From a virus, in IMG/VR virus record IMGVR_UViG_3300025644_000172, positions 1 to 31,315 of that record: a DNA stretch of 31,315 nucleotides. The stretch is one strand, 5' to 3'. The translations under genes were made by a program, and so were the position numbers. The notes beneath the pieces were generated by a model, which was given only the letters and a program-made list of their open reading frames with translations, had not been told where the DNA came from and searched no databases. Of this stretch, positions 1 to 31,315 are shown one piece after another (positions within the stretch are counted from its first letter, which is position 1; every line of letters begins with the position of its first letter).

Positions 1-17
1 CAAAAGAAATGAAAATA

Positions 18-365
18 CTAGGTAAAATGTAGTTTCTCTACTACTCTGGTTAGTTTTATCTTATCGGTTACAAGTACGTTTGATGTACTATGTGCTTTAT
101 CTCGGATACCAGTCACCTCACATTCAACTAATACGAGGTCACGTTCTCTTCTGAATTTCTTTACGAACTTTCTACAATCATCTATATCTCTTAGTACGTG
201 AAATCCCGATGTATACATCTTTGATGTCTTTCTACTACCATCACATACCTCTTTGATATCAGCAGTTAACCACTCATTCATTGGTAATTCTCGTGTACCA
301 TTTAAGGCATGAAATAACGTATGTAATTTACCGTTTTTTCGTTCACAAATTCTATATGCTATCAT
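18..365 (-). CDS. Conserved phage protein of unknown function (115 aa)
   Basis: The frame is open from 434, but an ATG at 365 begins the protein just after the upstream nuclease gene stops at 370, so I prefer that start over one overlapping by 65 bp. The product reads MIAYRICERKNGKLHTLFHA, then GTRELPMNEWLTAD, SGFHVLRD near the middle and a C-terminal block VECEVTGIRDKAHST. I recall similar small proteins in many unrelated tailed phages (RELP..EW / SG.HV / CEV.G motifs), none with a known function. It is probably cytoplasmic: I see no signal peptide or membrane segment. It is the last complete gene at the left edge. Confidence 0.75.
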   Translation of the reverse strand: MIAYRICERKNGKLHTLFHALNGTRELPMNEWLTADIKEVCDGSRKTSKMYTSGFHVLRDIDDCRKFVKKFRRERDLVLVECEVTGIRDKAHSTSNVLVTDKIKLTRVVEKLHFT

Positions 366-369
366 ATTT

Positions 370-1230
370 CTACTTAAAATCTTTACAAATTTTACGTTCG
401 GAAAACTCACACCAGTCACAAAGTCTGGTAACATTGGTTCGGTAATCTATGTTAGTACGTCTATTTCCATCCTCATCAAATACGGTATCTACAAATTCCA
501 TGAATCCTTTCCATGCCATGTTTATTGACGGTTTACCATTTGCAGGTACGAACTTACTTATTCTCGGTATTGGGTATTGTGCATTTTCATCTATCTTTCG
601 TTTGAAAATGTGATACTCCACCCTTATTCTATCCATTGAAACATTATATTTTTCTGAATAAAACTTTTTGTACAATAATAACTGTGATGTTTTTGTCTTA
701 TCATTCTTTTGCCATTTGCTCCAACCTTTCGTTGAGGTTTTGATATCAATTATGATAATTTCATCTGATGATATATCTTGTAATATCACATCTATAAAAC
801 CGATAAAATGTACATTATCTCGTATCTTGGCATTAAGTGGTAATTCTATACCTAATAACTTAAATCCTGATTTAGAGTAGTATTTGGTTAACTTACTAGT
901 AAATTGTTTCAATGCTAATCTACCATCACCGAACGCCTCTTCAAGTTCTTCTTGTGTACACGGATCAACACCTTTTTGTTTCTTTCTGGTATCCGTAAAT
1001 TCCTTTATCAGATTCTTTTGCAACAACAAGGTCATATCTATTTCCAATGCTTGTTTCTTAGATACACCGTACATTACGGACAAAAAGTGTTGAACTGTTT
1101 CGTGAAGTGCAGTTCCGAAAATGAAGTGAATGTTACTACCTGTTTCACCCAATTTATCTATATATTGTAACTTATATTTTTGTGGACAACCATGCCACGT
1201 AGAATATTGGCTGTAGCTTACACGTGCCAT
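370..1230 (-). CDS. RecB/Cas4-like PD-(D/E)XK nuclease
   Basis: 286 aa. The N-terminus MARVSYSQYSTWHGCPQKYKL is the usual opening of RecB/Cas4-family phage nucleases. FGTALHETVQ follows near residue 40, then GFIDVILQD and IIIDIKTS near residues 145-165, which form the D...D-x-K catalytic core, and Q of TSQLLLY as the QxxxY motif. A C-terminal CDWCEFSERKIC together with the early Cys suggests an Fe-S-stabilised lobe as in Cas4/AddB. Family knowledge suggests a DNA exonuclease used in recombination, end processing or host DNA degradation. It starts immediately after the stop of the preceding gene (TAA directly followed by ATG), so it is probably translationally coupled. Confidence 0.85.
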   Translation of the reverse strand: MARVSYSQYSTWHGCPQKYKLQYIDKLGETGSNIHFIFGTALHETVQHFLSVMYGVSKKQALEIDMTLLLQKNLIKEFTDTRKKQKGVDPCTQEELEEAFGDGRLALKQFTSKLTKYYSKSGFKLLGIELPLNAKIRDNVHFIGFIDVILQDISSDEIIIIDIKTSTKGWSKWQKNDKTKTSQLLLYKKFYSEKYNVSMDRIRVEYHIFKRKIDENAQYPIPRISKFVPANGKPSINMAWKGFMEFVDTVFDEDGNRRTNIDYRTNVTRLCDWCEFSERKICKDFK

Positions 1231-1479
1231 TTATATTAGTTTTTTCGTTATCTTTAATATAACTTCTTCTTCCTCTGATGTTAATAAATGAGTTGCATCG
1301 TATAATTTTCGTATCTCATCGTTCCATATCGTATCATTTGCGTTACGAAGTACCGTTCCTTTTTCTAAATGTCCCTCATCTGTTAACCATTCTATTATGT
1401 CTGTGATATCATAATCACTACAATTATCCAAAAATTCGTCAACATCAACATCGACATCTACATATGTACTATAATTCAT
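1231..1479 (-). CDS. Small acidic hypothetical protein (82 aa)
   Basis: It opens MNYSTYVDVDVDVDEFL, with an unusual VDVDVD run, followed by a mixed-charge helical-looking stretch (DIIEWLTDEGHLEKG) and a C-terminal EEEEVILKITKKLI. I do not recognise a family. It is the first gene after a copy of the phage promoter motif at 1505-1536, whose -7-like element ends 26 bp before the ATG, so it heads the 1479-18 transcription unit and sits directly before the RecB-like nuclease gene. Confidence 0.7.
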   Translation of the reverse strand: MNYSTYVDVDVDVDEFLDNCSDYDITDIIEWLTDEGHLEKGTVLRNANDTIWNDEIRKLYDATHLLTSEEEEVILKITKKLI

Positions 1480-1504
1480 TTTCTTTATTTTTTATTTATA
1501 TTAC

Positions 1505-1536
1505 TAATATACAACATTTTTTTGGATTATCCTAAT
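1505..1536 (-). promoter_or_regulatory. Phage promoter motif, copy 1
   Basis: Reads ATTAGG-N18-GTATATTA on the minus strand, the same spacing as five other copies in the window. It lies upstream of the gene starting at 1479. The -7-like half resembles the Bacteroidota TAnnTTTG element but deviates (TATATTAG). Confidence 0.65.
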
Positions 1537-1781
1537 TTTTTATAAAAGGATTGTAACTCTCGTAATAATTTAATTATCTTACTATCAGCTTTATAATATT
1601 CAGATAAATATCCAAACGATTTATCCTCATATGGAATTTCACTCGAATATTCAAGGTGAATCACACGACCTGTACCGTTACACCGTTTACATTTTTCAAT
1701 AACGTATTCACTATTATGAGTGCCAACGTCATGACTGGTTTCACCAGTTCCGTTACATGTTTTACAAATTTTTATATCCAT
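1527..1781 (-). CDS. DnaJ-type zinc-finger protein (84 aa)
   Basis: Two CxxCxGxG units are visible: CKTCNGTG at residues 6-13 and CKRCNGTG near residue 31. This is the spacing of the DnaJ cysteine-rich domain, so one zinc ion is probably bound. The rest (EYYKADSKIIKLLRELQSFYKKLG) looks like a C-terminal helix. Phages often carry such single zinc modules with no J-domain; the role is unknown, possibly a nucleic-acid or protein adaptor. Its start overlaps the preceding stop in a TAATG junction, and the phage promoter copy at 1505-1536 lies over its 3' end. Confidence 0.75.
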   Translation of the reverse strand: MDIKICKTCNGTGETSHDVGTHNSEYVIEKCKRCNGTGRVIHLEYSSEIPYEDKSFGYLSEYYKADSKIIKLLRELQSFYKKLG

Positions 1782-1954
1782 TATTCTAGTTCTAATTGAT
1801 TTTCATTGAAAATATGAAGTAATCCATACCCAACCATTTCACCAACTACTCTAACATCACCTTTTGATGTTACGAATACCGAAACTATTGTACATGGAAA
1901 TTCATAACCTTTTGGTTTGTAGGCTTTTTCACCTATTTCAAATTTGTGTATCAT
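1781..1954 (-). CDS. Small hypothetical protein (57 aa)
   Basis: This short gene fills the space between the gp62-like gene and the zinc-finger gene. It starts with an ATGA overlap on the gp62 stop (1951-1953) and ends in a TAATG overlap with the next start, both typical of real genes here. The product (MIHKFEIGEKAYKPKGYEF..., then a GDVRVVGEMVGYG block) looks like a small beta-barrel (SH3/KOW-like) protein, by appearance only. The function is unknown. Confidence 0.7.
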   Translation of the reverse strand: MIHKFEIGEKAYKPKGYEFPCTIVSVFVTSKGDVRVVGEMVGYGLLHIFNENQLELE

Positions 1955-2445
1955 TTCTTTGGTAATTTAAGTTTCAATTTCGTTATCTGTTTAGGATCAA
2001 TTCCATATTTCTCACATACATATTTTATGTGTTCTCGTCCTTCAAGTGTGGCATATAGTATTTCTACGTAATCGGTTGCTTCTCTGATTGAACATTGATA
2101 ATCTACTTTAATCAAGTCTATTAACCACGATTCAAATTTTGAATCACCTTTACCCTTTACATATTTCAAGTAATACCTACCTTTTGGTATCAATCCAATG
2201 TATACCTTATATAATACCTCTGGATCTAATGCTTGTGTGTATGGTTGTAACTCTGATATTAGGTCTATCCACTCGTGACGCATTGATAAAAATCTATGTA
2301 TCATGTAATTGCTCCATGTTTTTTTCGATGCCTCAGTCAACGTATCCCAATAATTTGGGTCTTGTGTACTCGTTATCATTTTTATATGATCGAAGAGTGT
2401 TTTTGGTTTTACTACTTGTTCTTCGGATTGTTTCTTTTTAGCCAT
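1951..2445 (-). CDS. 62: Clamp-loader small subunit, gp62-like
   Basis: 164 aa against about 187 in T4 gp62. The central block VYIGLIPKGRYYLKYVKG followed by DYQCSIREATDYVEIL resembles the T4 gp62 region around NYLMAAVPRGKRYGKW and YQVNTNDAINY. In T4, one gp62 joins four gp44 ATPases to load the gp45 clamp. The gp44-like and gp45-like genes are both in this window, which supports the call. The lysine-rich C-terminus and the N-terminal MAKKKQSEEQ are probably flexible. A GIY-YIG endonuclease gene overlaps its start by 8 bp, so a homing gene has been placed directly against this replication gene. Similarity is judged by eye. Confidence 0.7.
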   Translation of the reverse strand: MAKKKQSEEQVVKPKTLFDHIKMITSTQDPNYWDTLTEASKKTWSNYMIHRFLSMRHEWIDLISELQPYTQALDPEVLYKVYIGLIPKGRYYLKYVKGKGDSKFESWLIDLIKVDYQCSIREATDYVEILYATLEGREHIKYVCEKYGIDPKQITKLKLKLPKK

Positions 2446-3028
2446 TATTATTTTTTTTTCTTGCTTCTCTCATTTTTGCTTTGGTTTCTTCTGAATGTTT
2501 CTTACCATAAAAAGAATTAGATTTTCCTTGTTGATTGTTACTCATTTTTGCTTTGGTTTCTTCTGAATGAGTTTTGTCTTTCCAATAATGTACATTATTA
2601 GTTAACCATTGTTTTATCGAATTTGATATTTGTAATTTTGTTTCCTCTGTATGATGTTTGTTATACATAGGATTCAATACACCGCTAAAATCTGGATGAT
2701 TTTCTTTTAATTTACGTTTAACTTCAGCTGAAAATTTTCTATTTCTTGCTCCCTCACCTCCATCTGTCATATTTACAAGATTTCCTTCACCTAAATCTTT
2801 TCTACCATATACCGATATAAGTTCAATTTCTCTTAATTTAGCTAATTCATAATCATCAAATTCATCATAAATTTCTACACTATACCCACACTTGCTTACA
2901 ACATTGTACCAATGTTTATTTCTATTGTGAGTTGAATATGCTCTCTTTTTAGTTTTGCCAATTCCAACATAAAAAATCTCATTAGTATCATTTCGCTTGT
3001 GAATGTAAACTATTGCCTTTTTTCTCAT
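2438..3028 (-). CDS. GIY-YIG homing endonuclease with NUMOD3 repeats
   Basis: 196 aa. The N-terminal GIY-YIG domain shows VYIHKRN...FYVGIGKTKKRAY (residues 8-30), then LREIELISVYG carrying the catalytic Glu and NMTDGGEGA. Then come NUMOD3-type DNA-binding repeats: NPMYNKHHTEETK, KTHSEETKAKMS, GKKHSEETKAKM. Such enzymes nick or cut intron-less or insert-less alleles of neighbouring genes. The gene abuts and overlaps the gp62 start, so the likely target is in the gp62/gp44 region. It belongs to a three-member cassette family with a conserved leader and an upstream overlapping MGRKKKY small ORF. Confidence 0.88.
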   Translation of the reverse strand: MRKKAIVYIHKRNDTNEIFYVGIGKTKKRAYSTHNRNKHWYNVVSKCGYSVEIYDEFDDYELAKLREIELISVYGRKDLGEGNLVNMTDGGEGARNRKFSAEVKRKLKENHPDFSGVLNPMYNKHHTEETKLQISNSIKQWLTNNVHYWKDKTHSEETKAKMSNNQQGKSNSFYGKKHSEETKAKMREARKKNNNG

Positions 3029-3146
3029 AATATTTCTCCATACGATGGGCGTTTATTTTCTCTTTATTCTTTTCATAATAAAGTCGATTCCACTCTCGTT
3101 GAGCCACTTTTAACTCTTCCTCAGAATATTTCTTCTTTCTTCCCAT
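2988..3146 (-). CDS. Small basic MGRKKKY-family protein (52 aa), overlapping the endonuclease
   Basis: It begins MGRKKKYSEEELKVAQREW and continues YYEKNKEKINAHRMEKYYEKK, a basic, charged, helical peptide. It overlaps the start of the GIY-YIG gene by about 40 bp in another frame. Near-identical ORFs precede two other endonucleases at 7087-7239 and 17124-17303. Conservation of the protein in three cassettes with two different nuclease types argues that it is translated. It may be a DNA-binding partner, or a translated leader coupling the endonuclease. No function is established. Confidence 0.65.
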   Translation of the reverse strand: MGRKKKYSEEELKVAQREWNRLYYEKNKEKINAHRMEKYYEKKGNSLHSQAK

Positions 3147-3190
3147 CTATATATATAAGTATAACACTATGATAAAAACACTATGATAAT
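3147..3190 (-). promoter_or_regulatory. Cassette leader with tandem 12-bp repeat
   Basis: On the plus strand ACACTATGATAA occurs at 3164-3175 and again at 3178-3189, a 14-bp period. Between it and the small ORF the minus strand reads TTATACTTATATATATAG, a block also found before the other cassettes. It is probably a cassette promoter with an operator-like repeat. Confidence 0.5.
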
Positions 3191-3212
3191 TGGTAATTTA
3201 TATTGATTCCAT

Positions 3213-3422
3213 TTATCTTAACGATTTAAGTTGTTCTTGATAAATTTCTTCGAATTCATCCTCTACATCATATATTGATTCCCATGACTCACCACATAGT
3301 TGTTCCCAACCCTCACCAATCTCATGAACCTCATCAGTATCACGGCGATAGAACGTTGTTACCCCATGTTCTTCTATTTCAAAAAGAATATATTCACATT
3401 TCCAAGCGTTATAACATTTCAT
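3213..3422 (-). CDS. Small acidic hypothetical protein (69 aa)
   Basis: It opens MKCYNAWKCEYILFEIEEHG, followed by TTFYRRDTDEVHEIGEGWEQL and an acidic C-terminal half (YDVEDEFEEIYQEQL). I do not recognise it. It follows the zinc-ribbon gene after one base and precedes homing cassette 1. The strong negative charge and absence of membrane segments suggest a small soluble protein, possibly a DNA mimic or adaptor, but that is a guess. Confidence 0.65.
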   Translation of the reverse strand: MKCYNAWKCEYILFEIEEHGVTTFYRRDTDEVHEIGEGWEQLCGESWESIYDVEDEFEEIYQEQLKSLR

Positions 3423-3423
3423 A

Positions 3424-3702
3424 TTATTTCTCCTTTACACCTATACTTTTTAACACCTCTATATACAATTCACTATTAATCTCACCACAGTTACCACACA
3501 AATATACTTCAAGTGGTATTACTGTATCTGCTGGTTGACCTGTTAGTAATTTGGATATCTTTCTAAATTTTATACCAGAAACAAATACAGTGCCCCCACA
3601 TTCAGCACATTTCATTTCTACTGAATCTGTTATGTTAAATTTCGGTTGCTGTGGTTGTTGTTCTTTGAGTGGATTACCACCCATATCTACTGTTTTTCCC
3701 AT
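3424..3702 (-). CDS. Zinc-ribbon protein (92 aa)
   Basis: Two CxxC knuckles, CAEC (about residues 33-36) and CGNC (about 69-72), form a four-Cys zinc ribbon. Between them is GIKFRKISKLLTGQPADTV. The N-terminal leader MGKTVDMGGNPLKEQQPQQP is a low-complexity Gln/Pro tail. I recall proteins with this layout in T4-like environmental phages, located near the clamp-loader genes; the function is not known. Here it sits directly downstream of the gp44-like gene, consistent with a replication- or transcription-related role. Confidence 0.7.
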   Translation of the reverse strand: MGKTVDMGGNPLKEQQPQQPKFNITDSVEMKCAECGGTVFVSGIKFRKISKLLTGQPADTVIPLEVYLCGNCGEINSELYIEVLKSIGVKEK

Positions 3703-3713
3703 TGTTTTGTTTT

Positions 3714-4667
3714 TTATTTAATTACACCGAGTATTTGGATAATCGACGCCATAAACGGTATCTCTTTATCTATACTCAATGCATCTTTATGTTGTGATTC
3801 TGCTAATATTAATATTACCGCCGATGTGTTACCACCTGCATACGTATCCACTTTCTCATACAAAAATGTATATAATTCCGAGAAATCTTGAATCCGAGAA
3901 TCCGCAATCAATTGTCGTGAATTCACATACGCATTTCGTGAATCTATATCTGATGATAAAATCTGTACAAGTTTTGCCTTTGTATCTGAATCTATGATAT
4001 TAGCCACATCTACCTTTAATTTACCTTTTGATGAATTAAGTTGACAGGTATTGATAATCTTACGTATATCTGGATACATTGAATCAATAATCGGTACTAT
4101 ATCTGGTAACTCATACGTTACATTTTCAGCTGTTAATATCTCACTCACCTTTATTGCAACATCTTTTTTTGTTGGTGGTATCACTTGGAATGATTGACAC
4201 CTACTCTGTATTGCTGGTATGATACGTTCCACGTAATTACACGTAAGAATAAACCTACAATGTCTTGAAAATGTTTCCATTAAATTACGTAATATTGCTT
4301 GAGTTGCGGGTGTTAAATAATCAGCCTCATCAAGTATGATCACTTTCAAATCTTTGAATCCCACCGTTGATGCAAATCCCTTTACTTTATTACGTACCAT
4401 ATCCACGTTGTTCTCGTCCGATGCATTGATTGTAATACTATCACATTCAATTGTGTTAACTAGTAATTTAGCCAATGTGGTTTTACCCGTGCCTGGTTTA
4501 CCATAAAATAACAAATGTGGTATATCACTATTTGTTAAGTAATCTGCAACCTTTTCCTTTAGATGATCGTTACCGATATATTCATCTAATGTGCGTGGTC
4601 TGTATCGTTCACACCAAAGCGTGTTTGCTTCTTGGTTATCTACTTTTTGTTCTTCGAAAAATCCCAT
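3714..4667 (-). CDS. 44: Clamp-loader ATPase large subunit, gp44/RFC-like
   Basis: 317 aa, the usual size for T4 gp44 or archaeal RFC small subunits. An RFC box WCERYRPRTLDEYIGNDHL (residues 18-36), Walker A GKPGTGKT (56-63), Walker B IILDEADYL (111-119) and SRC motif QSRCQSF (155-161) are all visible. The RFC fold uses ATP to open the sliding clamp and place it on primed DNA; the clamp is encoded at 11214-11927 and the probable partner subunit at 1951-2445. The gene starts 4 bp after the stop of the nuclease gene at 4672, within one operon. Confidence 0.95.
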   Translation of the reverse strand: MGFFEEQKVDNQEANTLWCERYRPRTLDEYIGNDHLKEKVADYLTNSDIPHLLFYGKPGTGKTTLAKLLVNTIECDSITINASDENNVDMVRNKVKGFASTVGFKDLKVIILDEADYLTPATQAILRNLMETFSRHCRFILTCNYVERIIPAIQSRCQSFQVIPPTKKDVAIKVSEILTAENVTYELPDIVPIIDSMYPDIRKIINTCQLNSSKGKLKVDVANIIDSDTKAKLVQILSSDIDSRNAYVNSRQLIADSRIQDFSELYTFLYEKVDTYAGGNTSAVILILAESQHKDALSIDKEIPFMASIIQILGVIK

Positions 4668-4671
4668 ATTC

Positions 4672-5004
4672 TTAATATAATTTACCTAATCCTTCGTTTA
4701 TAATTTGTTCATTGATACTCACCGTTTCACCAGCTAAAAAGATAGTTCCAATGTATCTACCATATTTACCCTTTTTATCTTTATTGGTGTGTAATAACAC
4801 ATCTTTATCCAAAATCTTTTCACGTAACCAATCACGACTGATAAGTCCACTTTCACGTTCTTCACCGCGTAATTCTGGTGTATCTACATCTGCCAATCTA
4901 ATCTTTTCTGTTATCTTCACATTACACCCAAGATCAATAAGTGCAGTTACGGTATCTCCATCATATACTTTTATGATATGTGCTTTGTAGTTATATAATT
5001 CCAT
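4672..5004 (-). CDS. Staphylococcal-type (thermonuclease) nuclease
   Basis: 110 aa, a compact SNase domain. It shows the opening beta strands with [15 protein letters not shown], then [19 protein letters not shown], which supplies the first catalytic Arg and the catalytic Glu, then [14 protein letters not shown], which supplies the second Arg. This is the full active-site pattern of the SNase family, which cleaves DNA or RNA with calcium. There is no signal peptide, so it acts inside the cell, perhaps in host DNA degradation. Adjacent genes are GroES-like (3 bp upstream) and gp44. Confidence 0.88.
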
Positions 5005-5007
5005 AAC

Positions 5008-5310
5008 TTATATTCCTACCATTAATAAATCTGAATCTCTGAATAGTATGTATTCAATGTCATCCAATGTAAGTTTGTCGCCTACCATATCCTGTCGGTA
5101 CATCACCGTATCACCCTCTTTTACCGATATTGGTATCTTTGTACCACTTTGGGTATATATACCCTTTCCAGTTGATATAACAGTTCCATATACGAACTCA
5201 CCACGTTCGATTGAATCAGTTATGATTATACCACTTTTGTTTTTTTCCTCTACTGTAAGAGGTTGTACCAATATTCGATCACCTAATGGTCTATACTTCA
5301 TTTTTTTCAT
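5008..5310 (-). CDS. GroES-like co-chaperonin
   Basis: 100 aa. [15 protein letters not shown] is the standard GroES opening. It is followed by [11 protein letters not shown] in the mobile-loop region, [18 protein letters not shown] and a C-terminal EDSDLLMV-like ending ([11 protein letters not shown]). A start at 5301 (the Met before KYRPL) is equally possible. No GroEL is seen, so like T4 gp31 it probably works with the host GroEL, possibly to fold capsid protein. It lies between the IMPDH-like and SNase genes. Confidence 0.93.
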
Positions 5311-5322
5311 ATTTTTTGTTTA

Positions 5323-6405
5323 TTATATTAAGCCATGTGGTTTCGCTTCCACGATTCCTGCGTTTGTTATTTGTACATATTCGGGATTGAATTCGGCTAG
5401 ATTTCGTGCACCACCATATGATAATGCTGAACGTATTCCATCTACCAATCCATTGATAATAAATTTAACTCCACCTTTATATGGTATCATTGCTGACTCA
5501 CCCTCTACATTACTAACAATTCCACCATTATCTTGTTTTGCTTCAAGTGATGCTGAACCTCTGTATCGTTTGTATAACCCTTGTTTAGTTTCTATAACCA
5601 AGCCTGGTGATTCATCAGTACCAGCTAATAGTGAACCCACCATTACACAATCCGCTCCTAAAGCTAATGCCTTTGATATGTCACCACTATTACGTATACC
5701 ACCATCAGCTATTATCGGTACAGTTGCAACTTGGCTAATATTTATTAAACTCGTTACACTTGGTACACCAAATCCAGTCTGAATCCGTGTGTTACATAGT
5801 GCTCCATTTCCTACATTTATACGTAAACCATCCACACCCGCTTGTTCCAATTCTTCTGCCGCGTCGGCGGTAGCAATATTACCTGCTATAATATCAACCG
5901 TATCTTTTAAATTCAATTTACACCACCTAACCATGTCAATGACTTTTTGGTGGTGACCATGTGCCACATCAATTACAAGAATGTTTGCACCAGCTTCAAC
6001 TAAATGTTGTGCTCGTTTTCTATCACTTGTTCGAACACCAATAGCGGCCATTATAGGTGGTTGTTTAATTTCTGAATGCCAGTCATCATACATAAAACCC
6101 CAATCTTCTAATTCTCGTTCACCATCTTTGGTTTTGTATATCCTAGTGTATAGTTCACGTACCATTGTAATTTGATCTGATATGGTCATGAATCTATGTA
6201 TAACACCCACCCCGCCTAGTTTATATAACTTCCAAGCCATTTCTAAATCACATATAGTATCCATTGGTGAAGCAACTATCGGTATTATAATACCATATCT
6301 TCTACTTACCAATGTTCGTAATGAAACGTCTCTCCTACTTTTGATATTTGAAAATTCAGGTACTAACTGAATATCATCATATGCTAATGTTATTTCGTTT
6401 CTCAT
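5323..6405 (-). CDS. IMP dehydrogenase / GMP reductase family enzyme
   Basis: 360 aa TIM barrel with no CBS domains. Visible are ASPMDTI (45-51), GGVGVIHR (64-71), DVAHGHH (146-152), the catalytic loop [17 protein letters not shown] with Cys204, ADGGIR (233-238) and the phosphate-binding MVGSLLAGT. The flap region has [15 protein letters not shown] but lacks the Arg-Tyr-Phe of classical IMPDH. That makes GMP reductase (GMP to IMP) as likely as IMPDH (IMP to XMP). Either would adjust purine pools during replication. An EDxHD homing endonuclease gene overlaps its start by 4 bp. Confidence 0.9.
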
Positions 6406-7118
6406 TCTTCTATTATTATAAATTTACATTTCAGTAAATTCGTTATTTCCTGTTGTCTATTCATATCCTTTTTTATATTACTGGTATGGAACTTCTCATA
6501 ATATTCGATTACTATATTCTTTTCTTTACTATACCCATCTACGAAATAACCAAGTTCCTTAATATGATACTCACCGCCGTTTTCTGCGTGTTGTAAATCT
6601 GTTATACCAAGTTCTTTTGCTTTTGCTTCTATAATTGGTATTGATGATTTATTATAATTCGGGTAAACTTCAAATTTAGTTTTCCAATACTTAATACTCG
6701 TTAATCGTCTGTTCTTGCAATATTTAACATATTCATCATCATTCATATTCTCAAAATATGACTTCCTAGATTCACTCATATTCTTACGAGTTTTATCACT
6801 ATACACTCTACCGGTGAAAGACTCACTCATTCGTTTACGAGTTTCATCACTTACTATTTTCCCGGTTGCAGTCTCACTCATTTTTTTACGAGTTTCATCG
6901 GAACATCCTTGTAATTTACGTTTTGCCTTTATCTTCTCAATTGTTTCAGGTTTGTGTTTTTTATTATACATTGGATTATTCATACCAATACGTGCACATC
7001 TTCTACATTTACTACCAGTCTTAGTGGCACCCATCAAATTTTTCTTACTACTATATGATACACCACACCCACATTCAGGACATTTTCTAGTCCATTTCTT
7101 TTTTTCGTTTTTGATCAT
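6402..7118 (-). CDS. EDxHD-type homing endonuclease with zinc finger and NUMOD3 repeats
   Basis: 238 aa. The N-terminus holds a four-Cys finger (C13xxC16 and C38xxC41). NPMYNKKHKPETIEKI and three SDETRKKMSE-like NUMOD3 repeats (about residues 73-120) follow. The C-terminal catalytic part contains ENGGEYHIKELGYFVDGY and IVIEYYEKFHTSNIKKDMNRQQEI, matching the E...D...xH...D pattern of the Vsr-like EDxHD family defined by I-Bth0305I. Its last about 80 residues are nearly identical to those of the gene at 16478-17182. It overlaps the IMPDH-like gene start, a typical free-standing homing-gene position. Confidence 0.85.
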   Translation of the reverse strand: MIKNEKKKWTRKCPECGCGVSYSSKKNLMGATKTGSKCRRCARIGMNNPMYNKKHKPETIEKIKAKRKLQGCSDETRKKMSETATGKIVSDETRKRMSESFTGRVYSDKTRKNMSESRKSYFENMNDDEYVKYCKNRRLTSIKYWKTKFEVYPNYNKSSIPIIEAKAKELGITDLQHAENGGEYHIKELGYFVDGYSKEKNIVIEYYEKFHTSNIKKDMNRQQEITNLLKCKFIIIEE

Positions 7119-7239
7119 AGTATCTCTCCATACGATGGGTATTTAACTTTTCTTTGTTCTTTTCATACCAACGTTTCCAAGTAGCATTATTTGCTGCTTT
7201 CTTTTCTTCTATTGTTTGATATTTCTTCTTTCGTCCCAT
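7087..7239 (-). CDS. Small basic MGRKKKY-family protein (50 aa), overlapping the endonuclease
   Basis: It starts MGRKKKYQTIEEKKAANNA, then WKRWYEKNKEKLNTHRMERYY, and stops 32 bp inside the EDxHD gene in another frame. It is almost identical to the ORF at 17124-17303 (the AANNAxWKRWYEKNKEK block is shared) and related to that at 2988-3146. It is preceded by the conserved TTATACTTATATATAG leader. It looks like a conserved cassette component rather than a chance ORF. Confidence 0.65.
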   Translation of the reverse strand: MGRKKKYQTIEEKKAANNATWKRWYEKNKEKLNTHRMERYYDQKRKKEMD

Positions 7240-7285
7240 CTATATATAAGTATAACTATTTGATAAAAAGTATTTGATAATTAGT
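7240..7285 (-). promoter_or_regulatory. Cassette leader with tandem 10-bp repeat
   Basis: TATTTGATAA occurs on the plus strand at 7257-7266 and 7271-7280, again a 14-bp period, as in the leader at 3147-3190 but with a different repeat sequence. The block TTATACTTATATATAG (minus strand) separates it from the small ORF. Confidence 0.5.
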
Positions 7286-7303
7286 AATTTATAACGATTC
7301 TAA

Positions 7304-8938
7304 TTAAGGTTTCCGGAAAATAAATATCGGTTCGTACTTGCTCCAAGATCCATCATGGAATACTTTGTTTTTTACTCCTTCGGAGGCTGAATCTAATCCA
7401 ACCATACGTGTCATTTTCATTTTTAATTTTCCTTTATATTTACACCCAAGTTCAGTTAATATATCAATTGAATCTTGTTCCAACGGATAATACAAATCTG
7501 TTCCTATTTTGATGTCTGCTATGTTCCAAAGTATATACCTATCATGTTTCAAGTATTCGAATATAGTAACCAATGTTGGTTTTAAGAAATTATCTCTCCA
7601 ATTATCGTAATCTGAATATTCATCCCATGATTGACCTGTTCCTTTATCACCGTACCGTTCCCTATTAAAATAAGGTGGGCTTGTGAATGCTATATCCAAT
7701 GTTCCTTTGTATTTTTGAAACTCTGGATTGTGTTGTATTAACTCTGAACCATTATGAAATAATTCAAATGTATTTGAAGTTTTAGTAATTTCAAAGAATT
7801 TACCAAATGTATCTGGAAAATCATCTACACAATTATCATTGTAGAAATTAGCCATGTACTCATATCTTGATATACCAATACTTGGTATAAAGTTATCAGG
7901 GTTTGGATCAGTACCAATGTAATGAAATTTCTTACGTGAACTCATTGCACCGAGTATTCTACCACCCCAACCACTTGATGAATCATATATGTTTAATGGT
8001 TCACTTTGTTTAATATGTGATGTATATGTTTCATATAGATACTTTGCAGTTAATGCTGGGAAATTCACAGCAGGTTGTCCACAACTTAATCTAAACACAC
8101 TAAATATCTTCGGAAAAATCTGTGTTGATTTATCATACCAACGAATCTGATATGAGTATTTCGTAACATTACCCGATTGTGATTCCGATTCCGATTCTAA
8201 TTTATCAATATTAGATACTTGGTGTGATTTTAACCACCCATTTTCTAAACATTGTTTTATTTCTTCATATGTACAATATAGATTATTAAATTCCAAAAAC
8301 TGGTCATTAACTGTTCCATAATTTTCTAAGGTTGATTCCTTTACTTTAGATATTGATATATCATAGTTAGAATATTCACCTCTAAATACATTTCCATTGT
8401 GGATATCTTTAATCAACTCAAATCCAGTCTGTCCATTCCAAAATGGGTTTTCATCTGGTTTCGTAACAACCGAACGCGACCATGAATACATAGAATCTCG
8501 TTTAACTGCCCGTTTCATTATCCTAATGAACTTATCTTCCATATCAGGATCACCAAAATGGTCATATATTGAAATTCCATTATCAGTTGTTTTTCCACTT
8601 GATATTTTAGTTTTCAACATAGTAGGAAAAAACTGATTTACAACCGATGCATCTTTATTGAAATTCTGTATAATTCCCAACGAGTCGGTATCATCTGATA
8701 AATCTGTCTTTAAGAAATCACAACTGTTACCCTTTAGTTTTTTCAAAGAGGTTATAATATCATTTCGATCTCTACCAATAACGGGTGGTGTGGAATTAAC
8801 ATCCCATTGGTGAGTGATTTCCTTTCGTAGTAATCGTGCCCAATTCGTAAACTCGTCATCAGACATCTTTAATAATTGATAATATTCAATATTAGATTCT
8901 AATTCTTCAAATTTAGATCTCTCGTGGAAATAATTCAT
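7304..8938 (-). CDS. SPPYF-type DNA amino-methyltransferase, paralogue A (544 aa)
   Basis: The ATG at 8938 forms a TAATG overlap with the upstream stop, so I prefer it to one 45 bp further upstream. The N-terminal about 280 residues are of unknown fold. Then comes the shared methyltransferase core: NFPALTAKYLYETYT, DSSSGWGGRILGA (SAM-binding motif I), YIGTDPNPDNF, AFTSPPYFNRERYGD (catalytic motif IV, SPPY) and ILWNIADIKIG. It ends in EPIFIFRKP. The [DNS]PP[YF] motif indicates N6-adenine or N4-cytosine methylation. Paralogues lie at 17349 and 28753. It follows a DUF4338 gene and a glycosyltransferase gene, suggesting a DNA-modification cluster. Confidence 0.82.
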   Translation of the reverse strand: MNYFHERSKFEELESNIEYYQLLKMSDDEFTNWARLLRKEITHQWDVNSTPPVIGRDRNDIITSLKKLKGNSCDFLKTDLSDDTDSLGIIQNFNKDASVVNQFFPTMLKTKISSGKTTDNGISIYDHFGDPDMEDKFIRIMKRAVKRDSMYSWSRSVVTKPDENPFWNGQTGFELIKDIHNGNVFRGEYSNYDISISKVKESTLENYGTVNDQFLEFNNLYCTYEEIKQCLENGWLKSHQVSNIDKLESESESQSGNVTKYSYQIRWYDKSTQIFPKIFSVFRLSCGQPAVNFPALTAKYLYETYTSHIKQSEPLNIYDSSSGWGGRILGAMSSRKKFHYIGTDPNPDNFIPSIGISRYEYMANFYNDNCVDDFPDTFGKFFEITKTSNTFELFHNGSELIQHNPEFQKYKGTLDIAFTSPPYFNRERYGDKGTGQSWDEYSDYDNWRDNFLKPTLVTIFEYLKHDRYILWNIADIKIGTDLYYPLEQDSIDILTELGCKYKGKLKMKMTRMVGLDSASEGVKNKVFHDGSWSKYEPIFIFRKP

Positions 8939-10098
8939 TATCGTCCTACCTCTTTTAAATACCGTTTTTTCATTTCTTCCCAACTGATACCAATTGCATC
9001 AATATAATACAAATCCTCTGGTTTCAGTCTATTTTCATCATATAGTTTTTCGTATCGCCTGATAGCCTTAGGTTTCCACCACCTATTAATATAATCAACA
9101 CCCTCAGCAAACTTTTTCTTCATTACCAAATCTGATTCTTCAATCTCTGAACGTAGGAATTCATTACCATTATCATACATTTGAGCCAAATAAACACCAC
9201 GTTTGAATCCATGATGATATGTTTTTGCGCTCACACCAATATGTTTAAAAATACAATTTATAACATTCTGTTTGGGGCCCGTTCTACTAATGGCATCCTC
9301 AAATTGTTCAGGGTGATTTGTTTTCAACCAATGAGACCACGGGATATACACATCATCATCTGGTTTTGTTGCCGTTTGGCCTGTTGATTCACCAAGTGTT
9401 TTGAAATGTGGTAACCCATTATATTGAGAATGAACACCATATAATGATGTAGTTGTAACACCTATCAGAACATTATCATACTTTTGTTTCCAATAATTTC
9501 TGATTACGGGTGTTGTTGTCATTGCTGCTATTAACTTTCCACCGAGAAAATTAAATCCCAATGGTTGTGTACATACAATGGTCGAGGCAATTGTGGTATT
9601 ATTCAGTTTACCCTTTTCAAATTTATCTTCCTTTTTCCAACCGATATAATTATCACGTACCTTTATACTCGTTACATCAGATGCTAATGATATTTGGCCT
9701 AGTAACTTTCCACTAGTTCTATCAATAACATACACTTTTACGTTTCTACCTGGATTAGCTGACCAACTCATGGTGTGAATCATTTTTCGAATATGAGTCC
9801 ATTTCATCATTTCGTCTGAATTCTCTACGATTCTCACATATGGGTCTAACTCATTTATCTCACTAATGGTAAGTTCTTTGTTAGTTATATCGGTGGGTTT
9901 CCATTGCCAATCATAAAACCCAGCTATTGTAGATTTACGGCGTATCATACTAGGTTCTTGTAATTCAACCCATTTTTTGTATAATGTCTGTTCTTCTACC
10001 GACATGGAACTTAAATAGTCCATGTTCTCCAGCAATAGTTTTTTCTCTAATTCGAAATCGAATTTGCTTCTATCTATACCGATATCCCAAAACTTCAT
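8938..10098 (-). CDS. DUF4338 (DruA-like) protein
   Basis: 386 aa. The middle has SGKLLGQISLASD, RDNYIGW, then TIVCTQPLGFNFLGGKLIAAM, W...Y of RNYWKQKYDNVLIG and TTSLYGVHSQYNGLPHFK-LGESTGQ. This order matches the DUF4338 family, which includes DruA of the Druantia anti-phage system and many stand-alone phage proteins. The biochemical function is unknown. It is coupled to the downstream methyltransferase (TAATG) and starts 1 bp after the glycosyltransferase stop. As it occurs in a phage, it could serve in DNA modification, superinfection exclusion or counter-defence; those are inferences. Confidence 0.72.
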   Translation of the reverse strand: MKFWDIGIDRSKFDFELEKKLLLENMDYLSSMSVEEQTLYKKWVELQEPSMIRRKSTIAGFYDWQWKPTDITNKELTISEINELDPYVRIVENSDEMMKWTHIRKMIHTMSWSANPGRNVKVYVIDRTSGKLLGQISLASDVTSIKVRDNYIGWKKEDKFEKGKLNNTTIASTIVCTQPLGFNFLGGKLIAAMTTTPVIRNYWKQKYDNVLIGVTTTSLYGVHSQYNGLPHFKTLGESTGQTATKPDDDVYIPWSHWLKTNHPEQFEDAISRTGPKQNVINCIFKHIGVSAKTYHHGFKRGVYLAQMYDNGNEFLRSEIEESDLVMKKKFAEGVDYINRWWKPKAIRRYEKLYDENRLKPEDLYYIDAIGISWEEMKKRYLKEVGR

Positions 10099-10099
10099 A

Positions 10100-11200
10100 T
10101 TATAGTACTTTCCAATTTTTTAATGAATTCTTCCAATATAATCTCTCAGTAATCTTTTTTGTATTTGGTCGTTCTATTTTCCCATCTAAATAATCTACTA
10201 GAATTTTAACAAATTCCTTTTTAGTATCATAAAATAGTGGATAATCATCCCCAACCATTTCTTCATAACATAATCCACGTGGTAAAATGTACGGTACACC
10301 TACACTCAATCCATCAGTTGCACTCATACTCCAAGCTGAATATGTTCGGAAACAACCCACACCAATATCAGCAGATGCAACATTTTTTAAGTATTGATTC
10401 CTATCAATGGCTCGTATTGATTGAACATACGGTCTATCCACGTCTGAAATTGAGGTTAAGACTTTGAAATCTTGTCGTATTTTCCACAACTTATCAATTT
10501 CCTTAAAGAACCATTCAGCTCCTGTGTATGGATTTGCACGGTGATTAAATAGAATTGTTTTAGGTTCAACCGTTCCAGTCGTAAATGATTCCGTTCCCAG
10601 ATACCACGGCTGTATGATTTTATCTAACTTATCCAATACGTTCTGATTGAAATAATCACCAGCTCTTTTAATAACCATACGTTTTACCCAATCCGAGTTA
10701 ACCCCACACTCTTCCATTTGTAACATTCCTGTTACATTGGCTGTAAAACTGTTATATTGGTATCCACCGTTTTCGGGGATTTCCCACCAATGACAATATC
10801 CAATGATACGTTGTCCCATTTTACTATAACGTCTTAGTATCAATGCCTGATTTGTCCACTCTGGTAAATGTGACCAAACAATATCGGTACTATCCCAATC
10901 TACTTTAGATTTAAAGAAATTCGAAGGAAATTGGGTTCGCATTACGGGTGGAAATGTACTGATTTTACCCATGTTTACCAAAGTAACGTTTGGGTATTTT
11001 ATAAAATCAGCAGGTATATAACCATCAGGATACGGTATCGTGAAATGGTAATGTTCATTTTCTGTATTATTCAGAAATGATTTCATTACCAAAACAAACG
11101 AATCCGAATTGATGTCTTTATTTTTACCAAAATACGTATAGTTTGGTATTATCAATACACGTTTATCGTATTTTGAATCACTACCTTTCCAGAATTCCAT
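10100..11200 (-). CDS. GT-B-type glycosyltransferase
   Basis: 366 aa. The N-terminal half has RVLIIPNYTYFG and a stretch of alternating strands and helices. The linker FNHRANPYTGAEWFFKEID is typical of GT4-like enzymes. The C-terminal nucleotide-sugar half has IGVGCFRTYSAWSMSATDGLSVGVPYILPRG, with the D/E-rich donor-binding region followed by YEEMVGDDYPLFYD. The substrate cannot be read from sequence. Its position between the clamp gene and DUF4338/methyltransferase genes makes modified DNA bases a plausible acceptor, as for T4 glucosyltransferases, but no hydroxymethylase is seen in this window. Confidence 0.75.
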   Translation of the reverse strand: MEFWKGSDSKYDKRVLIIPNYTYFGKNKDINSDSFVLVMKSFLNNTENEHYHFTIPYPDGYIPADFIKYPNVTLVNMGKISTFPPVMRTQFPSNFFKSKVDWDSTDIVWSHLPEWTNQALILRRYSKMGQRIIGYCHWWEIPENGGYQYNSFTANVTGMLQMEECGVNSDWVKRMVIKRAGDYFNQNVLDKLDKIIQPWYLGTESFTTGTVEPKTILFNHRANPYTGAEWFFKEIDKLWKIRQDFKVLTSISDVDRPYVQSIRAIDRNQYLKNVASADIGVGCFRTYSAWSMSATDGLSVGVPYILPRGLCYEEMVGDDYPLFYDTKKEFVKILVDYLDGKIERPNTKKITERLYWKNSLKNWKVL

Positions 11201-11213
11201 AACTACGTTATTT

Positions 11214-11927
11214 TTAGTTACTTATCTGTACCAAGTAATAATCTGATGTGTAATTATCAATATCAAAGTGAATAGCCGCTAATCCCTGTGTTGAAATATC
11301 CAACACCGCATTTGTGGCATCTTTGTTAGCAACAAGAATCTCTTTCAAGTATGTAGCTGAAAATGAAATTGGATCAACATCCTCTGTTACAGATGCATCA
11401 ACCTCAATTGAAATACGGTTACTGTTAATCGAAGCGTATCCTAAGATAATCTTAGCAACACCATCTTTAACCATAAAGGTAAAGTTATCTTCCTCAGATA
11501 AAGCCGATTTTGCACGAATGAATTTGTTAATAAACTTGTCATCTAATTTAATTTGTACATTAAATTCAGGTAACTTTTTCAAATCCGGTACAGTTGGTAT
11601 TACTGATAGGTCGGATAACATATAATTGATTGTTGATGATTTATCATTGAATTTAAGTGATACTAATTTACCATCTATCGTATTCAAGTTTAATGTAACA
11701 TCTTCACCAAGTACCGATAGCATTTTTACCAATTTACTTGTATCATATATACCATACGTCGTGGTATCATCCCCAAAATCTTTCATCATAACTGTACCTA
11801 GTACAGATTTATCATCTGATATAAATGATGTCTTTAACGTTGAAGATTCAGATTCCCATTTTACGCTTTCAATTAAGCCAGCCAAATGATATTTGCTGAC
11901 AAACTTTAACAATTTTGTTTTTTCCAT
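11214..11927 (-). CDS. 45: Sliding clamp, gp45/PCNA-like
   Basis: 237 aa, close to T4 gp45 (228). It opens MEKTKLLKFVSKYHLAGLIESV, and the body is the two-domain beta-rich pattern of PCNA-fold clamps (ISDDKSVLGTVMMKDF, YDTSKLVKMLSVLGEDV, LPEFNVQIKLDDKFINKF, ISFSATYLKEILVANKDA). It is placed directly after the polymerase in transcription order, and the polymerase C-terminus carries a clamp-binding-like peptide. It has its own copy of the phage promoter at 11960-11991, whose -7-like element ends 33 bp before the ATG, so the clamp can be made independently of the split polymerase. Confidence 0.85.
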   Translation of the reverse strand: MEKTKLLKFVSKYHLAGLIESVKWESESSTLKTSFISDDKSVLGTVMMKDFGDDTTTYGIYDTSKLVKMLSVLGEDVTLNLNTIDGKLVSLKFNDKSSTINYMLSDLSVIPTVPDLKKLPEFNVQIKLDDKFINKFIRAKSALSEEDNFTFMVKDGVAKIILGYASINSNRISIEVDASVTEDVDPISFSATYLKEILVANKDATNAVLDISTQGLAAIHFDIDNYTSDYYLVQISN

Positions 11928-11959
11928 GTTTGTTTTAATTATAGTTTTATTTGTTATAC

Positions 11960-11991
11960 AAAGATACGAAATTTATTTCACATATCCTAAT
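11960..11991 (-). promoter_or_regulatory. Phage promoter motif, copy 2 (clamp gene)
   Basis: ATTAGG-N18-GTATCTTTG on the minus strand. The TATCTTTG half is a perfect Bacteroidota TAnnTTTG -7 element, and ATTAGG sits at the usual -33 distance. It lies between the polymerase C-terminal ORF and the clamp start. Confidence 0.75.
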
Positions 11992-12005
11992 TTTATTTAT
12001 TTATT

Positions 12006-12860
12006 TTAACCGAAACTGAAGAATTGTTCGGCTGCTTTTTGCTCGTTTACCACCTGTCCCCAGCCGAGAACGTTGTAAAAATCTTGTAATTTTTTGAGTA
12101 ATTCACGTTCAAATATCTTATCGTAATCAATATACGTTTTGATAAATTCAGTTATTTCATCAGGATCGTTGTATCCTGTAAACCCAACTGCGGCAACACC
12201 AAATGGATTGTTTTTCATATATGCCCATTTAATCTTATCAGTATCCTTAACAGGTGCATATTTATATGGTGTCTTAAAATGTTTCAACATATCATTATAT
12301 GTTATAGCGGCTTTAACGTGAGCAGGTGTTCCCTTTTTATATCTAAATAACGAACCATCACCAACCATATATTTTTTTAATCCTTTAATGGCTGAGTTTT
12401 TTGCTATCTCAGCTATATTAAGTTGATTCATGTTATGCTTGAAATCCATTATCAAATCACGTAACTCATTTTGTGTTTTACCACGTAATATATCAATGAG
12501 TACCGTTTTCATTAAGTTAGCAAATGAGGCTGGAAATGATGATCTAACCACATCTAAACCTTTTACATCTAGTTTATCAACTGGTACACCTTTGTCTAAA
12601 ATAATCCATTGAGCGTATCGTTTTTTAGCAATCCAAATTCCTGCCTTAGCAATATATTCCTTTTTAATCTCTAATCGGTGTTTATCCTTTGAAACATTAA
12701 ACACACTCGGTGCCAACATATCATAGAAATCATTTAGATAATCTTGCATTTCACCTGCAATGTCATCCACGAACTTAGCTATTGTTTCTTGGTCATTATT
12801 TTCCCAACCCGGTCTTCTATAACTTAACAATGGAACTGCACTAAAAAATACTGAATCCAT
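12006..12860 (-). CDS. 43B: DNA polymerase B, C-terminal fragment (gp43B-like), starts inside motif C
   Basis: 284 aa beginning MDSVFFSAVPLL. The first Asp is the second Asp of the catalytic DTDS motif C; the DT half is encoded by the preceding mini-ORF. Downstream are the KKRYA motif (KKRYAQWIILDKG), KGLDVVRSSFP and the thumb, ending in AAEQFFSFG, which resembles the clamp-binding tail of T4/RB69 gp43. The catalytic palm is thus divided between polypeptides unless the 6-nt TAAATG is bypassed. If translated separately, residue 2 is the metal-binding Asp. Split gene 43 (43A/43B) is known from Aeromonas phages 25 and 44RR. Confidence 0.92.
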   Translation of the reverse strand: MDSVFFSAVPLLSYRRPGWENNDQETIAKFVDDIAGEMQDYLNDFYDMLAPSVFNVSKDKHRLEIKKEYIAKAGIWIAKKRYAQWIILDKGVPVDKLDVKGLDVVRSSFPASFANLMKTVLIDILRGKTQNELRDLIMDFKHNMNQLNIAEIAKNSAIKGLKKYMVGDGSLFRYKKGTPAHVKAAITYNDMLKHFKTPYKYAPVKDTDKIKWAYMKNNPFGVAAVGFTGYNDPDEITEFIKTYIDYDKIFERELLKKLQDFYNVLGWGQVVNEQKAAEQFFSFG

Positions 12861-12863
12861 TTA
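12858..12863 (-). other. TAAATG stop-start hexamer splitting polymerase motif C
   Basis: Minus strand ACG-TAA-ATG-GAT-TCA. Deleting the six bases TAAATG joins IYIDT to DSVFF in frame, recreating the invariant DTDS motif. The same design (ACG-TGA-ATG) interrupts the methyltransferase at 30063-30068. Confidence 0.85.
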
Positions 12864-12944
12864 CGTGTCGATGTAGATATTGTGATCACTCGGGCCACTT
12901 GTATCTACATCGACTTCTATTTTTTGTATGTTTTTAATCTTCAT
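12861..12944 (-). CDS. 27-codon polymerase mini-fragment ending in ...IYIDT
   Basis: The ORF starts MKIKNIQKIEVDVDT, continues GPSDHNIYIDT and stops. Its C-terminus is clearly the native strand leading into motif C (YIDT|DS), so this is the polymerase segment that normally lies between the end of 43A (...TDELS) and 43B. Its start overlaps the stop of the small ORF at 12934 by 11 bp. It is in frame with 43B, separated only by TAAATG. Whether it is made as a 27-aa peptide, fused to 43B by bypass, or not translated alone is unknown. Confidence 0.75.
   Translation of the reverse strand: MKIKNIQKIEVDVDTSGPSDHNIYIDT
12867..12914 (-). repeat. Perfect 13-bp inverted repeat upstream of the polymerase hexamer
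   Basis: Arms at 12867-12879 and 12902-12914 (minus strand GTCGATGTAGATA ... TATCTACATCGAC), 22-nt loop. The 3' arm in the mRNA ends directly before the ACG codon that precedes TAAATG. The arms encode VDVDT and NIYID. In mRNA this would be a stable hairpin immediately 5' of the stop. Confidence 0.85.
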
Positions 12945-13122
12945 TATGTTTCTTTATTGTACTTATATGTTTAATTACATCACGAGCCATTTCCATGTGT
13001 TCATCGTATTCATCACAATCTTTGAAATTATCTCTGTTTGTAACTCTATCGGATACCCATTTTGATTTCATACCGTTGATGTAAATATCCCACGCCACGT
13101 CTTCTATCTTAGTAGTTTTCAT
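12934..13122 (-). CDS. Small hypothetical protein in the polymerase insertion (62 aa)
   Basis: It opens MKTTKIEDVAWDIYINGMKSKW and ends with KHISTIKKHNED. It contains a charged, helical-looking stretch (DECDEYDEH-like) in the middle. I do not recognise a family. It is the last of three small ORFs inserted in the polymerase, and its stop overlaps the start of the 27-codon polymerase fragment. No GIY-YIG, HNH or EDxHD motif is visible, so it is not an obvious endonuclease. Confidence 0.6.
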   Translation of the reverse strand: MKTTKIEDVAWDIYINGMKSKWVSDRVTNRDNFKDCDEYDEHMEMARDVIKHISTIKKHNED

Positions 13123-13124
13123 AT

Positions 13125-13385
13125 TTATGATTTTAATTCATCTAATTGTAATTCAAGATTTATTCGTTTCTTTTCTTCATTGAAGAACGGACATTTATCA
13201 GAACGTTTACACATAACACACCAATTACCAATTCCCCACTTTGTACCCTCTTCACAAGCGTAACTAAGGTGTTCATCTATATAAGCATCCATTAACTCTA
13301 ATACCGCCTCTCGTGGAAGATAATCGTATCCTTGCCATTTGAATAATCGGTATTTGTCATCGTACATATTTTCTTTTGATTTCAT
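13125..13385 (-). CDS. Cys-containing small protein in the polymerase insertion (86 aa)
   Basis: The sequence includes YLPREAVLELMDAYIDEHLSYACEEG and then WCVMCKRSDKCPFFNEEKKR, whose four cysteines (one in YACEEG, then CxxCxxxxxC) may bind zinc. No family is recognised. The start is 2 bp after the upstream small ORF and its stop is 2 bp before the next, so the three insertion ORFs form a tight mini-operon inside the split polymerase. Confidence 0.65.
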   Translation of the reverse strand: MKSKENMYDDKYRLFKWQGYDYLPREAVLELMDAYIDEHLSYACEEGTKWGIGNWCVMCKRSDKCPFFNEEKKRINLELQLDELKS

Positions 13386-13386
13386 A

Positions 13387-13590
13387 TCAATCTATTATTT
13401 CAAAGAATCCTGTTGCCTTGGTGTTGATTTCGTTAGCTGTAATCTCTCGTGATCGGTATTCGGTTACGCCTTTATCAAGTCTACCATATACATCACCATA
13501 TTGTATCCAAACCCAACGATACCAAACCCAACAAAATTTCATTATTCGGTATGTTTCGTTTTCTTGTTTTTCTATCTTAAATGTTTTCAT
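13387..13590 (-). CDS. Small hypothetical protein in the polymerase insertion (67 aa)
   Basis: It begins MKTFKIEKQENETYRIMKFC, followed by an aromatic run WVWYRWVWIQYGDVYGRLD and a C-terminal ANEINTKATGFFEIID. The ATG lies 2 bp after the 43A stop, so it is the first ORF translated after the polymerase N-terminal part. No known family. Its N-terminal MKTxKIE resembles the start of the 62-aa ORF at 13122 (MKTTKIED), perhaps a shared leader sequence. Confidence 0.6.
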   Translation of the reverse strand: MKTFKIEKQENETYRIMKFCWVWYRWVWIQYGDVYGRLDKGVTEYRSREITANEINTKATGFFEIID

Positions 13591-13592
13591 GT

Positions 13593-15536
13593 TTAACTTA
13601 ATTCGTCTGTCATTACTAAATCTTTTGCCATTATTTCGGCTAATTCACCATTTCGTACTACCTTTATGTATTCAGTTAAATTGTATTGTTTTGTTGTTCC
13701 ATCCTCTAACTGAACTTGGATTCGTTCTGGTGAACTCAATTCGTTATTATACTTGGTATTACCCATATCTGCGGTTGATTTGATAATCAACTGACCCGAT
13801 GAGGTTGTTGCACCTGCATTATCCACATCATAAAATCTCCAACCATACAACCCAAGTACACCATATAAACTATTTAATAGTATCTTTTGTACATGTTGAC
13901 GTTTATTGTAATAATTATATTTTTCGGTATCATTTGCTATACCGTATTTTTTCATTAAACCTTTATATTCAACTCGTTTATCAAACCAAATGTTCAATAT
14001 ACCTGGAATACAACCTACAATATCAGTACGATATACTACACCATTTGCTGAAATGGTCATTTCATTATCTGTAATGTATTTCTTGAAATCCGATTTTGGA
14101 ATAACATGGTCACCAACATGGATTTTGTAATCATCATCACTCAGATATTTCGTATAATCCCAATTATCAATTTTCAACACTTTGGTTTCAGGACTGATAT
14201 TTAATGTGATAATTATCATTGGATACAATGAAGTTAAATCCAAGTCATATATCCATTCATATCTACCTGTAATTGGGTCTTTTACATATGCACCCATTAA
14301 ATCAATAACAACACCCCACTCTTTATCCAATGTTTCTGGAAGTGGTTTTGCCGTTTCAAAATATCCCTGTTCACGGTTAATACCTATATATGGTATTAGT
14401 ATTTTACTTGATTTTGATTTATTTATCTTTAGTGTACCAGTATTTGGTATTTCAGCCAATGAACCCCTTACGTATATACGTGTTTCACCCGATATACCCT
14501 TTTTGATTATTAACTTAGTTTTTGGTTTTTTATTCGGAGCTACTATACCACGTTGTTTTAGATACGTTAATAATGCACCCTCTAAATATTTAGATGAATA
14601 TACTATATCCTCATATGGTACGTGGCCTGCGTGACAAATACCACGTGCTAATTCAATGAACTGTAATTTCTTCTCAAACTTAACAATTAATTTGGTATCT
14701 ACTAAACTATATTCGATAAACTTATCAAGATTAGTTCTAAATAATTCATCCAAGTTACCTTGATATTCAATTTTACCCTCACCAAGTTCTAATCTAGCAA
14801 CTGTATCTAATCTATAATTCGGTAATTCACCAAAAGTAAATTTCTTGTACATTACCATGTAGTCTAAACAACTTACACCAGCAATGAACCACCTATCTCG
14901 GTAATCTGAATAAAACATCTTACCAATTGGTGATAATCTATTAGCATAGGTGTCACCAAGTACACGTTTTAACCGATTATATATGTATGGTATATCAAAG
15001 TAATCAATATTCCAACCTGTGATTATATCTGGGTGTATCTCCTCATAAATTTCTAAGAATTTCATGAGTAATTCATGTTCGGTTTGAAATGGTAATACAA
15101 TGGCTTCCGATGTTGTTCGTTCTTGCATTGTACCATCCTTATTGAGTACCAATACCCAATATTGATCAGTTGCACTGTCATGTAAACTTATAGCAGTAAT
15201 TTCGTTTTCAGCTGTTTTAATATTAGGTGCACCGGTTTCGGTTTCAACCTCAATATCAAATGGCATTACTACAATACCCGTAGATACCTCATCACTATCG
15301 GTATACATATCTACCAATACACGAGTCGTTTCAGGTACATCAGATTCAAATAAACCTTCTTGTCCTTTTTTGAATTTATATATCTTACTTAATTTATCAC
15401 CATATAAGGATGTGTATTGACCGTTTTCAGCAGGTTCATACGCATACTTAGTGTATGGCGTTGTCAAATAACCCCGTTCGTCATCCCAGATGTGAACACG
15501 GTTACGTTCTCTTTGATAATAGATGTTTTTATAAAT
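13593..15536 (-). CDS. 43A: DNA polymerase B, N-terminal fragment (gp43A-like): exonuclease and most of the palm
   Basis: The first standard start is TTG at 15467 (624 aa). The same frame stays open upstream and encodes YKNIYYQRERNRVHIWDDERGY, which looks like genuine polymerase N-terminus. ATT at 15536 is the only sensible start, giving about 647 aa. Counting from the TTG: Exo I DIE at 71-73, Exo II NIDYFD near 153-158, Exo III YSLVD at 253-257, palm motif A DLTSLYP at 410-416 with catalytic Asp, motif B KILLNSLYG at 528-536. It ends ...MTDELS before motif C, which lies on later ORFs. It is the replicative polymerase with proofreading. Confidence 0.9.
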   Translation of the reverse strand: MYKNIYYQRERNRVHIWDDERGYLTTPYTKYAYEPAENGQYTSLYGDKLSKIYKFKKGQEGLFESDVPETTRVLVDMYTDSDEVSTGIVVMPFDIEVETETGAPNIKTAENEITAISLHDSATDQYWVLVLNKDGTMQERTTSEAIVLPFQTEHELLMKFLEIYEEIHPDIITGWNIDYFDIPYIYNRLKRVLGDTYANRLSPIGKMFYSDYRDRWFIAGVSCLDYMVMYKKFTFGELPNYRLDTVARLELGEGKIEYQGNLDELFRTNLDKFIEYSLVDTKLIVKFEKKLQFIELARGICHAGHVPYEDIVYSSKYLEGALLTYLKQRGIVAPNKKPKTKLIIKKGISGETRIYVRGSLAEIPNTGTLKINKSKSSKILIPYIGINREQGYFETAKPLPETLDKEWGVVIDLMGAYVKDPITGRYEWIYDLDLTSLYPMIIITLNISPETKVLKIDNWDYTKYLSDDDYKIHVGDHVIPKSDFKKYITDNEMTISANGVVYRTDIVGCIPGILNIWFDKRVEYKGLMKKYGIANDTEKYNYYNKRQHVQKILLNSLYGVLGLYGWRFYDVDNAGATTSSGQLIIKSTADMGNTKYNNELSSPERIQVQLEDGTTKQYNLTEYIKVVRNGELAEIMAKDLVMTDELS

Positions 15537-15547
15537 AGCAGTAGTTT

Positions 15548-15778
15548 TTAAGTAGTTATCAATGTTACCTCATCTTCGGATACAAATTCTCTCCAATCGT
15601 TACCAAAGAATGCTAACCATTCTTTTTCATCCACGCGTAATACTAGTGGAAGACCAATATCATCCTCAAGAATATCATCAATTACATATATAGCATCGGG
15701 TGGTAATCCTAATTTATCTGATGCCTTTTCTGTTAATTTAACAACTGAATTTAGTTTCATAATTTTTATTTTACCCAT
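15548..15778 (-). CDS. Small hypothetical protein (76 aa, or 70 aa from 15760)
   Basis: It contains LGLPPDAIYVIDDILEDDIGLPLVLRVDEKEWLAFFGNDWREFV, a compact alpha/beta-looking small domain. The Met at 15760 (MKLNSVVKL) avoids a 13-bp overlap with the upstream gene and may be the true start. No family recognised. It is transcribed directly before the polymerase N-terminal gene, whose likely ATT start lies 12 bp beyond its stop. Confidence 0.65.
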   Translation of the reverse strand: MGKIKIMKLNSVVKLTEKASDKLGLPPDAIYVIDDILEDDIGLPLVLRVDEKEWLAFFGNDWREFVSEDEVTLITT

Positions 15779-15924
15779 TCGTTAAATGCCATTTCGTATG
15801 CTTCTACCACGTTTGTAGCAGAACCATCTTCGATGAATTTTTTAGCCCACTCTTCAACTTCTATTTGTAAGTTATAGGCACTTGCCTCGACTAGAATTTC
15901 TAGTATTTGTTGTTTTTCTTCCAT
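15766..15924 (-). CDS. Small hypothetical protein (52 aa)
   Basis: It reads MEEKQQILEILVEASAYNL, then EEWAKKFIEDGSATNVVEAYEMAFNEW, an acidic helical protein. The EWAKKFIEDG...A..AY..AF pattern resembles small phage helix proteins of unknown role. It starts 3 bp after the stop of the gene at 15928 and runs slightly into the next gene, so it belongs to the 16413-15548 run behind promoter copy 3. Confidence 0.65.
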   Translation of the reverse strand: MEEKQQILEILVEASAYNLQIEVEEWAKKFIEDGSATNVVEAYEMAFNEWVK

Positions 15925-15927
15925 TGT

Positions 15928-16413
15928 TTAATTAGTATAATTCAAAAATTTATTAATATATGAATTTAATGGTGCTGTATTTGTTACTTTTTTATTTGTG
16001 CGAGAATAATTATAAGTTTTGCGTTGTTTGAACTCACCACCATTCATTAAATATGTGAAATCATTCCAACTAAGAATATGAATATTACATTCAAACGTAG
16101 TTTCTAATAATTCAAGATGTTCACCAACATTACGTTCTATTGGTGAATATGGATGTAATATAAAAATATCACCCCCATGTAACTTATACTTTCTAATATA
16201 TTTGAAACATTTCGTTGGTAGTTTATCACCAATTGAACCACTGACCCCCTGAGCAATACAATCCATATGAAGATATCCTTCAATTATAAAGTCTATACCA
16301 TTATGTGAATTATATTTATATGGTATATGCATTGACGATAAATAATGAACAACATCAGTTTCCAATTGTTTACCTCTCTTATGTACTTTGTCTGTAAATT
16401 TTACTATTTCCAT
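15928..16413 (-). CDS. Possible restriction/resolvase-like nuclease (161 aa)
   Basis: The N-terminal part KRGKQLETDVVHYLSSMHIPYKYNSHNGIDFIIEG, then HMDCIAQGVSGSIGDK and YIRKYKLHGGDIFIL, has the helix / D / D-x-Q / helix / strand layout of PD-(D/E)XK-like nucleases such as resolvases, with Glu, Asp and Gln/Lys as candidate active-site residues. This is a fold guess from pattern only; no specific family was recognised. It heads the run leading to the polymerase and has a perfect promoter copy at 16436-16467, 23 bp before its ATG. Confidence 0.55.
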   Translation of the reverse strand: MEIVKFTDKVHKRGKQLETDVVHYLSSMHIPYKYNSHNGIDFIIEGYLHMDCIAQGVSGSIGDKLPTKCFKYIRKYKLHGGDIFILHPYSPIERNVGEHLELLETTFECNIHILSWNDFTYLMNGGEFKQRKTYNYSRTNKKVTNTAPLNSYINKFLNYTN

Positions 16414-16435
16414 TGTTTTATGTTTTATGTTGTGT

Positions 16436-16467
16436 AAAGATACGAAATATATTTTACATATCCTAAT
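16436..16467 (-). promoter_or_regulatory. Phage promoter motif, copy 3
   Basis: ATTAGG-N18-GTATCTTTA on the minus strand. Nearly identical to copy 2 along the whole element, including the spacer end ATTTC. It is positioned to drive the genes from 16413 to the polymerase. Confidence 0.75.
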
Positions 16468-16477
16468 ATTATGTTAA

Positions 16478-17182
16478 TTATTCTTTTATTATTATAAACT
16501 TACAATTTAGTAAATCTGTTATTTCTTGCTGTCTTCGTAAATCTCGTTCCTCTTGTCTACCGTGGTGTTTTTCGTAATATTCAATTACTGTGTTTTTCTC
16601 TTTACTGTAACCATCTACCCAATATCCAAGTTCTTTGATGTAAAATTCACCACCGTTTTCTGCGTGTTGTAAATCAGTTATTCCAAGTTCTGTTGCTTTT
16701 TGTTCTATAATTGGTATTGAGTTTGAATTATATAATGGATGTATCTGTCCATGTAATTTAGAACGTTGTTCAATCATAGCAATTCGTAATTTCTTCCTTA
16801 CGGCCGGTCTTTTACTTGGATTGTTATCACCTTTTAATTTTCCATTTAGTTTCATAGTTTTTCTAAACTTCTCAATGGCCTCCTGACTACGCACTTGTAC
16901 ACCTTTTTTACCTTTATTCCATGGCACATAATCTTTTTTAGCATCTCTCATTTTCTGTCTAGTATCTTCCGATGGTGTCCATCCAGTTGTATATGTGTTT
17001 CCTATCTTTGATAATGATATCTTTCGTTTTGCTTCATCTGTATGTGTTCTTCCTGTATTAGTACATGACTGACAGTTTGTCTCAATTTGATTTGCTCGTT
17101 TCCAATTTTTTTTACGGGTGTAGTTAATCGTTTTTCCGCAACTTGGACAATTTCTCTTCCATTTCTTTGATTCGTTTTTCAT
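16478..17182 (-). CDS. EDxHD-type homing endonuclease with zinc finger and NUMOD3-like repeats
   Basis: 234 aa paralogue of the gene at 6402-7118. The N-terminal four-Cys finger is C12xxC15 and C37xxC40. TDEAKRKISLSKIG and PSEDTRQKMRDAK are NUMOD3-like repeats. The C-terminal ENGGEFYIKELGYWVDGY and TVIEYYEKHHGRQEERDLRRQQEI show the E, D, H and D catalytic pattern of Vsr-like EDxHD enzymes. The middle DNA-binding part differs strongly from its paralogue while the catalytic end is nearly identical, as expected if the two recognise different sites. It lies just upstream of the promoter for the polymerase run. Confidence 0.85.
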   Translation of the reverse strand: MKNESKKWKRNCPSCGKTINYTRKKNWKRANQIETNCQSCTNTGRTHTDEAKRKISLSKIGNTYTTGWTPSEDTRQKMRDAKKDYVPWNKGKKGVQVRSQEAIEKFRKTMKLNGKLKGDNNPSKRPAVRKKLRIAMIEQRSKLHGQIHPLYNSNSIPIIEQKATELGITDLQHAENGGEFYIKELGYWVDGYSKEKNTVIEYYEKHHGRQEERDLRRQQEITDLLNCKFIIIKE

Positions 17183-17303
17183 AATATATCTCCATCAGAT
17201 GGGTATTATGTTTCTCTTTATTTTTTTCATACCAACGTTTCCAATCAGCATTATTTGCTGCTTTCTTTTCTTCTTCGGTATGATATTTCTTCTTTCTTCC
17301 CAT
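17124..17303 (-). CDS. Small basic MGRKKKY-family protein (59 aa), overlapping the endonuclease
   Basis: MGRKKKYHTEEEKKAANNA is followed by WKRWYEKNKEKHNTHLMEIYYEKR and a C-terminal EMEEKLSKLRKND. It extends 59 bp into the EDxHD gene in another frame. It is the longest of the three cassette ORFs. Retention of the protein sequence, with mostly synonymous differences from the copy at 7087-7239 in the shared block, supports translation. Confidence 0.65.
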   Translation of the reverse strand: MGRKKKYHTEEEKKAANNADWKRWYEKNKEKHNTHLMEIYYEKRIKEMEEKLSKLRKND

Positions 17304-17348
17304 CTATATATAAATATAAAACTTTTATAAAAAACCTTTGTTTAACTG

Positions 17349-18581
17349 TTATTTAGAAAAAATCCAAATAGGTTCGGAAAACAGCTTGTCTTTTGACTCT
17401 TCCGATTCCTTTATTCGTTCCTCACTATATTGTTCAGTATCAGATGCGGTGCCGGCTCCACCGGAATTTGGTCTACGTGCCATGGCCATCCCGATACAAC
17501 CCTCATATGTTAATCCCTTTGATTTAAGGAAATCATTCATTGGATTACAAATTTCTAACCAACCTCTATCAGTTGACCATTTTGAATTTGTATAAACATC
17601 AGCTATATTAATTGCAATAATACCACCTTTTTTAACAGTTGGTATAATCTTTTCAAGTGTTTTATGTAAAAACTCAGCGTTCCAATCATCTATATTCTTG
17701 TATCGTACCCAACTTTGTGTATCATCATACGAATACCGTTCTACTGAAAAGTATGGTGGTGATGTAAATACAACGTCAAAATATTCATTCCATTTACTGA
17801 AATCGAAATCCTCTGCAGGTGATATATGAAATTCTGCTGTTTTATCGTTCTCAAAGAATCCTAAATGTTTCTCATAGAACTCACTTTGTTTGTGATATAT
17901 CGGGTGATTTTCTTTACGAGGATCCAAACCAACATAATGTTCGGTTGTACTAGCCGCATAAAAACCAGCTAATCTGTCGCCCCAACCCATCGAAAAGTCC
18001 AATACGGTTTTGGCACCCAGCATTTCATAAAATATCTTGGCCACGTTAGGCTTAAATTGTGCACATATATACTTGCGTAATCCAATCATGGTACGTAATT
18101 CACTCTTACCTAATTGTGGTAATTTAAGTGAATAAGCCGCTCCCATTAATGAGGTCATAAACTTGTGGCTTTCCCATGTTCTTTGGGGGCCTGGTGAAAC
18201 TGAACCATCAACCGACCAGCGATTAATTTGTTGGAAATAATTAGATGATGCATTTCCAGTATTTAGTCTACTGAAATACATTGGTTCACCTTTGTATGTA
18301 TATGGATACCGAGATTCGGCTGCCTTACGTGGAAACCATTCTCCTTCTTTTAATATTGCATTCCAACGCACCTTTTTGAGCCTCATAAAATCTTTGTAAG
18401 CATCCTGTTCGGTGATATCCGCATATGGTATGGGATATTCCATCAAGATTTCAGCTAGTATTTCCCTAACCTCTTGTTTCGGATAGGTTTCTTTTATATG
18501 AGTCCATTGTTCTTCGTTTATGAAGAAGTAAGGCTGCATATTCTTAAACTGTTCGAAATATTCTGTTATAGGTAGTATCAT
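17349..18581 (-). CDS. SPPYF-type DNA amino-methyltransferase, paralogue B (410 aa)
   Basis: Motif I is VLDFSMGWGDRLAGF, next YVGLDPRKEN, catalytic motif IV VVFTSPPYFSVERYSYDD, then GGIIAINIADVY and a C-terminal EPIWIFSK. The N-terminal about 180 residues (ILPITEYFEQFKNMQPYFF..., FPRKAAESRYPYTYKG) are unlike the other paralogues and may set target specificity. N6-adenine or N4-cytosine methylation is predicted. Its ATG follows the GNAT gene stop directly (TAA then ATG). It ends a tight HD / amidotransferase / GNAT / methyltransferase run. Confidence 0.82.
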   Translation of the reverse strand: MILPITEYFEQFKNMQPYFFINEEQWTHIKETYPKQEVREILAEILMEYPIPYADITEQDAYKDFMRLKKVRWNAILKEGEWFPRKAAESRYPYTYKGEPMYFSRLNTGNASSNYFQQINRWSVDGSVSPGPQRTWESHKFMTSLMGAAYSLKLPQLGKSELRTMIGLRKYICAQFKPNVAKIFYEMLGAKTVLDFSMGWGDRLAGFYAASTTEHYVGLDPRKENHPIYHKQSEFYEKHLGFFENDKTAEFHISPAEDFDFSKWNEYFDVVFTSPPYFSVERYSYDDTQSWVRYKNIDDWNAEFLHKTLEKIIPTVKKGGIIAINIADVYTNSKWSTDRGWLEICNPMNDFLKSKGLTYEGCIGMAMARRPNSGGAGTASDTEQYSEERIKESEESKDKLFSEPIWIFSK

Positions 18582-19103
18582 TTAATATTTAAAAAATTGT
18601 TCTGTTTTTATCGTTTGTAATGGATATCTATATACAACACCTGGAATAATCCCATCCGCTTTAGATGTCCAATGAGTTTCTTCAACAAATTTAAATCCAT
18701 ATCGTTCGTAGAATATTCTTGCTCTACTATTGAATGAACGTACTGTTAATAGAATATTCGGAGCACCTTTTGATTTACAATACGTTACAAATTCATCTAA
18801 TACTTTTTTCGTTGCACCAACTATTTTTCTATCTGATGCTATTTGATGTATTATAAATGCCTTTGGTTTTGCTTTAGTACGTGAATTTCGTGTCACGGGT
18901 GTACTATCTGAATATTGGTGAAATGTGATAACAACACCATCTTGTAATATAAGATTACCGTTCTTTATACGTTTAATCAATCTGAATCCCTGTTTGTACA
19001 TATGTGGAAATATCTCTGGATATAGATTAATAATTGCCATTGAATCCTCAACGACTTTATCCATTTCTTCTCCCTCTTCTTTTATGTGTATGATATTCAA
19101 CAT
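18582..19103 (-). CDS. GNAT-family acetyltransferase
   Basis: 173 aa. The acetyl-CoA-binding core is visible in AFIIHQIASDRKIVGATKKVLDEFVTYC, then the ILLTVRSFNSRARIFYERYGFKFVEE block, the classical GNAT C-terminal N...A...FYE..GF motif. The signature Q/RxxGxG/A loop is present only loosely (DRKIVGA). The substrate is unknown. GNAT folds include Mom, which makes carbamoylmethyl-adenine in phage Mu DNA, so a DNA-modifying role beside a methyltransferase and an amidotransferase is possible. TAATG overlap with the upstream gene. Confidence 0.8.
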   Translation of the reverse strand: MLNIIHIKEEGEEMDKVVEDSMAIINLYPEIFPHMYKQGFRLIKRIKNGNLILQDGVVITFHQYSDSTPVTRNSRTKAKPKAFIIHQIASDRKIVGATKKVLDEFVTYCKSKGAPNILLTVRSFNSRARIFYERYGFKFVEETHWTSKADGIIPGVVYRYPLQTIKTEQFFKY

Positions 19104-20539
19104 TACCCAAAGAATTTATTTAGTACCAATGTATTCTTATACTGAAATTTATCAGCTAATCTTTGTTTTAACGTATCCTTTTGTTTTTCTATAATACCAG
19201 ATATACCAGCTCCTTGAGCAAACCATATCTTTTTTCTATATAATAGTTCATCACTTATCTCACCTTTGAATGCATCCCTTAATAGTGGTTTCATTCTACT
19301 ATTTTCAGTTTGGTACAAAGGTGGTATGTTTAATGAGTATTCCACAAATGGTCGCCAACTATATGGTGTACGTATTTCAACCGTACCACCGTGCATTATA
19401 CTTGTATTTTGAGATACGAAATTTCCTTTGTGTACATCACGTATTAATTTCCTACGAGCCTTATCATAATCCTCTTCAGTATATGCCCACCTTGTAATAT
19501 GTCCATAACTACCCCAAATTTCATCTGATAAATCACCACTAAATACTACCTTAAATCCTTGTTCATCAATAGCTTCACCGAGTTTTCTAGTAGCTAATGC
19601 ACTACCAACGTTTTGCCATTTGGCCATTTCGGTAACATACAATGTACTATCTATCATACTTTCAATTTCTTCACTTGATAAGTAAACCTCATGTAGTTTA
19701 ATACCGAATTCCTTAGCGGCTATTCTTGCAAACTCTATATCAGTACCACCATCCGTTGTAACCACAAATGCTTCAATCTGTGGGTATATCTTTGAAAGTA
19801 GGTATGTGATTATCACACTGTCTATGCCACCACTTAAAAGTGTACAAATAGGTACGTCAGATATCATCTTAACTCGTACCGCCTCTTCTAAAGATTCTCT
19901 AATTTTCTTTACTATGGATTCCCTATCATCGTTTATGATATCAGTTGACAACTCATAATATGTATGTTGTTTGTGTATCTTAGTTTTGTAATTGTATTCG
20001 ATATATGTTCCAGGTGGCACCGTTTTAACTTGTTTTTCATACAACTCGTTAATTGGCAAACCTTTCTTTTCAGAACAAAATACCAAATTAGAATCACTAT
20101 TAAGTGCATACCAAAACGGTACTTCACCAATGTAATCCCTAACTAAGAAACATGAATCAATTCGTGTATCTATAATTGCAAATGAAAACATACCGTCTAA
20201 CTCACGAAATACATCTACACCAAATTGTAAATATCCATTCAGTATAATTTCGGTATCTGAAGTCGTTCTGAATGGTATTGTAATCTTATCTTTTAATTCC
20301 TTAGTAAATTCACTTCCCCACAACTCACCATTATATGTTATACAAACCGTATGGTCTATATCCCAAAATGGTTGGTGTGCATCAGTTGATAAATCTTGTA
20401 TTGATAATCGGTTGTGTCCGAAATAGAATTCATTCACATTATCGTAAGCAGAGTTATCCCTACCACGATGTATTATTTTACGTAAACCATCTTGAATTGT
20501 ATCTACGTTGTATCCATTACCACCAATTATACCACACAT
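19103..20539 (-). CDS. Asparagine-synthase-like glutamine amidotransferase
   Basis: 478 aa, with both domains. The N-terminal Ntn-hydrolase (glutaminase) domain begins MCGIIGG with nucleophile Cys2, has HRGRD (24-28), YNGELWG (69-75) and RTTSDTEIIL. The C-terminal synthetase domain has the PP-loop LLSGGIDSV (SGGIDS 236-241) and VFSGDLSDEIWGSYGH. Reaction of the family: ATP-dependent transfer of glutamine nitrogen to a carboxylate through an adenylate. It is shorter than E. coli AsnB (554 aa). In a phage, amidation of a DNA-base or surface precursor is as likely as making asparagine. Confidence 0.9.
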   Translation of the reverse strand: MCGIIGGNGYNVDTIQDGLRKIIHRGRDNSAYDNVNEFYFGHNRLSIQDLSTDAHQPFWDIDHTVCITYNGELWGSEFTKELKDKITIPFRTTSDTEIILNGYLQFGVDVFRELDGMFSFAIIDTRIDSCFLVRDYIGEVPFWYALNSDSNLVFCSEKKGLPINELYEKQVKTVPPGTYIEYNYKTKIHKQHTYYELSTDIINDDRESIVKKIRESLEEAVRVKMISDVPICTLLSGGIDSVIITYLLSKIYPQIEAFVVTTDGGTDIEFARIAAKEFGIKLHEVYLSSEEIESMIDSTLYVTEMAKWQNVGSALATRKLGEAIDEQGFKVVFSGDLSDEIWGSYGHITRWAYTEEDYDKARRKLIRDVHKGNFVSQNTSIMHGGTVEIRTPYSWRPFVEYSLNIPPLYQTENSRMKPLLRDAFKGEISDELLYRKKIWFAQGAGISGIIEKQKDTLKQRLADKFQYKNTLVLNKFFG

Positions 20540-20540
20540 A

Positions 20541-21191
20541 TTATTTTGGTCTTACGGTATCACGTTCGATACATGTACTCATGTGGTCAGCCCAATGAAC
20601 AATATAAGGAATATTTGTTCGTCTATGTTGTGTTACATTGTAAGATTTCAAATACCGTGAATTTTCGTCCTCATACATACCATCAGCCAATTTGATACCG
20701 AAAAATTCAGTTTCGGAATAACTAATACCATACCTATTCAATAATAGAAAAGTACGATCAATTACGGTTATATATGATAACGCTGGATTTGGTACATATA
20801 GTTTGCCTTGATTCTTTATATGCCATTCCGATTCATTTGGTAAAAAGTGTATCTTACCAACATCACCAAGTTTACCCAAATCATGGTGTATTGCTGAGAA
20901 TAATAATTCTTCTTGTGTGAAATTGATTAAACCACCACTGTCTTGGTACATTTTCATCATTTTCATACCGTTCTTAGCAACGTTCATAATGTGGTCAAGA
21001 TAACCACCATCATAGGCATTATGATAATCAATGTTACCACTTGCGGGTGATATCAAAACATTTACACCTAGTTCCTTTTCAGAATACATGTGTAATAGTT
21101 TGTCTAATCTGTCTCCAGAGAATGCTTTTTTAAGGAATTCTATGAAATCTGCATAATTTTCCTGTAATTGTTGTTCTGTGTATTTTACCAT
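20541..21191 (-). CDS. HD-domain phosphohydrolase
   Basis: 216 aa. Metal ligands expected for the HD superfamily are visible: AYDGGYLDHIMNVA, ELLFSAIHHDLGKLGD with HHD at 102-104, and HWADHMS near the C-terminus. Such proteins hydrolyse nucleotides, cyclic nucleotides or (p)ppGpp. Without further motifs the substrate is open: dNTP salvage, or removal of defence signalling nucleotides. It is first in the HD / amidotransferase / GNAT / methyltransferase run and has its own promoter copy at 21209-21240. Confidence 0.85.
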   Translation of the reverse strand: MVKYTEQQLQENYADFIEFLKKAFSGDRLDKLLHMYSEKELGVNVLISPASGNIDYHNAYDGGYLDHIMNVAKNGMKMMKMYQDSGGLINFTQEELLFSAIHHDLGKLGDVGKIHFLPNESEWHIKNQGKLYVPNPALSYITVIDRTFLLLNRYGISYSETEFFGIKLADGMYEDENSRYLKSYNVTQHRRTNIPYIVHWADHMSTCIERDTVRPK

Positions 21192-21208
21192 TATATTGTT
21201 TTATTTGT

Positions 21209-21240
21209 AAAGATACGAAATTTATCTGTAATAACCTAAT
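21209..21240 (-). promoter_or_regulatory. Phage promoter motif, copy 4
   Basis: ATTAGG-N18-GTATCTTTA on the minus strand, with the spacer ending in AATTTC as in copies 2 and 3. The element ends 17 bp before the HD gene ATG, implying a very short leader. Confidence 0.75.
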
Positions 21241-21243
21241 TAT

Positions 21244-21708
21244 TTATATAAATTTATTTAACGTATTTTCCGTTTCTGTCGTTTCTGGTAGTGAACCATC
21301 AAATCGGTAATGATATGTAAGTGCATCTGCACAAACTATGGTTTTATCCAAAATATCTAATATTTCTTGTGTTGGGTGTGGTCCCTGTAATCGTTCTTTA
21401 CATAATTTTACGTTATCTTCCATAAGTTCTACACCGTATGTGGTTGAAAGTGCTTGTTCTAATGAACATTTACTACGTTCCATTTTTCGTATTACCACCT
21501 CTGATAAGAATTGTCCATCACCACAACTTGGGTCTAAGAATGTTTTTGTTTCATCTGTGAATACCTCTATTGGTAATTTATCTAACATTGTTTGTACCAA
21601 TGGTGTTGGTGTGAAAACTTCTGCGGTTTCTTTTACTCTAAGTTTATCACGTTCGATACCGCTCATGTAATCGAAATTTCTGGAATGGTTTATGTAATCA
21701 CATAACAT
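21244..21708 (-). CDS. Adenine-methylase-like SAM-binding fragment (154 aa)
   Basis: An ATG at 21708 overlaps the upstream stop (TAATG) and is preferred over one 18 bp further out. Present are ETAEVFTPTPLVQTML, the usual opening of HsdM/Eco57I-type methylases, then FLDPSCGDGQFLSEVV (strong motif I) and YGVELMEDN, then CADAL. The protein stops about 30 residues later, before any NPPY catalytic motif. Alone it should bind SAM but not methylate. The neighbour at 21708-22838 has NPPY but a weak motif I, so the two may complement each other or descend from a duplication. Confidence 0.78.
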   Translation of the reverse strand: MLCDYINHSRNFDYMSGIERDKLRVKETAEVFTPTPLVQTMLDKLPIEVFTDETKTFLDPSCGDGQFLSEVVIRKMERSKCSLEQALSTTYGVELMEDNVKLCKERLQGPHPTQEILDILDKTIVCADALTYHYRFDGSLPETTETENTLNKFI

Positions 21709-22838
21709 TATATGAATTCCTTCCAAAAGTCTTTTCTGAATAGTGCTATCACTTTACGATTATATTTATCACCAAAACTTTCTCGGAATCCCATAATGTT
21801 TTTAATAAAACGTTCATCTTTTAAAGCTTTATAAATATGTGGTAGTTTATCAGTATCATCTAAAATACCCGTACAGTCTTGTGTCATACCAAGTTCACCC
21901 ACATTGTCAATAAAAACTCCACAGTTTTTTCGTCCAAATATAACTTTTGGTATCCCAAAGTGTCCTTTCTTGTTTGTATTTGAATACCAAGTACATCCTA
22001 TTTCATCACTTGTATTTACATTCATAATACATGGGTATTTAAAATCAGCGGTTGGTTTATTTAACATTAAGTTTTCATTCTGTGTATGATATGAACAATC
22101 ATATAAAATATTTACTCTTTCTTCACCATCGTTAGCAACCAACGAAAGTACTTCTTCTATATTACATTTAGGAATAAATGACATTTCTGAAATATCAATA
22201 TTTACAATCGCTTCATCGATATCAACTATCTGTGTTAAAAAGTTATCATTTTTTGTTTTTCTTAAACAATACCAATCATAATCAGTATATGCTCCAAATG
22301 TTTCAAACCCTTTCCTGTAATTGTTTATATTAAGGTATTGCATTTGATACCCCCTCAAAATGTGTTGAATGTTTTTAAAAGTACCACTCACATTTCGCCA
22401 ACCACCTGGGTGTATTAAACTAATGTAACCATCATCTTTACATACATCAACTGATTTTTTTACAAAGTATGGCCAAATTGCTTTACTTTTTTTATTACCA
22501 TTCTTTAATTCATGATATGGTGGATTACCTATTATTACATCAAATTTCATATTTTCTGTGTTCTCTTTACTATAAATATCAAATGTTCCGATTAAATCAA
22601 GTCCATTGATATATGATAAGTACATAGAATTTTCAGAATATCCAAACACTCTTTTTTTGATATTTTTATCAGAATGTCCAAAAGTTCTTAGTTTTTCTAC
22701 TACTTGTTTTATAAATTGTCCACCTGCCATTTGTAAATCACAAAAGGTGGTGGTTTTACTTTCCCAAACATTATCTGGTATTTTGGATAACATTGGTGTG
22801 ATTATTTCATTTATTTCAAATTTTAATCTTGACAACAT
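21708..22838 (-). CDS. Eco57I/N6-adenine DNA methylase-like protein with NPPY (376 aa)
   Basis: Motif I region reads TFCDLQMAGGQFIKQVV, lacking the DPSCGxG glycines. Catalytic motif IV is FDVIIGNPPYHEL near residues 100-110, then GYISLIHPGGWRN. The C-terminal half (KVIFGRKNCGVFIDN, ILDDTDKLPHIYKAL) resembles target-recognition regions of type IIG/Eco57I methylases. Together with the SAM-binding fragment downstream and the helicase upstream, it resembles parts of a restriction-modification or modification-dependent system. It has a promoter copy at 22867-22898. Confidence 0.82.
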   Translation of the reverse strand: MLSRLKFEINEIITPMLSKIPDNVWESKTTTFCDLQMAGGQFIKQVVEKLRTFGHSDKNIKKRVFGYSENSMYLSYINGLDLIGTFDIYSKENTENMKFDVIIGNPPYHELKNGNKKSKAIWPYFVKKSVDVCKDDGYISLIHPGGWRNVSGTFKNIQHILRGYQMQYLNINNYRKGFETFGAYTDYDWYCLRKTKNDNFLTQIVDIDEAIVNIDISEMSFIPKCNIEEVLSLVANDGEERVNILYDCSYHTQNENLMLNKPTADFKYPCIMNVNTSDEIGCTWYSNTNKKGHFGIPKVIFGRKNCGVFIDNVGELGMTQDCTGILDDTDKLPHIYKALKDERFIKNIMGFRESFGDKYNRKVIALFRKDFWKEFI

Positions 22839-22866
22839 CTTTTAAATTTTAATCGTTTTATACTAT

Positions 22867-22898
22867 AAATATACGAAAAATAATCGAATTATCCTAAT
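22867..22898 (-). promoter_or_regulatory. Phage promoter motif, copy 5
   Basis: ATTAGG-N18-GTATATTTA on the minus strand. Its upstream half overlaps the last codons and stop of the helicase gene, so the methylase genes can be transcribed separately from the helicase. Confidence 0.7.
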
Positions 22899-25176
22899 TA
22901 TTATGTAATAAATTTACCCAATTAATGTTTATTTTTCCTTGAAAAAACAGTTCCTTTATGATGTCATAACTAACACCAAATTCTGAACTAATGATATCTT
23001 CCCAAGCTTGTTCTTCAAATACTCTAAAACAATCTTTAATGTTCTTTGCACCTAGTGGTTTTGCCGATTTTAACAGTATATCACTATTCTCATATATAGT
23101 CGTAAACATTTCACGTACTCGTTGTTGTTCTTTTAAGTGTACATTTGGTGGGGTACTTAAATTTTTACGTTTCTTATTTGTTTCGGGTTCTTTTGTTTTG
23201 CCCATTTTTGCTGATTCGCGTGGTTCATTTCTAACATAATCAATGTTACCATTTGCGAGTGCTGAAATCATTTCTGGTGATAAATTATGAATATCTGTTT
23301 TCATTCCCATTACCTTTGAAATCGTTTTTCTTTTCAACGCCTCGGTTATAAATGTATCAACATCAACTTTAATTGAACCATCATCAGTACAAGTGAATAT
23401 ATCAATAGAACCTAGTATTTTTTTCAATTCTGATTGAATATCTACCTCTGTTGATTTTTTTCCTTTTACCAAATTCAACGCGGTTTGGATAATCATTGTA
23501 TCGAATTTATCATCACGGTTTGAATCAAATGATAATGAATAAATTTTACCCATTTTATCATCAACTGAATCATCTGGAGTTAACGCTCTACTCATTTTTT
23601 GAATAGTAGCTCCATTTTGTCCTTTATCATACGCCAAATACAATTCATCTAATTTTGCTACCGAAAATGAACGTTGTCCTATTTTCGATGATAAAATTAA
23701 TATAGATTTATTTGGATTTTTGTACATCACCTCTTTAACATATTTCTCTGCTTTTTCTTGAGTGGTATGTTTACCATGTAATACCACTATTTCAAATTCA
23801 GGTAACGCTTGTTGTGAAATTTGTCCGATAACATCTAACATTTCTCTACGAGTACCATCAGGAAAAAACATCATACTAACTCGTCTGCCCTCAAATGGCG
23901 GTATGGTTTGTAAATCAACATTCAATGCTGGTAGATTGTGTTTTCCTTGAAATAATGATTGTAATACTCTGATATACCAACCCTTTGCTTTAATCGGGTG
24001 TTTAACGAATTTAGTCCAAGTTGGTAATGTTTTCATGACATCAGGTACTAGTCCTAATTTGATTGACTGATTAACCGATTCGATTAAATCCATTTGATAA
24101 CACAATACCGATGGATACGAAACATCACGTTTTATATCTTTGTTAAAGTGTGTTAATTTTAGTGGATTTGATTCTGATTTTTTATCTTGTTTTAATAAAT
24201 TAACTGCGATTGTTTTTTGAACTAACAATTCGAAATAGGTAACTGATAACATATAATCAATATCCCATTCAGATACCGCTCTATCAGCGTTAGTTCCAGT
24301 CATTAAAAATAGAATATCATCATCATCAATTGCATCCTTTAATGGTTGAACTTGGTTCTTTCTATGAGCACCAAAATCAGCTTCGTCCACAATTACAAGA
24401 CGTTGTACCTTTAATCCAAATAGAAAATCAATTCGTGATTGTCGTTTGCTTCCATTACAAAGTGAAAAATAAACAAATATTTTTTGTTTTTTTCGTAATG
24501 CCACTGAGATTTGTTCTTGATACGTATCATCATCACAATTAATGTGAACGATGTCTCGAAATTGTTCGAATGATGTAATATCACTTCTGAATGATGTGAA
24601 TACTGTTTTTACGTATGATGTTATAATTGTAATCGGAACATCAATCTCCATACTCAATGAGGATGATGCTATTGTTTTACCGATTCTAGCGGCTAATTCA
24701 CCTAAAAATCGTCGGTGTCCGTTGGCTATTGCAATTTTCAACTCAGCAACTATTTCATACTGAGCAGTTGATAATTTTACAATCGGTTTAATTTGAGTGG
24801 ATTTAGATACAATCGCATCAACTCTTAATTTTAAGTCAGTCCATGCTAATGAATGTACTTCACTCTGTTTTACAAATCCAATATCCTTCCGTATGTAATC
24901 ATCAATTTTACCATGTTTGTGAAATCGGTTTGCTTCCTTGGCAATGTCACTAACATCCCAAATAGCAACCATACGATATGAACCATCATCTACCAAATCT
25001 TTACGAGTCTGTGCTTGTTCTCGTATTCGTTGTTTACAACTTGTAGTTGGGTCGATACCGGCGAAAACCCATCTGTCACCGAATTTGGTTTCATTAGACC
25101 TCAATTTATCATACCAAGCGTAACAGAAAAATCGATCAGTATCACTTGGTAAATAATCTGTAATCACATTAGTCAT
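22894..25176 (-). CDS. Large superfamily-2 (DEAD-type) helicase with N-terminal extension (760 aa)
   Basis: The promoter at 25208-25239 leaves only 11 bp before the first ATG (25197), so I place the start at the Met at 25176 (MTNVITDYL). The first about 130 residues (FGDRWVFAGIDPTTSCKQRI, IWDVSDIAKEANRFHKHGKIDDYIRK) may be a degenerate GIY-YIG/T5orf172-like domain. The helicase core follows: Walker A ELAARIGKT, DEAD box LVIVDEADFGAH, motif III-like LFLMTGTNA, and helicase lobe 2 with ILILSSKIGQRS and IQKMSRALTP. Likely a DNA translocase. It is adjacent to two methylase-like genes. Confidence 0.82.
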   Translation of the reverse strand: MTNVITDYLPSDTDRFFCYAWYDKLRSNETKFGDRWVFAGIDPTTSCKQRIREQAQTRKDLVDDGSYRMVAIWDVSDIAKEANRFHKHGKIDDYIRKDIGFVKQSEVHSLAWTDLKLRVDAIVSKSTQIKPIVKLSTAQYEIVAELKIAIANGHRRFLGELAARIGKTIASSSLSMEIDVPITIITSYVKTVFTSFRSDITSFEQFRDIVHINCDDDTYQEQISVALRKKQKIFVYFSLCNGSKRQSRIDFLFGLKVQRLVIVDEADFGAHRKNQVQPLKDAIDDDDILFLMTGTNADRAVSEWDIDYMLSVTYFELLVQKTIAVNLLKQDKKSESNPLKLTHFNKDIKRDVSYPSVLCYQMDLIESVNQSIKLGLVPDVMKTLPTWTKFVKHPIKAKGWYIRVLQSLFQGKHNLPALNVDLQTIPPFEGRRVSMMFFPDGTRREMLDVIGQISQQALPEFEIVVLHGKHTTQEKAEKYVKEVMYKNPNKSILILSSKIGQRSFSVAKLDELYLAYDKGQNGATIQKMSRALTPDDSVDDKMGKIYSLSFDSNRDDKFDTMIIQTALNLVKGKKSTEVDIQSELKKILGSIDIFTCTDDGSIKVDVDTFITEALKRKTISKVMGMKTDIHNLSPEMISALANGNIDYVRNEPRESAKMGKTKEPETNKKRKNLSTPPNVHLKEQQRVREMFTTIYENSDILLKSAKPLGAKNIKDCFRVFEEQAWEDIISSEFGVSYDIIKELFFQGKININWVNLLHNN

Positions 25177-25207
25177 AGTTTTAAGTTTTATTATCAATAT
25201 CTACTAC

Positions 25208-25239
25208 TAAAGTACGACTTTTTTTCGAGACTTCCTAAT
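25208..25239 (-). promoter_or_regulatory. Phage promoter motif, copy 6
   Basis: ATTAGG-N18-GTACTTTAG on the minus strand; same spacing, with the -7-like half altered (TACTTTA). It drives the helicase gene and argues for the downstream ATG at 25176. Confidence 0.65.
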
Positions 25240-25249
25240 AAAACGTAAC

Positions 25250-25435
25250 TTATTTTAAGTGTTTCCAAATAAATTCTTTGGCAATATAATCCACGTTCCA
25301 CGTACTTATTTTGTAGTTGCGTGCGATTAATCGTTTAGAGAATCCTTGTTTTATTAATTTCTTAATCTCTATAACTTGGTCATCTGTTAATTTGGCATTC
25401 GGGTGGTTCTCACCACGTAACCTATTATCACTCAT
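25250..25435 (-). CDS. Stand-alone helix-turn-helix protein (61 aa)
   Basis: RGENHPNAKLTDDQVIEIKKLI, then GFSKRLIARNYKISTWNVDYIAKEFIWKHLK. This is the HTH module usually found at the end of phage HNH endonucleases (NHPNAKLT..QV.EI...L..G.S...IA..Y.VS.....I.....WKH). Here no HNH domain precedes it, so it is either a remnant of a homing gene or a small DNA-binding regulator. It is located between the small gene at 25447 and the helicase promoter. Confidence 0.72.
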   Translation of the reverse strand: MSDNRLRGENHPNAKLTDDQVIEIKKLIKQGFSKRLIARNYKISTWNVDYIAKEFIWKHLK

Positions 25436-25446
25436 GATAATATTTT

Positions 25447-25662
25447 TTATGTAATTTCAGCAGTTTTATTATATACACCACATACGGTCTCTACAAATAT
25501 TTTAGCTGATTCATCTGTGTTTCCTTCGAATTTCAGTATATCATCCTCTACATAAAACTTACCGATTTCCTTATTGTCATTATCAACATCGTGAAATTTA
25601 ATAAGAAAATGAGGTTCGGTATCACTCATTAATGTAAATGTGTTGTCTTTTGTTTCATTCAT
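25447..25662 (-). CDS. Small acidic hypothetical protein (71 aa)
   Basis: It opens MNETKDNTFTLMSDTEPHFL, then IKFHDVDNDNKEIGKFYVEDDILKFEGN and ESAKIFVETVCGVYNK. The alternating strand pattern resembles short phage proteins with an F..G..D.SA..F...V motif of unknown function. No signal peptide or metal motif. It stands between the GIY-YIG gene and the HTH gene. Confidence 0.65.
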   Translation of the reverse strand: MNETKDNTFTLMSDTEPHFLIKFHDVDNDNKEIGKFYVEDDILKFEGNTDESAKIFVETVCGVYNKTAEIT

Positions 25663-25691
25663 AACTTTACTTTCCTTTGTTTATATCAATT

Positions 25692-26405
25692 CTATGTTAC
25701 CTCACAAAATTTAAATGTCCATTCTTTGTATGGGCCTCTAACGTAATGTGTATTATTTTTACAATGTTCTCTCACCCGTTGTGGTGCAACCCCAAGTTTA
25801 TTAGAAACTTCAACGGCTGATTCGTAAACTGTACTTGTTCCTTCTAAATCAATAACCTCAATACTCCCCAACCATCTACCATTGTTTGATCCTTTTTTAC
25901 AATCACTCCAAATTTTTAATTTATCGGGGGTGTTTATAGCCACCTTTATACTTTTAGATAATTTATCACGGGCAATTGGATCACTCAATCTATTTTTTAC
26001 TAATTTACTCATATTTTGTTTATAGTCATCACTCTGTACTATTCGTAGATGTTTTGTTCGTGTAATTGAGTCATTCATTGGATTATTATTATCAATGTTA
26101 CGTCTGTGTAATTCACGTGTTAATTCTCTATTTGGATTATGAGTAAATGTGTCACCACCCTCGCCACCATTAGCTATATTGTAACAATCTGAATTTCGTG
26201 ATTTATTAATCCAATGAATTTCTCGATTATCTATATTGGATTCATTACAAATTTCTAATATTTCTTTTTTAAAATTTTCAATACCATATTTTAATATTGA
26301 TTGTTTTAATAATTTACCCGAACCCATGTAGTTTGGATTATTGTATTTATCCTTACCTACATAAAATCTACCGTTTACTAAATTAGTTGTTTTATATATT
26401 ATCAT
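25692..26405 (-). CDS. GIY-YIG endonuclease with NUMOD1-like C-terminus
   Basis: 237 aa. The GIY-YIG domain has IIYKTTNLVNGRFYVGKDKY (residues 2-21), NPNYMGSG, then EIHWINKSRNSDCYNIANGGEGG with the catalytic Glu. The C-terminal EVIDLEGTSTVYESAVEVSNKLGVAPQRVREHCKN is the NUMOD1-type DNA-binding helix-turn-helix seen in SegA-like phage endonucleases. Unusually for this window it has a strong Shine-Dalgarno-like AAAGGAGGTGA directly before the ATG. It follows the ribonucleotide reductase gene, a known target of homing endonucleases, although that gene is intact here. Confidence 0.88.
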   Translation of the reverse strand: MIIYKTTNLVNGRFYVGKDKYNNPNYMGSGKLLKQSILKYGIENFKKEILEICNESNIDNREIHWINKSRNSDCYNIANGGEGGDTFTHNPNRELTRELHRRNIDNNNPMNDSITRTKHLRIVQSDDYKQNMSKLVKNRLSDPIARDKLSKSIKVAINTPDKLKIWSDCKKGSNNGRWLGSIEVIDLEGTSTVYESAVEVSNKLGVAPQRVREHCKNNTHYVRGPYKEWTFKFCEVT

Positions 26406-26416
26406 TCACCTCCTTT
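26406..26416 (-). promoter_or_regulatory. Strong Shine-Dalgarno-like sequence before the GIY-YIG gene
   Basis: AAAGGAGGTGA on the minus strand abuts the ATG at 26405; GGAGG is only 3 nt from the start. Most genes here lack any SD, so this stands out. It may be left over from the gene's earlier host. Confidence 0.6.
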
Positions 26417-26479
26417 ATATATAAATATAAGAGTGTGAGATTTCTATATCATTTCACAGTAATTGATAATGAATCTAAA

Positions 26480-28360
26480 TTATTCCAATGTACATACACC
26501 ACCCGAACATGCAAGTTCTGCTGATAATTCAGTTGTATCTTCCGCTTCCACTACTTTGGTTAGGTCGATATTTTTAAGTTGTGAGTATAATTCTTCGTAT
26601 TCTTTTTTAGTAATATCCTCAAAAGGCATTTGCTTGTAAGTTCCACCATCGAAAGGAATTACGGATATACCGTTATAATGTCTTTTGTTTGTCCACATCC
26701 AATCACGTACCAAATCCCATTCATTATCTTTTACTGAAACTGTACATGATACGTTGTGGTGATTTTGTCCTTTTCTGTACCCATTATGTATCCAATTTTC
26801 GGATATAAACTTAACACGTTCCAATAGATCTATCGGTGATTCATGTCTTGTTATCGCTCCCTTTGGTGCTCGTTGTGGTACTGATATTACCGATTGTTGT
26901 TCTGGTCTGAAAAACTCATCCTCAATTAATTTTGGATGTCTTTTCTTTAGATACGGATAAATTGATTCATCTTTACCAATTCTCATTCGTCTTATGTAGT
27001 AATTATTATGCCATGCATGAATTCCACTACTCGTACCAAGTACCAAACTTGTTGTTCCAGCTGGTTTTACTGAAGTTGTTCGAGCCGCTGGGTTTATTCC
27101 AACAATCTCAGCAACACGTTTGTTTTCTTCGTTTACAATATGAGTAGCATTCACGTAATCCAATAATAAATTACCCTTTGATGCAATACCTGTCATACTA
27201 ACACCTAGTAAAGCATCTTTTTCAGTAGTTCGTGCCCATATATCACGTAGATAATGGAAATCAGTATACCCAGCCTGTAATGTACCAATGAAAGCGGCTG
27301 CTTTTGAACGTTCTTCAAAGTCCTCTTGATCTACAACACTACTCATGTTTATTTCAGTAAGGTTACAAAATTGATTAGGTCTTAATGATATCTCAGCACA
27401 AGGATTTGTACCCCAATCCATATCATTTGTAAAGTATATTCCAGGTTCACCTGCTCTACTTGCTTTCATTCGTTCCCATAAATGGTGGAACTTTGATTTA
27501 GTAATTTTATGTCTGAGTATTACAGCACTATTATTAGCTCTACCACGTTGTGGATTTCTAATGTACCAATCACCAATCTTACATGATAACATCGATGCAT
27601 CATTTATGTTGAATAATGCTATCATTGCTGCTCTACGGATACCACCTGCTAAAACAGCATCAGCGATATGACACATAATGTCATGTGCTTCGAGTGATGA
27701 TAAACTTGAATTATCATCCTTTTCACGTAACATACCCTCTAATTTGGTAAGAGCCAATCTAAGTGGTTCAGGACCAGGTGCTCTACCACCTGCTGTGATT
27801 AACAATGCACCCTTTTCTCGGATATCACTATAATCAAATTGAATATGTGAATTGATTTTACCTGTATATGATTTGAATAGTACCTTAACAGCATCAGCCC
27901 AACCTATAATACTATCTTGTATTACATATTTTCGTTTTCTATCATAATTGGGTTTGTGAATTTCCGGCAGGTTTTCGATGTGGTGTGTCTGTACACTATA
28001 ACCCACCCCTGTACCGCCTAACAGTAGAAACATAGTTTCAGAAAAACTATATATTGAATCTATTGGTAGGAATGCACAGTTGTAAATTCTTGAATTGTTT
28101 ATTTCAATAGGTCTACCACCGAATTGCATTGACCTCATTGAGGGTAATACTTTTTTAGTTAACACAAAGTCGTTATACACATCCTCGATTTCACCAGCTA
28201 TCATTGGATATTTTCGTACATGCATCTCTTTGTTTCTAGTCACTATTTCAAACCAATTCTCCCTACGGTTTTCCTTCTCTAAATGTCTAGCGTATTTGGT
28301 GTGTACCACAATATCACTAAGTATTTTTTTATCCAAATCTAATTGATTCGTTGTGTTCAT
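26480..28360 (-). CDS. nrdJ: Adenosylcobalamin-dependent (class II) ribonucleotide reductase
   Basis: 626 aa, compared with 739 for the Lactobacillus leichmannii enzyme. Redox and radical cysteines match by spacing: C95 (YNCAFLP), thiyl C321 with E323 in NPCAEI, C332 eleven residues later (QFCNLTEINMS), and the C-terminal shuttle pair C618 and C623 (ACSGGVC). GGTGVGYS and the KPAGTTSLVLGTSSGIH loop are also present. It reduces ribonucleotides to deoxyribonucleotides with B12 and does not depend on oxygen. It appears complete and uninterrupted. It lies downstream of the Hc1-like gene. Confidence 0.95.
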   Translation of the reverse strand: MNTTNQLDLDKKILSDIVVHTKYARHLEKENRRENWFEIVTRNKEMHVRKYPMIAGEIEDVYNDFVLTKKVLPSMRSMQFGGRPIEINNSRIYNCAFLPIDSIYSFSETMFLLLGGTGVGYSVQTHHIENLPEIHKPNYDRKRKYVIQDSIIGWADAVKVLFKSYTGKINSHIQFDYSDIREKGALLITAGGRAPGPEPLRLALTKLEGMLREKDDNSSLSSLEAHDIMCHIADAVLAGGIRRAAMIALFNINDASMLSCKIGDWYIRNPQRGRANNSAVILRHKITKSKFHHLWERMKASRAGEPGIYFTNDMDWGTNPCAEISLRPNQFCNLTEINMSSVVDQEDFEERSKAAAFIGTLQAGYTDFHYLRDIWARTTEKDALLGVSMTGIASKGNLLLDYVNATHIVNEENKRVAEIVGINPAARTTSVKPAGTTSLVLGTSSGIHAWHNNYYIRRMRIGKDESIYPYLKKRHPKLIEDEFFRPEQQSVISVPQRAPKGAITRHESPIDLLERVKFISENWIHNGYRKGQNHHNVSCTVSVKDNEWDLVRDWMWTNKRHYNGISVIPFDGGTYKQMPFEDITKKEYEELYSQLKNIDLTKVVEAEDTTELSAELACSGGVCTLE

Positions 28361-28387
28361 ATTATATTAATTGTTTTTTCATTTGAT

Positions 28388-28395
28388 TAAAGATA
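28388..28395 (-). promoter_or_regulatory. Candidate -7 element for the reductase gene
   Basis: TATCTTTA on the minus strand, 28 bp before the ATG, matches the -7-like half of the phage promoter. The ATTAGG half is absent at the expected distance, so this may be a host-type rather than phage-type promoter. No B12-riboswitch features were recognised in 28396-28498. Confidence 0.4.
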
Positions 28396-28498
28396 TTGTT
28401 GCATACTATTTAAGATCAGAGTGGTTATCTCATTCACACCATAACAAAAGCCGATGGTTAAATAGTTTAGTTAAGATTCTCGATTACGAGTATATACT

Positions 28499-28672
28499 TT
28501 ATTTAGATTCTGCTACCGATGCTTTACGGTAGTCCGTTATTAGTTTTTTCAATTCCCCAATAGCCTTACGTGCTTTTGTGTTTGAGGCTTTGGTTGTTTT
28601 ACTATGTTCTACTTCAAATTGATCAAATAATGTCTTAATTTGTTCAAATAATTCTCCTGATGTTTGTGTCAT
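28499..28672 (-). CDS. Histone H1/Hc1-like small protein (57 aa)
   Basis: MTQTSGELFEQIKTLFDQFEV, then ASNTKARKAIGELKKLITDYRKASVAESK. The KAxxTRARKAxxELKKLxxxxRK pattern is that of the bacterial histone H1-like Hc1 family, common in Bacteroidota and their phages. It is expected to bind DNA and may compact phage or host DNA. It starts 80 bp after the methyltransferase gene, an interval in which I see nothing else. It supports a Bacteroidota host. Confidence 0.8.
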   Translation of the reverse strand: MTQTSGELFEQIKTLFDQFEVEHSKTTKASNTKARKAIGELKKLITDYRKASVAESK

Positions 28673-28752
28673 AATTTAGTCTTGATTTTCTATTAATTTC
28701 TTATTGGTGAATATAACTATTGTTTATTTAAAAATGTATGTACTTCTAACTG

Positions 28753-29811
28753 TTAATTTTTGGTGAAAATGAATATTGGTTCTAATTTTAACCCTTTACC
28801 CGCAACACTAGATAGTGTTAGATAAATAGTATCTTTTAATTTAAATCCAGTTTTTTCCGATATTTCTTTTGTTCGTTCTTCTATGTTCTTATGTTTCGTA
28901 GTATTTGCTATGTTTAATATCATATGACCACCTTTACGTAATCCATGATAACAATTATTAATTGTATCTGTTAAAAACCCATTCAGCCACAAATCCTCTG
29001 ATGGATATTTCAAATATGATTGAGTTGGTTCATCTGAATACTTCTCAGTATCAAAATATGGTGGTGATGTGAATATCAAATCAACACTTTCATGTTTTGG
29101 TTTAAATATCTCTGAACCTAAGTTGTGAAATTCAACGTGTTTATCGTGTAAATTCAAATCTTTGTTGAGTTTAACAAGACCATCATATGTTTTAGTAGAT
29201 GGATCAGTACCGATATAAGTCTTACAATTACTTGATAAAAATCCTAGTAATCGTCCACCCCAACCCATACTTGGGTCATATATTACACCGTTATTACCAT
29301 ATGTATTATATAGATATTTAGCAACCGTTGGTCTAAAATTACTCACCGTTTGGTTTCCACCATATATCTTAAAATTCTGTCGTAATCTGTTTAGTGTGAA
29401 CTTACCATTACCATGTTTCAGTTGCCATACCCACGTTTTTCTAATAATTTCTTTTAATTTTTCATCACTATTCCAGTACTCTATTGGTGTCATTTTACTT
29501 GATCCACACCGAACATCCACCCAATGCGGAAAGTACGACCAGGCCGTTGATAAACCATGCATAGTCTGTTCTAGTCTGTTATCAATTAGTAGTGTATTCT
29601 CATCAAAGTTGATTAACGATTTTATATCCTTAACTCGTTGATAATGAGGGACATCATAGTGTGGAAATCCATGTTTACGGAAGTACTTAAATATTACGTG
29701 TAAAGCATGTTTTGTATCCTTAACTCTTAATATATCATTAGTTATCTTACGATATTCCACGTCAAGTTCATCACAGTCAATGAATTTATTTAAGATATTA
29801 TATTCTATCAT
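28753..29811 (-). CDS. SPPYF-type DNA amino-methyltransferase, paralogue C (352 aa)
   Basis: The core is the same as in paralogues A and B: NFRPTVAKYLYNTYG, YDPSMGWGGRLLGF (motif I), YIGTDPSTKTYDG, LIFTSPPYFDTEKYSDEPTQS (motif IV), GGHMILNIANT, EPIFIFTKN. The N-terminal about 150 residues (YNILNKFIDCDELDVEYRK..., HGFPHYDVPHYQRVKD) are distinct. It starts in an ATGA overlap with the C-terminal piece of the split edge methyltransferase, so two different methyltransferase genes are co-transcribed here. Confidence 0.85.
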   Translation of the reverse strand: MIEYNILNKFIDCDELDVEYRKITNDILRVKDTKHALHVIFKYFRKHGFPHYDVPHYQRVKDIKSLINFDENTLLIDNRLEQTMHGLSTAWSYFPHWVDVRCGSSKMTPIEYWNSDEKLKEIIRKTWVWQLKHGNGKFTLNRLRQNFKIYGGNQTVSNFRPTVAKYLYNTYGNNGVIYDPSMGWGGRLLGFLSSNCKTYIGTDPSTKTYDGLVKLNKDLNLHDKHVEFHNLGSEIFKPKHESVDLIFTSPPYFDTEKYSDEPTQSYLKYPSEDLWLNGFLTDTINNCYHGLRKGGHMILNIANTTKHKNIEERTKEISEKTGFKLKDTIYLTLSSVAGKGLKLEPIFIFTKN

Positions 29812-30065
29812 ATATCAAAGAACTTATTTGTTATTTCTCTTTGTTTTGGTGGAATATATACCTCACCATCTTTCATTGCACGTTCGATTCTAGCCTTTGC
29901 AATATTCATATAATCTTCATTCATTTCTATACCAATGAAATCAAAGTCTAATCGTTTACATGCTTTGCCTGTACTACCACTTCCCATGAATGGATCTAAT
30001 ACAGTACCACCTTTTGGTGTTACCAATTTTACCAAATATTCCATTAATGGTGTTGGCTTGACCAT
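29808..30065 (-). CDS. DNA methyltransferase, C-terminal fragment starting at VKP
   Basis: 85 aa beginning MVKPTPLMEYLVKLVTPKGGTV, then LDPFMGSGSTGKACKRL (SAM-binding motif I of beta-class methyltransferases) and FIGIEMNEDYMNIAKARI. In intact phage relatives this follows the HPT of the NxHPTVKP motif without a break. Here HPT lies on the preceding mini-ORF, separated only by TGAATG. The catalytic DPPY part must lie upstream, beyond the window edge. Alone this piece can supply the SAM site at most. Confidence 0.88.
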   Translation of the reverse strand: MVKPTPLMEYLVKLVTPKGGTVLDPFMGSGSTGKACKRLDFDFIGIEMNEDYMNIAKARIERAMKDGEVYIPPKQREITNKFFDI

Positions 30066-30068
30066 TCA
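30063..30068 (-). other. TGAATG stop-start hexamer splitting the HPTVKP motif
   Basis: Minus strand CCC-ACG-TGA-ATG-GTC-AAG. Removing TGAATG gives HPTVKP in frame, the standard motif. It has the same layout as the polymerase hexamer at 12858-12863, and both share the 10-mer ACGTRAATGG. Confidence 0.85.
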
Positions 30069-30152
30069 CGTGGGATGTGTATTTCTACCCATCCCAACCT
30101 CCTTTCTAATAAAATGTTGCTGTAAATGTTCAGGTAAACTACTGAACTGCAT
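30066..30152 (-). CDS. 28-codon methyltransferase mini-fragment ending in ...NTHPT
   Basis: It begins MQFSSLPEHLQQHF and ends EVGMGRNTHPT before TGA. The final residues are the first half of the phage methyltransferase NxHPTVKP motif. The start overlaps the end of the endonuclease ORF (stop 30139) by 14 bp. An SD-like AAAGGAGG (30098-30105) lies inside it, ahead of an internal ATG. It is in frame with the downstream fragment apart from the hexamer. The parallel piece in the polymerase is 27 codons long. Confidence 0.75.
   Translation of the reverse strand: MQFSSLPEHLQQHFIRKEVGMGRNTHPT
30071..30096 (-). repeat. Perfect 7-bp inverted repeat upstream of the methyltransferase hexamer
   Basis: Arms at 30071-30077 and 30090-30096 (minus strand TGGGATG ... 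CATCCCA), 12-nt loop. GC-rich for this genome. The 3' arm includes the first base of the ACG codon that precedes TGA, mirroring the hairpin placement in the polymerase. Confidence 0.7.
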
Positions 30153-30888
30153 GCTTGATATTTTCATATACATATTTTTTATTTTTTATAACATCGTGTT
30201 CCCAATAACGTAATATTGTATAACCGGCTTTAATCATATATGCATCTTGACTTTTATCAAAATCCATTCTACGTTTTTGTCTTTTATCTGGAATTCCGTC
30301 TTTCAATGTAGTAGGGTGTCCGTGCCAATAATCACCATCCCATTGTATTACAATATTTTTATCAGGTATAAACACATCAACTAGAAATTTATCAAATACC
30401 AAAAATTGTTCTTCAAATTCAATTCCCAATTCATTAAGTATTTTACTACCTGCCACTTCCAACTTATTTAATCCTTTATTGTTTTGTTGTACAATATTTG
30501 CTAATATATTTGATTTTCTCCATTCTGGATCAAGATTTCTACATTTCATTGAGCAAAATTTAATTTCATAATCTCTACTATCTGCTAAACTTTTACTCAG
30601 GCCGAACCCCGTTCCACACGTTTTACATATGAATTTTGATTTATTCCTACTTTGCCATTCATTTTGGCAATCTGTATTGCAAAATCGTTGTTCTGTGTTT
30701 TTTGTTTCATATTCAATATTACACATTTCACACATTTTCTTAGTTAACGGATTTTTAACAGCAGTTGGTCTTGAAGTATCATAACATTTCCTAGAACAAT
30801 ATATTCTTGTTTTGCTAAAATTACCTTCTACTATTTTACCACAACTCGGGCAGTTTAACTTTCTTAATTTGTATTGATTTTTTCCCAT
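30139..30888 (-). CDS. Vsr/DUF559-like endonuclease with zinc fingers, inserted in a methyltransferase gene
   Basis: 249 aa. The N-terminal half has several Cys pairs (CPSC, CSRKC, CEMC, CNTDC, CKTC, CSMKC) forming about three zinc fingers. The C-terminal half is a Vsr-like nuclease: GLNKLEVAGSKILNELGI, LVDVFIPDKNIVIQWDGDYWHGHP, then a C-terminal DFDKSQDAYMIKAGYTILRYWEHDV. The D...D-G-x-x-x-H arrangement supplies likely metal-binding residues. It sits between two halves of a methyltransferase and its last codons overlap the resumed coding sequence, as expected for an invasive homing gene. Confidence 0.85.
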   Translation of the reverse strand: MGKNQYKLRKLNCPSCGKIVEGNFSKTRIYCSRKCYDTSRPTAVKNPLTKKMCEMCNIEYETKNTEQRFCNTDCQNEWQSRNKSKFICKTCGTGFGLSKSLADSRDYEIKFCSMKCRNLDPEWRKSNILANIVQQNNKGLNKLEVAGSKILNELGIEFEEQFLVFDKFLVDVFIPDKNIVIQWDGDYWHGHPTTLKDGIPDKRQKRRMDFDKSQDAYMIKAGYTILRYWEHDVIKNKKYVYENIKHAVQ

Positions 30889-30955
30889 ATCTATTATAAT
30901 ATATCATAAAACCAATTGGTCTTACAGTTATAAATATAGAAAAATAAAATAATCA
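30150..30955 (-). mobile_element. About 806-bp insertion in the edge methyltransferase carrying a Vsr-like endonuclease
   Basis: It begins with the TGA that closes the upstream methyltransferase piece and ends with the ATG of the 28-codon piece. The joined native sequence would read ...LLEIQKYL / QFSSLPEHL... The length is not a multiple of three. The edges are inferred from reading frames. Confidence 0.6.
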
Positions 30956-31315
30956 TAAATATTTTTGAATTTCCAATAAAACATCATTGGTTACATTATC
31001 TTTTAATTCATAGTGGTTATCCTCACACCCCTCATTTCTATCACTTTTACTTGCTTTCGCACAATAGAAAAAGCGAGATGCAGATGTATCACCCGTTTCA
31101 TTAAATCCTCTATCTGTGTGTATTGGGTCTCGGTGACCATAAATAACATTTGTTTTGGTTGCATTGTGATGTTTACTAACAACACCAGTTGTAACACTCG
31201 GAAATAACCCCGTTACCTCATTACTACCATCGTGGATTAGGTTTGCTGGAAATCTACCAACTGGATTAAAGTTTTTTGGTGTTACCATTGAATAATCACC
31301 ATATACGTTATTATT
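30953..31315 (-). CDS. DNA methyltransferase, middle fragment (5' part beyond the window)
   Basis: The frame is open to the window edge (NNNVYGDYS precedes the Met at 31288), so the gene is 5'-partial. GRFPANLIHDGSNEV, then ASRFFYCAKASKSDRNEG is the hallmark central region of phage beta-class N4/N6 methyltransferases, normally followed by NxHPTVKP and DPFMGSGSTG. The last residues are NDVLLEIQKYL before TGA and the endonuclease insertion. The DPPY catalytic motif is expected upstream of 31315 and is not visible here. Confidence 0.85.
   Translation of the reverse strand, partial: NNNVYGDYSMVTPKNFNPVGRFPANLIHDGSNEVTGLFPSVTTGVVSKHHNATKTNVIYGHRDPIHTDRGFNETGDTSASRFFYCAKASKSDRNEGCEDNHYELKDNVTNDVLLEIQKYL

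What the first reader, a model, noticed from the sequence alone, without database searches (positions are those of the whole stretch)
12006..15536. Replicative DNA polymerase in three coding pieces, broken within catalytic motif C
Seen: exonuclease, motif A and motif B on one ORF, a 27-codon ORF ending YIDT, then an ORF starting MDS with the rest of the palm and thumb. A known split gene 43 exists in Aeromonas phages 44RR and 25 (43A/43B with an intercistronic sequence and a homing gene). I do not know of a case with the two motif C aspartates on different ORFs. No second polymerase is seen in the window, so this gene presumably must work.
Basis: partly seen in the sequence, partly recalled or inferred. 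Interest (0 to 1): 0.85.

Follow-up and report, generated by a model that had tools for sequence, protein, structure and literature searches.

The report
Phage DNA polymerase split in three
A phage's DNA-copying enzyme is encoded in three pieces, one cut lying inside its catalytic centre; three other phage lineages have the same cut beneath a conserved RNA hairpin, so this looks like an evolved way of making a working enzyme from fragments rather than a broken gene.

Summary
A T4-type family B polymerase is encoded as 43A, a 27-codon mini-ORF ending YIDT, and 43B starting MDS.

Two different interruptions are present. (1) 43A and 43B separate in a variable loop just before motif C. Each side carries non-polymerase sequence. 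The 47-residue tail on 43A matches the second half of a split-intein N-fragment (0-1 of 5000 shuffles score as high), but the splicing residues are missing. A related phage has a Vsr/EDxHD-type endonuclease at this junction. (2) A stop directly follows the motif C threonine. The same break occurs in three other contigs (L146, L216, L219; L146 43B is 61% identical to the window's).

All four stop alleles carry a hairpin whose 3' arm is the NIYID codons (z -5.2 to -5.9; 96% paired; four compensatory changes). Alleles without the stop lack it. Eight larger relatives have one PolB and no convincing PolA.

Best reading: a working split polymerase docked through non-splicing intein remnants, with 43B translation coupled to the mini-ORF by the hairpin. 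The main rival is ribosome hopping over the stop, as in T4 gene 60. Close precedents exist (Aes123-type motif C split inteins, Aeh1 NrdA, phage 25 43A/43B), so this is a new variant of a known kind.

The parts
13593..15536 (-). 43A: exonuclease, motif A and motif B part of a T4-type family B polymerase, plus C-terminal tail; start ATT at 15536 (TTG at 15467 as alternative)
   Evidence: Pfam DNA_pol_B_exo1 and DNA_pol_B; alignment with intact relatives; start comparison
13596..13736 (-). 47-codon tail SSPERIQVQLEDGTTKQYNLTEYIKVVRNGELAEIMAKDLVMTDELS, matching the second half (block B, 'N2') of split-intein N-fragments; the catalytic DH of T-x-D-H and all of block A are absent
   Evidence: HMM of 10 phage PolB-intein segments: 12.1 bits, 0-1 of 5000 shuffles reach it; best of 239 window ORFs, 7.2 versus 2.0 bits; dN/dS 0.18 against L001, Fisher p 0.001
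12861..12944 (-). 27-codon mini-ORF MKIKNIQKIEVDVDT-SGPSDHNIYIDT: 15-residue non-polymerase head plus the strand leading into motif C
   Evidence: Heads of the same kind fused to 43B in L001, L002, L024, L114; separate mini-ORFs in L146, L216, L219
12867..12914 (-). hairpin: 13-bp stem (arms 12902-12914 and 12867-12879), 22-nt loop; its 3' arm is the IYID codons
   Evidence: z -5.2; only perfect non-overlapping inverted repeat of 12 or more in the window; conserved with compensatory changes in 4 alleles
12858..12863 (-). 6-base insertion TAA ATG between the codons for T and D of motif C: stop of the mini-ORF and start of 43B
   Evidence: absent from 169 loci with an intact motif; counterparts TAACC (L146), TGACA (L219), 36-nt TTC TAA...TAC (L216)
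12006..12860 (-). 43B: MDSVFF..., rest of palm and thumb
   Evidence: Pfam DNA_pol_B; dN/dS 0.076 against L001
13387..13590 (-). 67-aa ORF between 43A and the mini-ORF; frame not kept in L001
   Evidence: no family
13125..13385 (-). 86-aa ORF, kept in L001 (dN/dS 0.13)
12934..13122 (-). 62-aa ORF overlapping the start of the mini-ORF; L001 has an endonuclease remnant here

Best explanation
A working split replicative polymerase produced by mobile-element activity, with two separate joints. Joint 1 (a true chain break in a tolerant loop before motif C): 43A and the downstream piece carry the inner edges of a split intein. The tail is the end of the N-fragment; the 15-residue head stands where the C-fragment would begin. 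These no longer splice and most likely act as a docking pair. Joint 2 (motif C): a stop follows the threonine codon under a hairpin formed by the mini-ORF itself. Ribosomes translating the mini-ORF open the hairpin, stop at UAA and restart on the adjacent AUG, so the 27-mer and 43B are made together and 43B alone is not. The palm is then completed by three chains: 43A, the 27-mer (first motif C aspartate) and 43B (second aspartate at residue 2). Shown: the sequence anatomy, the intein match of the tail, the hairpin and its conservation, recurrence in four lineages, purifying selection. Inferred: docking, translational coupling, restart, polymerase activity.
For: Stop at the same motif C position in window, L146, L216, L219. 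Hairpin in all four (z -5.2 to -5.9), absent in stop-less L001, L002, L024, L114 (z -1.3 to +1.0); 96% of cells paired, 4 compensatory pairs, slid registers 17-48%; not found elsewhere in about 1 Mb of related loci above the weak antisense and L114 hits. Well placed in-frame AUG in window and L216; CUG overlapping UGA in L219. Tail matches the intein N2 profile in window, L001, L219, L216. Ancestor-like trans-splicing inteins with a Vsr- or Hef-like nuclease sit at motif C in Aes144 and, by the same layout, in PTm1 and PA5oct. dN/dS: 43B 0.076, 43A 0.14, tail 0.18. One PolB and no PolA match over cut-off in 8 larger relatives.
Against: L146 has no usable start codon before its DSVFF (only GUA in frame), so restart would lose the catalytic aspartate there. 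A chain end inside the catalytic turn D-T/D puts a free carboxylate and an extra Met beside the metal site, an unlikely place for a tolerated break. 43A lacks an ATG. The head is not significantly intein-like on its own (shuffle fractions 0.02 to 0.5). The hairpin covaries over only four sequences, which may share ancestry. dN/dS was measured against L001, which has no stop, so it does not prove function after the stop arose.
Confidence: 0.42

Rival explanations
1. Programmed translational bypass. The ribosome takes off from the Thr codon, skips the stop and lands on the triplet just before GAY, restoring IYIDT-DSVFF exactly: window ACG to AUG (6 nt), L146 ACG to ACC (5 nt), L219 ACC to ACA (5 nt). 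The upstream hairpin serves as the motor, as proposed for the 5' stem-loop of T4 gene 60. The polymerase would then be two chains, like L001/L002/L024. The insertion would protect motif C from the homing nucleases that target it.
For: Stop immediately 3' of the last codon in all four; hairpin tied to the stop; out-of-frame continuation without a start codon in L146 and only CUG in L219; downstream DSVFF perfectly kept. The motif C turn is where removable elements (inteins) sit. The T4 gene 60 insert is linked to a homing nuclease and may protect against cleavage; imperfect take-off/landing matches occur in Magnusiomyces byps (PMC5009743).
Against: Take-off and landing codons match at only two of three positions; the window landing codon is AUG. 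L216 gives no clean hop (take-off UUC, landing UAC would add a Phe). In-frame AUGs in window and L216 are better explained by restart. The T-D-S codons before GAY are expected anyway from motif conservation.
Confidence: 0.3
2. Inactivated gene: the stop, the ATT start and the indels are scars, for example error-prone repair of nuclease cuts at motif C, and the phage relies on another polymerase.
For: Two unusual features in one gene (ATT start; motif C stop). Recurrent indels at one point could be repair scars at a nuclease target. The window is a fragment of the genome.
Against: Scars would not bring a hairpin with compensatory changes. All catalytic motifs are intact and dN/dS is low; window-lineage 43B has no excess of amino-acid changes (3 versus 6 in L001). 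L216 and L219 keep the arrangement without any nuclease between. Relatives have no second polymerase.
Confidence: 0.13
3. The pieces are rejoined covalently by protein trans-splicing (a functional split intein as in Aes123).
For: Tail resembles the intein N-fragment; closely comparable functional split inteins sit at motif C of other phages.
Against: No block A or conserved Cys/Ser at the start of the tail, the T-x-D-H histidine is missing, and no HN-Ser/Thr/Cys junction on the head side; no intein profile match in NCBIfam or Pfam.
Confidence: 0.03
4. A self-splicing intron or stop-codon reassignment removes the breaks.
For: Phage polymerase genes can carry introns; the intervening region is about 650 nt.
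Against: No Rfam match in the region even at E 1. UAA ends 43A and 43B themselves, so it is a stop here; readthrough would add two residues in the catalytic turn and cannot serve the out-of-frame L146 and L219.
Confidence: 0.02

Closest known systems
Aes123/Aes144-type split gene 43 of Aeromonas salmonicida phages (gp43A, gp43B1 + N-intein, Vsr-like nuclease, C-intein + gp43B2; JN377900)
   Same: Family B phage polymerase in three polypeptides, broken at motif C, Vsr-like nuclease between pieces; the 43A tail matches its intein N-fragment end
   Different: There the intein is complete and trans-splices (PMC11923092) and sits after the second aspartate (YIDTD/S). Here the splicing residues are gone, the chain break lies in the loop before motif C, and a separate stop with hairpin splits the two aspartates
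Split gene 43 (43A/43B) of Aeromonas phages 44RR and 25
   Same: Polymerase in separate genes; 43A and 43B of phage 25 co-purify and are active when overexpressed (PMC2988022)
   Different: 44RR has an untranslated intercistronic sequence and phage 25 a seg-like nuclease; no motif C break is described there
Aeh1 NrdA-a/NrdA-b split by mobE
   Same: Host enzyme fragmented by a homing nuclease and functional as a non-covalent assembly; [quoted passage not shown]
   Different: Ribonucleotide reductase, HNH nuclease; its tail does not match the intein N2 profile (1.2 bits, 9% of shuffles); no internal stop or hairpin described
T4 gene 60 / gene 39 with mobA and the 50-nt bypass
   Same: Split essential enzyme, homing-nuclease link, stop directly after the last codon, upstream stem-loop (PMC5009743, PMC11194080)
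   Different: 50-nt gap, matched GGA codons, nascent-peptide signal; here 5-6 nt (36 nt in L216) and imperfect matches, with no test of hopping

Membership tests
T4-type family B DNA polymerase (gp43) | Exonuclease domain and polymerase motifs A, B, C with catalytic aspartates | tested here: met
   Pfam hits over cut-off on 43A and 43B; motifs conserved in the alignment; motif C completed only across the break
Functional split intein | Block A with nucleophile, T-x-x-H of block B, C-terminal HN + Ser/Thr/Cys | tested here: not met
   Tail starts after block A; window and L001 tails have TEY-I in place of T-x-D-H; head has no HN junction; no intein profile hit
Split-intein-derived N-fragment remnant | Sequence match to the second half of the N-fragment beyond chance | tested here: met
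   12.1, 13.4, 9.6 and 8.3 bits; 0-4 of 5000 shuffles reach them; best of 239 window ORFs
Split-intein-derived C-fragment remnant (the head) | Sequence match to the start of the C-fragment beyond chance | tested here: inconclusive
   Shuffle fractions 0.12 (window), 0.02 (L001), 0.10 (L002), 0.51 (L024)
Fractured gene with Vsr/EDxHD homing nuclease | Nuclease gene of that family between the gene pieces | tested here: not met
   None in the window; present in L001, whose nuclease is distantly similar to Vsr nucleases of Aeromonas phages, and a related C-terminus stands before the head in L114 and L146
Mobile-element-split enzyme assembled non-covalently (Aeh1 NrdA kind) | Fragments associate and are active without ligation | not testable with these tools
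   Needs protein work; purifying selection on the tail is compatible
Programmed translational bypass (T4 gene 60 kind) | Take-off codon followed by stop, with stimulatory hairpin | tested here: met
   Four alleles
[quoted passage not shown]
   Two of three positions match in L146, L219, window; L216 does not fit
Programmed translational bypass (T4 gene 60 kind) | A single product joined across the gap | not testable with these tools
   Needs translation assay or mass spectrometry

The most novel reading that the evidence does not exclude
A conserved hairpin-stop module placed at the catalytic turn of motif C in four phage lineages is crossed by ribosome hopping of 5-6 nt, hiding an inserted stop from the protein while making the gene unrecognisable to the homing nucleases that target motif C. 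It would be a second phage system of the T4 gene 60 kind, in the replicative polymerase itself.
Probability: 0.3. Interest if true: 0.9.

Novelty: new variant of a known kind. Interest (0 to 1): 0.74.

Why it matters
If the three-chain reading holds, a replicative polymerase works with its two motif C aspartates on different polypeptides, which tests how continuous an active site must be. If the hopping reading holds, it is a new natural case of ribosome bypass. Either way it shows docking parts kept from a split intein after splicing was lost, a step between a selfish element and a multi-subunit enzyme, and it makes the origin of such docking domains testable. A stop-hairpin module found four times at one catalytic turn also gives gene finders and polymerase surveys a pattern that would otherwise be discarded as a pseudogene.

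Tried and rejected
Intron: no Rfam match. Reassigned UAA: rejected, UAA ends 43A and 43B. Trans-splicing: rejected on missing residues and profiles. Assembly error: unlikely. Tail or tail+head against PDB by sequence, phage records and GTDB genomes: no meaningful match. Structure prediction of 43A with a 14-sequence alignment failed (mean pLDDT 43) and was not used. L132 appears to carry the head-43B start behind unrelated genes, but at the very end of a contig whose other end holds a different polymerase segment, so it was set aside. Endonuclease-based search found only the L001 group. A hairpin model searched over about 1 Mb of loci found no further copies in other genes. Quasipalindrome mutation alone was considered for the window hairpin and dropped when the same hairpin with different bases appeared in three other lineages. 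Chance was also weighed for the pairing of in-frame AUG with the stop in window and L216; this favours restart but was not quantified with a formal test.
Full report
CHECK. All three pieces are on the minus strand in the order 43A (13593-15536), 27-codon mini-ORF (12861-12944), 43B (12006-12860). The motif C junction reads ATC TAC ATC GAC ACG TAA ATG GAT TCA. The window is a 31,315-base virus record with two DNA_pol_B matches, one on 43A and one on 43B.

WHERE THE POLYMERASE ENDS. Comparing the pieces with 80 related IMG/VR loci shows that in nearly all relatives the gene is intact and reads KYNKELGTPDADSNIYIDTDSVFFSA. In the window 43A leaves this sequence at KYNNEL and continues with 47 other residues. 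The mini-ORF begins with 15 other residues and then joins at SGPSDHNIYIDT. So the chain break between 43A and the rest is in the variable loop before motif C, not in motif C. In L001, L002, L024 and L114 a similar head is fused in frame to NIYIDTDSVFF with no stop. L001 carries the same 43A tail (85% identical over a 55-residue stretch that includes 7 polymerase residues), a complete 339-codon nuclease, and a leftover copy of the window's head preceded by the C-terminus of an older nuclease. In L001, L114 and L146 nuclease sequence stands directly before the head, which suggests that head and nuclease travel together (inference).

WHAT THE TAIL IS. An HMM built from ten phage inteins (end of N-fragment, taken from PolB loci fetched) gives the window tail 12.1 bits and the L001 tail 13.4 bits; 0-1 and 0 of 5000 shuffles reach these scores. 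Among 239 window ORFs of 40 or more residues, 43A is first with 7.2 bits, the next 2.0. Tails of two further split genes (L219, L216) score 9.6 and 8.3 bits, reached by 1 and 4 of 5000 shuffles. The catalytic part of the intein (block A, and the DH of T-x-D-H in window and L001) is missing. The head is only weakly intein-like. PMC11923092 describes N-fragment segments N1 and N2 and the disordered, charge-assisted association of split-intein halves; the tail corresponds to N2. That tail and head still bind each other is inference. The tail is under purifying selection between window and L001 (dN/dS 0.18; Fisher p 0.001).

THE MOTIF C STOP IS RECURRENT. A search for NIYIDT followed by TAA or TAG found, besides the window's own strain (L086), one more polymerase: L146. 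A wider search gave L216 and L219. L146: mini-ORF MIVKSIKTKNVDAVVDGRILDHNIYIDT, then ACG TAACC GAT. L219: 43A with tail, 18 nt, MKIKKIVDVGGDRKYDSNIYIDT, then ACC TGACA GAC. L216: 43A with tail, 13 nt, MKITKITRGNISIDERGQCDSNIYIDF, stop, a second hairpin, ATG TAC ACA GAT. L146 43B is 61% identical to the window's. L216 and L219 have no nuclease between the pieces (for coordinates), so the arrangement is kept without a selfish gene present.

THE HAIRPIN. In all four stop alleles the mini-ORF folds into a hairpin ending at or within 3 nt of the stop, its 3' arm being the NIYID codons (z -5.2, -5.9, -5.2, -5.4). Stop-less alleles give z -0.9, +1.0, +1.0 and -1.3. On the four-sequence alignment 96% of cells pair, four pairs change on both sides, and slid registers pair 17-48%. 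A covariance model of it found no other copies in about 1 Mb of related loci apart from weak antisense matches and a weak match (E 0.15) to stop-less L114 at the same place. The pattern stop-with-hairpin versus no-stop-without-hairpin is 4 to 4.

FUNCTION. 43B dN/dS against L001 is 0.076, first part of 43A 0.14; L001 itself has no stop, so this measures the pair and not the time since the stop arose. Eight relatives of 95-271 kb have a single intact PolB, and none has a PolA match over the cut-off (one match of E 4.7e-4 below cut-off in one of them). These facts argue that the gene is needed and works, but the window's full genome is not available.

MECHANISM. Two readings remain. Restart: window and L216 have an in-frame AUG just before (T)DS, L219 has CUG overlapping the UGA, but L146 has no start codon. 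Hopping: L146, L219 and window would restore IYIDTDSVFF exactly by a 5, 5 and 6 nt hop from a Thr codon, but codon matches are partial and L216 does not fit. T4 gene 60 has a stop after the take-off codon and a 5' stem-loop thought to act as motor; its insert is linked to a homing nuclease and may have protected against cleavage (PMC5009743; PMC11194080). On sequence evidence restart is somewhat better; on structural grounds (a chain end in the catalytic turn) hopping is. I put 0.42 on restart with three chains and 0.30 on hopping.

KNOWN RELATIVES. Aes144 and its kin have gp43A, gp43B1 with N-intein, a Vsr-like nuclease and C-intein with gp43B2; the sequence shows the intein after YIDTD and before S. 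Similar motif C inteins occur in phages of Campylobacter, Vibrio, Pseudomonas, Tenacibaculum and others. Split 43A/43B of phage 25 co-purify and are active (PMC2988022). Aeh1 NrdA works in two pieces (PMC2988022, PMC3267527). From memory only, not checked: the archaeon Nanoarchaeum equitans has a family B polymerase split within an intein. So a polymerase split at motif C, and fragments held by mobile-element parts, are both known; the non-splicing intein remnant on a polymerase together with a conserved hairpin-stop between the two motif C aspartates I did not find described in the library searched.

Noticed in passing
window 14337-14516 (minus), 43A residues about 341-400: A roughly 52-residue insertion (TKLIIKKGISGETRIYVRGSLAEIPNTGTLKINKSKSSKILIPYIGINREQGYFETAKPLPE...) between NIVAPNK and GAYVK, shared with L001 and absent from 11 intact relatives; L216 has a similar stretch at the same place.
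   Followed up: partly
L001 2979-3800: A further split of 43A between motifs A and B by an HNH/endonuclease VII-like gene, again with an added tail (SVKEQKVGKIIYDNDTK) and head (MIKIELYNKILEFDNRESMLEHLTRYELKLNDNGDIIK) that do not match the intein profile.
   Followed up: partly
L216 829-3852: 43A of L216 also holds what looks like a complete cis intein in the exonuclease domain (TGWNC...STHNCDNFDTP).
   Followed up: no
window 15534-15536: ATT where relatives have an ATG or TTG start for 43A.
   Followed up: partly
window 2438-3028, 6402-7118, 16478-17182, 25692-26405: Several NUMOD3 and GIY-YIG type homing-nuclease-like genes, and short repeated stretches shared between gene ends (7078-7320, 6378-6658, 3021-3178).
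   Followed up: no
window 8938-10098: A DruA-like protein (Pfam DruA, E 8.6e-24), known from the Druantia defence system, encoded in a phage beside its replication genes.
   Followed up: no
L177 upstream of 4001: Motif C intact, but the upstream reading frame is shifted compared with relatives; could be a sequencing slip or another recoding site.
   Followed up: no
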